A stretch of DNA of 64,000 bases. It comes from Pontibacter korlensis (lineage in GTDB: Bacteria; Bacteroidota; Bacteroidia; Cytophagales; Hymenobacteraceae). Position 1 is the first letter of the stretch, and each line of letters opens with the position of its first letter. Below the pieces are notes generated by a model that was not told the origin of the DNA, made no database searches, and saw only the letters and a list, made by a program, of their open reading frames with translations. The stretch covers positions 62,001-126,000 of the forward strand of contig NZ_CP009621.1 of NCBI RefSeq assembly GCF_000973725.1, in the 5' to 3' direction. Below, piece by piece: positions 1-64,000 of this stretch. Made by a program: the position numbers and the translations under genes.

Positions 1-731
1 TCAGCGGTGAGTTCACCTGCCAGGTTGAGCGGCCACTCCTTTCCGGTGCACTCTATTACGCGTTCGCAGAAGGTTCCGTTTGTCAGTCCTTTAACTTTTT
101 CTATAATTTTATAGTGATCATCCATTTTGATTACCTCGTCCGCGCCACACTCTTTTGCAACATTTAAAGAGAACTCTCTCTGTGACACGGCGATAACCCG
201 GGCACCGGCATTTTTAGCCAGCTGCACCAGCAGCGCACCAAGGAAACCAATACCCAGTATAGCCACTGTCTGCCCCTGTCTAATATCGCTGCGCCCAAAG
301 ATGTTCATGGCACAGCCTAGCGGTTCACCCGGGAAAGGCTTGCTAACCAAAGACTCCGGCAGCTTCACCACCTTGTCGGCGTCAGCCAGGTCGTACTCTG
401 CATAAGCGTTGTAAGAAAGGGCGGCTACACGGTCGCCAGGCTTCACGGTGGTTACCCCCTCGCCTACGGCATCAATCCTCCCCCATCCTTCATGGCCCGG
501 GTTACCAGCCGCTATAGGATAGCTGAACCACTCGCGTCCTTCCCAAACAGGAATGTTGGAGGCACAAAGGCCGCAGCCCTCCAGCCGGATACGCACCTGC
601 CCGGCTTTTGGCTCGGGCAGGGCAGTTTCCTCTATTTTTACACTTTTGGGTGCCGCAACAACGGCGGCTTTCATGGTGGTGGCCCGGGTGTTGGCCACAA
701 CCTTCTGGTCAGTTGTAAGCGTGTCTTGCAT
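1..731 (-). CDS. Zinc-type alcohol dehydrogenase-like protein (MDR family), 3' part outside window
   Basis: About 243 codons are visible and the frame runs off the left edge without a stop. An N-terminal GroES-like part (GCGLCASN, NPGHEGWG) is followed by a Rossmann part with the GIGFLG nucleotide-binding motif, the layout of medium-chain dehydrogenases. I see no four-cysteine structural zinc loop. The family oxidises alcohols or polyols with NAD(P). The first ATG is at 731; an internal ATG at 674 (MKAAVV) matches the usual family N-terminus and may be the real start. It begins 3 nt after the stop of the upstream fusion gene, so it is almost certainly the next cistron of that operon. The substrate cannot be told; a sugar or polyol is an inference from the neighbours. 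Confidence 0.85.
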   Translation of the reverse strand, partial: MQDTLTTDQKVVANTRATTMKAAVVAAPKSVKIEETALPEPKAGQVRIRLEGCGLCASNIPVWEGREWFSYPIAAGNPGHEGWGRIDAVGEGVTTVKPGDRVAALSYNAYAEYDLADADKVVKLPESLVSKPFPGEPLGCAMNIFGRSDIRQGQTVAILGIGFLGALLVQLAKNAGARVIAVSQREFSLNVAKECGADEVIKMDDHYKIIEKVKGLTNGTFCERVIECTGKEWPLNLAGELTA

Positions 732-734
732 GAA

Positions 735-2798
735 TTAAGCTACTGCTACTTTTTTGACAGGTTCTTCATCTTTTTCTAAAATCGAGCTAAGGATCATCGG
801 CACTTTGTAGCCACGGTTCTCACATAGCCACTGGTAAAGCTTGGCTACCCCTTCCTGCACGTTATGCTTCGGATACCATCCGGTAGCTTCCTGGAACTTG
901 CGGGTATCAGACACATAATAATGCTGGTCACCTGGGCGCCAGTCACCGAACTTGAGCGGAATTTCATCGCCACGGTACTTGCCAATGGTTTTGAGCAGCT
1001 CCAGCAGGCTCACAGTGTTAGCCGGGCCACCACCAATGTTGAAAGCTTGTCCGCTGATGGTTGCCATGTTCTCCTGTGCCAGCAGGAAAGCATCCACCAG
1101 GTCCTCTACAAAGAGGATGTCACGCACCTGCTTGCCATCCCCATAGATGTTTACAGGTTGCCCTTCAATGGCTTTGATGGCAAAGTGTGCCACCCATCCC
1201 TGGTCTTCGTTTCCGTACTGGTGTGGGCCGTAGATGCAGCTCATGCGGAACACTGCCATCGGCAGGTTGTAAGTGCGGGCATAGTCTATCACGTACTGAT
1301 CGGCGGCACCCTTAGAGCAACCGTATGGACTGTGGAAGTCCAGGTGGCGCTGCTCTGAGATACCGTACTTCTTGATGTTGGCATCAGCCGGATAATAGCG
1401 CGACCCGTTGGAGATGAATTTCATGTCCTCCAGGCCACCATATACCTTATTGGTAGAGGTGAACACCAGCGGCGGCGGGTTATCCTGCCCGCGTATGGCC
1501 TCCAGCACGTTGATAATGCCCCGGGCATTGATCTCAAAGTCATTAATCGGAAGATCCAGGGAAGTAGTAACGGCTACCTGTGCAGCAAAGTGAAACACCT
1601 GCTCGGCGCGCTTCATTACCTGGCGCACGGCCTGCATGTCACGAATGTCGCCCACGTATACTTCCAGCCTGTCTCCGTAAGTTTCGTGCAGCCACTGCAG
1701 GTTTCTTTCAACGCCGTCGCGGCTCAGGCTATCAAACACCATTACACGCTTGCCCTGCTCCAGCAGGCGCTTTGCCAGGTTGGTGCCTACAAAGCCAGCA
1801 CCTCCTGTTATCAGCGTGTAAGGCTCTGTATCATCATCCACAGTACGCTTCACGTAGTTTAGCGCATCCAGCTTTTCGATGCCGTGTTTTGCCCACAGCC
1901 TGTAGAGCAACTTACTGGTGCCATCGGCACGCTTCAGGCCAAAATAGTATTCGCGGTCATCTAAATGGAAGCCTGCTACTGTTGGCAAGCTTGCATCCAG
2001 GTCCTTCACAGCATACCAGTACACACGCGTCGCGTCTGCCTTTAATACCTTCTTGAACTCCTGTAACTGCTTATACTCATCGTGCTGCCAGGTAGAGAAT
2101 CCAGCTTCGGTAATCCACAGCTCTGCTTTGCAGTTGTTACGGTCCATCACCTGGCGCACGGCCTGTATGTTGTCCTGCCAGCCATCCCACATCTGGTCGA
2201 AAACATAGGGGAAGCCGTGTATACCCACAGCATCAATATACTGCATTACGCCACGGTCAAACATGGTCTGCAGCCAGTTCGGATCAATGGGACTCATACC
2301 TCCTAGCAGCGTCTTTTTGCCCAGCTGTTTACACCAGTAAGCAGCACCGCCTATCATTTCGGCAAACTTATGCCAGCCGTAGTCATGGGTAAAGTCATAC
2401 TCGACCATGTTGTTTGGCTCGTTCCACAACTCTACCCACTCAAAATGCTCCCCATGCTTAGCAATAAACACATCCAGGAAATCGGCATAAGCTTTCTTGT
2501 CTTTAGGAGGAGAAGAGGTACGAGGTCTTTCGCCTATACTTGGCGGGGTATACAAGAAGCATGGAAGTATATGTACCTCCTTAGCCACAGTTGGTATAAG
2601 CCAGTCGTACCAGTCTTTGCCCCCTGGAGTATAGTAGTCGGCCCAGGAAACTCCGGTACGCAGCTCTGTTACGCCCAGCTCCTTTAAGCTGGCCAGCGTT
2701 TCTTTAACATGCTCATACTCGCCGGGTCTGAACCATTCCACCAGTCCCACCAAGGGGATCTCAGGCTTACTGTTCATCATTTTATCATCTATTTTCAT
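735..2798 (-). CDS. Fusion: glycoside hydrolase (clan A type TIM barrel) + CDP-paratose 2-epimerase-like SDR
   Basis: 687 aa in two parts. Residues about 15-310 look like a clan A glycoside hydrolase (GH39-like): WNEP with E127 as candidate acid/base and WITEAGFS with E231 as candidate nucleophile. Residues about 327-670 form an extended SDR: GGAGFVG at 332-338, then STNKVYG, HSPYGCSKGAADQY and GDGKQVRD, which I recognise as signatures of CDP-paratose/tyvelose 2-epimerases. No signal peptide is visible, so it is probably cytosolic. It sits between another epimerase (37 nt upstream) and an MDR dehydrogenase (3 nt downstream). Making or remodelling a nucleotide sugar or glycoconjugate is inference. 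The fusion is unusual; no stop or frameshift was seen at the domain junction. Internal starts at M7 or M8 are possible. Confidence 0.85.
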   Translation of the reverse strand: MKIDDKMMNSKPEIPLVGLVEWFRPGEYEHVKETLASLKELGVTELRTGVSWADYYTPGGKDWYDWLIPTVAKEVHILPCFLYTPPSIGERPRTSSPPKDKKAYADFLDVFIAKHGEHFEWVELWNEPNNMVEYDFTHDYGWHKFAEMIGGAAYWCKQLGKKTLLGGMSPIDPNWLQTMFDRGVMQYIDAVGIHGFPYVFDQMWDGWQDNIQAVRQVMDRNNCKAELWITEAGFSTWQHDEYKQLQEFKKVLKADATRVYWYAVKDLDASLPTVAGFHLDDREYYFGLKRADGTSKLLYRLWAKHGIEKLDALNYVKRTVDDDTEPYTLITGGAGFVGTNLAKRLLEQGKRVMVFDSLSRDGVERNLQWLHETYGDRLEVYVGDIRDMQAVRQVMKRAEQVFHFAAQVAVTTSLDLPINDFEINARGIINVLEAIRGQDNPPPLVFTSTNKVYGGLEDMKFISNGSRYYPADANIKKYGISEQRHLDFHSPYGCSKGAADQYVIDYARTYNLPMAVFRMSCIYGPHQYGNEDQGWVAHFAIKAIEGQPVNIYGDGKQVRDILFVEDLVDAFLLAQENMATISGQAFNIGGGPANTVSLLELLKTIGKYRGDEIPLKFGDWRPGDQHYYVSDTRKFQEATGWYPKHNVQEGVAKLYQWLCENRGYKVPMILSSILEKDEEPVKKVAVA

Positions 2799-2835
2799 AT
2801 CAGTACAATCCTTATTTGATTACATGAACGGCTTT

Positions 2836-3954
2836 CTAAACCGTTAACCCTCGGGCAGCCAGCTCGGCACTTGCCTCGTTTACGCGGTCGTAGGCAATCT
2901 GTCCCTCCAACCAATTAGCCAGCTCTTGCAGACCGGCATTAAACTCTACCTGCGGATAGAAGCCCAGTACTTCCTGCGCCAAAGAGATGTCGGCGTAACA
3001 GTGGCGGATATCCCCAACTCTGTACTTGCCTGTAATCTCTGGCACCAGCTCTGTTTTGCCCATTACAGTAGCCAGTCGCTGGCCAATCTCACGGATGGTA
3101 TAGTTGTTACCGCTGCCTACGTTAAATACTCTACCCCTTGCCTCTTCTTTCTCCATGGCCAGACGACATGCCAAAGCCACATCGCGCACATGCACGAAGT
3201 CGCGCTGCTGATACCCGTCTTCGAAAATCATAGGAGAATTGTTGTTTAGCAGGCGGGATGCAAAGATGGCCAGCACACCTGTGTAGGGGTTGGATAGCGC
3301 CTGCCGCGTACCGTACACATTAAAGAAGCGCATCGCCACAGTAGGAATGTTATAGGCACGGCCCACCATCAGGCAAAGTCGCTCCTGGTCATACTTACTA
3401 AGCGCGTACACAGATGAGAGCGACGGTGCTTTGGACTCTGATGTAGGCACCGGCTCCAGCTTTTCGCCCTTATCGTTGTAAAGCTCCCAGTCAGCAGCTT
3501 TCAGCTGCTCCAGCGGACGCTCCTGCACTGTGGTGAGTTCACCGGCGGGATTCTTATACATCCCCTCGCCGTAGATACTCATGCTGCTGGCTACTACCAG
3601 TTTCTTCACCGGCTTTTTGATAAGTGCCTCCAGTAGAACCGTGGTACCTATGTTATTTACATCTGTATACTCTTTCAGTTCATACATGCTCTGCCCTACG
3701 CCAACCATGGCAGCAAAGTGGAACACGTAATCCACCCCCTCCAGCGCGCGCGCCACATCCTCCGGGTTACGCACATCACCTACCATCAATTCCACATCTT
3801 CGTGCAGGTACTCAGGTCTTGTGCAGTCTTTACCATGTACCTGCTCACTTAGGTTATCCAACGCTCTTACGGTATAGCCATGCTGCAGAAGCTCATCAGC
3901 CAGGTGTGATCCTATAAATCCGGCTCCTCCGGTTATCAATACTCTGTTTTCCAT
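2836..3954 (-). CDS. NAD-dependent epimerase/dehydratase (extended SDR)
   Basis: 372 aa. The N-terminal NAD motif GGAGFIGSH starts at residue 8. The family elements SSMSIYGEG (Ser) and YALSKYDQE (YxxxK catalytic pair) follow, then MRFFNVYG and a QQRDFVHVRDVA segment. This is the pattern of UDP-glucose 4-epimerase/dTDP-glucose 4,6-dehydratase relatives acting on nucleotide sugars. An insertion between the Ser and Tyr motifs (about residues 135-175) is longer than in GalE. It ends 37 nt before the fusion gene and begins 85 nt after the SDR gene at 4040, so the four genes from 4744 down to 1 probably form one operon. The exact substrate is not deducible. Confidence 0.88.
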   Translation of the reverse strand: MENRVLITGGAGFIGSHLADELLQHGYTVRALDNLSEQVHGKDCTRPEYLHEDVELMVGDVRNPEDVARALEGVDYVFHFAAMVGVGQSMYELKEYTDVNNIGTTVLLEALIKKPVKKLVVASSMSIYGEGMYKNPAGELTTVQERPLEQLKAADWELYNDKGEKLEPVPTSESKAPSLSSVYALSKYDQERLCLMVGRAYNIPTVAMRFFNVYGTRQALSNPYTGVLAIFASRLLNNNSPMIFEDGYQQRDFVHVRDVALACRLAMEKEEARGRVFNVGSGNNYTIREIGQRLATVMGKTELVPEITGKYRVGDIRHCYADISLAQEVLGFYPQVEFNAGLQELANWLEGQIAYDRVNEASAELAARGLTV

Positions 3955-4039
3955 AGTTCAGTATTTCCTGTTCTGTTGTTTAGTGTGTATTATATTAAGA
4001 GTAGGGTGTTCGTCTGTCTAGCTCCTTTACCGGCAAGTG

Positions 4040-4744
4040 CTAAAACACCTGCGCCGAGGGCCTTAAGGTGATGTGGTTAATGGACACTTCGGGCGGTTGC
4101 TGCAAGGCATACAGTACAGCGTTGGCCACCTGGCTGGCAGTAAGGGCACCATAGCCTATACTTTCAGCGGTCTGGTATCCGGAAATGGTATTATCAAAAA
4201 AGGCCGTGTCAGTTACTCCCGGCGCTACAACACTTACGCGTATTGCTGGCAGCACCTCCTGTCGCAGCGTTTCGGCAATTACCTGCAGGGCCGTTTTTGT
4301 GGCAGCGTACACCCCACCATAAGGATATGCCTGCCCCGCCGACACTGACGATACCAGCACCACATCGCCATGGCCTGCCTCCAGCATGCCCGGCACAAAA
4401 GCCCTGATCATACGCAGGGTGCCCATCAGGTTTGTGTTGATGACATGCTGCCACTTTTCCGGGTCTCCCTCCGTCAGCTTCTCGTGTATGCCTTGCCCGG
4501 CACAGCAAACCATCACATCAGGTGTGCCTAGGTGCTGCTGCACATGGGCAAAAAGCCGGTCGATGGCTGCGGCATCGGTTACATCACAAGTAAAAGGGTG
4601 GGTGTTGGAGGGTGAGTCTGTTGGCAGGTGCAGGTCAGCAATGGCGGTGGTCACCTGGGCTGCAGATAGTTGTTCCACAACGGCCTTGCCAATGCCAGAG
4701 CCTCCACCACTTACTACCGCCTTTCTGCCTTTCAGGTATTGCAT
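4040..4744 (-). CDS. Short-chain dehydrogenase/reductase (classical SDR)
   Basis: 234 aa, usual for classical SDRs. The TGxxxGxG-type motif is present as SGGGSGIGKA near residue 13, the NTNLMG segment in the middle, and the catalytic Ser-Tyr-Lys set as SSVSAGQAYPYGGVYAATK. The protein should be a soluble NAD(P)-dependent oxidoreductase of unknown substrate. It is the first gene of the leftward sugar-nucleotide cluster and is separated from the rightward GNAT gene by a 242-bp divergent intergenic region that should hold both promoters. Confidence 0.88.
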   Translation of the reverse strand: MQYLKGRKAVVSGGGSGIGKAVVEQLSAAQVTTAIADLHLPTDSPSNTHPFTCDVTDAAAIDRLFAHVQQHLGTPDVMVCCAGQGIHEKLTEGDPEKWQHVINTNLMGTLRMIRAFVPGMLEAGHGDVVLVSSVSAGQAYPYGGVYAATKTALQVIAETLRQEVLPAIRVSVVAPGVTDTAFFDNTISGYQTAESIGYGALTASQVANAVLYALQQPPEVSINHITLRPSAQVF

Positions 4745-4986
4745 GCTGTACGCTTGCTACTTTTTCGGATATATATTTGTTATTTAATACTAGTTTCGTA
4801 GTACAACGCAGCAGCAGCGATGAGGGTTGTAGATGCTTGAAATCTTATATATAAAAATGGCCTAATTAATGTATAGAAGGCCTATCTGAAACCCCGCTTC
4901 AGCAGTATTTAGTGTATTGAAATGTTGTACCGAACTCGCACAGGCCATAACCATTTGCAGGTAAACTAACCTTAGACAAAACTTAT

Positions 4987-5586
4987 ATGCACAGCCTCCC
5001 GAATCACATCCAGTTACAAGACAAGCGTGTACTGCTACGCCCCTACCAGCCTTCTGATCTGGAAAGTTTACCTGCCCTTGTGTTTGATGAGGATATCTGG
5101 CGCTTTATGCCGAACCGCATCAGCAACCAGCAGGAACTACAGGCATGGGCACAGACAGTGGAGCAGGGGTTTGCCCATGGTACCCGCTATACTTTTATGA
5201 TTGTAGACAGAGCCACCGGACGACTAGCAGGCAGCACGAGCTACGGCAACATTTCCTTGCCAGACAGGCGGCTGGAGATTGGCTGGACCTGGTTGAGCAG
5301 GGGCTACCGGGGCACTGGATTAAACCGCCACTGCAAGTTCCTGCTACTGAGCTATGCCTTTGAGCAGCTTAAGATGGAGCGCGTGGAGTTAAAGACTGAT
5401 GTGCTTAACCTGCGTTCGCGCCGGGCTATGCAGAAAATAGGAGCAACAGAAGAGGGAGTACTGCGCAGCCATACCCAGATGCATGACGGCCGCCGCCGCG
5501 ATACCATTTATTATAGCATACTGCTCCCGGAGTGGCAAGCAATAAAGCAACGCGTATTTAACAACCTCGCTGCTCAGGATGCTTAA
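4987..5586 (+). CDS. GNAT family N-acetyltransferase (RimJ/RimL-like)
   Basis: 199 aa. The N-terminal LLRPYQPSDLE and the acetyl-CoA binding stretch GYRGTGLN followed by VELKTDVLNLRSRRAMQKIGATEEG are typical of the RimJ/RimL branch, which acetylates protein N-termini or small molecules using acetyl-CoA. No signal peptide. The histidine phosphatase gene follows after 56 nt in the same direction, so co-transcription is likely. The substrate is unknown. Confidence 0.88.
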   Translation: MHSLPNHIQLQDKRVLLRPYQPSDLESLPALVFDEDIWRFMPNRISNQQELQAWAQTVEQGFAHGTRYTFMIVDRATGRLAGSTSYGNISLPDRRLEIGWTWLSRGYRGTGLNRHCKFLLLSYAFEQLKMERVELKTDVLNLRSRRAMQKIGATEEGVLRSHTQMHDGRRRDTIYYSILLPEWQAIKQRVFNNLAAQDA

Positions 5587-5642
5587 AGTATAACTCCAGC
5601 GGGTTTTGGCGTATACTTCCTGTAAACCAACCACCTCTGTAC

Positions 5643-6224
5643 TTGACACCTGATGCCACTGCCAAACGGATTTTTCTCATCCGCCATGCCCGCCCCCTGC
5701 TGCCGCACGAGGGTTTATTCGATGTGGAGGCTGCACGAAGCTATATATCCGCCTACGACACAGCCCAGGTAGAGGAGTTTGTGCTGCAGCATGAAACACT
5801 GCCTTATCAGCACGTAACCAAAGTATACTGCAGCACCCTCGTACGCTCCCAGTTAACTGCACGCGCCATCTTTGGTGAGGAGGTGGAGCTGCTCATCGAT
5901 CATACATTCCGCGAATTCGAAAGGCGCATCTTTACACTCCCGCTGATGCGCCTGCCCATAAAAGTATGGCTCCTGAGCGCCCGCCTGCTTTGGTTCCTGG
6001 GCTTTAACAGCCGCGACATTGAAACCTTTCGCCAGGCCCGCGCCCGCGCCAGGCAAGCTGCTGAAAAGTTAGCGCAGGATGCCCTTCAGCATAACACGAC
6101 TGTGCTGGTAGGCCATGGACTACTTAACAGCTTTATCCGCCGGGAGTTGAAGCGCATGGGCTGGAAAGCTAGTATAAAAGGAGGCAATGATTTCTTATCT
6201 GTGCATATGTTAAGCCACATATAA
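5643..6224 (+). CDS. Histidine phosphatase superfamily protein
   Basis: 193 aa from a TTG start; no in-frame ATG is near and the frame is open a little further upstream, so the start is uncertain. FLIRHARPL carries the RHx phosphohistidine motif and LVGHGLLNSFIRREL supplies the second catalytic histidine, as in the phosphoglycerate mutase-like superfamily. The middle (residues about 95-125) is hydrophobic. It probably hydrolyses a phosphomonoester in the cytosol; the substrate is unknown. It lies 56 nt downstream of the GNAT gene. Confidence 0.8.
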   Translation: MTPDATAKRIFLIRHARPLLPHEGLFDVEAARSYISAYDTAQVEEFVLQHETLPYQHVTKVYCSTLVRSQLTARAIFGEEVELLIDHTFREFERRIFTLPLMRLPIKVWLLSARLLWFLGFNSRDIETFRQARARARQAAEKLAQDALQHNTTVLVGHGLLNSFIRRELKRMGWKASIKGGNDFLSVHMLSHI

Positions 6225-6502
6225 GCAAATTTAAACATATATATGTGCAACAACACATTTTCAGAATAGTATAATAATCAAACATTTAGCCCATTCTCCA
6301 CTTGCCTTCTTATAGAAGCTGCAGTAGTAGCTGATACACAACCAAGCAGTAGTAGCGTCTACTGTTTGCATCAGTTTATTTACTGGCAGCTCGAGCGCTG
6401 AAGGCACCACGGCATCACCCGCCTATCCTGCTACTTTACCGGCACCTTATTTCCTGCTTCCAAAGCACTTTACATTCTATTTTACAAATAACCTATCTGT
6501 TT

Positions 6503-9484
6503 ATGAAGAAACATATACTATTGAGTTTACTGCTGCTCTTCACCCTGCTACCGAGTGTATGGGCCCAAACTCAAACCGTTTCCGGAAGAGTAACAGCAGC
6601 TTCCGACGGTTCCGCATTGCCAGGTGTTACGGTACTGGAGAAAGGCACTACAAATGGTGTGACAACGGGTGGCAACGGCGAATACAGCCTGAATGTACAG
6701 CCAAATGCCACGCTTGTTTTCCGCTTTGTAGGAATGACCTCTCAGGAGGTACCTGTTCAGGGTAGATCTACTGTAGACCTACAGCTTCGTGCTGACCAGC
6801 AACAACTGGAAGAAGTTGTGGTGGTGGGGTATGGTACGCAGCTAAAACAGGAGCTGACAGGTAACATCTCCAGAATATCTGGCGAAGACATTCAGAACAT
6901 TCCATCACCCTCTCTGGAAACAGCGCTGCAAGGTAGAGCTGCCGGGGTTTATATCAATCAAGGCAGCGGTAAGTTAGGCCAGGGTATTAACATACGTGTG
7001 CGTGGCGCAGCTTCTGTATCAGCAAACAACCAGCCACTTTATGTGGTAGATGGTATACCCGTTACCTCCTCTGACCTTGGCACCAGCAACGCCGAACCTC
7101 TGAACCCAATTGCTGATATCAACCCCAACGATATTGCTTCTATAGAGATTCTGAAAGATGCTTCTGCTGCAGCAATCTATGGTTCCAGGGCATCAAATGG
7201 CGTGGTGATCATTACAACCAAGCGCGGCCAGGCCGGTAAAACAAACATCAACTTTAACTACTACACCGGCTTTAGCCGCCCTACTAAAATCAGGGAGTTC
7301 CTGAATGCGGCTGAGTATGTTGAGCTGTTTACAGAGGCCATCGAAAACGTAGGAGGTAACCCTGAAACTGTTTTTGCCAGAAACGGCCTGGATATCAACT
7401 CTCCTTATGACCAGAATTGGGGAGAGGAGCCATTCAGAACAGGTAGTGTGTCTCAGTATGAGATTTCGCTTAGCGGAGGCAATGAAAAAACGCGCTTATA
7501 TATTAATGGCAATTACAACACCACAGATGGTATACTGGTCGGTAATGAGTTTGACAGAGCCTCTGGTCGCTTTAACATAGACCATAGTATTGGTGATAGG
7601 GTTAGGATTGGCACCAACATCTCGCTTATCCGCACACTGAACCAGCGTGTTTCTGACGACAATGCCTTTTCTAACGTGATTCAACTAAACGCGCTGCCCC
7701 CTATACAACCAAAGATAGACCCAGAAACAGGTGATTTGAATAGAAGAACACTGTATTACAACAACCTGATAGACCAGCGGGATGGCTTCAATGATGCGCT
7801 CACCTACCGCACTATTAGCACAGGCTTTTTGGAATTCGACCTACTTGAAAACCTCAGGTTCAGAACCGAGCATGGCGTAGACTTTCTCAACCTGCAGGAA
7901 GAGCTCTACCTGGGCAGACAAACTCAGGATGGTGGTCCTTCAGGCTACGGTTATAATTCGCAGCTCACTTCTATCAACTACAATACAAACAACACACTAA
8001 CCTACAACGCGCTTTTTGCAGATATCCATAAACTAGAGTTGTTAGGCGGGTTTAGCTACCAACGCGCTAACACAAGCACCGCCTCAGTAGAAGCCCGTGG
8101 TTTCCCAAGTGACCGGTTCAAGAAAATTGCCAGCGCCGCCCGCATTACAAGCGGCTCTTCTTCCGAAACAGGCTATGTGTTTGTATCATATTATACTAGA
8201 GCCAACTATGTGTTAAACGGAAGATACCTGTTTAGCGGAAGTGTGCGTGTGGATGGCTCCTCCAGGTTTGGTTCGGGCAATCGCTTTGGTGCCTTCCCGG
8301 CTGCATCGGCAGGTTGGATCCTGACAGAGGAACCCTTTTTTGGCGAATCGAATATTCTAAGCTTTTTGAAGTTGCGAACAAGCTATGGCCTGACAGGAAA
8401 CGCAGAGATAGACAATTTTGCGCCACTAGGCTTATATAGTGCTGCTGCCTACGAAGAATTGGCAGGCTTGGTACCAACAAGCTTACCCAGTGAGGACCTG
8501 CGTTGGGAAAAAACAAAGCAATTGGATATAGGTATCGACTATGGTCTGTTTAATGACAGAATCACCGGTGAAATAGATTACTATATCAAGAACACGGAAG
8601 ATCTGTTGTTAAACCTCCCCATTCCAGGCTACAACGGTTATACGATCATCACTAAAAACATCGGCAAGCTGGAAAACAAAGGCTTTGAGTTTGTAGTGAA
8701 TACGCAAAACTTAGTCGGCACCTTCCAATGGAACACGAACTTTAACATTGCCTTCAATAAGAACAAGGTTACTGACTTAGGTGGCAACACAATCTTTGGC
8801 AACTCCAGGGGCCTTGGCCAGATTCGTGAGGGTGAGCCGATGGGCGTTTTCTGGGGTCCTAAGTACGCTGGCGTAGACCCACAGACAGGCGATGCCCTGT
8901 ATTATATTGAGGCAGGCAGCGATGAAACCACCAGCAACTACAGCCTTGCAGAGGATCAGCGCGTGGGAAACCCTAACCCTGAGTTTACCGGTGGCCTTAC
9001 CAATAACTTCTCCTTTAAAGGTTTTGACCTAAGCGTACTGATGCAGTTTGTGTCAGGCAATGACATTTATAACATGGCGGGCTTCTTCCAGTCGGTAAAC
9101 GCAGACTACTTTGATAACCAGACAAAGGACCAGCTAAACAGATGGCAACAGCCCGGTGATGTAACAGATGTACCACAGGCAAGATACCTGGCAGGAAACG
9201 GGGCCGGCCGTTCTTCGCGATGGGTACAGGATGGTTCTTTCCTGCGCCTCAACAACGTGAACCTCGGCTACCGGATTCCAGCCAACTTAGTAAACAGATG
9301 GCACCTACAGTCGGCCAGAATCTATGTGCAGGCAACTAACCTGGCCACTTTTACAGACTACGACGGTTACGATCCGGAAGTGAACACCACCTACTTCGGA
9401 CGCAGTAACGTGAACCTGGGCCACGACTTTTACACTCCGCCGCTGGCCAAAACATTTACTGTAGGCGTGAACATTGGTCTGTAA
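6503..9484 (+). CDS. SusC/RagA family TonB-linked outer-membrane transporter
   Basis: 993 aa. A Sec signal peptide (residues 1-21, cleavage after VWA) is followed by a carboxypeptidase-regulatory-like domain (about 24-95) and a plug domain that begins at LEEVVVVGYGTQ and contains VRGAASVSANNQPLYVVDG. The rest is a long beta-barrel ending in an aromatic-rich strand (FTVGVNIGL). Family members import oligosaccharides or peptides through the outer membrane with a SusD lipoprotein, powered by TonB. The partner gene follows after 18 nt. No glycoside hydrolase or sensor gene is adjacent, so the substrate cannot be named. Confidence 0.95.
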   Translation: MKKHILLSLLLLFTLLPSVWAQTQTVSGRVTAASDGSALPGVTVLEKGTTNGVTTGGNGEYSLNVQPNATLVFRFVGMTSQEVPVQGRSTVDLQLRADQQQLEEVVVVGYGTQLKQELTGNISRISGEDIQNIPSPSLETALQGRAAGVYINQGSGKLGQGINIRVRGAASVSANNQPLYVVDGIPVTSSDLGTSNAEPLNPIADINPNDIASIEILKDASAAAIYGSRASNGVVIITTKRGQAGKTNINFNYYTGFSRPTKIREFLNAAEYVELFTEAIENVGGNPETVFARNGLDINSPYDQNWGEEPFRTGSVSQYEISLSGGNEKTRLYINGNYNTTDGILVGNEFDRASGRFNIDHSIGDRVRIGTNISLIRTLNQRVSDDNAFSNVIQLNALPPIQPKIDPETGDLNRRTLYYNNLIDQRDGFNDALTYRTISTGFLEFDLLENLRFRTEHGVDFLNLQEELYLGRQTQDGGPSGYGYNSQLTSINYNTNNTLTYNALFADIHKLELLGGFSYQRANTSTASVEARGFPSDRFKKIASAARITSGSSSETGYVFVSYYTRANYVLNGRYLFSGSVRVDGSSRFGSGNRFGAFPAASAGWILTEEPFFGESNILSFLKLRTSYGLTGNAEIDNFAPLGLYSAAAYEELAGLVPTSLPSEDLRWEKTKQLDIGIDYGLFNDRITGEIDYYIKNTEDLLLNLPIPGYNGYTIITKNIGKLENKGFEFVVNTQNLVGTFQWNTNFNIAFNKNKVTDLGGNTIFGNSRGLGQIREGEPMGVFWGPKYAGVDPQTGDALYYIEAGSDETTSNYSLAEDQRVGNPNPEFTGGLTNNFSFKGFDLSVLMQFVSGNDIYNMAGFFQSVNADYFDNQTKDQLNRWQQPGDVTDVPQARYLAGNGAGRSSRWVQDGSFLRLNNVNLGYRIPANLVNRWHLQSARIYVQATNLATFTDYDGYDPEVNTTYFGRSNVNLGHDFYTPPLAKTFTVGVNIGL

Positions 9485-9502
9485 CCTAAACCCCGACAAG
9501 AC

Positions 9503-10882
9503 ATGAAACTAAGACATAAAATACTAGCCGCAATTTTTATCATATGCCTGGGCACTACAGCATGCGAAGACATGCTGGATGTAGCACCGCAGCAATCCAT
9601 TGATGCCAGGGATGCCATCACCACTCCGCAGGACTTGCAAGGAGCCGTTATAGGTATGTATGCGTTACTCGGGGAGCCGGAGCTTTATGGCACAAACCTG
9701 TTGCTACTTCCCGAGCTGCTTGCCGCCGAAGAAAACGTTGCCTGGTATGGCACGTTTGCAGGCTACAGGCAAGTAGCTAACAAAACCATGACAGCCGACA
9801 ACCTGGAGGCACAGCGAACCTGGGTAACAGCCTACGAGGCTATAAATTTGGCTAACATTGTACTTAGCAAGCTAGACCTTGAAACAGACCAACAAGCTCG
9901 GGACCGGATAGAGGGAGAAGCATTGTTTGTAAGAGGCATTCTGCATTTTGAGTTAGTGAGGCTTTACGGCAGGGCGTGGAACGACGGAGACCCAAACACA
10001 AATCTTGGTGTGCCGATTCGCACCTCTGCCGTTACCACAGAAGAGGAAGCAAGAACATTTGCTACTCGCAACACCGTGGCCGAGGTATACGCGCAGGTAG
10101 TTCAGGACCTGGAAAGGGCTAAAGAGCTACTCCCTGAACTCAACGAGGAAAGAGCCAACACCTATGCTGCCAGTGGCTTTCTGGCCCGGGTGCACCTGCA
10201 ACGGCAGGACTATGCGGCTGCTCTGCAGGAAGCAAACCGTGTGATAGCAGAAGGGCCATTTAACCTCAATCCTACGGTTACTGCTATTTTCAGAAACGAC
10301 AATACAGCCGAGTCTATCTTTGAGATACAGCAAAACGATCAGAACAACGCTGGTACCGCCAACGATGGCCTCACTACTTTTTATGCTGACTTGGAAGGTA
10401 TTGGCCGTGGTGATATAGCCGTTCTCTCCTATGATCTTTATGAGGAGCAGGATACCCGCCTTTCAGACCTGATTTATGAGGGCTTTCTGTATGGTGACAT
10501 ACATACCGGTAAATGGACCAACTTCGGCCAAAATATTCCGGTGGTGCGCCTGGCGGAAATGTACCTCATCAGAGCAGAAGCAAACCTGCGTTTGGGATCT
10601 ACTCTAGGAGCCACGCCACTAGAGGACATTAACCGCATACGGGAAAGAGCCGGCGCCTCCACGCTATCTAGCCTTACCCTGGAAGATGTATTACTGGAGC
10701 GCAGGCTAGAACTTGCCTTTGAAGGTTTTAGAATCCACGATATTAAACGTACAGCGTCTGAGTTAGTGGGTGAAGACTACACCATACCCTGGGATGCTGA
10801 GATCCTGATCTTCCCTATTCCAAGGAGAGAGATTGATGCCAGCCAGGGACAGTTAACTCAAAATCCTGGCTACTCTGGTTAA
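9503..10882 (+). CDS. SusD/RagB family nutrient-binding outer-membrane lipoprotein
   Basis: 459 aa. The lipoprotein signal ends in a lipobox with the acceptor cysteine in LGTTACED (about residue 21). TPR-like helices with the family landmarks NLANIVL, EGEALFVRGILHFELVRLYG and RLAEMYLIRAEANLR follow, and the C-terminus has ERRLELAFEGFRIHDIKR and FPIPRREIDAS. It sits on the SusC barrel at the cell surface and captures substrate. It is the last gene of the two-gene unit and is followed directly by a strong terminator. Confidence 0.95.
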   Translation: MKLRHKILAAIFIICLGTTACEDMLDVAPQQSIDARDAITTPQDLQGAVIGMYALLGEPELYGTNLLLLPELLAAEENVAWYGTFAGYRQVANKTMTADNLEAQRTWVTAYEAINLANIVLSKLDLETDQQARDRIEGEALFVRGILHFELVRLYGRAWNDGDPNTNLGVPIRTSAVTTEEEARTFATRNTVAEVYAQVVQDLERAKELLPELNEERANTYAASGFLARVHLQRQDYAAALQEANRVIAEGPFNLNPTVTAIFRNDNTAESIFEIQQNDQNNAGTANDGLTTFYADLEGIGRGDIAVLSYDLYEEQDTRLSDLIYEGFLYGDIHTGKWTNFGQNIPVVRLAEMYLIRAEANLRLGSTLGATPLEDINRIRERAGASTLSSLTLEDVLLERRLELAFEGFRIHDIKRTASELVGEDYTIPWDAEILIFPIPRREIDASQGQLTQNPGYSG

Positions 10883-10891
10883 CTCATAACT

Positions 10892-10925
10892 AAAAGCGGC
10901 TCCTGCCAATCCAGGAGCCGCTTTT
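10892..10925 (+). terminator. Rho-independent terminator after susC/susD
   Basis: A 14-bp perfect stem (10892-10905 with 10912-10925) and 6-nt loop, A-rich on the left arm and running into a T tract on the right, begins 10 nt after the SusD stop codon. Confidence 0.9.
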
Positions 10926-10942
10926 TTATTTTTTATCACATT

Positions 10943-10980
10943 AAACTAAACATTTAGTTTTTAAACTAAGTACATAGTTA
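10943..10980 (+). promoter_or_regulatory. Two tandem palindromes, probable BlaI-type operators
   Basis: Two 16-bp inverted repeats, AACTAAACATTTAGTT (10944-10959) and AACTAAGTACATAGTT (10964-10979), have centres 20 bp apart, about two helical turns. They lie 39-74 bp upstream of the BlaI/MecI-type gene. Family members bind dyads in their own promoters, so autoregulation here is a reasonable inference. The paired AACTA/TAGTT half-sites are directly visible. Confidence 0.65.
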
Positions 10981-11017
10981 TATATTTACTACTCACACAC
11001 ACCACTTTATACTTTAT

Positions 11018-11410
11018 ATGAAAGAACTGACCAAAGCCGAAGAAGAGATCATGCAGGTGCTATGGAAGCTGGAGCGAGCCTTTGTACGCGATATTCTGGA
11101 GGAGTTGCCAGCGCCTAAGCCAGCCTATAACACAGTATCTACTATCGTGCGCATATTGGAAACCAAAGGCTTTGTGGGGCATGAGGCTTTTGGTAAATCG
11201 CACCAGTACTTTCCGCTCGTTGCCCAGGATAAGTATAAAAGCTTCTTCCTGAAGAACTTTATGAGTGGCTATTTTGGTGGTTCTTTCGAAAAGCTGGTCT
11301 CCTTTTTTGCCAAGGATAACAACCTGAATGTGCAGGAACTGGACCAACTGATGCGACATGTAAAACAAGACCTGGACGAGCCAGAAGAAAAAGATGGAAG
11401 CACTACTTAA
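11018..11410 (+). CDS. BlaI/MecI/CopY family transcriptional repressor
   Basis: 130 aa. The N-terminal winged-helix region reads LTKAEEEIMQVLWKLERAFVRDILEELP...YNTVSTIVRILETKGFV, the standard BlaI/MecI pattern, followed by a C-terminal helical dimer part. Such repressors are inactivated by cleavage when a partner M56 membrane peptidase is activated. The gene overlaps the M56 gene by 17 nt, which implies translational coupling. Two tandem palindromes lie in its promoter region. No beta-lactamase gene is nearby, so the signal is probably not (only) a beta-lactam. Confidence 0.92.
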   Translation: MKELTKAEEEIMQVLWKLERAFVRDILEELPAPKPAYNTVSTIVRILETKGFVGHEAFGKSHQYFPLVAQDKYKSFFLKNFMSGYFGGSFEKLVSFFAKDNNLNVQELDQLMRHVKQDLDEPEEKDGSTT

Positions 11411-12707
11411 TTACATATTTAAAGCAGCCATAGGCCTACTGGCCTTGTACCTGTTCCACTTCCTGGTGCTGCGCCGCCACAACAACTTTGGTTTTAACAG
11501 GCTGTACCTGCTTGCTGCGCCAGTCTTGGCATTGTTGCTTCCGCTGTTAGTATGGCCTGCCTGGCTAAGCCCGGATGTTGCAGTAACCAGAACACTCCAC
11601 TCAGTGCAGCTAGGCGAGTTTACGGTAAAGGCCGATTCTCCTCAAAAGCTTGAGATGACAGCCCTTACGCTACAAACTTCTTTTGTTGCTCTATACCTGC
11701 TCGGTTTTAGCCTTGTATTGCTGCGGCTCGTGCGGCAGATCTGGCAGATCAGGCAGCTGAAACATCAGTCTACCCCTCTCCCTTTTATTGAAGAAGATGC
11801 CCAGCTATATCAACTTAACAGCCACTACCCTGCCTTTGCCTTTGGCAGCAGCATTTTTCTGAGCCTACAGCAGGAACAGCTAAGTACATCAGAGCAGAAG
11901 CAGGTAATAGCGCATGAGCTGGCACATGTAAAGTATGGGCACACCTGGGATGTGTTGTTTTACGAAGTACTCTCGGCCATACTTTGGTTTCACCCTGTCG
12001 TGTGGCTGCTAAAACAGGAGCTGCGCGATGTACACGAGTACCAGGCCGATGCTGCCGTAGTGTCAGAATACCAGACGCAAAAGTATACTTCACTGCTCTC
12101 GCGGGAGGCTCTGCTAAGTATGGGCTTACCTGTAGGAAGCCACTTCACCAAGCCACAGGTAATCAAGCGCCTGCACATGCTGCAACTGCAAGGGCAAAAG
12201 CCTGGCTGGCTACGTCCGCTGCTCACGCTTCCACTCCTGGTTGGCCTCTCCTTTATACTTGCCCGGCAGCAGGTAACAGCTAATAGCACCTCCACTAAAA
12301 CAGAGTCGGCCTACAAGGCTGTAAAACCTGCCATGCCCAAAGAAGCCTTGCCAGAAACAGAGGAGCCTGCCCCAACACCAGAAAAAGACCAGCCTTATGC
12401 TTATGTGGAGCAGATGCCAGTTTTTGAGGGGGGCGAGATTGAAATGATGAAGTTCCTGGGGCAGAACATCCGCTATCCAGAGCAGGCTAAGGAATCTGAA
12501 ACAGAAGGGTTGGTGGTACTAGGCTTTGTAGTTGAGAAAGACGGCAGCCTGCACGACATTGCTGTTATCAAATCGCTGGGCAGCGGCACTGACGAAGAAG
12601 CCATTCGCGTCGTGAAAATGATGGATGGCAAATGGAGTCCCGGCAGGCAAAACGGACAACCTGTGTCAGTGCGGTACACGATGCCCATCCGCTTTGCGAT
12701 AAGGTAA
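11394..12707 (+). CDS. M56 (BlaR1-type) membrane metallopeptidase with C-terminal TonB domain
   Basis: 437 aa. Hydrophobic segments lie near residues 6-26, 36-56, 92-112 and after 215. The zinc site HELAH is at 174-178, with VHEYQAD downstream providing the third ligand. Instead of the penicillin sensor of BlaR1, residues about 340-437 form a TonB C-terminal-like domain (MPVFEGGEIEMMKFLGQNIRYPE...PIRF). The peptidase part is expected to relieve repression by the BlaI-like protein; the TonB-like part suggests sensing or contact in the periplasm (inference). It overlaps the repressor gene by 17 nt. Confidence 0.9.
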   Translation: MEALLNYIFKAAIGLLALYLFHFLVLRRHNNFGFNRLYLLAAPVLALLLPLLVWPAWLSPDVAVTRTLHSVQLGEFTVKADSPQKLEMTALTLQTSFVALYLLGFSLVLLRLVRQIWQIRQLKHQSTPLPFIEEDAQLYQLNSHYPAFAFGSSIFLSLQQEQLSTSEQKQVIAHELAHVKYGHTWDVLFYEVLSAILWFHPVVWLLKQELRDVHEYQADAAVVSEYQTQKYTSLLSREALLSMGLPVGSHFTKPQVIKRLHMLQLQGQKPGWLRPLLTLPLLVGLSFILARQQVTANSTSTKTESAYKAVKPAMPKEALPETEEPAPTPEKDQPYAYVEQMPVFEGGEIEMMKFLGQNIRYPEQAKESETEGLVVLGFVVEKDGSLHDIAVIKSLGSGTDEEAIRVVKMMDGKWSPGRQNGQPVSVRYTMPIRFAIR

Positions 12708-12808
12708 AATACAAACTAACTATTAATAAGTACTATTTTCAGTTTCTTTCCGGCTGATACAGGATAGCTATTGCCTTATTTTTAAGTATACAACAAACAA
12801 CATGGATC

Positions 12809-13618
12809 ATGAAAAAGAAAAGCACACTCCTCAAACTAGCCGCCACGGCACTTTTGGGTACGGCCACACTGGTTGTTGCTCCTATTGCACACGCACAAAC
12901 CGTTGACAAGCCTTATACCTATGTAGAGCAAATGCCTGTCTTCGAAGGTGGAGAAATGGAGATGTTGAAGTTCCTGGGCACCAATATCCGCTACCCGGAG
13001 GATGCTCATAATGCTGGTGTAGAAGGCCTGGTGGTTCTAACTTTTGTGGTAAACACGGATGGCTCTATCTCGGACGCAGGAGTAGTAAAGAGCCTGAGTA
13101 CCAGCACCGACACTGAAGCCCTGCGCGTGGTAAAAATGATGAACGGGAAATGGCAACCGGGAAAGCAAAACGGAGAAGTTGTTCCCGTCAGATATACCCT
13201 TCCTATCCGGTTTTCGATCAAAGAAGAGCAGAAGACGCCTCTTATTCCTGACCAGCAACCACAATTCAAAGGCGGACAGGAAGCCTTGATGCGTACAATC
13301 AACCAGCACCTGAAAATGCCGGAGGAAGCTCAAAAGGAGCACCTGAATGCCAGGGTGGTTGTAAAGTTTACCGTGAAAGAAGATGGCAGTGTGTCTGACA
13401 TAAAACTGGCCCACACCAAACTCAAGAAAACAGTTGGCCCTGATGCTAAACTCGACTATATGGATGCCTCTACCTTTAATCTCCAGAACAAAGCTATACT
13501 TGCCAAGCTTGCGGAAGCCGCCGCGGCAGCCGTAAAAGCTACCTCCGGCCAGTGGCAACCCGCCACTAAAAATGGGGAAGCCGTGGCGGCAGAGCTGGCG
13601 CTGCCGGTGCAGTTTTAG
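12809..13618 (+). CDS. Secreted protein with two TonB C-terminal-like domains
   Basis: 269 aa with a signal peptide ending in AHAQ (about residue 30). Residues about 35-130 are nearly the same as the tail of the upstream M56 protein (YVEQMPVFEGGE(M/I)EM, then NIRYPE). Residues about 140-269 hold a second, more diverged copy (PQFKGGQEALMRTINQHLKMPEEA). There is no transmembrane anchor or proline-rich linker as in classical TonB, so it may be a periplasmic partner rather than an energy transducer. It follows the M56 gene by 101 nt in the same direction and probably belongs to the same regulon. Confidence 0.8.
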   Translation: MKKKSTLLKLAATALLGTATLVVAPIAHAQTVDKPYTYVEQMPVFEGGEMEMLKFLGTNIRYPEDAHNAGVEGLVVLTFVVNTDGSISDAGVVKSLSTSTDTEALRVVKMMNGKWQPGKQNGEVVPVRYTLPIRFSIKEEQKTPLIPDQQPQFKGGQEALMRTINQHLKMPEEAQKEHLNARVVVKFTVKEDGSVSDIKLAHTKLKKTVGPDAKLDYMDASTFNLQNKAILAKLAEAAAAAVKATSGQWQPATKNGEAVAAELALPVQF

Positions 13619-13876
13619 GTTCTGGGGCAGAAAACAGAGATTCTCCCGTTGTACTGCCAGCATAACAGTGGACAAACGTGAATGCTACAGCTAAAGTACC
13701 AAGTTCAATTCGATGGCCGGAGCTGAGCAAAGGCAATTTCCCAGGCCTGATTTTATGTTCAGCTCCCTCAAAGAGGGCTGAAAAGGAAGAAAGCACAAGG
13801 TGGCTCACCTGCGATTGTGCTGTAATAATGCATAAATGAAACAACCAACACCAACCCACATGCAAAGCAACACCTG

Positions 13877-14359
13877 ATGCAGCCTAAGATCACAATACTT
13901 GTTTTTGGCTTCCTATTGTACTTTACCTGTAGCTCTTCAGCCCAGAAAATAGCGATGAGTTTTGAGGAAGCCGCCAACCAGGGGGTACCTTTTGAGCACC
14001 TCGACAGCCTGTACAAAAGTGCTGTACACTCGGACAAAGACCTTGCTGTTTTTAAATCTCCAGATGAGCAGGCCAAACTCCGGAGAGCCTATGCTCAAAT
14101 GCTTCATGACCTGGGGATATTCCTCAAAGAGAATAATTTTCATTGGGAAACGCAGGTAAGAAGCTTCAACAGAATATACTTTAACGCTGATGGAGCCGTG
14201 GATTATTTTCTCTACAACTTCGCCCCTGAGCAGATCAGTACCGAAAAAGAAAGAGAGTTTAAGCAGCTCCTCCACCTCTTTGTGCAACACTATTCCTTCC
14301 CGCTTAAAGCTGGTGAGAAGTTTGCACAGTGCAGTCCCGTCAAGTACTTAGACAGATAA
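13877..14359 (+). CDS. Hypothetical secreted protein
   Basis: 160 aa, not recognised. A hydrophobic N-terminus (residues 4-22, ending YFTCSSSAQ) suggests either an SPI signal or a lipobox with Cys18. The remainder is mixed charged and helical, with EEAANQGVPFEHLDSLYKSAVH and a C-terminal FVQHYSFPLKAGEKF stretch. Stand-alone gene with 258 nt of non-coding sequence upstream and a bidirectional terminator downstream. Confidence 0.65.
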   Translation: MQPKITILVFGFLLYFTCSSSAQKIAMSFEEAANQGVPFEHLDSLYKSAVHSDKDLAVFKSPDEQAKLRRAYAQMLHDLGIFLKENNFHWETQVRSFNRIYFNADGAVDYFLYNFAPEQISTEKEREFKQLLHLFVQHYSFPLKAGEKFAQCSPVKYLDR

Positions 14360-14404
14360 ACGGCTTTTGCCTGAAGAGCAGCAGCACAAATCTACATGTA
14401 CTGC

Positions 14405-14453
14405 AAAACAGGAAGGCCCCGGCTATACGCTGTAGCCGGGGCCTTCCTGTTTT
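14405..14453. terminator. Bidirectional terminator between convergent genes
   Basis: A 21-bp perfect stem (14405-14425 with 14433-14453), GC-rich core and A/T flanks on both sides, 7-nt loop. It serves the hypothetical gene on the left and surE on the right. Confidence 0.9.
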
Positions 14454-14463
14454 GTTAGACTCC

Positions 14464-15240
14464 TTAAAACGACCAATCCTCGTTTAGCATAGCAATGGCG
14501 TGGTGAGCCGTCATATCGAACTGGCAAGGCACAACTGAGATATAGTTGTTTACCAGTGCCCATTCGTCGGTATCCTCGCCTTTGTCATGGTTCACAAAGC
14601 TGCCCGTCATCCAGTAGTACTTGCGGTTGTGCGGGTCCAGGCGCTCGTCAAATTCCTCCTGCCACTTGGCGCGGGCCTGGCGACACACCTTGATGCCCTT
14701 TATCGGCTCTTCGCTCTTCTTGGGGAAGTTTACGTTCAGGGCAGTATTATCCGGAATACCGTTCTCGATAGCCTGTCTGATAATCTGCTCTACGAACTCC
14801 TCGGTATGAGAAAAATCCGCTCCGTGCCCATAATCGCAAAGGGAGAAGCCAATAGCAGGCAGTCCTTCTATAGCCGCCTCAATCGCAGCCGACATAGTGC
14901 CGGAATATAGCACGCTGATACTGGAGTTGGAACCGTGGTTGATGCCGCTCACCACCAGGTCAGGCTGGCGGTCGCGCAGTACGTGGTGCTTGGCCAGTTT
15001 TACGCAGTCGGCCGGTGTGCCGGAGCACTCATAAGCTTCAACGCCTAGGTCTTCCAGCGCTATTGATCTATCTAAACGGAGTGTATTACCAATGGTGATG
15101 GCATGTCCCATTCCTGACTGCGGCGAATCCGGGGCTACCACTACTACCTCCCCTACTTTCATGGCCACACGTACCAGCGTCCTGATACCCGGGGCTGTGA
15201 TGCCGTCGTCGTTAGAAACTAATATTAAAGGTTTAGCCAT
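14464..15240 (-). CDS. surE: 5'/3'-nucleotidase SurE
   Basis: 258 aa, normal length for SurE. The metal-binding NDDG motif is at residues 10-13, with GHAITIGNTLR, CSGTPADCVKLA and VSGINHGSNSSISVLYSGTMSAAIEA following, all SurE hallmarks. The enzyme removes phosphate from nucleoside monophosphates and short polyphosphate in the cytosol. Single gene; its 3' end abuts a strong bidirectional terminator. Confidence 0.95.
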   Translation of the reverse strand: MAKPLILVSNDDGITAPGIRTLVRVAMKVGEVVVVAPDSPQSGMGHAITIGNTLRLDRSIALEDLGVEAYECSGTPADCVKLAKHHVLRDRQPDLVVSGINHGSNSSISVLYSGTMSAAIEAAIEGLPAIGFSLCDYGHGADFSHTEEFVEQIIRQAIENGIPDNTALNVNFPKKSEEPIKGIKVCRQARAKWQEEFDERLDPHNRKYYWMTGSFVNHDKGEDTDEWALVNNYISVVPCQFDMTAHHAIAMLNEDWSF

Positions 15241-15360
15241 TTTTAATATTTAAAGTTGATGTGTGACAAAATAAACGAATTAGTATTTCGTGCTAATATA
15301 CGATAACCTGTAGCAGCGCATCAAGGTTTAAGAATTAAATAACAAAGAGACAAGACCACC

Positions 15361-15975
15361 ATGTTAAAGAATATAATTTACGCGTTGATGCTGGGAGTGG
15401 GCATGGCAGCTTGTCTCTCGCAACAGGGCGAAGAAGCAGATACAACAGCAAGTGCCCCGCAGATACCAGCACTGCTTGGCACCGCAGAGGAAACCAAACA
15501 ACCTGCTCCCACTCATTTTGTAGTTGAGAAGCAGCGCGTAGGTAACATTCGTATAGGCATGCCCATAGAGCAGATGCGCGAGCATGTAGCAAGTGGCCTG
15601 AACCTGACTGACACGACCCTGATGCAGGAGGGCATGCAAAGTACAGCCTATGTACTACACCCGGAGGGGCAGCCAAAAGGTTTGCTCGTGGAGCAGGCCT
15701 GCAACCCTAACTGCCAAGTATGGCGCATCAGTGTTCTCAGCCCTGACTTCAGAACACCCGAAGGCCTGAGTGTCGGCTCCAAGTATAGCGAGTTGCAGCA
15801 GCAGTATACGATCAAAGCAGTTACTTTTGAAGAAGGAAATCTGGTGGCCCTGGCACCAGAGGCAGGAATGAGCTTTGTACTGGACCATACATCATTGCCG
15901 CCAAACCAACTCCAGCAACTAAACGCTTCCAACGTACCGGCTAATCTACTGATCAGGAAAATCTTAGTATATTAG
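15361..15975 (+). CDS. Hypothetical lipoprotein
   Basis: 204 aa, function unknown. A short signal peptide ends in the lipobox MAAC (Cys18). An acidic, Thr/Ala/Pro-rich linker (about 20-55) is followed by a folded part with VGNIRIGMPIEQMREHV, a Cys pair in ACNPNC, and VGSKYSELQQQY. The repeated GMP/VGSKYSEL segments recall small lipoproteins that report on ligand-binding thresholds, but no family can be assigned. The DoxX gene follows 40 nt later. Confidence 0.65.
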   Translation: MLKNIIYALMLGVGMAACLSQQGEEADTTASAPQIPALLGTAEETKQPAPTHFVVEKQRVGNIRIGMPIEQMREHVASGLNLTDTTLMQEGMQSTAYVLHPEGQPKGLLVEQACNPNCQVWRISVLSPDFRTPEGLSVGSKYSELQQQYTIKAVTFEEGNLVALAPEAGMSFVLDHTSLPPNQLQQLNASNVPANLLIRKILVY

Positions 15976-16015
15976 TATCTTGCTATGTTCGAGGTAAATT
16001 GCTATACTTGCCTCT

Positions 16016-16465
16016 ATGGCTATACTCCGCTCAGGCTACAAAAACAAGAACCTAGGTTTGCTGCTGCTCCGGCTGGGCATCGGCGTGATGTTCATACTGC
16101 ATGGCTGGCCAAAACTGGCGGGCGGGCCTGAACGTTGGGAAGCTATTGGACAGAACATGGAGTTATTCGGCATGGGCTTCGCTCCAACTTTCTGGGGATT
16201 TATGGCTGCTTTCGCGGAGGTAGCCGGAGGTTTGCTGATCATGCTGGGCTTGTTTTTCAGAACAGCCTGCATCCTTTTGCTTATCACCATGATAGTGGCT
16301 ACCACCCGCCATGCAGTAGCAGGCGATGGCTTTGGAGGCTACTCTCATGCGCTGGAAGCGGCTATCCTGTTCTTCTCGCTATTGCTTATTGGTCCCGGCA
16401 AATACAGCCTGGACAACAGGTTTTTCCATCAAGATAAAGTAAGGTCCCGCAAGTACTTTGCTTAA
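16016..16465 (+). CDS. DoxX family membrane protein
   Basis: 149 aa with four hydrophobic segments (about 13-32, 60-82, 84-102, 118-136). The start LLLLRLGIGVMFILHGWPKLAGG and the middle AAFAEVAGGLLIMLGLFFRTAC are the standard DoxX pattern. Inner-membrane protein; members are linked to quinone or thiosulfate metabolism or redox stress, but the role here is not known. Confidence 0.88.
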   Translation: MAILRSGYKNKNLGLLLLRLGIGVMFILHGWPKLAGGPERWEAIGQNMELFGMGFAPTFWGFMAAFAEVAGGLLIMLGLFFRTACILLLITMIVATTRHAVAGDGFGGYSHALEAAILFFSLLLIGPGKYSLDNRFFHQDKVRSRKYFA

Positions 16466-16648
16466 GGTAAACCGACCATACCCATTGCATCTGTAGAGAC
16501 GCCATCATTTGCTGCCATTCAGCAAATAAGCCTGGCTCTCTAGGGTGGCCTGCAATGCGGGCTATCTCCTCCCCTCCTTCAACTGTGTCAGGTTTTCCCC
16601 TCAGAAATCCTTATCATTGCCCATTGATCTTACTAGCTAAACCATACC

Positions 16649-18406
16649 ATGCTAACTACCTTACTACTTGCTGCCCTCTTAAGCTCGGGCACGCCAGCAC
16701 AAGGAAAACCTGACCTAAAAACACCTTACGAGCAAGGCAACGGCAACCAAACTGCCACATACGAGGAAGCCATCGAGTGGTACCAGAAGCTGGACCAGGC
16801 TTACGATGAGGTAAAAATGATGCCTTACGGCTCTACCGACGTGGGCCGCCCACTGCACCTGGTTGTTGTTTCTACTGGCAAGGACTTTGACCCGGCTTCT
16901 ATCCGAGAGAAGAACAAACGCATACTTTTTATCCAGAATGGCATTCACCCTGGGGAGCCAGAGGGTATAGATGCTACCATGATGCTGGTGCGCGACTACC
17001 TGCAAAATAAAAAGCTGCGCCAGCAACTCGATAACGTGGTGCTGGCAATAATTCCGGTATACAATATAGGCGGCGCACTGAACCGCAACAGCCACACCCG
17101 TACCAACCAGAACGGACCTGAGGAGTACGGCTTTCGGGGCAATGCCCGCAACCTGGACCTGAACCGCGACTTCATCAAGACCGACTCACGTAACGCCCAG
17201 ACTTTCCACCAGATCTTCCGGGAGTGGGATCCGGATGTGTTTATGGATAACCATACTTCCAACGGAGCCGATTACCAGCACGTGATGACGCTTATCGCCA
17301 CACAACACAATAAGCTGAACCCATCGCTTGCCAGCTACCTGAGTGGTAAGATGGTGCCTACACTGTATGAGGGCATGAAGCAGGATAAGTTCCCGATGGT
17401 GCCTTACATGAACACTGTAGGTGAAACACCAGATAAAGGTATCATTGGCTTTATGGAATCTCCACGCTATGCCACAGGCTACACCGCCCTTTATAACACC
17501 ATTGGTTTTGTGCCTGAAACGCACATGCTAAAGCCGTTCAAGCAGCGCGTGCAGGCAACCTATAAGCTGATGGAGAACATGATTGAGACGGTACACCGCG
17601 ACGCAGACGAGATAGGCAAACTGCGGCAGCAGGCAAAGCAGGAAACACTAACGCAGCAGAAGTTTCCGCTGGACTGGAAACTGGATACGACCAAAGTGGA
17701 CAAGATCCCGTTCCTGGGCTACCAAGCCAGGTATAAGCCAAGCGAGGTGAGCGGGCTGGAGCGCCTGTACTACGACCGCAAGTCGCCGTACAAAACCATG
17801 CTGAACTACTACGATGAGTTTACGCCTACTGTAACTGTAGACAAACCCGTAGCCTACATCATTCCGCAGGCATGGCGAGAAGTAATCGAGCGCCTGAAGC
17901 TGAACAAAGTACAGATGCAGCAGCTAAAACGCGACACTACGATCACCCTCGATACTTATTACATCACCGACTATAAAACCAGCTCTCGTCCTTACGAAGG
18001 ACACTACCTGCACTCAGATGTACAGGTAAAGACCAAACGCATGCCGCGTCAGTTCTTCCAGGGCGATTACGTGGTATACCTGAACCAGGAGAGCAATCGT
18101 TTTCTGGTGGAAACGCTGGAACCACAGGCCGTGGACTCTTACTTTAACTGGAACTTCTTCGACAGCATGCTCATGCAGAAAGAGTACTTCTCGAGCTATG
18201 TGTTTGAAGACCTGGCAGCCGAGTACCTGAGAAAAGACCCGGAGCTTCGAAAGCAGCTGGAAGCGCGTAAGAAGCAGGACCCGGAGTTTGCCAAAAGCGC
18301 CCGTGCGCAGCTGGACTTCGTCTATAAGAACACGCCGCACTACGAGTACACCCACCAGATGTACCCAGTAGGCCGCTTGATGCAGGACGTAAAACTGCCG
18401 CTGTAA
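16649..18406 (+). CDS. M14 family zinc carboxypeptidase, secreted
   Basis: 585 aa. The hydrophobic N-terminus (residues 1-18) looks like a signal peptide. Zinc ligands are in NGIHPGEPEG (H100 and E103) and in DNHTSNGADYQH; NLDLNRDF supplies the substrate-binding Asn/Arg region, and PETHML may carry the catalytic Glu. The remaining ~270 residues are a C-terminal extension of unknown fold. Expected to trim peptides in the periplasm or outside the cell. Flanked on the 3' side by a bidirectional terminator. Confidence 0.88.
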   Translation: MLTTLLLAALLSSGTPAQGKPDLKTPYEQGNGNQTATYEEAIEWYQKLDQAYDEVKMMPYGSTDVGRPLHLVVVSTGKDFDPASIREKNKRILFIQNGIHPGEPEGIDATMMLVRDYLQNKKLRQQLDNVVLAIIPVYNIGGALNRNSHTRTNQNGPEEYGFRGNARNLDLNRDFIKTDSRNAQTFHQIFREWDPDVFMDNHTSNGADYQHVMTLIATQHNKLNPSLASYLSGKMVPTLYEGMKQDKFPMVPYMNTVGETPDKGIIGFMESPRYATGYTALYNTIGFVPETHMLKPFKQRVQATYKLMENMIETVHRDADEIGKLRQQAKQETLTQQKFPLDWKLDTTKVDKIPFLGYQARYKPSEVSGLERLYYDRKSPYKTMLNYYDEFTPTVTVDKPVAYIIPQAWREVIERLKLNKVQMQQLKRDTTITLDTYYITDYKTSSRPYEGHYLHSDVQVKTKRMPRQFFQGDYVVYLNQESNRFLVETLEPQAVDSYFNWNFFDSMLMQKEYFSSYVFEDLAAEYLRKDPELRKQLEARKKQDPEFAKSARAQLDFVYKNTPHYEYTHQMYPVGRLMQDVKLPL

Positions 18407-18407
18407 T

Positions 18408-18449
18408 AAAAGTATAAAAGCCACCTCTCGGGGTGGCTTTTATACTTTT
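18408..18449. terminator. Bidirectional terminator between convergent genes
   Basis: An 18-bp perfect stem (18408-18425 with 18432-18449) with loop TCTCGG, A-rich on one side and T-rich on the other, overlapping the end of the M14 gene and facing phzF-like. Confidence 0.88.
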
Positions 18450-18493
18450 ATATAGGTCGCTCTTAGTATGCGCAGCTCCTGTAGCGTTCTAAC

Positions 18494-19282
18494 TTATACT
18501 TCAATCTCACCTTGCAGATAGGTTACCGCTTTGCCGGTAATCTTTACCCGCTCTCCCAGTAGCTCACACACCAGCTCCCCCTGCCGCTTCGATAGCTGCC
18601 TGGCCTGCATCATTTTTTTACCTAGCCTTTCGCTCCAGTAAGGGATAAGCGTAGTATGTGCCGAGCCGGTTACTGGGTCTTCGCTGATGCCTACCTGCGG
18701 ACAGAAGAACCTGGACACAAAGTCTACCTGATCTCCGGGCGCAGAAACGATAACACCTCTTGCCGAAACGGTATTGATCAGGGCTATATCAGGATTGAAG
18801 TTCTCCACATCTGCCTGGGAAGAATAGATGAGCAGGTAGTCGGTTTTCCCTTTGTACGTTTCCTGCGGAGCCTTGCCAAGAGCAGTAACGAAGGCTTCTG
18901 GCGTTTCGGCTGGCTTCAGCGTATCTACCGGGAAGTCGAGGGTTAAGGCGTCGTTATTTTTTACAACCGTTAGCAAACCGCTGCGGCGCGAATGGAACTT
19001 GATAGCCTGCGAAGCATAGCCTGTATGCTGAAACAGGACATGGGCAGCAGCTAAGGTGGCGTGTCCACACAGGTCAACCTCTACTGTAGGCGTAAACCAG
19101 GTGATCTCGTAATCCTGCCCTTTTGGCACCACAAATGCAGTTTCAGCAAGGTTGTTTTCGGCAGCTATCTGCTGCATGGTTTCATTCTCCAGCCAGGCAT
19201 CCAGCACACACACGGCGGCAGGGTTTCCGCCAAATACTCTGTCTGTAAAGGCATCTACCTGGTACAGTTTTATCTTTTTCAA
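18494..19282 (-). CDS. PhzF family isomerase/epimerase-like protein
   Basis: 262 aa. The N-terminus YQVDAFTDRVFGGNPAAVCVLD and the NNLAETAFVV segment with the conserved Glu are signatures of the PhzF/diaminopimelate epimerase fold, as are DLCGHATLAAAHVL and EDPVTGSAHTTLIPYW. Genomic copies of this family outside phenazine clusters have no firmly known substrate. Single gene. Confidence 0.92.
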   Translation of the reverse strand: MKKIKLYQVDAFTDRVFGGNPAAVCVLDAWLENETMQQIAAENNLAETAFVVPKGQDYEITWFTPTVEVDLCGHATLAAAHVLFQHTGYASQAIKFHSRRSGLLTVVKNNDALTLDFPVDTLKPAETPEAFVTALGKAPQETYKGKTDYLLIYSSQADVENFNPDIALINTVSARGVIVSAPGDQVDFVSRFFCPQVGISEDPVTGSAHTTLIPYWSERLGKKMMQARQLSKRQGELVCELLGERVKITGKAVTYLQGEIEV

Positions 19283-19466
19283 GTTGCTAGTAGTTTAGGA
19301 AAGTATGAACATACAACCTTTACAGGCTGTACCACTAAGGTAGTTAAATCTGCTCTACTTCACCTTCCTTTTGTTTCCCCTCCAGAATACTACGTGACGG
19401 TGCACAGTAAACTTAGCCAACGGCTTAACATTGCCCCACTCCCACAGTAAAACAAAGTATAAAAGT

Positions 19467-20747
19467 ATGGCTATGGAGATACCAGCAGGTTTTGAAAGGA
19501 TGATGGACTTTGGTTTGGTGGAAGCCTTGCTAGGCCGCCGCTCCCGCCGCTTTTTTATGGGTGCCGAGATTCCTGATGGCGTCTTTGCCTACAAATCCAG
19601 ACATGAGCCGGTACCGCTTTCGGAACTGGAGAAGCTGCTGCTGGTAGGTGCCTGCGCCGGCAACACAAGTTGGCACCACATGATCTACAGAGCTCAGCTT
19701 TACGCACCACACCTCTCCAATTATGCAGGAGCTGCCGCTGGACGTACTTTTCCGTCTGCTGCGGGCTTTCATACCAGCAAGACCTTTTTCACCGATGACG
19801 ATGGTGTATACGTGCTGGATAACCGCGATGCCCCAGCCGCTGCCCAACGAGATGCAGATGGCAGATTAGACCTGAACGCTGTACTTGATGCTCTCAGGCA
19901 GCAGGTCCGAAAACTGCAGGATGGTCGAATAGGTGTTCCTTGTGAGGTGCCGTATGTCGAGGCGCACAATACATGGGTCGTAAACAAGCCGGGCACGCTG
20001 CTGATTATACCTGTCGGAGATTTGTCACAACACGTGCTGCTGGCCATCTGCTATATGTTACAGAACGGCATGGTGGTAACCGATGACATCAATAAGCGCC
20101 CTATACCTGGCATCGAGAAATTTAGCCACCTGGCTGACATGTACAGCGTATGGCCCATCACTTTTCTGGAGCAGTGGTCTTTAGCGGAGCTAACCGTTGA
20201 GCTGAGCACCAGTTGCTATGCGGGTGCACTCATGCTGCAGGCGATGGGTTTAGGTGGGTGGATGTTCGACGGCATTGATCCATTTAGTATGCTGGGGGCA
20301 AGTGGCAATGCGGCAGTTCCAGGGCTCGGCTTCCGGTTTGACACCAGCGAGCGTTGGCCATACCCTAACCCAACTGGCCTGTCAGGCGTGATGGAAGGCT
20401 ATTGCCCCCCACACTACCCCGATATGCGTTCCGCTGTGGAAGCAATCTGTGAGCGAAAGTTTGGTAAGGGAGGCCCTTTCAACTCCGGCACTCCCGGTCC
20501 CTGGAAAGAGTCTGCCAGAGTACGAGGTGCTGCAGAGGTACACTCAGAAGATTTCAAGGCATGTGTTGCATTACAGGCACAGTATATTTACGATACCTTC
20601 GGCAAGTTTCCGGGTACGGTTCCTTCTATGTTGGTGGTTACTTACCTGCAGGCGCACCACCTCGACCTGGCGTTCTATGACAAGTTCTATAACCCGGGCT
20701 CATACCTTAGAACGCACGCCGAGCACATGAAGAACTGGCACAGTTAG
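19467..20747 (+). CDS. Nitroreductase-fold-like protein, function unknown
   Basis: 426 aa from the ATG at 19467; an earlier in-frame TTG at 19431 is less likely. The start GLVEALLGRRSRRFFMG and the LSELEKLLLVGACAGNTSWH stretch resemble FMN nitroreductase-type proteins, in which Arg-Ser-x-Arg contacts FMN, and ELSTSCYAGALMLQAMGLGGWMF matches the helical core of that fold. The length is nearly double that of simple nitroreductases. No signal peptide. I could not name a family; confidence is good that it is a real gene and moderate for the fold. Confidence 0.7.
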   Translation: MAMEIPAGFERMMDFGLVEALLGRRSRRFFMGAEIPDGVFAYKSRHEPVPLSELEKLLLVGACAGNTSWHHMIYRAQLYAPHLSNYAGAAAGRTFPSAAGFHTSKTFFTDDDGVYVLDNRDAPAAAQRDADGRLDLNAVLDALRQQVRKLQDGRIGVPCEVPYVEAHNTWVVNKPGTLLIIPVGDLSQHVLLAICYMLQNGMVVTDDINKRPIPGIEKFSHLADMYSVWPITFLEQWSLAELTVELSTSCYAGALMLQAMGLGGWMFDGIDPFSMLGASGNAAVPGLGFRFDTSERWPYPNPTGLSGVMEGYCPPHYPDMRSAVEAICERKFGKGGPFNSGTPGPWKESARVRGAAEVHSEDFKACVALQAQYIYDTFGKFPGTVPSMLVVTYLQAHHLDLAFYDKFYNPGSYLRTHAEHMKNWHS

Positions 20748-20835
20748 CAGCTTAAAAAATTGATTAAACTTTCGATAATGGAGGTAAATTCATGCTGCTT
20801 TCAAAGCCAATAGTTTCTTTCTTTGGCCTTCCTTA

Positions 20836-21618
20836 CTACAGCTTTTTCAGAAAAGGTACACGTTTGCTCACTTGTTTCAGCCATTCCTGCGCTATGAGTT
20901 CATGCCCTGCCACCGTTGGGTGAATGCCGTCCCATATCCAATAATCTGCCGGTGCACGAAGGGCAGCTTTATCAAACACAGTCTGTAGCGGAACAAACAC
21001 GGCATTATACTCTTTTGCCAAGCGCTCTACCACTTCCTGTTTTCCCCTGACTTCACTTTGCCACTCGCTCCAATGCTCTTTTACCCTGCCTACAGGCGCC
21101 ACAAAAGGCTCACACAGTACTAATAAGCTGTCTGGCAACTGTTCCTTTGTCTGAGATAACAGGGTGCTGTAGCCTTTCTTGTATTTTGCCGTGGCTTCCG
21201 CATCTTTTTGCCTGAGGGCAAGGTCAGTATCGTTAACCCCAACCAGTATACTTAACACATCAGGCTTTAGGGCCAGTGTATCCTGCTGCCAGCGCGCCAG
21301 CAAGTCAGGAACCGTATTCCCGCTAATGCCTCGGTTGTGGAAAGTCAGCCCCTTTTCAGCAAACCTGGCACCAACTCTACTGGCAATACTGAAGGCATAG
21401 CCATGTCCCATTATGTGGTTGGGATCTTTGTCTCTTCCACGATTACCATCCGTAATGGAGTCGCCTTGAAACAGAAAAACCAGGTTATCTTCTTTCACCT
21501 GGTCGGCCAATGCTTTTTCAGCGGGCACAAGAGCAAGGTGCGGCGCAGCAACGGCCGTAATGCCACCCAAGGCAGCTTTCTTTAGAAATATCCTGCGAGT
21601 TTTACTAATTGATTGCAT
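20836..21618 (-). CDS. SGNH/GDSL hydrolase, exported
   Basis: 260 aa from the ATG at 21618, chosen because the exported N-terminus MQSISKTRRIFLKKAALGG (Tat-like twin arginine and hydrophobic stretch) starts there; the frame is open to 21651. The four SGNH blocks are visible: FQGDSITDG (Ser), NRGISGNTV (Gly), LVGVNDTD (Asn) and DGIHPTVAGHE (Asp/His). Such enzymes remove acyl groups from carbohydrates or lipids. Exported; substrate unknown. Confidence 0.88.
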   Translation of the reverse strand: MQSISKTRRIFLKKAALGGITAVAAPHLALVPAEKALADQVKEDNLVFLFQGDSITDGNRGRDKDPNHIMGHGYAFSIASRVGARFAEKGLTFHNRGISGNTVPDLLARWQQDTLALKPDVLSILVGVNDTDLALRQKDAEATAKYKKGYSTLLSQTKEQLPDSLLVLCEPFVAPVGRVKEHWSEWQSEVRGKQEVVERLAKEYNAVFVPLQTVFDKAALRAPADYWIWDGIHPTVAGHELIAQEWLKQVSKRVPFLKKL

Positions 21619-21790
21619 GTACCTAAGGTAGCAATTTGAGCAGTAAAACATACATGTTTCTAAAACTGTCCAAAGGTTCTGATACCTTACTTTTGATGAC
21701 GGCTTGTTAAGGCATTTTATACCTGATAAGGTATAAATACTTCTGCGTTAGGCAACATTGATAACAGCAACAGCCTTTCGTGCTGCTTTT

Positions 21791-22411
21791 CTAAACTTCA
21801 TCTTGAATTTTGTGCTGCTCTACGAGTTCAAGCCTTTTTACTATACTGTTCTTCTTTAGTATAGTACCTGGTGATAATACCGCATTTGCGCCTATTCTTG
21901 AATTGTCACCAACTAAAGACCCGAACTTCTCTGTGCCTGTTTCAATAATGGTAGCGTTATATACCACTGATATTTTCTTTGAAGTCCTCTCGTTATAATG
22001 ATTAGCTGCGATGGAGCCAGCTTCGAAATTTATGCCCTTACCTATAATACTGTTGCCAATGTAGTTGAAATGTGCAACAGCGGTCTGTGCGCAAACTATA
22101 CTGCTTTTTATTTCACAACCAGGTCCAACTTTCACAGCATTATCCAGGTAAACGCCCTCCCTGAAATAGGCATTCGCCCCGATGTAGCAGTCCTTATTTA
22201 CAATAACCGGGCTTTTCATTACAACTCCCTTTTCAACTATAGCCGTTTTATGCACAGCTACGCCATCCTTTATTATGAAGTCTTCCCCAAGATGTGAAAT
22301 CATTTCGTTTAAGATAACCTTAAGGTGATTTGTTATCTCCCATGGCTGTAAATCCTTTAGTTGTGGAAAGGTTTGAGAGAAGCCTTGTATGAAGTCGTCT
22401 ATGTGAATCAT
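21791..22411 (-). CDS. Left-handed beta-helix (hexapeptide) transferase-like protein
   Basis: 206 aa. After an N-terminal helical part (about 1-55), imperfect hexapeptide repeats run through VHKTAIVEKGVVMKSPVIVNKDCYIGANAYFREGVYL...VGPGCEIKSSIV and again near NSRIGANAVLSPGTILKKNSIV. This is the left-handed beta-helix of acyl- and nucleotidyltransferases and resembles the C-terminal part of GlmU. No nucleotidyltransferase domain is present. Possible sugar acetyltransferase; substrate unknown. Confidence 0.8.
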   Translation of the reverse strand: MIHIDDFIQGFSQTFPQLKDLQPWEITNHLKVILNEMISHLGEDFIIKDGVAVHKTAIVEKGVVMKSPVIVNKDCYIGANAYFREGVYLDNAVKVGPGCEIKSSIVCAQTAVAHFNYIGNSIIGKGINFEAGSIAANHYNERTSKKISVVYNATIIETGTEKFGSLVGDNSRIGANAVLSPGTILKKNSIVKRLELVEQHKIQDEV

Positions 22412-22548
22412 GTGATCTCAATAACTGATTTAGGATGGAAGTTGAGTGCAGATAAAAGTTGCAAATTGGCTATAACGGTGCTCGTGCAGCCGGAGCCTAT
22501 AGCGTAGCAAGGGTTAAGGCTGCACTGGGTTACCTATTCGTTGTTTTT

Positions 22549-22872
22549 TTAGTCTACGAAGGTTTCTTTTATCACACTTTTGCAGGCAGCTACTTCTGAA
22601 GTGTTCAGGTTTCCTAACACTTTAACGATGCGGACTTTATCAATGGTCCTTATCTGGTCTATCACTACCCACCCCACTTGATTATTGTGTTTCACCTTCA
22701 CACGAGTAGGATAGCTACGACTCTTGGTGGTCATCGGCGCGATTACGACTGTTCTTAGGTTATGATTAATCTCATCAGGTGATATCACTACACATGGCCT
22801 TGTTTTCTGTATTTCACTTCCTACAGTAGGGTCCAGGTTCACCAAGACTATCTCATATTGGCTTATTTCCAT
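22549..22872 (-). CDS. mazF: MazF/PemK-type mRNA interferase toxin
   Basis: 107 aa, standard length. The N-terminal IVLVNLDPTVGSEIQKTRPCVVISPDEINHN and VVIAPMTTKSRSYPTRV are the family core, with the Arg and Thr used in ribosome-independent RNA cleavage. It overlaps the antitoxin gene by 10 nt, so the pair is translationally coupled with the antitoxin first, the usual order. Confidence 0.93.
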   Translation of the reverse strand: MEISQYEIVLVNLDPTVGSEIQKTRPCVVISPDEINHNLRTVVIAPMTTKSRSYPTRVKVKHNNQVGWVVIDQIRTIDKVRIVKVLGNLNTSEVAACKSVIKETFVD

Positions 22873-23108
22873 TCGTCAAAGCTTTCATCGCCAAACACAT
22901 CATCCAGCAAAAGCTGGTCATCACCGTTCTCATGCATTTTCCTGAATGCCTTGTCCCAGCCCTTTCTTGGATGCTCAACAGGTTTCAAAATAATCTGCCC
23001 CTTTTCCAGTATTAGCTCTACTTTATCCTTGATGTTATACCTATCCAGAATGGACTTAGACAACCGTAGTCCCTTGGAGTTGCCTATTTGAATGATTGAT
23101 ACTTCCAT
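22863..23108 (-). CDS. mazE: MazE/AbrB-type antitoxin
   Basis: 81 aa. The N-terminal SpoVT/AbrB-like DNA-binding fold is seen as IIQIGNSKGLRLSKSILDRYNIKDKVEL. The acidic C-terminus (LLLDDVFGDESFDEW) is the part that blocks the toxin in this family. It should neutralise the MazF protein and repress the shared promoter at 23121-23161. Confidence 0.9.
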   Translation of the reverse strand: MEVSIIQIGNSKGLRLSKSILDRYNIKDKVELILEKGQIILKPVEHPRKGWDKAFRKMHENGDDQLLLDDVFGDESFDEWK

Positions 23109-23120
23109 AGTACTCTTATT

Positions 23121-23161
23121 TTATGTAATTACAAAGTTATTACATAAACGCGCAATTACAA
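23121..23161 (-). promoter_or_regulatory. mazEF promoter with embedded palindromic operator
   Basis: On the minus strand TTG (23161-23159) and TAACTTTG (23139-23132) are separated by 19 nt, matching the Bacteroidota TTG/TAnnTTTG promoter. A perfect 9-bp inverted repeat (TTATGTAAT at 23121-23129, ATTACATAA at 23139-23147) brackets the TAACTTTG box. Repressor binding there would block the -7 element; MazE autoregulation is the obvious candidate. Confidence 0.65.
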
Positions 23162-23326
23162 GACAAAGTTCTATGGATTAATATGATAGGTAACTATAGT
23201 GTATAAGAAGATATTTCGTTTAGCCAACTAACGGTAGTTGTATAAACGAAACTGGATTACCGAATATACATTATTCCACTCTACTAATATTGGACCTCCA
23301 AGAAAACTTAAGCCCCTGAAAGTATA

Positions 23327-23353
23327 AAAGCCACCCCGCAATGGAGTGGCTTT
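23327..23353 (-). terminator. Terminator downstream of dps
   Basis: An 8-bp outer stem (23327-23334 with 23346-23353) plus an inner CC/GG step lies 32 nt past the dps stop and is followed on the minus strand by a T-rich run. Confidence 0.7.
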
Positions 23354-23384
23354 CTGATTTTCTGGATAAGGAAGAACTAAATTT

Positions 23385-23861
23385 CTAAGCTTTCAAGTAG
23401 GCAGAGTACATCCAGACTGTTTTTTCCTGCTCCCGGATATAATCGCTCATTAAGGCATTTGTACCCTCATCCTCGGCATCTTCGGACAGAGCCAGCAGTT
23501 CACGCTCATTTTCGATAAGTATTCTGAAGCCATTCAGCACTTCTTGCACCGCCTGGTTGCCTTCCGAAACGTTAGCAACTTCTTTAATAGTAGAGCGTTC
23601 CAAATACGTGCTGAAAGAATGGTAAGGCGTATGTCCCAGAGTTAGGATTCGCTCCGCAATCTCATCAATTTTCTGAATAGCATCTGTGTAGAGTTCTTCG
23701 AACTTGGCATGAAGCTCAAAGAACTTATTGCCTGAGATGTTCCAGTGAAAGCCTCTTGCATTAATGTAGAATATCTGATAATTAGCCAGCAGCGTATTCA
23801 GTTTGTCTGCCAATTGTTTCGCTTTATCAGCGTCTATTCCAATCAGGTTGGTATTTGCCAT
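23385..23861 (-). CDS. dps: Dps-type ferritin-like DNA-protection protein
   Basis: 158 aa four-helix protein. The ferroxidase residues of the Dps family are seen in INARGFHWNISG (His, Trp) and the following KFEELYTDAIQKIDEIAERI (Asp/Glu), and LTLGHTP is also typical. It stores iron and consumes hydrogen peroxide in the cytosol, protecting DNA. Single gene ending at a hairpin terminator. Confidence 0.95.
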   Translation of the reverse strand: MANTNLIGIDADKAKQLADKLNTLLANYQIFYINARGFHWNISGNKFFELHAKFEELYTDAIQKIDEIAERILTLGHTPYHSFSTYLERSTIKEVANVSEGNQAVQEVLNGFRILIENERELLALSEDAEDEGTNALMSDYIREQEKTVWMYSAYLKA

Positions 23862-24015
23862 AGTTTTCTGTAGTCTTTTTAGCTGTTAAACAATGTATAC
23901 TTTAGTAAAACTAGCTGGTTACAGCCAGGCGGCAAATGATCCATATCATCATCCCGTGCCGCCTACCTACTTACGGGAACAAACGCTTTTGTATACAAAA
24001 ACAGATAAACCGCTC

Positions 24016-25323
24016 CTATTCCTGCAGCATGGAGGCTGTGTTTGGCGTTGAGAGTAGCTCTCCGAACACTTCCCAGCGCTTCTCCGGGTTGTCTGCCGTG
24101 CCGCCACGCGACTCCACATACTGTCGCACCAGTTCCTGCCCCAGGTTATAGTTGATCACGTAGCTGCGGTAGCGGTCCATGAAGCGGGTGCGCTGCAGGG
24201 CTTTACCTTTCTCGTAGAAGTTATATTTTACCAGCCAATCAGCCGCCTCCTCACGTGATATCTCACCGTTCAGGTAAAGACGCGCAGCCTCGTTTCCGGC
24301 AAAATTGAGCTTGTTTATCTTGCTCAGGATACTGTAGTAGCGCTCTGCCTCCGACTGGTTGAGGCCAGCCAGCGGAAATAGCACCTGTTTTTCAAATGTC
24401 AGACGCTCCTGAGCCGGAAAAGCTACTTCTACACCGTAGTTGGCACTGCCCTCTGCAATAAGCGACTGCGGGCTGAACAGCGGGTAAATAGAATATTCCT
24501 TCCAGCCTTTTTCATTGACCAGGTGCTGCTCCAACAGCACATTAAACACATGGTGGCCCGGGTAGCCTTCGTGCCCGGCCAGGTCGATGGCGCGCTCTAT
24601 GTAGATCGGGAAATCAGTATTGATCTGGATCAGGCTATAACCGTTGCCCTGGAAGTAGTTGTAGCCCGACCATGGCTTATCCGTTACAAACTCAACCTTA
24701 AAATTCTCGTTGGCAGGCAGGTCGTAATGCGCTTTGGTTCTCTTTCTGGCCTCTGTAATGGCTGCCTGGAAAACTGTATCCAGCTTATCCTTTCGTATCT
24801 CGAACTTCGCCTGATACGCAGCCCAGCGATCGGCTATACTTCCGGTGCCCGGCAAGTCGGCATCGATGGCTGCTAAAAGCGAATCGAAATAGGCTTGTTC
24901 ATAGTGTGGCGGATCGGCATCGTACAGCAGCTTCGCCTCCTGATCAAAAGGCAGCTTCTTTCCCTGCATCATCTCTACTTTGGTGATGGCAGCCAGTACC
25001 TGCTTTTGAAACATAGTCAACCTTCGCTTCTCCAGATCAGATAAGGTATCTGTAGGCTGTGCCTGCAGGTTATCCTGTATCAGGCGAAGCTCCGTCAGGA
25101 ACTCCGTGGCAGGGAGGGAGTCAGCTGGCTCTGCGGCAGGCTTCCATTCCTCAGGGCCATAGTAGGCATCTACTATGTCGCTGTCGTACTGCCCCAATCG
25201 CAGCAGCGTCTTTACATATCGCTCTGCCAGCTCATCCATCGGCAAAACCTTCTTTTCGGTTTCTTTGGTAGTGGTACAAGCCCAAACCGCAATAGCCAGC
25301 AGTAGTAAGAGCATTTTCTTCAT
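24016..25323 (-). CDS. DUF885-like zinc peptidase-type lipoprotein
   Basis: 435 aa. The lipobox is in AVWACTTT (Cys16). The helical N-terminal half (AERYVKTLLRLGQYDSDIVDAYYGP) leads to GHEGYPGHHVFNVLLEQ, the HExxPGHH zinc motif of the DUF885 family, with the third ligand plausibly in SLIAEGSANYG. Probably a peptidase attached to a membrane facing the periplasm; substrate unknown. Single gene. Confidence 0.8.
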   Translation of the reverse strand: MKKMLLLLLAIAVWACTTTKETEKKVLPMDELAERYVKTLLRLGQYDSDIVDAYYGPEEWKPAAEPADSLPATEFLTELRLIQDNLQAQPTDTLSDLEKRRLTMFQKQVLAAITKVEMMQGKKLPFDQEAKLLYDADPPHYEQAYFDSLLAAIDADLPGTGSIADRWAAYQAKFEIRKDKLDTVFQAAITEARKRTKAHYDLPANENFKVEFVTDKPWSGYNYFQGNGYSLIQINTDFPIYIERAIDLAGHEGYPGHHVFNVLLEQHLVNEKGWKEYSIYPLFSPQSLIAEGSANYGVEVAFPAQERLTFEKQVLFPLAGLNQSEAERYYSILSKINKLNFAGNEAARLYLNGEISREEAADWLVKYNFYEKGKALQRTRFMDRYRSYVINYNLGQELVRQYVESRGGTADNPEKRWEVFGELLSTPNTASMLQE

Positions 25324-25455
25324 AGCGGGTGAATTTGTAAGGGTATGGTTAAGAAAGCAAGATAAGGTTTTTGGGGAGAAGTGTGAGAGGTTCTTTCTTT
25401 TGAGGGGTAAGCCTTGTTACATAACCGCTATACACCGTTGCCTCAAGTTTTGAAG

Positions 25456-26757
25456 CTAGTACAGCAGGTTTTGCCAACATTCTTCGGCTTCTTCTACCAT
25501 ATCAGATTCTTTGAAATTCACATCGAAAAAGTTGAAGCCAATATCAATGGTAAGAGGTTTTTCACCTTCAAAGGAAAAGGTGTATAACTGCCCGTCAGTT
25601 GTCACTGACTGCAATTCACGCTGTTTGTTTGACTGTAAACTATCTGATGCTTCGTAGGCATAAGTAGTTACACGATAGCTTCTCCAGCATTTCATTTCAA
25701 ACCTTTTACGAGGAGCCTTGTCTGTCTTGTGGCCTGTTCGCAAATAATTCCAGAGCAAAAAACTTTCAGACGGTTCAAGCGTCAACACCTTACCAGCTTT
25801 CATGAAACCTAAGAATTCATAATCTAAAGGTGTTGCCTGACCCCATGCATTGACTTCTTCTAAATCGATTTGTTGATGAAGGAAGCGCAGGGGGATGTGA
25901 GCCCACACAAGCTCTTTAGGACCGGAGTTACCATAATCCCGGATAGTTTTATAAATCTTGCCATCTTTCACGAAAGTAACAACTATCGTCTCCATATGGT
26001 CCTCATTGTTTTCGAATTCAGTTGGAATACTGCTTACCGCGGCTCTTCTATAGTTATCCTGTAGTTCGGAATACAGTCTAGTGGGTATGGAGCCCAAGTA
26101 TATCCCCTCTTTTGTAGTGAAGTATTCTCCTATAAAAGACATTTTTCCTTCAGGAGTGACCATAGTGTTGGTTACAGGGCATCGACCATAGCAACCTAAA
26201 GTTGACAGAATGATGGCATCGAAAGTAGGGATTGTGTCTAAGTTATAGTATGCTCTTCTATAAAAATATATTCCTCCTTTACCCTTAATAGATAAGGTAT
26301 CATTTCTCAGGTAGTTGATAGCGAGGTTTTCCCATGTTGAGTCCGCAGGATTATAAATCTTGAGAGAGTCACCAGAGACAGTAAATTTTGTTTTGCTTCC
26401 TAAGTAGTGGATTTTCAAACGACCACTAGGGGTGTCACCTTCGGCTGGTGCTACTTTATAATACCCATGCTTGTTTTCGACTTCACTGTTAGCGTAAAAC
26501 GTGTAACCCTTCGGTATACAATCTTCTGTCAAATTTTCCGAAAAGAAAATTCCATTTGAGTGGCTACTGCTCACAAATCCCGCCGGCACCCAATCTCCTA
26601 TCAATTGCTCCTGCAGCCGCCTCTCCTGTTGGGTTGGCTCATCCTGTTTGGCATGGCAGGCAATTAACAGGAGCGGCAAGAAGTATATTGACACTCCTAC
26701 GCCTAAAGGCAGTAGGATTCTTGGGCTACCGAACCATTGTCCTTGTATATCTCCCAA
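25456..26757 (-). CDS. Lipoprotein with DUF6438-like domain, 5' end replaced by IS-derived DNA
   Basis: 433 aa from a TTG start lying inside a 98-bp IS605-type miniature element. The first ~23 residues are element sequence; the native part begins at IYFLPLLLIAC, whose cysteine is a lipobox. A CYGRCPVTNTMV stretch near residue 190 is the CxGxCP pattern I associate with DUF6438. Removing the element (26688-26785) joins GTGAAAAACTTCTTA (start 26801) to the gene and gives a 415-aa protein beginning (M)KNFLLYFLPLLLIAC, a perfect lipoprotein signal. From the old GTG the present frame hits a stop inside the element. Whether the TTG version is made or exported is open. Confidence 0.65.
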   Translation of the reverse strand: MGDIQGQWFGSPRILLPLGVGVSIYFLPLLLIACHAKQDEPTQQERRLQEQLIGDWVPAGFVSSSHSNGIFFSENLTEDCIPKGYTFYANSEVENKHGYYKVAPAEGDTPSGRLKIHYLGSKTKFTVSGDSLKIYNPADSTWENLAINYLRNDTLSIKGKGGIYFYRRAYYNLDTIPTFDAIILSTLGCYGRCPVTNTMVTPEGKMSFIGEYFTTKEGIYLGSIPTRLYSELQDNYRRAAVSSIPTEFENNEDHMETIVVTFVKDGKIYKTIRDYGNSGPKELVWAHIPLRFLHQQIDLEEVNAWGQATPLDYEFLGFMKAGKVLTLEPSESFLLWNYLRTGHKTDKAPRKRFEMKCWRSYRVTTYAYEASDSLQSNKQRELQSVTTDGQLYTFSFEGEKPLTIDIGFNFFDVNFKESDMVEEAEECWQNLLY

Positions 26758-26785
26758 GTGCGAGGGCTTTCTTTGGCATTTAATC
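26688..26785 (-). mobile_element. 98-bp IS200/IS605-type miniature element (LE joined to RE)
   Basis: On the minus strand the element follows TTAC and starts GATTAAATGCCAAAGAAAG, the same left end as the composite element at 36754 and very close to the full copy at 29705. After only 28 nt it passes into the right-end sequence TTGGGAGATATAC and a hairpin (CCTAC/GTAGG), ending with TCAA. No coding sequence remains. TTAC and TCAA are the cleavage sites known for IS608, so mobilisation in trans by TnpA is plausible. It lies in codon 6 of a lipoprotein gene. Confidence 0.85.
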
Positions 26786-26898
26786 GTAAGAAGTTTTTCA
26801 CAAATATGTAGAGGCTTTGTTCAAAGCAGGCCAGCTGGCGGAAAAGCAAAGGCACAAGCGAATGCCTGCGCCTGTTAAGTATAGAGCCTCAGCCTCAG

Positions 26899-27312
26899 CT
26901 ACACATCCACCGAATCATATACAATCACCTTCGACCACAGGTGCGAGTAGTTCTCCACAAACTTCAGGTGAACCGGGTGCTTCTGGTATACTTCCTCTTC
27001 CTCCAGGTTATCAAAGAACAGCAGCCACGACACAGCATAGCTTCTTTCGATCACCTCGCGGTTGGTGCTGGCAGGAACGCCAATACGAGCCAGCTTTATT
27101 TCCTTGATGCCTTTAAGCGTGTTCAAACCTTCTATCAACTTGGCTTTATCCTCCTCTGAATCCGGGTTGTTGAGCCAGAAGTATACGTGGTGCACAAAAT
27201 TGCCTTTTGGCTTTTTCTGAGCGCTGGCAAACAGCGGCATCAGGCCTAGGGCACCGGCAAAAGATAGAAAGGTACTGTTTCCGAGGAATGATCTTCTGGA
27301 TAGCTTTTTCAT
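26899..27312 (-). CDS. Exported Dabb (stress-responsive A/B barrel) domain protein
   Basis: 137 aa. The N-terminus KKLSRRSFLGNSTFLSFAGALG is a Tat-type signal (residues 1-31). The mature part NFVHHVYFWLNNPDSEEDKAKLIEGLNTL...VSWLLFFDNLEEEEVYQKHPVHLKFVENY has the Dabb ferredoxin-like pattern. Related proteins act as small dimeric barrels, sometimes as cyclases or lyases; the role here is unknown. Downstream neighbour of the Gfo/Idh gene (77 nt gap). Confidence 0.85.
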   Translation of the reverse strand: MKKLSRRSFLGNSTFLSFAGALGLMPLFASAQKKPKGNFVHHVYFWLNNPDSEEDKAKLIEGLNTLKGIKEIKLARIGVPASTNREVIERSYAVSWLLFFDNLEEEEVYQKHPVHLKFVENYSHLWSKVIVYDSVDV

Positions 27313-27389
27313 ATGAGTTAAGGTTGTTGTACGTGGTTTAGCTGCCCTTATTAAGCTTAGGCAACCTGAAGTATAATAGAAGTATGAAT

Positions 27390-28475
27390 TTAACTTAGAG
27401 ACACTACCCGTCCCGTTTTAACTGACTCATCACAAGCAAAGGCAATGCGCAGACTGTTAACAGCATCCTGTATATGCTCTGTCAGGTCCAGGTTTTCCTG
27501 TATCGCTTTCATAAAGTATAGCTGCTCCCGGTTGCAAAGCTCCTGGTGGTCCGGCTCGTCTTCCAGATTTATCCAGGTATCTTCCTGCACAAATCGGTTC
27601 GCCTCGTCCAGCGTGGCATGATGAAAACGCAGTGCCTCTGTTTTAGTATGCGCTTCTACCGAGTCAGACTTGCCGGTTCCGCCTGCTTCTTTGGCCACAA
27701 TGGATACGGAGCCTTTTGGCCCGATCACATCCTTCACAAAAAAAGCGGTCTCACTCATCATCGGTCCCCAACCTGCCTCGTACCATCCCACCGAGCCATC
27801 CTCGAAGCGGATCTGCAGCTGTCCGTAGTTGTAATTACCTTCCGGGATATCCTCGGTAAGTCTGGCTCCGATGGCGCTCACCTGCACCGGTTTTGAGCGC
27901 GTCATCTGGCACATCACATCGATATAATGCACACCACAATCCACAATAGGGCTCAGGCTCTTCATCAGGTTGCGGTGCACGTTCCACATCACACCATGGC
28001 TTTGCTGGTTCAGGTTCATGCGCATCACCAATGGTTTCCCTAGCTCCTGGCTTAGCTCAATAAAGCGGTTCCAGGAAGGGTGATGCCGCAGGATATATCC
28101 TACCACCAGCTTTCTGTTTACCCTGCGGGCAAGTGCTGCTACGCGCTCAGCCCCAGCCACTGTATCTGCCAAGGGCTTTTCCAAAAACACATGGCACCCC
28201 TGCTCAAGAGCCTTGGTAGCGAAAGCTTCATGTGTATCAGGGTAAGTTGCTATGCAAACTGCATCCGGTTGAGTGGCCTGAAGCGCTTCCTCAAAATCAC
28301 TGTACAAGGCATAGCCTCCACCCAGCCTATCGTTTAGGATAGCCTTGCTCTTGCCCCCGGAAACCAGGCCGCAAATCTCAAAACCATCTATTGTATGATA
28401 GGCCAGCGCATGAGATGCGCCCATGTTTCCACAGCCTACCACCAGAATACGTAAGGGTATCGTTTTGTCAAGCAT
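27390..28475 (-). CDS. Gfo/Idh/MocA family oxidoreductase
   Basis: 361 aa. The Rossmann motif VGCGNMGASHA is near residue 13, the FLEKPLADT loop carries the EKP motif of the family, and CGVHYIDVMC carries the catalytic-region His. It should reduce or oxidise a sugar or sugar derivative with NAD(P) in the cytosol (no signal peptide). Divergent from a cupin gene 62 bp away, with the Dabb gene behind it, suggesting a small carbohydrate-related locus. Confidence 0.9.
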   Translation of the reverse strand: MLDKTIPLRILVVGCGNMGASHALAYHTIDGFEICGLVSGGKSKAILNDRLGGGYALYSDFEEALQATQPDAVCIATYPDTHEAFATKALEQGCHVFLEKPLADTVAGAERVAALARRVNRKLVVGYILRHHPSWNRFIELSQELGKPLVMRMNLNQQSHGVMWNVHRNLMKSLSPIVDCGVHYIDVMCQMTRSKPVQVSAIGARLTEDIPEGNYNYGQLQIRFEDGSVGWYEAGWGPMMSETAFFVKDVIGPKGSVSIVAKEAGGTGKSDSVEAHTKTEALRFHHATLDEANRFVQEDTWINLEDEPDHQELCNREQLYFMKAIQENLDLTEHIQDAVNSLRIAFACDESVKTGRVVSLS

Positions 28476-28537
28476 AGCTTTAGTATGATGAACCTTTAAC
28501 GCAGGCGACGTAAAACTTACCTATAAATATAGGAATT

Positions 28538-29056
28538 ATGACGAAACAAACTGCATCTGCTTACCTGCTGGAGCCACATGGCAGTATTCCGAATAACCAG
28601 CGCCTGCCACTGCTGGTCTATCGGCAGGTTTTCCGGCACAAGGATGACCTGGTAAGCCAGTTTAAAGAAGCTTTTGCACAGCACAACTGGCATGGCAGCT
28701 GGGTAAATGGCGTGTTTGATTACCACCACTACCACAGCAAAGCGCATGAGGTTTTAGGTGTAACAGCTGGTTCAGCTGTGATCATACTTGGCGGACCGGG
28801 AGGCAGAGAAACGGAAGTACAAGCAGGCGATATGCTCGTGTTGCCTGCCGGCACAGGCCACTGCCTAAAGTCTTCTTCTAGCGGTTTTAAAGTAGTAGGC
28901 GCCTACCCTGCCGGCCAGCAGAACTATGACATCTGCACAGAAGACGACAACCCGGAAGAGAAAAGAAAGAATATCTTGCAGGTTTCGCTACCTACCCAAG
29001 ACCCTGTGTTCGGTGCAGAAGGTCCTCTTGTGAGGCACTGGCACGACAAAAGCTAA
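28538..29056 (+). CDS. Cupin domain protein
   Basis: 172 aa single cupin: HHYHSKAHEVLGVTAGSAVIILGGPGG gives the first metal motif and GDMLVLPAGTGHCLKSSS the second. Likely a small metal-dependent enzyme or ligand sensor in the cytosol. Divergently arranged with a Gfo/Idh gene, 62 bp apart. Confidence 0.85.
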   Translation: MTKQTASAYLLEPHGSIPNNQRLPLLVYRQVFRHKDDLVSQFKEAFAQHNWHGSWVNGVFDYHHYHSKAHEVLGVTAGSAVIILGGPGGRETEVQAGDMLVLPAGTGHCLKSSSSGFKVVGAYPAGQQNYDICTEDDNPEEKRKNILQVSLPTQDPVFGAEGPLVRHWHDKS

Positions 29057-29162
29057 CACAGGAAAAATGTGTGCGTAAAAACCTAAGCTTCTGCCAGCTT
29101 TGTAATTTGCAGGCAAATCCATAACCTTAAATCAAACAGCTTTTATACTTAAGCTCACATAC

Positions 29163-29704
29163 ATGAAGGGAACATCATACTTATATGCCTCGCTGGCAAC
29201 AGCACTTCTTTTGCTCAGCAGCTGCGGCAGCACTACCTCCCCAAGCACTACAACCGATGCCACCAGCAATGCTATAGACTCAGCCACACAAAGTATGGCC
29301 GTATCGGATGCAGCTTTACAGGATGCCAAAACAGCTTATGCCAGCTACTGCTCTGGCTGCCATGGCGCAGCCTTAGAATCCTTTGTGGACCGTGAGTGGA
29401 AGCACGGCAGTTCTGATGCAGATTTATTTAAGGCTATCAAACATGGCTACCCGAACGAAGGTATGCCAGCTTTTGACCAAACCTTTACGGATGAGGAAAT
29501 CAAGGGACTGGTCGCCTATATCAGGAAGGGAGTTCAGGAGGCTAGTGCAGCAACAGGTACAGATGAAGAGGAGTCTGAATCAGCGGACCAGAGCTTCCGA
29601 CTGGATACTGTAGTGACCGGATTAGGCGTGCCCTGGGGGATGGCCTTTCTGCCTAACGGCGATATGCTGATAACCGAGCGGTCGGGAGAGTTTCATAGAT
29701 TTAC
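29163..29704 (+). pseudogene. Cytochrome c-sugar dehydrogenase fusion, 5' part (interrupted by IS605)
   Basis: The lipoprotein signal ends LLSSCGS (Cys21). A c-type cytochrome follows with haem motif CSGCH, distal Met region GYPNEGMPAF, then an acidic linker and the first blade of a PQQ-type aldose/sorbosone dehydrogenase (LGVPWGMAFLPNGDMLITERSGEFHRF). IS605 interrupts it in the Thr codon after TTAC at 29704. With 31402-32323 it forms one 488-codon frame. As it stands the frame continues 10 codons into the IS and stops at 29735. Confidence 0.9.
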
Positions 29705-29719
29705 GAGTAAATGCCAAAG

Positions 29720-29742
29720 AAAGCCCTCGCACTAGGGGCTTT
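29720..29742 (+). repeat. IS605 left-end hairpin
   Basis: AAAGCCC (29720-29726) pairs with GGGCTTT (29736-29742) around a 9-nt loop. Hairpins at this place are bound by TnpA in the IS200/IS605 family. A second hairpin (TTTTCCTTTTT with AAAAAGGAAAA, around 29762-29803) follows. Confidence 0.75.
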
Positions 29743-29848
29743 AGCCAAGGGATGAATTTGGTTTTCCTTTTTGAACCACTCGATGTGGTGAAAAAGGAAA
29801 ATACGTATACTGTTGACACTCTTATACCTTTCTTCTTATATTTATATG

Positions 29849-30249
29849 ATGAAAGAAGTCAAACCGAAACGCTGGAAAACTTCATCCACCTGGAGTCTAC
29901 AACATCGGCTACCATCTGATATGGTGTCCGAAGTTCAGACGAAAGGTGCTGACAGGTGCTATAGAACTTCGCCTGAAAGAACTGTTGATGGAGAAAGCTG
30001 GTGAGCTGGGATTAACTATCGAGAAAATGGAAGTGATGCCAGACCACGTTCACCTGCTGGTTAAAGCCTCACCAGCCGATGCACCGCAATTTATCGTGGC
30101 ACAACTGAAAGGGTACACATCATTCAAGCTACGCGGCGAGTTCCCCGAAACTGCCTACCCTGTGGACACGAAGCTACTACGCTGAGTCGGTGGGACATAT
30201 TTCAGAAACAACAGTGAAAAAGTACATAGAGGACCAGAAGAACCAGTGA
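29849..30249 (+). pseudogene. tnpA: IS200/IS605 transposase TnpA, two frameshifts
   Basis: Reassembled across frames it reads ...HPPGVYNIGYHLIWCPKFRRKV..., MPDHVHLLV (HUH metal motif), and SYYAESVGHISETTVKKYIEDQK with the catalytic tyrosine, i.e. a complete Y1 transposase of about 133 aa. One indel lies near 29852-29858 in an A-rich run just after the start; another near 30143-30146 in a C run between HUH and Tyr. The middle frame is the longest open stretch (29946-30185). The stop TGA overlaps the tnpB GTG start. Assembly error in homopolymers is an alternative. Confidence 0.8.
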
Positions 30250-31386
30250 ACCAGATCAAGACATACCGCTTCCGACTCAAACCCACCAGGGCGCAGGCTC
30301 AGGCTTTTGCTCAGTGGCTCGGTTCGTGCCGGTATGTCTACAACCTGTGTCTGGACTACAAGAGGCAACTCTGGACCAACTATCAAATCTCCGTATCGAA
30401 GAACCAGATGCAGCAAGAGCTTTCTGCTATCGCCAGGGAGGTCGGGTGGATTGGTTGCGTACACTCACAAACTTTACAGGAGGTGACAGATAGGTTGTTC
30501 AAATCCTACGATGGGTTTTTCAAGCAAGGCAAGGGATTCCCCAGGTTCGCCAAGCGAGGCCAGTATCGTTCATTCACCTTCAAGCAAGGTGTGAAACTAC
30601 ATGAGAACACCTGTACGGTACAACTACCAAAAATCGGGAAAGTCAAATACCGTAAGACACAGGATGTGCAGGGGGTTATCAAGACAGCAAGCATTGTCAA
30701 GGAAGCCGATGGATGGTATGTGACACTGTGCTGCCAGGTGGATATAACACCACTCCCACCAACCGATAGCGTGGTAGGTTTGGATGTTGGTGTCAAGTCC
30801 TTCGTCGTGACCTCAGACGGTCAGGTGGTGGACAACCCCAGGCACCTGTATCGCTACCAGTACCAGCTAAGGAAAGCGCAGCGTTCGGTCAGCAGGAAGA
30901 AGAAAGGTAGTAGTAACAGGCGAAAGGCTGCCGCAAAGCTGGCCAGGCTGCACCTGAAAGTCAGGAATACACGCAGGGACTTCCACCATAAACTCAGCAC
31001 GCAACTCATTCGCGAGAGCCAAGCGATTGTTGTTGAACAGCTTCAAATACAGCATATGCTCAAGAACCATAAACTTGCCAAAAGCATCAGCGATGCTGGG
31101 TGGTATCAGTTCGTGCAGATGCTGGAATACAAGTCCTGAGTGGTATGGTCGGGAGCTTATGAAGGTAGCCCCCCACCATACCTCCCAGGACTGCTGGGTT
31201 TGTGGTTGGCGAAATACTGAACTCAAATTATCGGACAGGTATTGGACCTGTGTTAACGGACACGTCCTGGACAGGGATGTGAACGCAGCTAGTAATATAA
31301 GAAATAAGGCGGTCGGGCAGACCGTTTCAGCTTGGGAGATATACAGTCGCAGTAGCCAGGTAGCCCAAGAATCCCACCTGCTTTAG
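30246..31386 (+). pseudogene. tnpB: RNA-guided nuclease-like TnpB, one frameshift
   Basis: From a GTG start overlapping tnpA. N-terminal TYRFRLKPTRAQAQAFAQWLGSCRYVYN and VVGLDVGVKSFVV (first RuvC Asp) and IVVEQLQIQHML (RuvC Glu) are in one frame up to a stop at 31139. The rest, with CWVCGWRNTELKLSDRYWTC (zinc finger) and HVLDRDVNAASNI (last RuvC Asp), is in another frame, so a single base change near 31131-31136 splits the gene. TnpB proteins of this family are omega-RNA-guided DNA nucleases; this copy would lack the last catalytic residue. Confidence 0.85.
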
Positions 31387-31394
31387 CGGTGGGA
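31372..31394 (+). repeat. IS605 right-end hairpin
   Basis: TCCCACC (31372-31378) pairs with GGTGGGA (31388-31394), four bases before the TCAA end. The tnpB 3' region and this hairpin are where omega-RNA is normally encoded; the guide would begin at 31402 (TAAAGACCGCC...). Confidence 0.7.
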
Positions 31395-31401
31395 ATGTCA
31401 A

Positions 31402-32323
31402 TAAAGACCGCCAACTACAGAAAATATCCGGTGCACCGAAAGTGCTGGCACAGGGCCAGGGGGGGTTGCTGGATGTGGAGCTGCATCCAAACTTTGAGCA
31501 GAACAGCATCATTTACCTCTCCTACTCCGCTTTTAAGGAAGAAGGCGGCAAAACGCTCTCCACCACAGCTGTGATGCGGGCGCAGCTACAGGGTAACCAG
31601 TTAACTAACCAAAAGGTGATTTTTGAAGCGCTGCCTTACTCCACAACCCGACACCATTATGGCTCCCGACTGGAGTTTGACCGCAACGGCAATTTATATT
31701 TGTCGGTAGGCGATCGGGGTAACCACGATGAAAATCCACAGAGCCTGCAGCGCCATGCTGGCAAGGTACACCGCATTAAAGACGACGGAAGTATACCATC
31801 CGATAATCCTTTCGTGAACAAAAGTGGCGCTGTAGCAAGCACCTTCTCCTACGGCCACCGCAACATACAGGGTATGGTGCTGCACCCACAAACGGGTGTT
31901 CTTTGGACCCACGAGCACGGCCCAAGAGGAGGCGACGAGGTAAACATCACCGAAAAAGCAAATAACTACGGCTGGCCGGCTATCTCCTACGGCATCAACT
32001 ACAATGGCACTATACTAACCAAGCTGAAAGAGAAAGAAGGTATGGAGCAGCCGCTACACTACTGGGATCCTTCTATCGCGCCATCGGGTATGGCATTTGT
32101 AACCGGGAACCGCTACAAGGGCTGGGAAGGCGACCTGATGGTAGGCTCTTTGCGCTTTGAGTACCTGGCCCGCCTGAAGATGGAGGGCAACAAGATTACG
32201 GGCGAAGAAAAGCTGCTGGAGGACATAGGCCGTGTGCGGGAAGTAAAAATGAGTCCGGATGGCTACTTATATGTAGCCGTGGAAGAGCCGGGAATTATCT
32301 ACAGGCTGGTGCCCGCAGAGTAA
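31402..32323 (+). pseudogene. Cytochrome c-sugar dehydrogenase fusion, 3' part
   Basis: Continues the interrupted gene in frame (TKDRQLQKISG, then GQGGLLDVELHP). The beta-propeller of PQQ-dependent aldose sugar dehydrogenases is clear: candidate catalytic His in RHHYGSRLEF, LSVGDRG, and HEHGPRGGDEVN near the PQQ-binding Arg. The protein would oxidise sugars at the membrane and pass electrons to its own cytochrome domain. A GTG at 31442 could allow an N-terminally short product, but it would lack the signal, haem and first blade. Confidence 0.88.
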
Positions 32324-32339
32324 GGTCAGGCTATAACAC

Positions 32340-32377
32340 AACAAGCCGCAGGCACTCTATAGCGCCTGCGGCTTGTT
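32340..32377. terminator. Bidirectional terminator
   Basis: A 14-bp perfect stem (32340-32353 with 32364-32377) and 10-nt loop between the convergent sugar dehydrogenase and S10 peptidase genes. Confidence 0.85.
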
Positions 32378-32411
32378 GTTTATGGAAAACGTGACCCTTT
32401 TATACTTCTTC

Positions 32412-33899
32412 TTAGTACATTGCCGGCTGCCCCTTCTTTGGTAAAGAGGCACGGATGAACGCACGGATATCTTCGTTGCCTTTCACCAAGTCCTCTTTGC
32501 GCAGGTACATCATATGGCCGCTGCGGTACGCTTTGTAGCTTAAGCGGTCTTTCAGCCTGCCACTTGGGTCCAGCTGCCACATGCTGTACTTGGCGTTAAA
32601 ATAGTCGCAGGCACCGTCGTAGTAGCCAGACTGTATCATTACGTGCAGGTACGGATTCTGAGCCATAGCCTGGCGCAGGTTCTCGCCTGTTCTGTCGTTG
32701 CTGTTATCCCAAGGGCGAACAGGGCCGAACATGTTATACTTCACATCCGTTTTATACTTCAGTTCATCGCGCAGGTACATGTTTATGGCAGGCGTAAAGG
32801 CGTGCAGCCACGCAGTAAGCTCTGCGTTAAAGTCAGGGCGCTCACCGGCATCCTGGCGGTCTATGCCTTTGTAGCGGGAGTCGAGACGGCCAACGGTGTA
32901 GCCCTGGTCGCGCAGCAGCTCTTTCCAGAAAAAGTTGAGCGGCACGTCGAGGTTGTGCTGCTGTATACTTTGCTCTGAGATGCCAGCGTAACGAGCCATT
33001 TTACCAGCTATTGCTTTCCTCTCGGCCTCCTCCAGAAAACCACCTTTGGCAATAGCCGGAAGCAGTTCGTTTACAGTAAACGCTTCCACCTCAGGCAGCA
33101 TGTCTGTCAGATCTTTCTGCTGCAGGTCCTGCGGCAGTTTGTTGTGGTACCAGGCCGTAGCGGCAAAGTATGGCAGGCGTAGTGCCGCCTCCACAGGCCC
33201 CTCACGTTTAATGCCCAGTTCTGTAGGCGATACTAGGATCACCCCGTTCAGGTACATCCACTGCGAATTTTGTAGCTCCAGCGCCAGCCCAGACACACGC
33301 GTAGTACCATAGCTCTCGCCAATCAGGTACTTTGGCGAAGCCCAGCGGCCTTTGCGCGAAACAAAAGTATTAATCCACTCGGCCAGGTACTTCACATCTG
33401 CATTCACACCAAAGAATTTCTCCTTCAGCTTATCCTTGTCCACACCTTCGGCCATTCGTGAGTAGCCCGTGTTTACCGGGTTCACAAACACGATATCTGC
33501 TATATCAAGTATAGATTCCGGATTTTCACGGATGCCGTATGGCTGGATAGGGTAGCCTTCATCATCGATCTGGAGCAGTCGTGGCCCCGTATAGGCAATA
33601 TGCATCCAAACAGAAGCAGAGCCTGGGCCACCGTTAAAGGAGATCACCAGCGGGCGCACAGCACGGTCTTTTACATCAGAGCGCTCATAGTAAGTATAAA
33701 ACAGGCCTGCAATGGTTTTCCCATCTTCACCCCAAACTGGCTGTGTGCCGGTGGTGGCTGTGTATGGTACGCGCTGCCCTTTAATATTTACCTGGTGCTT
33801 GGTGGTAACGGCAGAGTCGGGGTTAATGGCACGGAGCTGTGCCGCTGCCGGAAGCACTATGATAGCCAGAAGTATGGCTAGTGCCAAAAACTTTCTCAT
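32412..33899 (-). CDS. S10 family serine carboxypeptidase-like protein, secreted
   Basis: 495 aa with signal peptide (cleavage near residue 20, PAAAQ). SFNGGPGSASVWMH is the oxyanion/substrate motif of the S10 family, LIGESYGTTRVSG holds the nucleophile Ser, and YRSGHMMYLR holds the catalytic His. Expected to remove C-terminal residues from peptides outside the cytosol. Single gene. Confidence 0.92.
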   Translation of the reverse strand: MRKFLALAILLAIIVLPAAAQLRAINPDSAVTTKHQVNIKGQRVPYTATTGTQPVWGEDGKTIAGLFYTYYERSDVKDRAVRPLVISFNGGPGSASVWMHIAYTGPRLLQIDDEGYPIQPYGIRENPESILDIADIVFVNPVNTGYSRMAEGVDKDKLKEKFFGVNADVKYLAEWINTFVSRKGRWASPKYLIGESYGTTRVSGLALELQNSQWMYLNGVILVSPTELGIKREGPVEAALRLPYFAATAWYHNKLPQDLQQKDLTDMLPEVEAFTVNELLPAIAKGGFLEEAERKAIAGKMARYAGISEQSIQQHNLDVPLNFFWKELLRDQGYTVGRLDSRYKGIDRQDAGERPDFNAELTAWLHAFTPAINMYLRDELKYKTDVKYNMFGPVRPWDNSNDRTGENLRQAMAQNPYLHVMIQSGYYDGACDYFNAKYSMWQLDPSGRLKDRLSYKAYRSGHMMYLRKEDLVKGNEDIRAFIRASLPKKGQPAMY

Positions 33900-34001
33900 T
33901 TCTAAATTTTTATACTATAAATTCAAATCGCGCCTGCAGAGGCAATACTCCACAGGCAGAATCTACAATATAGGAAAATTTAAATAGTTCTTGCTTCGCT
34001 T

Positions 34002-34673
34002 TTAGCTCTCCAGCAGCTGTAGTACCTGCTTGTAATAAGCTACCTGGTTTGCATCCCCCATTTTCTCGTAGAGCTTGACCAGGTTATGGTAGTAGGGCAG
34101 ATACAAAGGCTGCAGGTTCACTAGCTGCTCCAGTTCCTTTGCCGCCTTTTCATACTTTCCCTTCTCAATCAGTTTGTTTGCACGCGCAACATAGTCTTTC
34201 TCCTGCTTTACCGGCGCTGCAAAACTTGATGAAGTGCTGAAACCATTTATCCTAGCCAAGCCCATAAAAAAACCGGGACTCTTGCTAAGGCCTGCCTCGT
34301 ACCCTTTTCCTTTCATCATAAAGGCTATCGGAATCACAGCATAGGAGAAAGCCAATATGTCACGTGTAGCGGCCCACATTTTTTCTGTTAGCCTGGCTAC
34401 CCGGATAAACTCAGCCTTTAGGTCTTTATCAGCTTTATTAAGCGTTTCGATGGCGGCTACCTCCCCGTCACCAGATATTTTGATAACGCCGAGCACTGTA
34501 CCCACCGTACCGGCTTTCATGGCACTTGCAGGGTAACGCAGGTTTTTGGCGAAGGCTCTTTGGAAGTCATCTTCTGTGCCCCGATACCTGGCCTTGTTGT
34601 GCAGCTGCTGCAAGTCTGCCACACTTAGCTGCGCAAAGCTGGTTTGGATAAAAAACAGCAATAGGCTCAGCAG
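34002..34673 (-). pseudogene. Secreted TPR-like protein, main part (5' end separated by composite IS)
   Basis: The frame from 34673 reads LLSLLLFFIQTSFAQLSVADLQ, a signal peptide lacking its start; the only local starts are internal (34661). A TonB-like beta domain (FAKNLRYPASAMKAGTVGTVLGVIKISGDGEVAAIETLNKA) is followed by TPR-like helices (ANKLIEKGKYEKAAKELEQL...LVKLYEKMGD). The missing six codons ATG AAA ACA AAG CCT TAC lie at 36772-36755, beyond the IS composite. Together they give 229 aa with an ideal signal, MKTKPYLLSLLLFF. The present gene could still start at 34661 with a shortened signal. Confidence 0.8.
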
Positions 34674-34800
34674 TTGACATTCCCACCGCTAAAGCAGATT
34701 GGATTCCTGGGCTACCTCGCTACTGCGACCGTATATCTCCCAAGGTACTGTCTTCAAAGTCAAGGATTTTGGTTGCATTTTTCTTACCTGTTTCTTATCT

Positions 34801-36012
34801 TCACTCTACCTGAAAGAGAGCTCCCGGGCCGACTGGTACTGGAAGTTCATCTTGCGTAGCCCTGGCCTGAGCTGGGGCTATTTCTTTTTCTGCTGTTTCT
34901 GGCTGCGTTTCCTGCGTTATTGCGTCTTTGTCAGCTGCGCTGACACCTGAAAGAGAGGCTCCGGCCTCCTGGATGTGGATGTTATTTTTGGGTTCCGCTG
35001 GCTGCTGCCCATAACGTGGATCATAGGCTTCATTCTTGCGCCACAGCGTCCAGAGCAGGATCAGCAGCTTGCGCTGTACGGCCACATAGGCCTGCATCTT
35101 GGTCTTGCCCCTTTTCACGAGCCGTTCGTAGAGAGCCACAAACCGGGGCTCCTGGAAGCGCACCGCGCTCAGGGCCGGCATGTGCATGGCCCGCCGGATG
35201 TGGGCATTGCCCTTCTTAGAGATACGGGTTCTGCCCGCGCGCAGGCCCGACTGGTGCTCCACCACGTCATAGCCGGCGTAGCTGACCAGCTGCCCCTGCC
35301 GCTCGAAGGTGGCAAAGCCGTTGGTCTCAGCCAGCAGCACGGCCACCGTCTTGAGGCCCACGCCTTTGATGGAGAGCATCTTGTCTACCCGCTCGGCCAG
35401 CAGCGGATCCTGGTAGAGCAGCTCCCCAATAGCCTCCTCCAGCTCCTGGAGGCTCTTGTCCAGGGTGCCGACCAGCTTCTGGAGGTTTCGCTCTACCTGC
35501 TTGACCACCAGCGCACCGTGATGCAGGGCATGGAGCTGGTTCAGGCACGCGGTGCGCTGATTGGTAAACTCCTCCAGCTGGCGGGTAAGCAGCCGCAGCT
35601 GGTAGATGTTGGGCGAGAGGGGCTGCCAGAGCTCCAGGAGCTGTTCCAGGCCCATTTGGGCCAGGCCTCTGGCGTCGATCTTGTCGTTCTTGCTCCTGTG
35701 GCCCAGGGCCTGCAGGTAGCGCTTGGCCTTGGTGGGCAATACGACCGAGACCTGGTAGCCCTGCTGGAAGAGAAACCAGGCCAGCTGCTCGTAGTACACG
35801 CCGGTGGCTTCCATCAGCAGGCGCAGCTCTACTTGTGCTGCGCGCTTGCTCTCCAGCCAGCGCTGCAGCTGTTTAAACCCAGCTGGGGTGTTGGCAAACT
35901 TGCGGGTGGCTTTTACCTTCACCCGCCGTTCCATCTCCAGGGTGGAGAAGGTCACCTCCAGGGAGTCTTTGCTCACATCAACTCCCACATTCTGGCAGAG
36001 TAAATTTTTCAT
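34801..36012 (-). CDS. IS110-family transposase (DEDD recombinase)
   Basis: 403 aa. The N-terminal RuvC-like DEDD domain shows NVGVDVSKDSLEV (first Asp), LLMEATGVYYEQLAWFL (Glu) and SKNDKIDARGLAQ (Asp pair). The C-terminal Tnp domain has LLSIKGVGLKTVAVLLAE and GYDVVEHQSGLR...ISKKGNAHIRRAMHM, which carries the catalytic serine region. The last ~70 residues are a low-complexity tail. Intact, so this element may be active. IS110 enzymes use a bridge RNA to choose target and donor. Confidence 0.92.
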   Translation of the reverse strand: MKNLLCQNVGVDVSKDSLEVTFSTLEMERRVKVKATRKFANTPAGFKQLQRWLESKRAAQVELRLLMEATGVYYEQLAWFLFQQGYQVSVVLPTKAKRYLQALGHRSKNDKIDARGLAQMGLEQLLELWQPLSPNIYQLRLLTRQLEEFTNQRTACLNQLHALHHGALVVKQVERNLQKLVGTLDKSLQELEEAIGELLYQDPLLAERVDKMLSIKGVGLKTVAVLLAETNGFATFERQGQLVSYAGYDVVEHQSGLRAGRTRISKKGNAHIRRAMHMPALSAVRFQEPRFVALYERLVKRGKTKMQAYVAVQRKLLILLWTLWRKNEAYDPRYGQQPAEPKNNIHIQEAGASLSGVSAADKDAITQETQPETAEKEIAPAQARATQDELPVPVGPGALFQVE

Positions 36013-36264
36013 AGCGGAAAGGGACTAAAATGGACAAAAGGTTCATCTTCCGGGCCTACGCTCACATCTGATACGAGGTCGTGCCTGCGGATGGGGCAGC
36101 CTCTAGGTACTGTGCTGGCTTTCAAGATGAAGAGAAAGGGAAGGGGTTCCTTGGGAGCGACATCTTAAAAGTGTCTAGCTGTCACACTTGTTCCTTCCCT
36201 TTCTCTTAGCTTACGGATAAGAGCCTGGTGAAATTGCACTTATCGGTATACTGCCAAAGATATG
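36013..36264 (-). ncRNA. Probable bridge-RNA region of IS110 element A
   Basis: Non-coding end upstream of the transposase. A 15-bp perfect stem (36130-36144 with 36193-36207) encloses 48 nt. The loop contains CTTGGGAG (36150-36157, plus strand) and AGCTG (36177-36181), matching the right and left halves of the target CAGCTTGGGAG in which the element sits. The homologous region of element B has the same 48-nt loop length and differs mainly in these two patches. Known IS110 bridge RNAs have a target loop with left and right guides. Transcription itself is not shown. Confidence 0.55.
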
Positions 36265-36360
36265 AGCTGAAACGGTCTGCCCGACCGCCTTATTTCTTAT
36301 ATTACTAGCTGCTGACGCATCCCGGTGCAGGGCATGTTTGCTGCAGCAAAGGTAACAGCC
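36265..36360 (-). pseudogene. tnpB: tnpB 3' fragment
   Basis: Translates as HRDASAASNIRNKAVGQTVSA, matching the C-terminus of the full TnpB copy (DRDVNAASNIRNKAVGQTVSA). It lies between the two IS110 copies and belongs to the IS605 remnant. Confidence 0.8.
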
Positions 36361-36427
36361 GGCAAGTGCAGGCGGTAGAACATAGGGTAAGATCGAACCC
36401 AACAAAAGTGAAGGAATGTCGCACCAC

Positions 36428-36725
36428 ATCCAGAGCGTCTTTGCCCACATCGACGCCCAGGTTCTGACAGAGTAAATTTTTCATAGCTGAAAGGGACTAA
36501 AGTGGACAAAAAACATTCATCTTCCGGGCCTACACTCACTCATGCCTGCGGATGGGGCAGCCGCTAGGTACTGTCCAGGCTTTTAAGAAGAAGAGAAAGG
36601 GAAGGGATTCCTTGGTGGCGACATCATCAAAGTGTCTAGTGCAAGGGCTTTCTCCTTCCCTTTCTGTTAGCTTACGTTTAAGAGCCTGATAAAATTGCAC
36701 ATACGCTTATACTGCCAAAGATATA
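36428..36725 (-). mobile_element. Truncated IS110-family element B
   Basis: The first codons of a transposase (MKNLLCQNLGVDVGKDALDV, from 36484) match element A and then break off near 36428. Upstream, 36485-36725 is a diverged copy of the A non-coding end with a 12-bp stem (36594-36605 with 36654-36665) around a 48-nt loop. The outer boundary joins the IS605 left end at the core AG/CT (36726-36727). Confidence 0.8.
36485..36725 (-). ncRNA. Probable bridge-RNA region of truncated IS110 element B
   Basis: The loop segment AGTGCAAGGGCTTTCT (36638-36653) matches the adjacent target AGTGCCAGGGCTTTCT (36726-36741) at 15 of 16 positions; the target is the IS605-family left end. The corresponding patch in element A is unrelated, while the surrounding scaffold is conserved between the two copies. 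That is what a guide sequence would show. Confidence 0.5.
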
Positions 36726-36754
36726 AGTGCCAGGGCTTTCTTTGGCATTTAATC

Positions 36755-36772
36755 GTAAGGCTTTGTTTTCAT
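36755..36772 (-). pseudogene. Detached first six codons of the TPR protein gene
   Basis: ATG AAA ACA AAG CCT TAC, ending with the TTAC target of the IS605 insertion. It joins in frame to CTG CTG AGC at 34673 to make the signal peptide MKTKPYLLSLLLFF. Confidence 0.75.
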
Positions 36773-36823
36773 GTATGGTTGTGGAATTGATTTCTTTCTC
36801 AGATAGCAACAGGATACAGCGAA

Positions 36824-37408
36824 TTATACTTTCCTGTACAGGTAGCAACCGATCTTCTCCGGATGGTCCTGCACACGGTCAGTAGACTTGGTGTGGCGCA
36901 GCATCCAGAGCACCAGCAGATCGCCGGAGGCGGCTATAGAGAAAAAGAGGCCGAAAAGAAACAGCAGCATGTTACCTAGGGCAAGGCCCGCCAGCGCCGG
37001 CAGCAGCCCCATCATCAGTCCGGGCATGATACCACCCAGTATGTAAGGGCGCAGCGGCAGCATCTCCTGGCAATGGCAATAAGGAGTAAGGTAACTCCAG
37101 TGCACGCCATACTTAATTGATTTAACGCCACGCTTGCAAAAGGCAGCCCAGGTAAGGCCATGCAGCAGTTCATGCACTACCGCCCCCAGCACAAAGACAA
37201 GCATCATCAGGAAAGGGTAAAACAGCGTTTTTGAGCCATGCTCCCCGATGAATGCTTCCACAGCCCCCATGTTGAACTGCTCTGGCCAAAGCAAAGCATA
37301 AGGCACTACATAAAGCACCAGTATCGGCAGCATGAAAACCAGTGCCTTCACATTGGCTTCAGCAGCGGACATGGTCAGCTCTGTTTTCTCATACTCCTCT
37401 TCCTGCAT
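36824..37408 (-). CDS. DUF3267-type membrane zinc metalloprotease-like protein
   Basis: About 194 aa from the ATG at 37408 (MQEEEYEKTELTMSAAEAN); the frame is open to 37492 but the upstream part overlaps the GH5 gene end. Hydrophobic segments near residues 22-42, 68-88 and a C-terminal pair. VLGAVVHELLHGLTWA holds the HExxH site inside a membrane helix, as in DUF3267 proteins related to site-2 proteases. Substrate unknown. The start overlaps the GH5 reading frame by 20 nt. Confidence 0.8.
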   Translation of the reverse strand: MQEEEYEKTELTMSAAEANVKALVFMLPILVLYVVPYALLWPEQFNMGAVEAFIGEHGSKTLFYPFLMMLVFVLGAVVHELLHGLTWAAFCKRGVKSIKYGVHWSYLTPYCHCQEMLPLRPYILGGIMPGLMMGLLPALAGLALGNMLLFLFGLFFSIAASGDLLVLWMLRHTKSTDRVQDHPEKIGCYLYRKV

Positions 37409-38749
37409 TTTTATATTTGTATTGAGCAATAGTGTAATTAACGCCTGGTCTTTCTCTTTGCTTTTTGGTTGAAGGCTTGTTTTTGCTTTCAAATTGGATA
37501 GAGCTGAGGTTAAAGTTTCCGCCCTCTGCTTTTACTCGTAACACGTTTTTACCCTGTGCAAGAGGCACATTTCCTACTTCGATGGATTGCCAACTGCCAG
37601 CGCCTCCGGTATTCGGTACTGCCACGGATGTTGCCGCCACAGCTCCGTTACTCCACACTGTAACCTTGCCTTCCGCATTGTCTGATGCCACCCGCAGTTG
37701 CAGGTTGTAGCTGCCTTTTTGGGGTGCGTTCAAAGTATACTGCAGCCACTCCCCTTCCTCAAAGCTGCTTACATAAAAGCAATCAGCAGTTTTACCCGCT
37801 TCTATGTCAACACCATCGTTTCGGTACAGGTGGCCTTTGTTCCAGGGGCTGCGCTCGCCGCCTGTGGAGATGTAATAATAAGCAGTTTTATCAAAGTAAG
37901 CAAAGCCGTTGCGGCCCAAGTCATAGTCCACAGCGTTAAGGATAGTGCCAGCTGTAACTGTATTCGGCTGGAAAGGCTTTGTTGCTGTGGTATGAACCTG
38001 CCGGAACATGGCATCTACGACATCATTGTGGTAGATGCAGTTTTCGAGCTTCGTGTTCTCAGCCTGTTGCATCAGGGCCTGGTAAGCTTCAGCAGCGGTT
38101 GGCTTGGCTCCTTTGTTTTTCCAGTAATCCAGTATTTTCTGATAACCTGGGTCTACTTTCACTTCCAGCGGGTTAATGAAGCCCATCTTTTTTAGGGGCC
38201 ACCAGCACCAGCCAATGTTGTTGCGCTCCACCAAACTGATGGCCTGTATGAACCATACATTAGAGTTCTCGCCTGTTTCGCCTAACCAAACCGGCACGTT
38301 ATACTTGTCGCGATGGTCCAGCCAGCCTTGTATGGCACCCTGGTTGTTATAGTTCCAGTATTTATGGAAGCTGAGCACCATGTTTTGGTCCCAGGGCGGC
38401 AACACACCACTATAGTTATTGCCCCAGCAATTGCCCTCTATGATAACGATGTGCTGCTTATCCACTTCGCGGATGGCCTTGATGATATCCATCATTAGCT
38501 TGCGGAGCGGCTCGTTCTGCTGTTCGTTGCAGCCGTTCTTATCGCTTGGATCAGTGAAGCCCCAGTTTGGCTCGTTTATGATGTCGTAAGCGCCCAGCCA
38601 TAGCTCATCGGCATAGCGCTCTGCCAGCTTGCGCCAAAGCGCTATTGTTTTCTGCTGATTGGCCTTACTCTCCCACAAAGATGGCTTGCTTGGGTCGCGG
38701 TCCGAAATGTTCATATCGTTGCCTTGCCCTCAAGGGGCGGCGTGCAGGT
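37389..38749 (-). pseudogene. GH5-type glycosidase with CBM6-like domain, 3' part
   Basis: Contains YDIINEPNWG (acid/base Glu) and VPVWLGETGENS (nucleophile Glu) of GH5, followed by a CBM6-like beta-sandwich (GVDIEAGKTADCFYVSSFEEGEWLQYTL...LSSIQFE). The frame continues upstream of the first Met (38714) as LDLHAAP-stop-GQGND: a TGA at 38730-38732 replaces the Gly codon of the usual HAAPGGQ motif. The 5' part is at 44711-45200. A protein from the ATG at 38714 would lack the first third of the barrel. The C-terminal tail after SSIQFE looks like read-through. Confidence 0.88.
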
Positions 38750-38817
38750 CCAGAAGCGTGGATTAAACCTTCGATATATTATTTATATTTCAGATTGTTT
38801 TAACCATTAATAAGACA

Positions 38818-38840
38818 GCGAGTTACAAAATGGTTAAAAA
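38818..38840 (+). repeat. Direct repeat, left copy (possible att site)
   Basis: GCGAGTTACAAA, then A, then TGGTTAAAAA; 22 of 23 bases match 44561-44583 in the same orientation. It lies 68 bp inside the left GH5 junction. Confidence 0.6.
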
Positions 38841-39185
38841 TAACCTTACCTAACAACTAAGGCTTCGTTGGGTACGGAGTGCCCACAATGAAGCCGTGGT
38901 TGCACTAACCGTGCGACCCGTTATGGGTTTTAAGTCGGAAGAGATTAGCTCTGCGCTACCTGTCCAAGGCTTTCAGGTAGCTGGCTGGCCCATTGGAGGT
39001 GAGCCTGGAGGGGTAATAATAGATACTTTATGCTGTTTCCGGGAGAGGATTCCCGCTCTTTTCAAGGCATTTGCCGCTGCAGGGGCATAGCTTCGCCAGG
39101 CCACCTTTTCAGGTGGCTTTTTTGTAGCTCCTTACTCGAACTCCTGGTAGCGGCGCTGTGTCCTCATCCCTTATGGCGGTCCCCA

Positions 39186-40259
39186 TTAGGCCAGCACCTG
39201 CAGGGTGACCATCGTCTCCTTTCTGCAGTAGGGACACTCTAGCGGGTTGTACTCCTCGAGCTGGCGGACTGGCTGCTTTTGCCTCCTGTCCTCGGGCAGC
39301 TGCTGGCGGATCGCGGGAATGGCCGCCCCCTTGGCCGTGCCGCTCAGAATGCCGTAGTGGCGGATGCGGACAAAGTCCCGGGGCAGGATGTGCAGGGCGA
39401 AGCGGCGGATGAACCCCATTCCCTCCAGCTTCATCTCCAGCTTCTTGGCTCCTTGCCATGGTCCCTGTAGGAGAAGGTCACCGACTGCTCGTCCACGGCT
39501 GTGAGATGGCGGTTGGAGATGGCGATCTTGTGGGTGTAGCGGCCCAGGTACTTGACCACATGTTCAAGCCCCGGTAAGGGGCGCTTGGCATACACCACCC
39601 ACTCCTTTTGGAACAGCGCCCTGATCAGGGACTTGTCCACCTCGGGCAGCTTTTCCCTGAGCAGCAGCACGTACTTAGCCCGGAACACGCGGCTCATGGC
39701 CTTCACTGGGAAGAGGTAGCGGCCTTTGCTGCGGGCGCTCTTCCACTTTCCCCTTACTGTGAGTCCCCCGCCGGGCACGATGCAGTGCAGGTGGGGGTGC
39801 AGCGAGAGGGCCTGGCCCCAGGTGTGGAGCACGGCCACCATGCCGGGCCTTGCCCCCAGGTGCCGTCGGTGGCGAAGGCGAGCAGCGTTGCCCAGGCGGC
39901 CTCAAAGAGGGTGTCGTAGACAAGCCTGGGCTGATGGAGGGCCAGCTGGTTGAGGGTGTCGGGCAGGGTGAAGACCACGTGGAAGTAGGGCACGGGCAAG
40001 AGCTCCTGCTCCCGGGCCTGGATCCACTGCTCCCGCTTTCTTCCCTGGCATTTGGGGCAGTGGCGGTTGCGACAGGAGTTGTAGCTCACGCGCACCTGGC
40101 AGCAGCCGGTGCAGGCGTCCACATGCCCGCCCATCTGCTGGGTGCGGCAGCGCATGATGGCCGAAAGGTGCGCAGCTGCTAGGAGTTGATGCCAGTATTC
40201 TTCTCGATCGTGGGCCAGTGAGCCTTTAGTACCTAGGCCACCTCATGGCTGGTGCGCAC
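39186..40259 (-). pseudogene. IS91-family transposase, multiply disrupted
   Basis: Across three frames: HEVA-stop-VLKAHWPTIEKN, zinc-finger part GGHVDACTGCC...CRNRHCPKCQ, HTWGQALSLHPHLHC (HUH motif), VVKYLGRYTHKIAIS (tyrosine region) and a C-terminal CPYC. Two TAG codons (40233-40235 and 40179-40181) and at least two or three frameshifts (near 40165, 39843 and 39440) rule out function. Its GTG overlaps the stop of the recombinase gene (TAGTG), so the two were one operon. Strikingly GC-rich compared with the acyltransferases nearby. Confidence 0.85.
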
Positions 40260-41143
40260 TAGCAGTAGAGCGTGTCCAGCGGGGAGAAGGGCTTGCGGCT
40301 CCCGCTTTGGGCCACGTGCAGGTAGACCATGGTGGTGTCGATGCAGGCGTGGCCCAGCAGGTCCTTGATCGAGACAATGTCCAACCCGTCCTCCAAGAGG
40401 TGGGTGGCAAAGGTGTGGCGCAGCGTGTGGGGCGTGACCTGCTTGGAGAGGCCGGCTTCATTGCGTGCCGTTCGCACCACCCACTGCACGCCGGTGGTGG
40501 TGTAGCGCCTGTCCAGCAGCCCCTGCTCGCTATCCTGCACCTGGCCGTTGAAGAGCCATTCTTGCGGGCGCTCAGATTGGATGGATGGCTCAGGGGCACG
40601 TAGCGGTCCTTGCCGCCCTCTCCCTGGCGCACGTGCAGCATCCGTCGGTCAAAGTCTAGGTCCTGTAGCTTCAGGTCCCACAGCTCGAAATTGCGCAGCC
40701 CGCAGCCGTAGAGGGTGGCCAGCAGCACGCGGTGCTTGAGGAGTAGGGGTGCCGAGAGCAGCCTTTTGACCTCAGGCTTGCTCAAAACCACAGGCAGCCT
40801 GCGGTCGCGCCTCAGGGTGGGCAGCTCGATGCGCTTGTCCTGGAGGCCCTCCATGCGGAAGACGTAGCGAAGGGAGTAGACGGTGAACTTGAAGTAAGCG
40901 TCAGAGGGGGTCTTGTGCTCCTGCTTTACTAGGTAGAGGTAGTCGTTGATCTGATCGCAGTCCAGTTCGGTGGGCAGGCAGCCAAAGTGCAGGGCCACCT
41001 TGGCCAGATGGCGGGCGTAGTTGGAGAGGGTGCTCTGGCCGCGGCCGGCGAAGGTGATTTTTTTGGAGAACTTCTCGTAAAGCTCGCTGAATCCGGCTAC
41101 ATTGGTACAGGCAGTCTGGATAAGGGTAGGCTCTTTTTATCAT
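40259..41143 (-). pseudogene. Tyrosine recombinase of the IS91-type element, frameshifted
   Basis: N-terminal SAM-like part (FAGRGQSTLSNYARHLAKVALHFG), then catalytic ATLYGCGLRNFELW (Arg), HTLRHTFATHLLEDG (HxxR) and LGHACIDTTMVYLHV (His, Tyr). A frameshift and probably a short deletion lie near 40560-40575, and the 5' end lacks an in-frame start codon. Integrase plus IS91-type transposase in this order is a known arrangement for IS91-family elements of Gram-negative bacteria. Confidence 0.82.
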
Positions 41144-41322
41144 CTTTATGTAAGGAATAAGTGTGAATCAAAATGTAACCCTTATCCGCTGCTTTTTATA
41201 GCCAGCCACTGAAGGTTTAGTGCAACAACAGCTATTATTTAAGGTAGATTTGATATGGGGAGCAACATCCCTTGGTAAATCCCATCTTTTGTACAAAAAG
41301 AACTTGCTCTTCCCAATTCTGC

Positions 41323-41964
41323 TTAACTCCAGGTAACATCTCTCTTTATTATTTTTGCAGGAACCCCTCCAGCCATACACCCAGCAGGAACATCCTTTGT
41401 CACAATTGCTCCCGCCGCAATGATTGCACCATCTCCAATTTTTACACCTTTCAAAACCATTGCTCCTGTACCTATCCAAACTTTGTTGCCTATCTCAATT
41501 GGCAAACTTGCTCTTTCTTTATCTCCATCAATCACATGAGTATCAGAATCCCTTATTGTGACACGCTTTGCAATAGCAATTTTATTTCCTATTTTGATAG
41601 AACTGCAGCAATGTATCTCTACATTATTATTTATATATCCACTACCTACTTCTAAAGTTGCATTCTTCCCAATCACTACATGGGCTCCTGTGTGGAACGT
41701 AAAGTTTCCATTTACTTTAAGAATTCCTCCCTCATCAATGCCTAATGTTGAATCACTAAAAGGTGCTTTTTCCCATGCTGAACCAAAATTGAGAAAAGCT
41801 TTTTCTCCTAAAATAATCTGTCCTTTTCTATGTGCAAAAACTTTTGATTTTTTATGTATCAATATTTTGAGCTTAGGCAGAGTGCCCACTCTTTTGTTCA
41901 GTATGAAGGTTGAAATTTTGTTAGTATTTGATAACCTGACTAACATTCTAAAAAATCTGTTCAT
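41323..41964 (-). CDS. Hexapeptide-repeat acetyltransferase (CatB/LbetaH type)
   Basis: 213 aa. Left-handed beta-helix repeats run from about residue 60 and end in the xenobiotic/maltose acetyltransferase pattern [55 protein letters not shown] may be near the catalytic His. Likely O-acetylates a surface polysaccharide sugar. AT-rich with codon use unlike the neighbours, indicating recent transfer. Intact although flanked by decayed recombinases. Confidence 0.88.
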
Positions 41965-42300
41965 GTTTCTTAAATATTTTTATTGGGGCACTTACTATAG
42001 AAAACGCTAATTTAAAGATATCTTTTTGTTGAAAGTAAGAGCTAAGCCTATAAGAGAAAAGTCCTTATCAAAATAACTCAATCTCTCACTTTCCTTGATC
42101 TTCTGCATTAGCCTTAATAAGTTCTTCTGAAATGCTTCCTGCTCAGTTCAGAGCATCCATTAAAATGTTAGCTACTGGGGATTTTATTGATGCTGTGTTA
42201 TTTCTGGCCTATGAATATATGATGACTTTAAAGCAAGAAGTAAATAAAGTTAGAAGCCACAGAAAGAGGGGATAGGTTCAAAAGCTGTTTCAAGACCTGT
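41965..42300. other. Non-coding gap with a decayed repeat
   Basis: The stretch at 42060-42145 resembles 43645-43770 (shared CTTATCAAAATAACT, TTCTTCTGAAATGCTT and intervening text), so it is a truncated duplicate of the same decayed gene 3' end. No open frame of note. Confidence 0.6.
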
Positions 42301-43401
42301 TTACCCCCTCCTTGCTCTAATTGTTTTCAGGAGCATCGTCACCTTGTTAGATAAATGATAATTTATCGCTTCAATAGGTCTCCCTATGACATACCAGGCC
42401 AGTGAAGTCCAAGTTTTCCCATACTTGAGTTCAATCACATAATGCATCAGGTAGGCAACGGCTACTACTATAGCAAACGTGACCGTATACACGAAGGCTT
42501 TGTTCTTCTCGGTAGCATACTGGGAGATAACCATGTAACCAAAGTGGTTGTGTATAAGGTAGACAGGATAAGTTAAGCCTCCCAAGAGAGTCGACTTGGG
42601 CAGCTTAAGCTCGGTACCTCTCTTTGAAATCAAAGCAACAAAGAATAAAAAGAATAAAGAAATAATTAAGCCGATCACCAACGCGGAGTACTCTACCCCC
42701 TTGTCTCTAGTCAAATAGGCCGCCTGTCCAGAGGAGTAGTAAACGCAATAGACAAACGCTACTAGCAGGGGCACAATCACCTCCACAGTGCGCTTTTCTC
42801 TAGCAATGGCGAAAATGGCTCCTGCCGCAAAATAGGTAAACATGCCTCCCAAATAGGGTACCTCGCCTAACCCAGCCAGTGAGGCACCAATAATAGCAAA
42901 AGGCCACAGCAGAAAAAGGGTATTTAGTCTATGCTGTAGCCCCAGAAATATGAACATGAATACCAGCAAGTAAAACTCCAGCTCCAAGAACAATGTCCAG
43001 TAAACCCCATCGACTGGATTAAAGCCAATCAACCTGGGAGCCATCGTAAAATTTGCAATAAACTGTGGCAAAGTAACCGACATCAAGGGACCGCCCCAAA
43101 ACAGAGCAGCAGTAGTGGTGAAAAGAACCGCAAACCAAAACGCTGGGTAGAGCCTGGCGGTACGTGAAACAGCAAACTGGCTGGCAGTCCTGTTTTTCGC
43201 AGAGTAGAAAATAACAAAGCCGCTAATCATGAAGAATAACTCTACTCCTAGATAGCCGTATTTCGTAAAGTTAATTATCTCTTCTGAGTAGGTTATGGAT
43301 GTTATCTTACCGCTGGTAAATCCATTTAAAGTATAATGGAAGAGAACCACGAAGGTTGCGGCAAAAAACCTGCCATAGTCAAGTAGTTCCAGTCGTTTCA
43401 T
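42301..43401 (-). CDS. Acyltransferase 3 family membrane protein (OatA-like)
   Basis: 366 aa from the ATG at 43401 (MKRLELLDYGRFFAATFVVLFHY); the open frame extends to 43449 but the family motif starts here. About ten transmembrane segments. The conserved RFFAA...FHY start, GYLGVELFFMISGFVIFYS and SRTARLYPAFWFAV are typical of acyltransferase-3 proteins that O-acylate cell-surface glycans. AT-rich relative to the surroundings. Pairs with the hexapeptide acetyltransferase as a small surface-modification module. Confidence 0.9.
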   Translation of the reverse strand: MKRLELLDYGRFFAATFVVLFHYTLNGFTSGKITSITYSEEIINFTKYGYLGVELFFMISGFVIFYSAKNRTASQFAVSRTARLYPAFWFAVLFTTTAALFWGGPLMSVTLPQFIANFTMAPRLIGFNPVDGVYWTLFLELEFYLLVFMFIFLGLQHRLNTLFLLWPFAIIGASLAGLGEVPYLGGMFTYFAAGAIFAIAREKRTVEVIVPLLVAFVYCVYYSSGQAAYLTRDKGVEYSALVIGLIISLFFLFFVALISKRGTELKLPKSTLLGGLTYPVYLIHNHFGYMVISQYATEKNKAFVYTVTFAIVVAVAYLMHYVIELKYGKTWTSLAWYVIGRPIEAINYHLSNKVTMLLKTIRARRG

Positions 43402-43633
43402 AGCTATATTTTTTGCAAAAATAAGGACATTTATATTGTAAATCATCAAAACTTATATCTTTACTATCAACTTTATATAGAATTTGAAGCAGTTTTAGAC
43501 CTGTTGTTAAAACGAAAGGAAAAGCCTCTTTAATGTATTGCAAATGTTTAAGTGCTAAACCAGTAATTGAGTTTAAGTCAATGATATTCATGCCATAGTA
43601 TAAACAGCAGAGCAGGTCCTTTGCTGTTGTTAG

Positions 43634-44525
43634 CTACCAATGTAACAGCTTCTCCTTATCAAAATAACTTATCCGCTCACTCTCTCTGATCTTCTGCGTT
43701 TGCTTACTAAACCGTTTAATGGGCTTGCCTGCATATGTTCTTCTGAAATGCTTTCGGCTCGACTGCTCGTACAGCCGTGTCTGAGCCAAAGGCATTTTCA
43801 TTAAGCCTGAACAGCTTCCAGTTCTTTTAACTGTAGGTCTGGCTTTCATACAGGCAGCCTGTAATGGAATTACGGTGCAAGAGCTTTGCCCCTACTGAAT
43901 AGAGCTTTCTGCTCCGCTTGCATGTGTGCGGGCACAGTAACCAGCTGCACCCTATAGTTTATCGGTGTGCAGTTGTGGGTATAGTCCAGTTCAAGGTAAG
44001 GACTACCTGTGCGGGTTTTAACGCTATGCTGATGCTGACTATCTTTTGGCCACTCCTGCTCCAGGTCATAACCCCATTCTTGTTTTGTTGGGTTTCAGTC
44101 TTAGCAAGGTAGACGGGCGGTGCTGTACCTAACTTTAAGGAAGTCCTTAAACTTGCTGAGGTAGGCGCACTCAATACCCTATGATCTGCCTTAGTGTACT
44201 TGTTTATGTAGGCTTGGTAGTACTGCACAAAATTTACTGTGCCCTGATTTTTGGAGGAAAGTTTTAAAGCCCCGTCAGCAGTTCCTCTGTGCGTTTGGCT
44301 TTGATGCGTTATGCAAGCTCCAGAACGGTACTGTTAGACTGCCTCTCCTGCTTGTCCCTTAGCTTGCCTAACAGGTACAGTTCCAGGAACTCAAAATCCC
44401 TTACCCCTCATAGTAGAAATCCAGGTACAGGCTCAGGTTGCCGTTCTTCAGCTTTTTCTCCCTGAGATTTACAGGCTCCTTTGCAGTTTGTTTTTCCCTT
44501 GCATAGCTCTTGTATTCCTTTGCTA
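43634..44525 (-). pseudogene. Decayed tyrosine recombinase (second integrase)
   Basis: Pieces in several frames on the minus strand: EPVNLREKKLKNGNLSLYLDFYYEG, RDFEFLELYLLGKLRDKQERQSN and RIKAKRTEELL near 44470-44270 match the arm-binding N-terminus of Bacteroidota integrases. VQYYQAYINKYTKADHRVL near 44225 resembles the following core-binding part. Stops are frequent. The 3' piece (43849-43634, ending ESERISYFDKEKLLHW) is attributed only by position. It lies beside the 23-bp repeat at 44561, as an integrase beside its att site would. Confidence 0.6.
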
Positions 44526-44560
44526 TCCAATATAATAATTTATACTAAATGGAGTTACAA

Positions 44561-44583
44561 GCGAGTTACAAACTGGTTAAAAA
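44561..44583 (+). repeat. Direct repeat, right copy (possible att site)
   Basis: GCGAGTTACAAA, then C, then TGGTTAAAAA; one mismatch to 38818-38840. Located 36 nt upstream of the decayed integrase. Confidence 0.6.
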
Positions 44584-44710
44584 AAAACATCAAAACAAGG
44601 GAAAAAGCGGAGTATATTCAGGAAGGGCTATAAAAGCAAAAACCCTCTTGGAATATCATTTAAGCGGGTTTTTCAGTATATCTGCTTTGGCAAATATAAT
44701 AAGTTAAGTA

Positions 44711-45200
44711 CCAAGATAAGGTACATGTTGTTGGCCTTGCACCAGGCCAGCAGGCTGTCAGTCATAGCAAAGCCCTTCTCCAGCCATGTGTTCTGCCCCT
44801 TCACCGGCTCCTGCTCCACAGGCAAGGTATAGAGGTTGCAGTGCATTGGCAGGCGCACCGAGTTAAAGCCCCAGGCAGCCATAGAGTCGATATCTATTTT
44901 GCTCGTATGGTTCGAAAGCCAGGCGCTGTAGAATTCCTCTGTTTTCTCTGGCCCTATCAGTTCCTGTACCTTTGCCTTTATCACGTGCTGCTGGCCGGCT
45001 ACATCGCCTGTGCGCAGCATGTAACCCTCCTGCAATATCCAACTACCCAGGCCCATGCCTCGCAGTATTACTTCCTCCCCTTTACCATCTACTATTTTTT
45101 TGCCTTCGGCCTTCAGATAGCCCTGGCTGTTTGCGTGTATCGTGCTGATACAGCTAAAAAGCAGCAGCAGACCAAATCGCTTGAGTAAATGCTTTGCCAT
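44711..45200 (-). pseudogene. GH5-type glycosidase, 5' part
   Basis: Signal peptide (residues 1-25, HANSQ), then GEEVILRGMGLGSWILQEGYML, WGFNSVRLPMHCNLYT and DSLLAWCKANNMYLIL, the start of a GH5 barrel. It runs into the island after TTGG and stops 13 codons later (44673). With the 3' part it would encode a 616-aa secreted beta-glycanase with a CBM6-like domain. Confidence 0.88.
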
Positions 45201-45245
45201 AGTATAGAGGAGGTGAACAGTTGGTTGATTGCGTACTTAAGTTAA

Positions 45246-46268
45246 CGTGAACACGGGACTTAGGCATATATTCTAGCCGGCTTAAAGCTACTAGTCTGGT
45301 CCAGAGATGTGTATGCGGTAAGGCCGGAGAGAATCTGGGCTAGGGCGTTCAAAGGATTTCAGTGGCGGGTGTGGTCGATGTCACAGACTCCTCATCAGAA
45401 TATCATTGACGGCCTCGATGCTGCCCCGCTTGAGCAGGTTTAGCTTATCCTGTAGCGTAAGGAGCATGTTTTTCATGTTGCGCCGCACTTTGGTCACCAG
45501 GTGCAAGCCCTCTTCGAGCAGCTCCTCGAAAAGGGAAGTGAGATAGCCTTTATCGCCATAACACTTGCCTTTGAGCCCGGAGAGCAGGAAGCTGAGCACC
45601 TTCGGGTTATTGTCGGCCACGTTAGCCGGAGTGATCAGGAAGCGCACCAGCTGACTGTGCTCGTTGGTGACCAGGTGCAGCTTGAGGCCGTAGAACCAGC
45701 CGGTGGATCCCTTGCCCCGGCTAGCCATGTCGGCAAAGACCCTGTGGGAGTGGATGCGGCGGTTGTCGCAGACAGGCAGCTTCTTGGAGTCGATGTCGTA
45801 ATGGTCGCTTCTTTGCCAGAGGCCTGCTCGGTAGTGGGCCAGCAGAAAAGCGTGCAGCAGCGCCTGCCTGGCCAGTTCCAAGAAGTGTGTATACGAGACG
45901 GCCCGGGGGAAATAGCTTCTCAGCTCTCCCAGCACCAGGCGCTCATAGTAGTACTCAAAGCACTTGAAGCCCGACAAGTGGTAAAGGACGAGGATGGTGA
46001 GCACCTCGCTTTCCGAAAGGGAGGGCTTGCGGCCTGCCGGGTGGCGCGGCGCGAGTCCCTCGGGTAAGGGATGGGTAGTAAGGTACTCCTTCACCTGAAG
46101 GCAGAAATCATCAATTTCGCAGAACACTTCCACGACTTTGGTAGTATCTATGATAAAGCACATAAGGCGAAGGGGTAGGTGAAATAATGGCTGTTATTTC
46201 TACCTGCCCCTTAGCCTTCTTGTTTATACGAAATACTGATTTTTACTTAGTGAATTCCCGAGTTCACG
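45246..46268 (-). mobile_element. IS982-family element with 9-bp target duplication
   Basis: Ends share CGTGAAC[A/T]CGGGA in inverted orientation (45246-45258 and 46256-46268). TTAAGTTAA occurs directly outside on both sides (45237-45245 and 46269-46277), a 9-bp target duplication. It lies 45 bp upstream of the GH5 start codon and may have separated the gene from its promoter. Confidence 0.88.
45260..46163 (-). pseudogene. IS982-family transposase, C-terminus frameshifted
   Basis: 260 aa read to a stop at 45381: GRKPSLSESEVLTILVLYHLSGFKCFEYYY, YDIDSKKLPVCDNRRI (first Asp), KCYGDKGYLT (second Asp) and RGSIEAVND (Glu) give the DDE set. The normal C-terminus (VCDIDHTRH...NPLNALAQILSGLTAYTSL) continues in another frame to 45260 and also carries a TGA in place of an Arg codon. 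The truncation comes after the catalytic Glu; activity is doubtful. Confidence 0.82.
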
Positions 46269-46331
46269 TTAAGTTAAGCATTTACAACCTATTGTCACAA
46301 CCACTAGCGGCAAAGAAAATCAGAGGCTAGA

Positions 46332-46967
46332 CTAAACAAATGCTTTCAAGTCGCTGAACTGCTCAATCTCATCCACCTCTGCCTGCACATTTCCAAAGCC
46401 ATACTTTGCGAGGATGAAGGGAACCTCGGCTTTTACACTGGCATCATAGTCGCCTTGGGTGTCGCCGATGTACACAGGACGCTGCAGGCTGTTTCTGTGC
46501 ACGATACCTTTGATGTTTTCACCTTTTGGCAAATGCTTGTCCCCAAAGCAAGCAACGTCAGTGAAGTATGGCTGCAGGTTAAAAAAGCGTAGAAAGGTTT
46601 CTATGTAGCCGCTTTGGCAATTGCTTACAATAAACAGCCTGTATTTAGAGCACAGTAGCTCCAGTGTTTCCATTAGCTCTGGGTAAAGCTCCCCACCTCT
46701 ATTCTGCAGGTACTCCAGCTCTATCTTACCTGCTACAGCCTGTAGCTGCTGACGCTGCTCGTTGTTCAGGCTCGGGAAAAGTTTATCGTATATGGCGTTA
46801 TAGGGCATCCCGGCAGTATCGCGAATATCCTGGCGGGTTAGGGAAACATCTTTTAGCTCCAGCTGCTCTATGGCAGCATTCCAGGCGTCGGCAATAGTTT
46901 GTGTTGAATCCCACAAAGTGCCGTCGAGGTCGAAGATCAGACCATCAAATTGTGCTTTATAATTCAT
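46332..46967 (-). CDS. HAD family hydrolase (phosphoglycolate phosphatase-like)
   Basis: 211 aa. DLDGTLWDS is motif I with both Asp residues, IVSNCQSG motif II, and VYIGDTQGDYDASVKAEVP motifs III/IV. A cap domain of helices lies at about 18-85. Cytosolic phosphatase of small molecules; substrate unknown. Confidence 0.9.
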   Translation of the reverse strand: MNYKAQFDGLIFDLDGTLWDSTQTIADAWNAAIEQLELKDVSLTRQDIRDTAGMPYNAIYDKLFPSLNNEQRQQLQAVAGKIELEYLQNRGGELYPELMETLELLCSKYRLFIVSNCQSGYIETFLRFFNLQPYFTDVACFGDKHLPKGENIKGIVHRNSLQRPVYIGDTQGDYDASVKAEVPFILAKYGFGNVQAEVDEIEQFSDLKAFV

Positions 46968-47560
46968 GTGCTTTCAAGTTCAGGTATAAAGAAGCAGCTC
47001 ATTTATACTGCATAGCAAGGTAAACTTTACCTGCGCCACACATGCTGCCTCCGCAAATTAAGCACAGCACCTCGCTAATAAAAAACTATCCATCTCTGCA
47101 GCATCACTAACCAAACCCTTTTCCTGTACTTTTCTAACAAGCAACCCAGGTCAACCTCTCTAAATTACTGATCCACTTGGGGCGATCAAGCTGAAAGCAG
47201 CTTGTTAGACCAGACCAAGATAGGCCACATAACATTTACAACCAATTACTTAAACCGAACACAAGCTACTTTCCAACTCTAAAACTCATTTACATCAAGC
47301 ACTAAGCAAGATCGATACATACCATAAATAAATAGAACTTAATAAACAGGCAACTATATCAAAAAATTTGGGGCTGCGGCACGTGATCATACTTCCTTTA
47401 AAAATGTACAAAGCCACTCATAAAGTTAACCCCTGGCAGAACATGTCAGGGGTTAACTTTATGAGCGCAACCTTCATAAAACTCCACCCTAGTTGCAGGA
47501 GGAGTTGATTATAGCACTAACAGTTTTAGGTAATGGATTTCACGAGCTCCAAAACTCGGG
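46968..47560. other. 593-bp gap with a 19-bp inverted repeat
   Basis: No convincing open frame. AT-rich, with the long perfect hairpin at 47417-47465. The sequence just right of the HAD start may hold its promoter. Confidence 0.6.
47417..47465. repeat. Perfect 19-bp inverted repeat
   Basis: 47417-47435 pairs with 47447-47465 around an 11-nt loop; the stem contains GTTAACCCCTG. There is no T run on either side, so it is not a standard intrinsic terminator, although it lies 96 bp past the stop of the gene ending at 47561. Confidence 0.8.
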
Positions 47561-48247
47561 CTAGATGAGTGAATTATAGAAACTAATGATAGACATGAGC
47601 TGGTGGGGCTTTTCATAGCTCAAGTTACGCTCTCGCACAAACTTCCTCACTTCCCTTGACTTATTGCCAAACAGCGCATGCAGGTCCTTGCGCACGTTCC
47701 TAAGCGTAACAATCTCTCCATTGGGCAGCAGCACATAATACAGGGCTTTAATCTGGTCTATCCACTCACTGCCCGGCACATAATACTCCGATCCATAGGC
47801 GGCATTGTTAGCATAAAGCGGCGACATACGGGAAGGATCTTTGCGGATGTAATCTTCACGCATAATCAGGGTATAAGAGCCTTGGTTTAGTTCCTCAAAA
47901 AATGTCGGCTTTTTGAAATCTGAGTAGTCCCGGCCCATGTCCCACATCAGGGACCTGAAGGTGTAGGACCTTCCGCTAGGCTCTTCCTGTGCAATGAAAT
48001 ATTGGACATTTACAGGAGTAAAAGAACTTCTGGTACCGTCCTCATTTTGTACACTTACAACCTCTTGCGTACGGTAAAACGTAATGGGCCCAAAGATGGT
48101 ATCGCCAGAAGTTAGTACAACTTTGCCAGAAGGCCACTCCTGCACATCAATGGAAGGTCTGTATTGCGCATCCACGTCACGGGGCAATAAATAAACAGAC
48201 AGTGAAGTAATTAGCAGTAAAACTGCCGCAAAAGTATTGTTTTTCAT
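47561..48247 (-). CDS. Hypothetical secreted protein
   Basis: 228 aa with signal peptide (about 1-27, DVDAQ). The mature start SGKVVLTSGDTIFGPITFYRTQEVVSVQNEDGT is a beta-rich stretch of the kind common in Bacteroidota exported proteins. The rest (GSYTLIMREDY, WIDQIKALYYVLLPNGEIVTLRNVRKDL, SREVRKFVRERNLSYEKPHQL) has no family I recognise. Single gene. Confidence 0.7.
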   Translation of the reverse strand: MKNNTFAAVLLLITSLSVYLLPRDVDAQYRPSIDVQEWPSGKVVLTSGDTIFGPITFYRTQEVVSVQNEDGTRSSFTPVNVQYFIAQEEPSGRSYTFRSLMWDMGRDYSDFKKPTFFEELNQGSYTLIMREDYIRKDPSRMSPLYANNAAYGSEYYVPGSEWIDQIKALYYVLLPNGEIVTLRNVRKDLHALFGNKSREVRKFVRERNLSYEKPHQLMSIISFYNSLI

Positions 48248-48508
48248 AGTTTTCAGTAGCGATTATTATACAATTTGATTCAGCAAACACAACCGTTTCC
48301 CACAGTTACCCCCTCACACACAACACGTTATACATTTTGTATGATTTTCAGAGATAAAGGTTGCCTGATTGCCAAGTCTTATCCGCCTAAAAACTAAAAA
48401 ACCTGCACAAAAGACTTTAGCAGCCTCCTGTGCAGGTAAAATTATTTACAAAGTATTTTCAAAAGCTATCCCTAACTCAAGCAAATCCAGGTAGCCATAC
48501 AGATCATA

Positions 48509-49756
48509 TTATTTATTAATCGACATGTTCTTTAGTATCTCATGTCCAAGCTTATCGCGCTTGGTAGTCAGATACTTCTGGTTATGTTCGTTTGGAACTA
48601 CCTCAATTGGCACACGCTCCACCACTTCTAAGCCGTAGCCCATCAAACCGGTTCGCTTGCGGGGATTATTAGAGATAAGGCGCATTTTAGTAATGCCAAG
48701 GTCGCGTAGAATTTGCGCTCCCACACCATAATCGCGCTCATCCATATCAAAGCCAAGCTCCAGGTTTGCTTCCACTGTGTCTAGCCCCTGCTCCTGTAGC
48801 TTGTAAGCCTTCAATTTGTTTATCAGACCAATACCGCGGCCCTCCTGGTTCATGTACACAACTACTCCTTTGCCCTCGCGCTCAATCATGCGCATGGCTT
48901 CATGTAGTTGTGGGCCACAGTCGCAGCGGCAGGAACCGAAAATATCACCGGTAACACACGAAGAGTGTACGCGCACCATTACCGGCTCATTCTCTTCCCA
49001 AGTGCCTTTCACCAAAGCCAAGTGCTTGGCACCGCTGCTGATCTGGGTAAAGGCATACAGGTCGAAATCACCGTAGTCTGTTGGCAACTGTACTACAATC
49101 TCACGGTCGATCAGGCTTTCCTTCTTCAGGCGGTAGGCAATCAGGTCCTTGATGGAGATTAATTTCAGGTCGAAGCGCTCTGCTACTTTTACCAGATCCG
49201 GCAGACGGGCCATAGTGCCGTCTTCGTTCATGATCTCGATAAGCACACCGGCAGGTGCCAGTCCGGCCAGCCTGGCAAGGTCTACAGCAGCCTCTGTATG
49301 GCCGGCACGACGCAACACGCCTTCCTTTTTAGCCTTGAGCGGGAATATATGGCCGGGCTTGCCCAGTGAATGTGGATCTGTATTCGGGTCTACCAGTGCC
49401 TGTATGGTTTTGGCACGGTCAGAGGCTGAAATACCAGTGGTGCAACCATGCCCGATCAGGTCTACCGATACGGTAAACGGCGTAGCGTGCAGGGCTGTGT
49501 TGCGGCCTACCATCAATTCCAGGCCCAGTTCATCGCAACGCTCCTCTGTAAGGGGCGCGCACATAAGGCCACGCCCATGGGTAGCCATAAAGTTTACAAT
49601 CTCAGGGGTAATCTTCTCGGCAGCGCAAATAAAGTCACCTTCATTTTCGCGGTCATCGTCGTCCACCACAATTACCACCTTGCCTTGGCGTATATCTTCA
49701 ATGGCAGACTCAATGCTGTCAAGCGGCCTGATATCACCAGTTGTATTGGTTTCCAT
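48509..49756 (-). CDS. ribBA: Bifunctional DHBP synthase / GTP cyclohydrolase II (riboflavin synthesis)
   Basis: 415 aa. Residues about 1-205 are 3,4-dihydroxy-2-butanone-4-phosphate synthase: [18 protein letters not shown] and [14 protein letters not shown]. Residues about 215-410 are GTP cyclohydrolase II: the zinc cysteines in [15 protein letters not shown], then [10 protein letters not shown] and DYGVGAQIL. It supplies both precursors of riboflavin. No FMN riboswitch-like sequence was noticed upstream; a TAATTTTG box lies at 49829-49822 (minus), a possible -7 element. Confidence 0.95.
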
Positions 49757-50028
49757 ACTTATTCCATTATGCCCACACCACCATAGAGCAGTGCAGCGCT
49801 GTTATTTTTTATAGAGCGTCACAAAATTATAAAGTTTATGCCGCAATGCCGTTATTATTTATATAACAGTTCTGGAGGCAGATTAGTTGAGGAAGAAGAT
49901 AATTGATGTGGCACTGTATACCCTGAAAAGCAGAATTTTACCGTGTACGCCACTTTTGTGGCTAATAAAAATAGCGTAAGTCACTAGAGCAGAAGGGATA
50001 GCGCCTATTATAATTTGATATAAGAAAC

Positions 50029-51951
50029 CTACTTATTTACCACGATGCCCAGCAGTTCTCCCAGTTGGTTTTCGAAAGACTTCAGGTTGAGAATGTAGTT
50101 AAGCTGGCGATCCTGTTCGGCAGGATCGGTAACCAGGCGCAGCTTCTCCATTTCAGATTTTAGCAGCATCTGAACCTTAACGCGCTTCAGGCGGAGTATA
50201 GCCCGCTCAATACCATACATGAGCAGGTCCTCCTCGTGGGGCACATAAATCTGATGTGTTTCCCAATTGTGGCTCAGGTCATAGCGCGTAGAGATCAGTT
50301 CAATCACCTCGGCACGAATCTCATCATCAGCGTCGTTCACAAGATCCTCTCCTTTTACCACATAGCCTTGTTGAAGCTGCTGCAAAACCAGGTTGTAAAG
50401 CTTTACATAGATCGGCTCCTCAAACTCAACGTCCTCGAGCTGCTCCACCATGTATTGTGTTACCGTCTGCTGCTCATCTACGGGCTTAGAGCCATAGTTC
50501 ACCATCAGCCGGATTACCTCCCGCTCATATCTTTTCAGGATGTCGGCATCAGAAGCCGGCTTCTCTGGCTCTGGTGCCGGAGCAGGTGGCGCAAAATCAG
50601 GTTCCGGACTTCCAGATTTGTGCTGTTGCTGCCGTCCCTGCAGGTGCATCTTGTTGTACTCTGAGATCAGTACCTGCTCATCTATATCGAAAATGAGGCT
50701 ACAGCTACGGAAGAATACGGTACGCTTGATGGCATCGGGAATTTTGGCGATGGAGGCCACGACTTCCTTTATTGCCTCGGCTTTCCTGACAGGGTTACCA
50801 GCGGCCTCTTTGGCATAAAGGCTGGTTTTAAACGATATAAAGTCCTGTGCGTGCTCCTTTAAGTATGTTTTAAAGGCCGTATCACCTACTTTCTGAATGT
50901 AGGAATCAGGGTCCTCCCCTTCCGGAAAGGTCACCACATTCACGTTGAGGCCAAGCTCCAGAATCAGGTCTATCCCACGCAAAGAGGCTTTTATACCTGC
51001 CGCATCACCATCGTAGAGCACTGTGATGTTTTCGGTATAGCGCGAGATGAGCTTGATTTGTCCTTCGGTAAGCGAAGTACCCGAGGAAGCCACTACGTTC
51101 TCGATGCCCCCCTGGTGTAGTGAAATCACATCAAGGTAGCCCTCCACCATGTAACACATGTCCTGCATGCGCATGGCTTGCTTTGCCTGAAACAGACCGT
51201 AGAGCACATTACTCTTGTGGTAGATATCAGACTCCGGGGAGTTCAGGTACTTCGGGCTCTTCTTATCGTTAGATTTTAAGGTACGGGCACCAAAACCTAC
51301 CACGCGTCCCGAAACGTTGTGAATCGGGAACATCACACGGCCCCGGAAGCGGTCATACTTCTTGCCATCTTCCTTAACAATGGTAAGGCCGGTAGCTTCC
51401 AGGTACTGCTGCTTGTACCCTGCTTTAAGCGCGGAATCGGTCAGGTCTGTCCATTCATCAAGGCTGTAGCCCAACTCGAACTTTCGGATGGTGTTTGCGC
51501 TCAGCCCCCGCTGTTTTAAATAAGACTGCCCTATACTCCCCTGCTCATGTTCGTGCAGGCGCTGCTGGTAATGTTTGGCGGCAAAATCAGAAACAATAAA
51601 CAGGCTGTCGCGCTCGCTCTGCTCCCGGGCATACTCCGGGTCGTGCTGCTCTTCTGGTATCTCGATGCTATACTTTTTGGCCAGATACTTAATGGCCTCC
51701 GGAAAGCTGGTGCCCTCCACGTCCATAATGAACTGCACCGAGTTGCCCGCCTTGCCACAGCCAAAGCACTTGTAGATGCCTTTGCCCGGTGACACTGAAA
51801 AAGACGGAGACTTCTCGTGGTGGAACGGGCAGCAGGCCCACATGTTCTGCCCCTTTTTCTTCAGCGACACAAAATCGCCTACCACCTCTGTAATATCGGC
51901 CTGGGCAATAACCTGGTCAACTATTTCTTTCGGGATGAGGGACATAGGCAA
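50029..51951 (-). CDS. dnaG: DNA primase DnaG
   Basis: 640 aa. N-terminal CHC2 zinc finger (CCPFHHEKSPSFSVSP...CFGCGKAG), the catalytic core, then TOPRIM motifs MVEGYLDVISLHQGG and VLYDGDAAGIKA. The C-terminal ~200 residues are a diverged helicase-binding domain after a Pro/Gln-rich linker (about 440-470). It makes RNA primers at the replication fork. A TATCTTTG box (51976-51969, minus) fits a -7 promoter element 18 nt upstream of the start codon. Confidence 0.95.
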   Translation of the reverse strand: MPMSLIPKEIVDQVIAQADITEVVGDFVSLKKKGQNMWACCPFHHEKSPSFSVSPGKGIYKCFGCGKAGNSVQFIMDVEGTSFPEAIKYLAKKYSIEIPEEQHDPEYAREQSERDSLFIVSDFAAKHYQQRLHEHEQGSIGQSYLKQRGLSANTIRKFELGYSLDEWTDLTDSALKAGYKQQYLEATGLTIVKEDGKKYDRFRGRVMFPIHNVSGRVVGFGARTLKSNDKKSPKYLNSPESDIYHKSNVLYGLFQAKQAMRMQDMCYMVEGYLDVISLHQGGIENVVASSGTSLTEGQIKLISRYTENITVLYDGDAAGIKASLRGIDLILELGLNVNVVTFPEGEDPDSYIQKVGDTAFKTYLKEHAQDFISFKTSLYAKEAAGNPVRKAEAIKEVVASIAKIPDAIKRTVFFRSCSLIFDIDEQVLISEYNKMHLQGRQQQHKSGSPEPDFAPPAPAPEPEKPASDADILKRYEREVIRLMVNYGSKPVDEQQTVTQYMVEQLEDVEFEEPIYVKLYNLVLQQLQQGYVVKGEDLVNDADDEIRAEVIELISTRYDLSHNWETHQIYVPHEEDLLMYGIERAILRLKRVKVQMLLKSEMEKLRLVTDPAEQDRQLNYILNLKSFENQLGELLGIVVNK

Positions 51952-52279
51952 AAAGTATAAGCAGATGACAAAGATAAGGGTTAATGTTTGAAGAGCCAGC
52001 AGGTAAAAAATTAACTTTTCCGGCTATTCTTCTTGGCTGGTGCTCATCCACAGCTGTGCAACCAGCTCCGGCTTCAAAGCACTCAAAGGCTGTCACACCT
52101 CGGTAAGCAACATTATAGCCAAACAAGCGGAGCCTCGGCAAAGCCTTGTTTCCAGGCAGGCGAGAACATGATTTTAGGCAGGAGTGTAAGAACCTAGCTA
52201 ACAGAACGATCTAAATTGAAAAATCAGAATAAATATAAAATCTTATTTTTGACCTGATCACGCGCTACACCAGCATCCT
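51952..52279. other. Divergent promoter region, dnaG / NAGPA-type gene
   Basis: 328 bp without genes. TATCTTTG for dnaG (51976-51969, minus) and TATTTTTG (52244-52251, plus), 28 bp before the ATG of the large secreted protein, both fit TAnnTTTG. No clear -33 box at ideal spacing for either. Nothing else seen. Confidence 0.45.
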
Positions 52280-55200
52280 ATGAAGAAACGCTTTCCTTAT
52301 TTCCGAAGCCTTGCCACGCTTATACTTATCCTTCTTGCCTCAGAAGCTCAGGCACAACAACTCGTCTGGGAGCCGCGCCAGGACCTGAATATTCTTCTTC
52401 CCTCATCCATAAAAGTATATGAAACCAATGGCCGCTTAAGCGACGGGGCACCTGTTCGGGCTATGTATGCTAGTGTAGACCTGCGCGATGAAAACCTAAA
52501 GCTGCGGGCAGTGGGCAACCCTGCCAGGCGGCAAACAACACTGGAGCATTATGTAGACTTTAATGCCATACTTGCTATCAACGGAGGCTACTTTGCTCCT
52601 AATAAATCTGTGAGCCTCTACATTTCAGACGGAGAACTCATAGAGCCTGGCATCCGCAAGTCTGGGGATAATAGTATTACCCGTGGGGCCTTTGGCATGG
52701 TGAACGGCAGGCCGGACATCACCTGGACCTACAATCCGATTCAAAACCTTATCTACCAGTATAACCAGCCTAACCAACCGGGGCGGTCAGCGCCTAAAGC
52801 TAGAGACGGTAAACTGTGGCTCCCAAGCCAGGCGGTGGGTGGTGGCCCGATGCTGGTAAAAAAAGGAAATATAGTGGATGTTGGTGCTATAGAAGGCTTC
52901 GGTGCAGGCCACCTGGCACGACACCCCCGAACAGCTATTGGTTACCCAAACGAGCATACCCTGGTGATGCTGGTAGTGGACGGGCGCCAGGGTGCCAGTG
53001 CCGGGGTAACCATTCAGGAGCTGGCCCAAATAATGCAGGACCTTGGCTGTGTGGATGCTGTGAACCTGGACGGAGGCGGCTCCTCAGCCATGGTAGCGGC
53101 CGGCGAGGTCGTCAACATTCCGACAGACGTGCCGAACGGCAACCGCAACAGTCTACGCAAAAACGCCAATGCTTTGGTTCTGACAGAGCAGCAGGAAAGG
53201 CCAAAGCGTGAGGTTACCTACATCGATACCGACAGCGAGCACTACACCGAATATGGCCTCTGGCGCAACACCAACCACGCCAGCTACTACGGCACGACCC
53301 TCTCGCGACAGGCATCTGCAGGGAGTTCCTACAACAAAGCAAAGTATGCCTTTACAGGTATAGCCAAAGGCAACTACCAACTTGCTGCCTGGTGGACAGT
53401 AGACACTGCCAGCAATGCCCGTTACGTTCCTTACGTGCTGCACCATAGCGGAAAAACAGACACCCTGCGGGTAAACCAGAAAACCTACGCCACCAGCGGC
53501 CGCTGGAATGTGTTGGGCAACTATCTACTTGGTCCTGGAGATTACCTCGAACTGTTAGGGCAGGGAGAAGGCAAAAAGATAGTAGCTGATGCTGTACGTT
53601 TGGTGGCTGTAGAGAAGTATCCGGAGCTGCCTTTGCGCCGGGGCGACCTGCGCCTGGCTGTGATCAGCGACCTGAACTCCGGCCTCGGAGCTGCCACCTA
53701 TGAATGGCAGGTGGACAGCATCATGCAGCGTATCCCGCGTATTTGGCAGCCGGACCTGGTCGTATGTGGTGGCGACATGGTGGCAGGACAGGGCATATCG
53801 GAAACGGAGACGCTGGAGAAAATGTGGCGCGGATTTGATGAGCACATCGCTGCCCCGCTGCGCAAAGCTAATATTCCCTTCGCCTTCACGCTCGGCAACC
53901 ACGACGGCTCCCGCGCTTTTACTACAGAGCGCAACGCAGCCGGCACTTACTGGAGCAAACCAGAAAACCTGCCACAACTCAAGTTCATTGATAAAAGCCA
54001 CTTTCCCTACTATTACGCTTTTATGCATGGCGATGCCTTTTTTGTTTCCTGGGAGGCTTCTTCGCCTGAAATAACTGCGGATAATCTGCAGTGGATGGAG
54101 GCGCAGTTTTCAAAGCCAGAAGCGCAGCGGGCCAAGTATAGATTTGTGCTGGGCCATATGCCACTCTACAGCGTGGCACAGGAGCGGGATACCAAAGGCA
54201 ATCTCCTCGAGCATCCTGAAAAGCTGCAGAAGCTACTTGAAAAGTATAAAGTACACACCTACTTCAGCGGACACCAACACGCTTATTACCCGGGCAAACG
54301 CGGTAAGCTAGAGCTACTGAATGCCGGGGCGGCAGGCTCCGGCCCTCGCTCCTGGCTCACCTTGGACAAAGCACCAGTTAATACTGTCACATTAGTAGAT
54401 ATCTTTTACGACCAGGACACGCTCATCTACACTACATATGATATAGCTAAAGAAGCCTCGCAGGACATGGCTGTGTTTGATGCAAAGGTATTGCCGCAAT
54501 TTATGGAGGGGGTAAATGGCCACCTCATCCGCCGTGATGTAAGTATAACGAGCAAAGCTTCCGGCACTTTCTCTGCGTTTCATCAGTCCAATGCTTCTTC
54601 AACAACCGGCACGGGCTCGGCAGGGGTACAGGTGCGCAGTGGCAAAGCTTTCGTTACAGGTGAGTTTGGTCATCTGCAAGGAAAGGTCACTTCCGTCGCT
54701 TTGTACCGTGGCAGGCATGCTGAGCAAGGCCAGCTGGTAGCAAACCTCAAGACAAAGACCCGTAAGGGACGCAAAGGCAGCTTCAGCGGAAGTATAGATT
54801 TTAACGAAAATTTTAAGGAATTGCTGTCGGCAGGCGCCTTTTATATTAACATACAAACTGATAAATACCCTGAAGGTGAGCTGCGGGCACAGCTATACCC
54901 TGCCACCAATCAAGCTCCCGAGGCTGTAGCCGTTAGTTCTCACAATAGCCGCAATACATATGCCGTGCGCCAAACAGAAGCCCTTTTTGGCGTCAGCTGG
55001 CCCAAAGCGAGAGACCAGGACGGTGATTTTGTATCCTACACCTACCAGCTAGCAACCGACAAGGCTTTCCAGAGCATCATTTTGAACAAGCCTACCGGTC
55101 GCGTTACAAGTATAAAACGAAGCGAGCAGGATTGGTACGCTTTGCTGCAGGGAGCTGCCGAAGGAGAGGCTGCAACTTTCTACCACCGCATCATCGCCTC

Positions 55201-56185
55201 CGATGGCAAGCACATCACCTATGGCCCGGCTAAAGCTTTCCGGCTGATGAAGAGCAATGAGCCGCTGGAAGATTTTGTAGAGGTGCCGGCACCTAGTTAT
55301 AAGTTTGATGGCAAAATAGCAGAAGGTGCCGGCTACGGAGCCAAATGGGACAAGTATGGCAAATTATGGCTGGCCAGCTACAACGGCACATTACAAATCA
55401 AGAATACTGATGGCACTGATGCTCCCTTCTCCCCTCTAGAAAAGGTCCATGTAAATGGGGAGGAGTACAGCCTTAAAACAATTGGAGGTATGGGTACAGA
55501 CATAGATGGCAACATATTGATTGCGCGTAACAGGCATCTACTCAAAATCAATGCTGCCACAGGTGAAGGCATGGCTGTATGGGAAGTACCTGCCGGCCGA
55601 AGAGCCATCACCTCGCCCCGCGTGAACGACAAAGGAGAAATTTACGCGATGTCGCTGTTTGGAGAGGATCCTAATTACGTGCTGAAGCAAAGTGAGAAAC
55701 AGCCGCATACTTTCGAGTTGATCCGCACCATCGAGCTACCGGAGCGCATCCTGGCCCGCGCGTTTGCCATGACACCGGATGGCAAGACGCTGTACTTCCC
55801 AAGCCCCGGGAGCCCCTACATACAAGTATACTCCAGCCAGGACGGCGTAAGGTATAAACAAGAGGAGAATGTTACCAGTATTGCCGCCGGATGTAATGCC
55901 ATCGAAGTTGGCCCTGACAACACCCTCTGGACAGCCGTGCGCGCAAGCGGCGTGGTGCCCTCCACCTTTCACCAGCGCGATGAGCAAGGCAAGAAAATGT
56001 GGACGCTCGAGCTACCGGAACTGAACGGTGCCGAGGCCCGCGGCCTGGGTGTGTCCCCGGATGGCAGCACGCTTATTTTCTGCAGCTGGGACAAGGGAGG
56101 TGGCTTTTACAGGTATGTGCTGCAGGCCCAAAACCCGACTGATCAGCAAGAGCCGGGCGCTAAAAAAGAAAGCCCGCTCCCATGA
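52280..56185 (+). CDS. Secreted multidomain protein: phosphodiester glycosidase, golvesin-like, metallophosphoesterase, CHRD, propeller
   Basis: 1301 aa with signal peptide (1-25, AQAQ). Residues about 40-310: NAGPA-type phosphodiester glycosidase (AINGGYFAPNKS, VGGGPML, NLDGGGSSAMV). About 313-440: golvesin/xly-like carbohydrate-binding beta domain (YIDTDSEHYTEYG...NGY-type strands, ADAVRLV). About 450-720: calcineurin-like phosphoesterase (VISDLNSG, CGGDMVAG, LGNHDG, LGHMPLYS, SGHQHAYY). About 750-880: CHRD-like domain (SGTFSAFHQSN...YINIQTDKYPEGELRAQL). About 900-990: Ig/FN3-like. About 1010-1290: NHL/propeller-like repeats. Two hydrolases plus binding domains suggest attack on phosphodiester-linked glycans (inference). 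Confidence 0.85.
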   Translation: MKKRFPYFRSLATLILILLASEAQAQQLVWEPRQDLNILLPSSIKVYETNGRLSDGAPVRAMYASVDLRDENLKLRAVGNPARRQTTLEHYVDFNAILAINGGYFAPNKSVSLYISDGELIEPGIRKSGDNSITRGAFGMVNGRPDITWTYNPIQNLIYQYNQPNQPGRSAPKARDGKLWLPSQAVGGGPMLVKKGNIVDVGAIEGFGAGHLARHPRTAIGYPNEHTLVMLVVDGRQGASAGVTIQELAQIMQDLGCVDAVNLDGGGSSAMVAAGEVVNIPTDVPNGNRNSLRKNANALVLTEQQERPKREVTYIDTDSEHYTEYGLWRNTNHASYYGTTLSRQASAGSSYNKAKYAFTGIAKGNYQLAAWWTVDTASNARYVPYVLHHSGKTDTLRVNQKTYATSGRWNVLGNYLLGPGDYLELLGQGEGKKIVADAVRLVAVEKYPELPLRRGDLRLAVISDLNSGLGAATYEWQVDSIMQRIPRIWQPDLVVCGGDMVAGQGISETETLEKMWRGFDEHIAAPLRKANIPFAFTLGNHDGSRAFTTERNAAGTYWSKPENLPQLKFIDKSHFPYYYAFMHGDAFFVSWEASSPEITADNLQWMEAQFSKPEAQRAKYRFVLGHMPLYSVAQERDTKGNLLEHPEKLQKLLEKYKVHTYFSGHQHAYYPGKRGKLELLNAGAAGSGPRSWLTLDKAPVNTVTLVDIFYDQDTLIYTTYDIAKEASQDMAVFDAKVLPQFMEGVNGHLIRRDVSITSKASGTFSAFHQSNASSTTGTGSAGVQVRSGKAFVTGEFGHLQGKVTSVALYRGRHAEQGQLVANLKTKTRKGRKGSFSGSIDFNENFKELLSAGAFYINIQTDKYPEGELRAQLYPATNQAPEAVAVSSHNSRNTYAVRQTEALFGVSWPKARDQDGDFVSYTYQLATDKAFQSIILNKPTGRVTSIKRSEQDWYALLQGAAEGEAATFYHRIIASDGKHITYGPAKAFRLMKSNEPLEDFVEVPAPSYKFDGKIAEGAGYGAKWDKYGKLWLASYNGTLQIKNTDGTDAPFSPLEKVHVNGEEYSLKTIGGMGTDIDGNILIARNRHLLKINAATGEGMAVWEVPAGRRAITSPRVNDKGEIYAMSLFGEDPNYVLKQSEKQPHTFELIRTIELPERILARAFAMTPDGKTLYFPSPGSPYIQVYSSQDGVRYKQEENVTSIAAGCNAIEVGPDNTLWTAVRASGVVPSTFHQRDEQGKKMWTLELPELNGAEARGLGVSPDGSTLIFCSWDKGGGFYRYVLQAQNPTDQQEPGAKKESPLP

Positions 56186-56199
56186 CGGGAGCGGGCTTT
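56169..56199. terminator. Intrinsic terminator
   Basis: A 13-bp perfect GC-rich stem (56169-56181 with 56187-56199), 5-nt loop, followed by T residues. It overlaps the last codons of the large gene and separates it from the recD2 side. Confidence 0.85.
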
Positions 56200-56221
56200 T
56201 CTGCCGGGAAGCTATTGCCTC

Positions 56222-56461
56222 CTATCTTTGTTCCTTCAGCGTGATGGTTCGCTCCACACTGTTGAAAGGGCCTGGGATAAGCCGGGCTTTACTTCCACCA
56301 GCACAAGAAGCTGCCAGAAAGATCGTGCCCTGTGCTTTTGCGGCCTGCACTTGCTTCTTTCTACAGGTGCTGCGGGAAGCCTGGCCGCTTCCGTGTCCAG
56401 AACAGCGGCCAGGACAAGTGCAGGCCAGGCTACCGGTTCCAAGCGTATCAACACCTTCCAT
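56222..56461 (-). CDS. Possible small Cys-containing protein downstream of recD2
   Basis: 79 codons from an ATG that overlaps the last codons of recD2 by 14 nt, the spacing of translational coupling. The predicted protein has five cysteines, including CTCPGRC, and a Gly/Ser/Ala-rich middle. No family recognised and the coding signal is weak; it may be chance, since recD2 is GC-rich and long open frames are frequent there. Confidence 0.35.
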   Translation of the reverse strand: MEGVDTLGTGSLACTCPGRCSGHGSGQASRSTCRKKQVQAAKAQGTIFLAASCAGGSKARLIPGPFNSVERTITLKEQR

Positions 56462-58967
56462 GCCCCTGGAGTAAATAAGCCAGCGCTGTCTGCCGGGTGG
56501 CTGTATTTTGCTTGCTTACGGCCAGGGACAGCGCCTTGCGGGTGCCGACAAAGACCACCAGCTTCTTTGCCCTGGTAATGCCGGTATAGATCAGGTTCCG
56601 GAACAGCATGCCGAAGTGCTGGGTCACGACAGGGATGATGACGGTCTCAAACTCACTGCCCTGCGATTTATGAATGGTGATGGCATAGGCCAGCTCGAGC
56701 TCGAGCAGGTTTTCTTTCGAATAGTTTACCTGCTTTTCCTGCTCCCCTGCCGTAAAACGCACCGACAGCTCCATTTCCTCGTTATCCACCCCGCTGACCA
56801 GGCCGATGTCCCCGTTGAATACATTTAGATCATAGTTGTTACGCTTCTGTATTACCCGGTCCCCCTCCCGAAAGATCCTTCCCCCTACTGTCAGCTGGGC
56901 CTTGCCCGCTGCTGGTGGATTTACTTTCTCCTGGATCACTTTATTGAGGTTATGGGTGCCCAGGCTGCCTTTGGTCATGGGCGAGAGGACCTGTATTTCG
57001 GCTCCCCTGCCAAAGTACTTGGGAATGATCGCCTCATAAAGCTTTTCGACCATCCCTACGGCCGACAGCCCATAGTGCAGCGAGGACCAGGGATGCACAC
57101 GCCGTAGAACCTCTTTGAGCTCCTGGCTGTAGCTGCGGGCCTCGAGCAGCGCGTCAAGGTCGACATGGCTGAACTTGGCCGGGATCGACAAATCACTGCC
57201 CTGGCTGTAGGGGTCGCTTTCCGGCTCGGCTGCCTGTCCCTGTTTGCCGGTAGCCTTTCCGGCCTTCTCACCGGATAGTCGCTTCACTTTAGAGATAAAC
57301 CGCAGCTCCTGGGCGGTAGCCTCTTCTGAATCAATAAACAAACAGTCTTTCTTCTCCTGCCAGACCTGAGGGACGTGAAAGGGAGAGGCTATCCGGGGCA
57401 AGACACCCTGGTTGATCTGGTGGGCATAGGAGATGATGAGCGACTCCTGGGCCTGCCTGAACACCTTTGTCAGGCGCATACAGGGCACCACCCCGGAGGC
57501 GATCATGTCTTTGAGTACATTGCCCGCTCCCACGGCCGGCAGCTGGTCGGCATCCCCGATCAGCACCAGCTGCCCCTGCGGGGGCACTGCCCGCAAAAGG
57601 GAGGCAGCCAGGTGCACATCCAGCATGGAGCACTCGTCGATGATGAGCACATCGGTACGCAGGGGGTCCAGCTCGTTGCGCTTGAAGCCCCCTGTCGAAG
57701 GGTCCCACTCGAGCAGTCTGTGGATCGTTCTGGCCTCCAGTCCAATCACCTCGCTCATGCGCTGGGCGGCCCTGCCGGTGGGAGCGGCCAGCATCACTTC
57801 CCGTCCCTTGGCCTGCAGCAGCCCCACCAGGGCACGGGTGGTGGTGGTCTTGCCGCAACCCGGCCCCCCTGTGAGAATGGAGAGGCGCTCGGTGGCCAGC
57901 TGCAGCACACTCTGCCGCTGCTCCTGGCTGAGTGTGAGCTGCTGCTGCCGGCAAAAGGCCTCCAGGTCCTGCATGAGGCGCCCGGGATCGAGCCATCGAG
58001 GCTGGCCGGTCATCTCACTGACCCTGGTAGCAATATACTGCTCGTCATAATACAGGGAGTGCGCATAAAAGCACTTCTGCGCCGCGCCGCTCTCATCGGG
58101 CAACAGCCTGACCTTAAGCTCCTGCTTACGTTCCATTTCTCCAAGGCCAGCCTCGATGGCGGCAGGGTCAGCCAGCGACAGCAGCTCAGCCACAGCTTCC
58201 AGGATCTGCTGCAGGGTCAGGTAACAGTGGCCCTCCTCCCGGGCATGGTGCAGCACGTGGCTGATGGCTGCCTGGATGCGCTGCGGGGAATCGGCAGCAA
58301 GGCCCAGGCTCAGGGCCACCTTGTCGGCTGAAAAGAAGCCGATGCCGTAGATGTCGGTGGCCAGGCGGTAAGGGTTGCCCTGAACGATCTCGATCGCCTT
58401 GTTGCCATAGGTTTTATAGATCTTGACAGCAAACAGCGTGGAGATATGGTGGGACTGCAGGAACAGCATCACGTTCCGGATCTCCTGGTGCTCTACCCAG
58501 GCTTTGGTGATCATCTCCAGCTTCAACCTGGCAATGCCTTCTACTTCGGTAAGCCGGGAGATGCTGCTTTCAAACACGTCCAGGGTCTTATCCCCGAAGT
58601 GCTTTACAATACGCCTGGCTGTCACCGGCCCCACGCCCTTGATCAGCCCCGAACCCAGGTACTTCTCCAGCGCATTGGCCGTGGCAGGCTTTCGCTCCAC
58701 GACCCTGGAGGCTTTAAACTGCTGGCCATAGACAGGATGGTTGACCCACTCCCCGTAAAAGTCCATGGTGGCCCCGGCAAACACTTTGGACTGGTGGACA
58801 ATCACGGTGAGCTCCTCATGCGGCCGCTGAAAGCTGTTGACCTTCAGCACAGAATAGCCCGTCTCCACGCTGTGAAACGTGATGCGCTTTACAATGCCTG
58901 CGAGTTTTTCCAACCCGGCTGATGCCTGTGCGTCAAGTGCCTGCATATGCTTTGATAAGAAAACCAA
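56448..58967 (-). CDS. recD2: RecD2-type ATP-dependent DNA helicase (SF1B)
   Basis: 839 aa; ATG at 58967, or 58946 (MQALDAQASAGLEK), which may be the true start. N-terminal OB-like part, helix-hairpin-helix region (GSGLIKGVGPVTARRIVKHFG), Walker A GGPGCGKTTTTRAL, APTGRAAQRMSEV, Walker B IIDECSMLDV, GDADQLPAVGAGN, and the C-terminal ITIHKSQGSEFETVIIP. A 5'-3' helicase independent of RecBC, linked to repair and replication-fork protection. More GC-rich than neighbours and next to an IS1182-type remnant, so transfer is possible. Confidence 0.93.
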   Translation of the reverse strand: MVFLSKHMQALDAQASAGLEKLAGIVKRITFHSVETGYSVLKVNSFQRPHEELTVIVHQSKVFAGATMDFYGEWVNHPVYGQQFKASRVVERKPATANALEKYLGSGLIKGVGPVTARRIVKHFGDKTLDVFESSISRLTEVEGIARLKLEMITKAWVEHQEIRNVMLFLQSHHISTLFAVKIYKTYGNKAIEIVQGNPYRLATDIYGIGFFSADKVALSLGLAADSPQRIQAAISHVLHHAREEGHCYLTLQQILEAVAELLSLADPAAIEAGLGEMERKQELKVRLLPDESGAAQKCFYAHSLYYDEQYIATRVSEMTGQPRWLDPGRLMQDLEAFCRQQQLTLSQEQRQSVLQLATERLSILTGGPGCGKTTTTRALVGLLQAKGREVMLAAPTGRAAQRMSEVIGLEARTIHRLLEWDPSTGGFKRNELDPLRTDVLIIDECSMLDVHLAASLLRAVPPQGQLVLIGDADQLPAVGAGNVLKDMIASGVVPCMRLTKVFRQAQESLIISYAHQINQGVLPRIASPFHVPQVWQEKKDCLFIDSEEATAQELRFISKVKRLSGEKAGKATGKQGQAAEPESDPYSQGSDLSIPAKFSHVDLDALLEARSYSQELKEVLRRVHPWSSLHYGLSAVGMVEKLYEAIIPKYFGRGAEIQVLSPMTKGSLGTHNLNKVIQEKVNPPAAGKAQLTVGGRIFREGDRVIQKRNNYDLNVFNGDIGLVSGVDNEEMELSVRFTAGEQEKQVNYSKENLLELELAYAITIHKSQGSEFETVIIPVVTQHFGMLFRNLIYTGITRAKKLVVFVGTRKALSLAVSKQNTATRQTALAYLLQGHGRC

Positions 58968-59079
58968 AGGTACAACGACTTTGCTTGAAGTTAAAACCGA
59001 GCCTGGGAAAGCACGGTATATGATTTATCCTACGGCCTGAGGCAATGATAAGTGCATTCCAATCTATGCACGCACTTCT

Positions 59080-59525
59080 CCCCTGGTACGGAGCATGCGG
59101 TCTTCCCTTAAAGAGGCCGCACAGTAAGCCAGCTGGCAATCCCAGAGCTTCTGGATGATGTAGGCCAGGTGGCGGGCGATCTTGCCCCGGTTGATTTGTG
59201 CTTCTTTGAGTTCTGAGCCCGGAGCTTGGTGGAGTCGCCGGCCAGCAGCTCCCCGCCTATCAGGTTAAAGTGCCGGGCCAGCTTCACGGTGGCGCGGAAG
59301 ACGCGGGTGATGGCCTTTGCCTTGTGCTTACGGAAACTGGCGAACGTGTTATGGTCGGGCGCCAGCTGGCCCAGGAGCCACATCACTTCAATGTTGCAGT
59401 GGCACTCCCGTTCCAGGCACCGGGAGGAGCGGATGCGGTTGAGGTAACCGTAAACCAGCAGCTTCAATAAAACAATGGGATGGTAGGCAGGGCGGCCGTT
59501 TTCGGGAAAGTCGCTGCGGCTACAG
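59080..59525 (-). pseudogene. IS1182-family transposase fragment, frameshifted
   Basis: The visible part reads FPENGRPAYHPIVLLKLLVYGYLNRIRSSRCLERECHCNIEVMWLLGQLAPDHNTFASFRK and ends GDSTKLRAQNSKK, the N-terminal half of IS1182-type transposases with the first DDE Asp. A frameshift follows, after which RGKIARHLAYIIQKLWDCQLAY continues in another frame. The catalytic C-terminal half is missing. Confidence 0.78.
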
Positions 59526-59905
59526 GCTTGTTTGAATGTTATAGCTCAAGCAGGATAAGTGTCTTATCACCTGGCCATTTAGCTTGATGCCTGCATTAGT
59601 CTAAAACCAGACGCGCCCACCCAAGCCCCCGTAAGAGTGAGCACCTGGTTGTTAAGCTCGAAGCCTGTGGCACAGGCTGCTATACCAGAATAGGCATTGT
59701 GCAGGGAGATAACCATGCGCATGTCGGCGATAACGGTAAGTATACATGACAGCTAGCCGGTGAAGATGAAACCCAGCTGAAGATGAACCCAGTCTCCATA
59801 CTTCAGCGTTAGGATCCATTTCTACCAGTGCCTAAAACGGGATCGCATTTTGCTCATTATAAGAAAGTATGATGGCCATTCATCCGTTGATCCAGATACC
59901 TTTAT
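59526..59905. other. 380-bp gap, likely remnant DNA
   Basis: No open frame longer than about 60 codons that looks coding and no repeat of the ends identified elsewhere in the window. Probably decayed sequence next to the IS1182 fragment. Confidence 0.5.
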
Positions 59906-61246
59906 TTAAACTTGTGGCTCCCAACCTTTCTCATATTCACGACTCCATAATGCCATGGCATCCCGATCATACATGCGTCCTGATTTCTCATCGATCGAAA
60001 AACCTTTACCAGTGCGGTAAGCTATATTGGCGTAGTGCACCATCGCCATACTGATGGCAGCATCGTCAATTGGGGCATGTAATTTCTCTTTGCCACGAAC
60101 AGTATTAAAAAAATTAAGCACGTGCGCAGTGGAGGTATCTCCGCCACCTCCCAAAGCGGTACCAGCTTCGTTTGAACCTGCTATGCTTTCTTTGATCACT
60201 TTACCACTAAGATCTGTCATCTCATATTTTTCCCTATCTACAAAAGCGGCACCCTCGCTGCCATAAATAATGGTTCCACGTCCTTTGCCATAGGTGTTAT
60301 AACCGTTACGGCTCTTTCCATCCCACTGGATGACTTTATCATCATGGAAGTTGAATGTTGCTTCCATGCTGTCATACATTTCCCATCCATCATCTTTAAA
60401 ATGACGTTTTCCGGCTTCTACACGGGCATGTTGGGGAAAACTTACCTGCAGGGCCCAACGGGCTATATCCAATTCATGTGTCGCGTTATTACCAGCTTCA
60501 CCGGTGCCGTAATTCCAGCCGTACCAGTGCCAGTTATAGTCCCAGGTGTCAGAAGTATAATCCCTGTGGATGGCTGGCCCCTGCCATAATTCCCAATCAA
60601 GCCCCTGCGGAACCGGAGCCTTTTGCTGTACAGGTACAGGTCCCCGGGAATTGACATAAAAAGCCACTGCTTTGTATGGTTTTCCGATTGCACCATTATG
60701 AATATCCTTGATTAACTCAATCGTATGAGCTGAGGAACGTTGCTGGTTTCCCATCTGTACTACTTTACTATACTTTTTGGCAGCTGCCACCAGCAGTTCA
60801 TTTTCATGCATGTTATGGCTGCAGGGCTTCTCCACATACACATGTTTTCCAGCCTTCATCGCCATGATAGAACTTGGTGTATGCCAATGATCGGGCGTCG
60901 CATTGAGTAGAACATCCACTTTCTTGTCATCAAGCACTTTCCGGATATCAATCGCAGTTTTAGGTGTATAGCCAATACGCTCCGAAAAGCTTTGTAAGGC
61001 TTTATCCCGTTGACTTGCCATTACATCGCACAAATACACCAACTCCACATTGGCACTTTTCAGCGCTACCGGTTCTATATAAGCACCTACTCTTCTTCCT
61101 AGCCCGGCAATAGCGACCTGTATTCTATCGTTAGCTCCTATGATTTTCTTATAGCTCTTGGCTGACATAGCGCGTGCAGGCCCTGAAACAGCTAGCGCAG
61201 CAGCACCCAGCATTGTTTTTGTTATAAAATTCCTTCTTGTAGTCAT
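59906..61246 (-). CDS. Exported Gfo/Idh/MocA family oxidoreductase
   Basis: 446 aa. Tat-type signal RRNFITKTMLGAAALAVSG (residues 4-25). Rossmann motif VAIAGLGRRVGAYIEPV, EKPCSHNMHENELLVAA (EKP motif) and a C-terminal domain with NATHELDIARWALQV. Tat-exported members of this family oxidise sugars with a tightly bound cofactor in the periplasm. It lies 15 nt after the DUF1080 gene, so both are co-transcribed. Confidence 0.92.
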   Translation of the reverse strand: MTTRRNFITKTMLGAAALAVSGPARAMSAKSYKKIIGANDRIQVAIAGLGRRVGAYIEPVALKSANVELVYLCDVMASQRDKALQSFSERIGYTPKTAIDIRKVLDDKKVDVLLNATPDHWHTPSSIMAMKAGKHVYVEKPCSHNMHENELLVAAAKKYSKVVQMGNQQRSSAHTIELIKDIHNGAIGKPYKAVAFYVNSRGPVPVQQKAPVPQGLDWELWQGPAIHRDYTSDTWDYNWHWYGWNYGTGEAGNNATHELDIARWALQVSFPQHARVEAGKRHFKDDGWEMYDSMEATFNFHDDKVIQWDGKSRNGYNTYGKGRGTIIYGSEGAAFVDREKYEMTDLSGKVIKESIAGSNEAGTALGGGGDTSTAHVLNFFNTVRGKEKLHAPIDDAAISMAMVHYANIAYRTGKGFSIDEKSGRMYDRDAMALWSREYEKGWEPQV

Positions 61247-61261
61247 TTTATCTCAATATTC

Positions 61262-62635
61262 TTATAACGCTTTGATTTTGATATTCTTGAATGAAACCTG
61301 GTCCCCATGATCCTGCAATAGGATTCGCCCTTCTTCTAATTCCCCAAAGTTTGGCCACTTCCTATATTTGCTTTCCGAAACCAGCTTTCTGAAATGCTCA
61401 CTGCCGCGTTCGTACTCTAACACTTTAGTCCCATTCAGCCAGTGTTCTACATGATTATCTTTTGAAACGATGCGCGCGGTGTTCCATTCACCCACAGGAT
61501 TGATTGGTTTACCAGCATCGGCTTTGATAAGATCATAGAGTGAGGCAACCGTACGGCTACCTTCATGATTGCCTAGCTTTGCATCAGGATGATTCTCATC
61601 ATCTAAAATCTGATATTCTAGGCCAATGGAAGATCCCGCACCTTTGTTGATAGCAGTATCAACGTAGTACTTTATGCCACTATTCGCCCCTTCTGTTAAT
61701 TTGAAATCTACTTTTAGCTCAAAGTCTCTGTAAACATTTTCTGTAACTATATCACCACCTGCAGCAGATTCAGCCCCACCGCTTGCCAGTACTGTTAGTA
61801 CACCGTCTTCTATCACCCAGCCATTTTTCGGGAAATCATTTAATCTTGCTCCGCGCCATCCTTCGGTGGTCTTACCATCCCAAAGCAGTTTCCAACCATC
61901 TTCCTTCTCTGCTTTGGTTAGTTGGTTTTTCGTATTAAAAACAGGTGCGTCACTTTTCATATTATGTTGCTCCAGGCTATCTGTCAAAATCCTCACATTT
62001 TTCCACATAATCTGTTTTCCAGGCGCCTCATCATCTCCAATGGCATGCACCTGTAAAGCTATAAAGCCTTCATGGGTCATATCATCAACCAGGTTTGCAG
62101 CTGCTACACCGTTCACCCAGGTTTGAATGGTATCCCCTATGGCTTCAATCCTGTAATGATTCCAGTCGTTTTTTTTGTAGGCACTTTGCGCAGAAGCATT
62201 CAGAGTCAAAGGATAGAGCCAACCTCTTCTTGCTTCGTCATAAATGCCGCCACTCCATGCCCGGTCGGAAGGATCAATTTCTACCTGGTAGCCATGTACA
62301 CGATTATTTTGATAACCAGGCTTACTCTCGCTTCTGATTTGTATACCTGAATTCATACTTGGATCAGCTTTGAGATCCAGTTCCATTATAAAATCACCAT
62401 ATGTTTCCTCAGTAGCCAGAAACGAATTAGGTGTTCCCGAAACAGTAGTCCCAATAACCACCCCATCTTTCAATTCGTACTTTGCCTTTCCATTCTTTTG
62501 GCTCCACCCAGAGAGACTTTCCCCGTCAAACATTGGCTCTCCGAATGCTTTCTGATCCGGGGATTTACTCGAGCAGCTTATGATGAATGGAGCGCTCAAC
62601 GCGACGACTAAAAGTTTTTTTAATGAAGTTTTCAT
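61262..62635 (-). CDS. DUF1080 (3-keto-disaccharide hydrolase family) lipoprotein with two domains
   Basis: 457 aa. The lipobox is in FIISCSSKS (Cys21). Two concanavalin-like DUF1080 copies: about 35-215 ([28 protein letters not shown]...[20 protein letters not shown]) and 245-456 ([19 protein letters not shown]...[17 protein letters not shown]). The family is described as acting on 3-keto-glycosides. The Gfo/Idh gene is 15 nt downstream; a likely pair is dehydrogenase then keto-glycoside hydrolase. Confidence 0.92.
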
Positions 62636-63011
62636 ATATATATTATTTATTTTTTATATAAACCACAGTACTCCTTCCCTTCATAACTTAGCTGACTTTT
62701 AACTACTTACCACGTTTTAACCTCCCAACACCTACTGCATGCCCTGTTTAAGGTAAAGTAGCCTTTTTTCAATATGTCCAGTGCCAAAGCCCTTTCTTTG
62801 GCAAGAGTACCCTCCCTTCTCGCAGGATAAGGAGGCTTGAAACTGTTGCTGTCAGTAGGGCACAGCCAAAAACACTTAGAGCCTGGGGGCAAAAAAATGA
62901 TTTTCTCTGTCCTGCCCTGCGTATTTTCCTATCTACCCGCTTGTGTAGCAGTACCACGTTCATGATTGATTTCCTTTGGCGTATACCCCATGTAGGTATA
63001 GGTCAATACCC
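62636..63011. other. 376-bp gap upstream of the DUF1080 operon
   Basis: Probable promoter region for the DUF1080-Gfo/Idh unit. It contains an imperfect palindrome TGCCAAAG (62782-62789) / CTTTGGCA (62796-62803). No gene seen. Confidence 0.5.
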
Positions 63012-64000
63012 TTACAACTTATTCAACTCCTCTACTGTGAAAGCTTCTTGCCTGTCTTTCAGCCTTAGCCTCACCTGGCCCACTTCTTCTGGGTGGATTA
63101 TGCCCGCATCATTTTGCCAGGACTTCCTCACGAAGCTGAGCAGTTGGGCAATGTCTTCGTTGGACAGGGACTTATCGTAGCCAATGCCAGGCATGTCGCC
63201 GTTTATTTCCGGTGCCCGGTACAGGTGGCCGTTTACGCGCACCGGCCCTGTCAGGCCAAAGAGCACAATGGAGATGAGCTTGGCTTTCTCCCCCGTTACC
63301 CACTCCGACTGGTTCAGCGGCGGCGCCAGGGATCTGACACCGTTACCGTCCGCCCCGTGGCAGGTCTGGCAGGTGGAGGCATATACCGCCGCCCCTTTCG
63401 GGAACTCCTTCAACAGCGCTTGCGTATCGTTTTTCACCTTCTTACTCTCGATATTGTCCAGCACGCGTTGCAGCCTTTTGTGAATGGCCACCGAGGTGTC
63501 TGCCACAAAGGCTGTGATTTGCTTTTGAAGCGCTTTCTCCCGGTCCTGATAATTGCTTATCAACGCGTCTGCCACATAGTCATTTGCCTGGTACGTTCTG
63601 GCTAACTGCTGCAGTAGATTTTGGGCGGCCGCCTGATCATAGCGCTGGAGATGGTTTGCCAGGAATGCCAGATAAGGCGCTGCCAGTGTGTCGTTGCTCG
63701 ACACCAGCTGTTCCAGCACCGGCACATACCGCTTCACATTTGTACTGTCCATAACCGATGGCAGCACACTCAGTGCCTGCATCCGCACAGGCCATGCGGG
63801 TTGCCTTAGCAAAGCAAGAACTTCATCTGCCTGCAGGGCTCCCAATCCTTCCAGCGTCCAGAGCGCGTGCATGGCCTTCAATGGCTCCTTTGTATTACTG
63901 GCAGCCTGTCGCAACGCCGGGATAGCCTGCCTGTAGTTGCGGTCCAGGAGCATTTGCTGCGCATTGTCCCGCACCCAGCCGTTCGGATGGCCCAGCAACC
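63012..64000 (-). CDS. HEAT-repeat/c-type cytochrome protein, 5' part outside window
   Basis: Frame open from the right edge; 329 codons visible. Helical HEAT-like repeats (AIPALRQAASNTKEPLKAMHALWTLEGLGALQADEVLALLRQP) precede a C-terminal c-type cytochrome: YASTCQTCHGADGNGV (CxxCH), NGDMPGIG for the axial Met and a LSNEDIAQLLSFVRKSW helix. This is the tail of the large PVC-type/membrane-bound dehydrogenase proteins that usually have an N-terminal propeller. It could accept electrons from the sugar oxidation steps nearby (inference). Confidence 0.85.
   Translation of the reverse strand, partial: LLGHPNGWVRDNAQQMLLDRNYRQAIPALRQAASNTKEPLKAMHALWTLEGLGALQADEVLALLRQPAWPVRMQALSVLPSVMDSTNVKRYVPVLEQLVSSNDTLAAPYLAFLANHLQRYDQAAAQNLLQQLARTYQANDYVADALISNYQDREKALQKQITAFVADTSVAIHKRLQRVLDNIESKKVKNDTQALLKEFPKGAAVYASTCQTCHGADGNGVRSLAPPLNQSEWVTGEKAKLISIVLFGLTGPVRVNGHLYRAPEINGDMPGIGYDKSLSNEDIAQLLSFVRKSWQNDAGIIHPEEVGQVRLRLKDRQEAFTVEELNKL

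What the first reader, a model, noticed from the sequence alone, without database searches (positions are those of the whole stretch)
36130..36741. Bridge-RNA guides that can be read by eye in two IS110 elements
Both copies have the same hairpin with a 48-nt loop. Loop positions 11-12 and 35-48 vary while the rest is mostly constant. In B, 36638-36653 matches the flanking target 36726-36741 at 15 of 16 bases. In A, CTTGGGAG (36150-36157) matches the right flank and CAGCT (reverse of 36177-36181) the left flank of target CAGCTTGGGAG. Both sites share the CT core. The arrangement (one guide matching each strand side) fits the published IS621 bridge-RNA model. A's left guide is short (5 contiguous bases).
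Basis: partly seen in the sequence, partly recalled or inferred. Interest (0 to 1): 0.82.

Follow-up and report, generated by a model that had tools for sequence, protein, structure and literature searches.

The report
IS110 bridge-RNA guides aimed at IS605
The window carries a jumping gene of the IS110 kind whose own predicted small RNA appears to spell out where it lands, and its two guide versions both point at parts of one other jumping gene (an IS605/TnpB transposon), which fits a recently published mechanism.

Summary
The bridge-RNA reading survives testing. In 48 IS110 elements, own guides match own targets far better than swapped ones (0 of 20,000 permutations). The guide register is about 9 nt left and 7 nt right, core CT included; A scores 7/9 + 7/7. 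Left donor guides follow the donor end (47 of 48), the loop stems covary, and joined ends resemble a Bacteroidota promoter (43 of 48). The enzyme matches IS621/ISCro4 with DEDD and Ser.

Corrections: B is no second IS110 element. It is a truncated IS110 left end inside an IS605-type transposon; its 'target flank' is that transposon's left end. That sequence exists without IS110 elsewhere in the genome, so it is no local duplication; but most B copies probably spread by IS605 transposition and are not independent insertions. A sits in the tnpB 3' end of the same transposon family. So two guide sets aim at two sites of one RNA-guided transposon, with chimeras and possibly guide-directed deletions. 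Known mechanism, new members, unusual targets. No RNA or activity was measured.

The parts
34745..36264 (-). IS110 element A (left end at 36264, right end GTAC at 34745); core CT on both sides (36265-36266 and 34743-34744)
   Evidence: ends shared by copies with different flanks
34801..36012 (-). 403-aa IS110 recombinase; D12, E68, D110, D113 and Ser265 at the places of the IS110 active site
   Evidence: Pfam DEDD_Tnp_IS110 and Transposase_20; ISCro4 1.4e-38, IS621 1e-33; positions; IS621 residues
36061..36262 (-). predicted bridge RNA of A (ends inferred, not measured)
   Evidence: z = -3.68 against shuffles; covariation
36193..36207 (-). A target-binding loop, 5' arm of outer stem
   Evidence: 15-bp stem
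36130..36144 (-). A target-binding loop, 3' arm of outer stem
   Evidence: 15-bp stem
36177..36185 (-). A left target guide in register, GTGACAGCT; 7 of 9 match the left target
36150..36156 (-). A right target guide in register, TCCCAAG; 7 of 7 (8 contiguous with the next base)
36103..36114 (-). A left donor guide, contains ACAGTACCT = right end of the element plus core
36061..36068 (-). A right donor guide GATGTGAG, could pair with CTCATATC of the left end with one G.T
   Evidence: sequence; motif TGAG; position
36265..36275 (-). A left target (tnpB 3' end of the IS605-type unit), CCGTTTCAGCT
   Evidence: unoccupied copies
34737..34744 (-). A right target CTTGGGAG
   Evidence: unoccupied copies
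34674..36754 (-). chimeric IS605-type non-autonomous unit (TTAC at 36755-36758) that contains the B remnant and, inserted in it, IS110 A
36421..36725 (-). B: truncated IS110 left end with bridge-RNA gene and first codons of the recombinase (inner border approximate)
36638..36653 (-). B left target guide AGAAAGCCCTTGCACT (register part 36638-36646)
36611..36617 (-). B right target guide CACCAAG (B's own right target is lost)
36564..36575 (-). B left donor guide
36533..36545 (-). B right donor guide region
   Evidence: same motif in L036
36726..36741 (-). B left target = part of the left end of the IS605-type transposon
   Evidence: 15/16 to guide; unoccupied copies
29705..31401 (+). IS605-type element with both target sites unoccupied (left-end site 29719-29742, one base off the usual; tnpB 3' site 31322-31344); tnpA and tnpB frames
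   Evidence: Pfam Y1_Tnp, OrfB_IS605, Cas12f1-like_TNB; sites
26688..26785 (-). fusion MITE: left part of the left-end target joined at CTTGGG to the tnpB 3' site

Best explanation
A is an IS110-group insertion sequence of a Pontibacter-type bacterium. Its left end encodes a predicted bridge RNA with a target-binding and a donor-binding loop. After the element circularises, a Bacteroidota-type promoter across the RE-CT-LE junction (TTG, 20 nt, TAnnTTTG) would drive the RNA (inferred). The left guide pairs with the bottom strand over about 9 nt ending with CT, the right guide with the top strand over CT plus 5 nt, and the 403-aa recombinase joins target and donor at CT (inferred from homology). 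A's guides select the tnpB 3' end of an IS605-type transposon; B-type guides select that transposon's left end. B in the window is a relic of such an insertion, later carried and copied as part of the IS605 unit (inferred).
For: Guide/target matching: 48 pairs, summed longest matches 13.46 cognate against 9.67 non-cognate, 0 of 20,000 permutations reach it; 28 pairs of the closer clade 13.86 against 9.60, 0 of 20,000. Register edge sharp at right position 7/8 (0.65 to 0.21), left fading after -9. Left donor guide agrees with the right end (GTAC/GTAT) in 47 of 48, one without a hit; right donor motif as expected in 38 of 48. Stems: 91.4% of cells paired, covariation 0.757 against 0.291 in shuffles (0 of 500 reach it) and at most 0.179 when slid. 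Outer stem 10.0 against 7.1 bp for swapped arms, 0 of 10,000. Enzyme. Junction motif 43 of 48. Unoccupied B-type targets 9 exact, A targets 36 exact. A lies in four contexts, two of them similar tnpB copies; five B-type copies keep both IS110 ends (one of them internally deleted) and show target variants CG/GGGGC twice, AA/GGGGC, AA/GGGGA, AA/GGGTC.
Against: No RNA or recombination data. The cognate pair is strictly best in only 18 of 48 rows (28 with ties); related elements make the permutations no true probability. No site within 2 mismatches of A's full guide pair AGTGTGACAGCTTGGGAG exists in the genome. 20 of 28 B-type left ends share the GG target variant and look like copies of one unit. 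The right donor motif was missing in 5 of 48 and another motif was found in 5, 3 of which would need TAAG, which I did not look for; in L194 the expected letters are at another place. B's RNA folds only weakly better than shuffles (z -1.44). The junction motif has no control and the elements are related.
Confidence: 0.93

Rival explanations
1. The B match is only shared descent: guide and flank are similar because the whole unit was copied together, so it says nothing about targeting.
For: The 28 B-type left ends carry the same IS605 tip next to TTAC; B lies in a chimeric unit; 7 of 28 have lost the guide loop and 2 more are altered in it, so they can be copied without it.
Against: The target occurs without IS110 in other IS605 copies, five B-type copies with both ends match on both sides, and unrelated guide/target pairs in relatives behave the same.
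Confidence: 0.05
2. The protein recognises a palindrome or fold at the target, and the loop similarity is incidental.
For: The commonest form of B's target holds a 7-bp inverted repeat, and several relatives sit at palindrome-like sites by eye.
Against: The IS605 left end does not fold better than shuffles (z -0.42 and -0.26). A, L041, L120, L118 and others sit at different linear sequences that their loops carry; the match stops at the guide edge.
Confidence: 0.03
3. The four fusion MITEs (left-end target joined to the tnpB 3' site) arose by microhomology deletion, not by the recombinase.
For: The sites share CTTGGG, and other IS605 derivatives here have deletions with short GGG homology away from the core.
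Against: The four junctions fall exactly at the two IS110 targets, in three flank combinations, and a hybrid IS110 copy with B-type left flank and A-type right flank exists (L035).
Confidence: 0.55

Closest known systems
IS621 (IS110 group) bridge RNA
   Same: RNA in the left end, two loops, left guide pairs bottom strand, right guide pairs top strand, CT core, DEDD + Ser enzyme (sections of PMC11208160; passages of PMC11208158; here)
   Different: right guide register 7 nt against 4 in IS621 itself, which is within the 4-7 nt published for the group; Bacteroidota-type junction motif; 403 against 328 aa; no Rfam match. IS621 goes to REP sequences (title in the reference list), this one to IS605 sequence
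ISCro4
   Same: best PDB sequence match to the enzyme, 1.4e-38
   Different: its RNA was not compared here
IS1111 group (seekRNA; IS4321/IS5075 in Tn21 ends, IS1111-attC)
   Same: RNA-guided choice of sites, some of them in other mobile elements (passages of PMC11187229)
   Different: IS1111 members mostly carry the RNA in the right end and have longer subterminal inverted repeats; here the RNA is in the left end
IS200/IS605 (Y1 TnpA, TnpB)
   Same: the transposon that holds both insertions: TTAC flank, Y1_Tnp, OrfB_IS605
   Different: it is the target and carrier, not the IS110 itself

Membership tests
IS110 group / bridge RNA | DEDD RuvC-like and Tnp domains with catalytic Ser | tested here: met
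IS110 group / bridge RNA | long non-coding left end, short right end | tested here: met
   left end 252 bp before the start codon, right end 56 bp after the stop
IS110 group / bridge RNA | two loops with conserved stems | tested here: met
   18 of the 28 closer elements aligned: 16 pairs, covariation above all 500 shuffles; outer stem
IS110 group / bridge RNA | left and right target guides match the target | tested here: met
IS110 group / bridge RNA | left and right donor guides match the donor ends | tested here: met
   left 47 of 48; right 38 of 48
IS110 group / bridge RNA | core dinucleotide shared by target and donor | tested here: met
   CT on both sides of A and of the 5 B-type copies that keep both ends; some relatives show other letters on one side
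IS110 group / bridge RNA | RNA expressed from the circle junction | tested here: inconclusive
   promoter-like motif only, 43 of 48, no control; no expression data
IS110 group / bridge RNA | RNA-dependent recombination | not testable with these tools
   needs an assay
IS1111 group | RNA in a long right end | tested here: not met
   right end is 56 bp
IS200/IS605, as the unit that carries B | TTAC flank and, in fuller copies, Y1 and TnpB genes | tested here: met
   (Pfam on the window copy)
IS200/IS605, as the unit that carries B | subterminal hairpin at the left end | tested here: inconclusive
   7-bp inverted repeat in the window copy, not better than shuffles; the L139 form folds otherwise

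The most novel reading that the evidence does not exclude
One RNA-guided element family has re-aimed its bridge RNA at two sites of a second RNA-guided element (an IS605/TnpB transposon), and its recombinase then uses the two sites to delete the transposon's interior, so that bridge RNAs shape the birth of chimeric elements and MITEs that carry the ends of both.
Probability: 0.3. Interest if true: 0.62.

Novelty: new member of a known kind. Interest (0 to 1): 0.45.

Why it matters
It gives sequence evidence for bridge RNAs in 48 elements of the order of the window's host, with a clear guide register and a Bacteroidota-type junction motif. It offers two natural enzymes, 91% identical, with two guide sets and known targets in one genome: a ready test of reprogramming. 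It also shows RNA-guided elements nesting in one another, with consequences for how defective transposons arise.

Tried and rejected
Rfam at gathering thresholds: no match in the window, which only says that no curated family covers this RNA. A's full guide pair was sought in the genome and not found within 2 mismatches (one hit at 3, three control hits). A first regular expression for B copies gave 0 because a spacer length was wrong and was corrected. MAFFT did not align the outer loop stem, so it was tested by swapping arms. I first called the IS605 left end a hairpin by eye; the fold does not beat shuffles, so I dropped the word. The idea that B's 16-nt match is a special long guide was dropped: the register of the 48 pairs ends near -9 to -11, so the further matches are probably chance. 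Literature: the listings showed no title or abstract on an IS110 aimed at IS605 ends or on IS110 in Pontibacter (0 papers); one search was too broad to inform. The library lacks most subscription papers and holds no preprints. Of PMC11208160 I saw the outline, three sections and passages; of PMC11208158, PMC11187229 and PMC7366714 passages only.

Full report
What is in the window. On the minus strand lies an IS110 element (A, 34745-36264) with a 403-aa recombinase (Pfam). Its best solved relatives by sequence are ISCro4 (1.4e-38) and IS621 (1e-33); D12, E68, D110, D113 and Ser265 stand where IS621 has D11, E60, D102, D105 and S241 (passages of PMC11208158; the match of places is read from the ISCro4 alignment). 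The host genus is inferred: same-genus genomes G040, G027 and G029 have contigs of the same length as named Pontibacter records.

The loops. Read on the minus strand as RNA, each is a target-binding loop: outer stem, left guide, small apical stem, right guide. [quoted passage not shown]

More copies. Among the matches (40 of 70 candidates scored) 33 are left ends: 4 A-type, 1 hybrid, 28 B-type. The 28 B-type ends are preceded by the same tip, TTAC then about 33 bases ending AAAGAAAGC..T..CACT. Five keep an IS110 right end (one internally deleted) and continue CT-TGGG[GT][CA]TTTAGCC. The sequence left plus right exists without IS110 in 9 exact places (8 more with one mismatch, two of which lack the IS605 body or were not looked at further) and is the left end of an IS605-type transposon. 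A's flanks are the tnpB 3' end of the same family, with 36 exact unoccupied sites. A fuller IS605 copy with both sites unoccupied is in the window (29705-31401), its left-end site one base off.

What B is. B in the window is a short IS110 left end fused to IS605 sequence. Of 28 B-type ends, 7 have lost the guide loop and 2 are altered in it; an IS605 right end (GTCAA) was found within 1.9 kb in 21 of 28, with different flanks outside. Spread by the IS605 transposase is the likely cause (inference). So B's match is a fossil of targeting, not an independent second event. A sits inside this same unit.

Statistics. Of 59 loci tried, 51 gave both ends by motif (8 did not); one more was dropped for lack of a left end and two were duplicates, leaving 48, A and two B-type copies among them. 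Own guides against own targets: longest matches 7.15 (left) and 6.31 (right) against 4.89 and 4.78 for swapped; 0 of 20,000 permutations reach the observed mean in any of six measures. By summed longest match the own pair is strictly best in 18 of 48 rows and best or tied in 28. With short seeds to place the guide, unseeded positions match at 0.62, 0.58, 0.52 for -7 to -9 and 0.69, 0.69, 0.65 for right positions 5-7, then 0.21. In this register A scores 7/9 and 7/7, the B-type copy L036 8/9 and 7/7.

Donor side. The right end reads GTAC in 30 and GTAT in 18 elements; the RNA carries the same letters in 47, and one had no hit. The change largely follows clades, so it is few events. The right donor motif follows the left end (TGAG, CGAG, CAAG) in 38 of 48; 5 had none and 5 another motif.

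RNA structure and promoter. RNAalifold on 18 of the 28 closer elements gives 16 pairs in two stems, the apical stem of the target loop and a stem in the donor loop. 91.4% of cells pair, and the covariation score is 0.757 against 0.291 in shuffles (0 of 500 reach it) and at most 0.179 when the partner is slid (the structure was derived from this alignment). A's RNA folds better than shuffles (z -3.68), B's hardly (z -1.44). The joined ends show TTG, 20 nt, TAnnTTTG with at most one mismatch in TTTG in 43 of 48 (TAnnTTTG exact in 17). TAnnTTTG at -7 and TTTG near -33 is the B. fragilis consensus, though the -33 part was not found in Flavobacterium (passage of PMC7366714).

Other guides worth naming. 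L041/L042 (59% identity) and L119 sit on a T run; for L041 the flanking genes are IS3-like (HTH_Tnp_1 above its cut-off, rve and HTH_21 below theirs), and both right guides carry the matching A run. L121 sits, by eye, in another IS110 left end. L120, L118 and L051 match on both sides at other sites.

Fusions. Four places join the left part of the left-end target to the tnpB 3' site exactly at CTTGGG, one in this window. A hybrid IS110 copy (L035) has a B-type left flank and an A-type right flank; its precise excision would give such a fusion. The shared CTTGGG also allows plain microhomology deletion, and other deletions here are not at the core. I leave this open, leaning to microhomology. 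L035 has itself apparently lost its left end by a deletion between target and guide, which are near-repeats.

A re-formed hairpin. The insertion puts the IS110 left end (CTTTGGC...) next to the IS605 tip (...GCCAAAG). In L023 the two form a hairpin of over 20 bp (z -9.36). Whether this gives the IS605 transposase an end to recognise is untested.

Verdict. The mechanism is known; these are new members with strong sequence support, in an unusual relation to an IS605 transposon. The named paper searches listed nothing on this combination (see Tried and rejected).

Noticed in passing
window 26688-26785: Fusion MITE of the IS605-type transposon whose junction falls exactly at the two IS110 target sites; three more in the genome (L181-L183).
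   Followed up: partly
window 29705-31401: IS605-type element whose tnpA and tnpB each appear split over frames, so it is probably broken.
   Followed up: no
L035 (G000:C1:11120-15328): IS110 copy that apparently lost its left end by deletion between its target and its own guide (near-identical 16-mers), with a B-type loop and an A-type right flank.
   Followed up: partly
L041, L042, L119: IS110 relatives inserted at a T run, for L041 in IS3-like genes, perhaps the orfA/orfB frameshift run (that label is recalled); the right guide carries the matching A run.
   Followed up: partly
L121, L122: IS110 copies that sit, by eye, in the left end of another IS110; L121's left guide matches CAGTACT there.
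   Followed up: partly
48 elements, RE-CT-LE junction: Right and left ends together keep TTG and TAnnTTTG (at most one mismatch) at a spacing of 20 nt in 43 of 48, a Bacteroidota-type promoter motif across the circle junction.
   Followed up: yes
L023 (G000:C1:5201290): IS605 tip and IS110 left end form a hairpin of over 20 bp across the insertion point (z -9.36), perhaps a new recognisable end for the IS605 transposase.
   Followed up: partly
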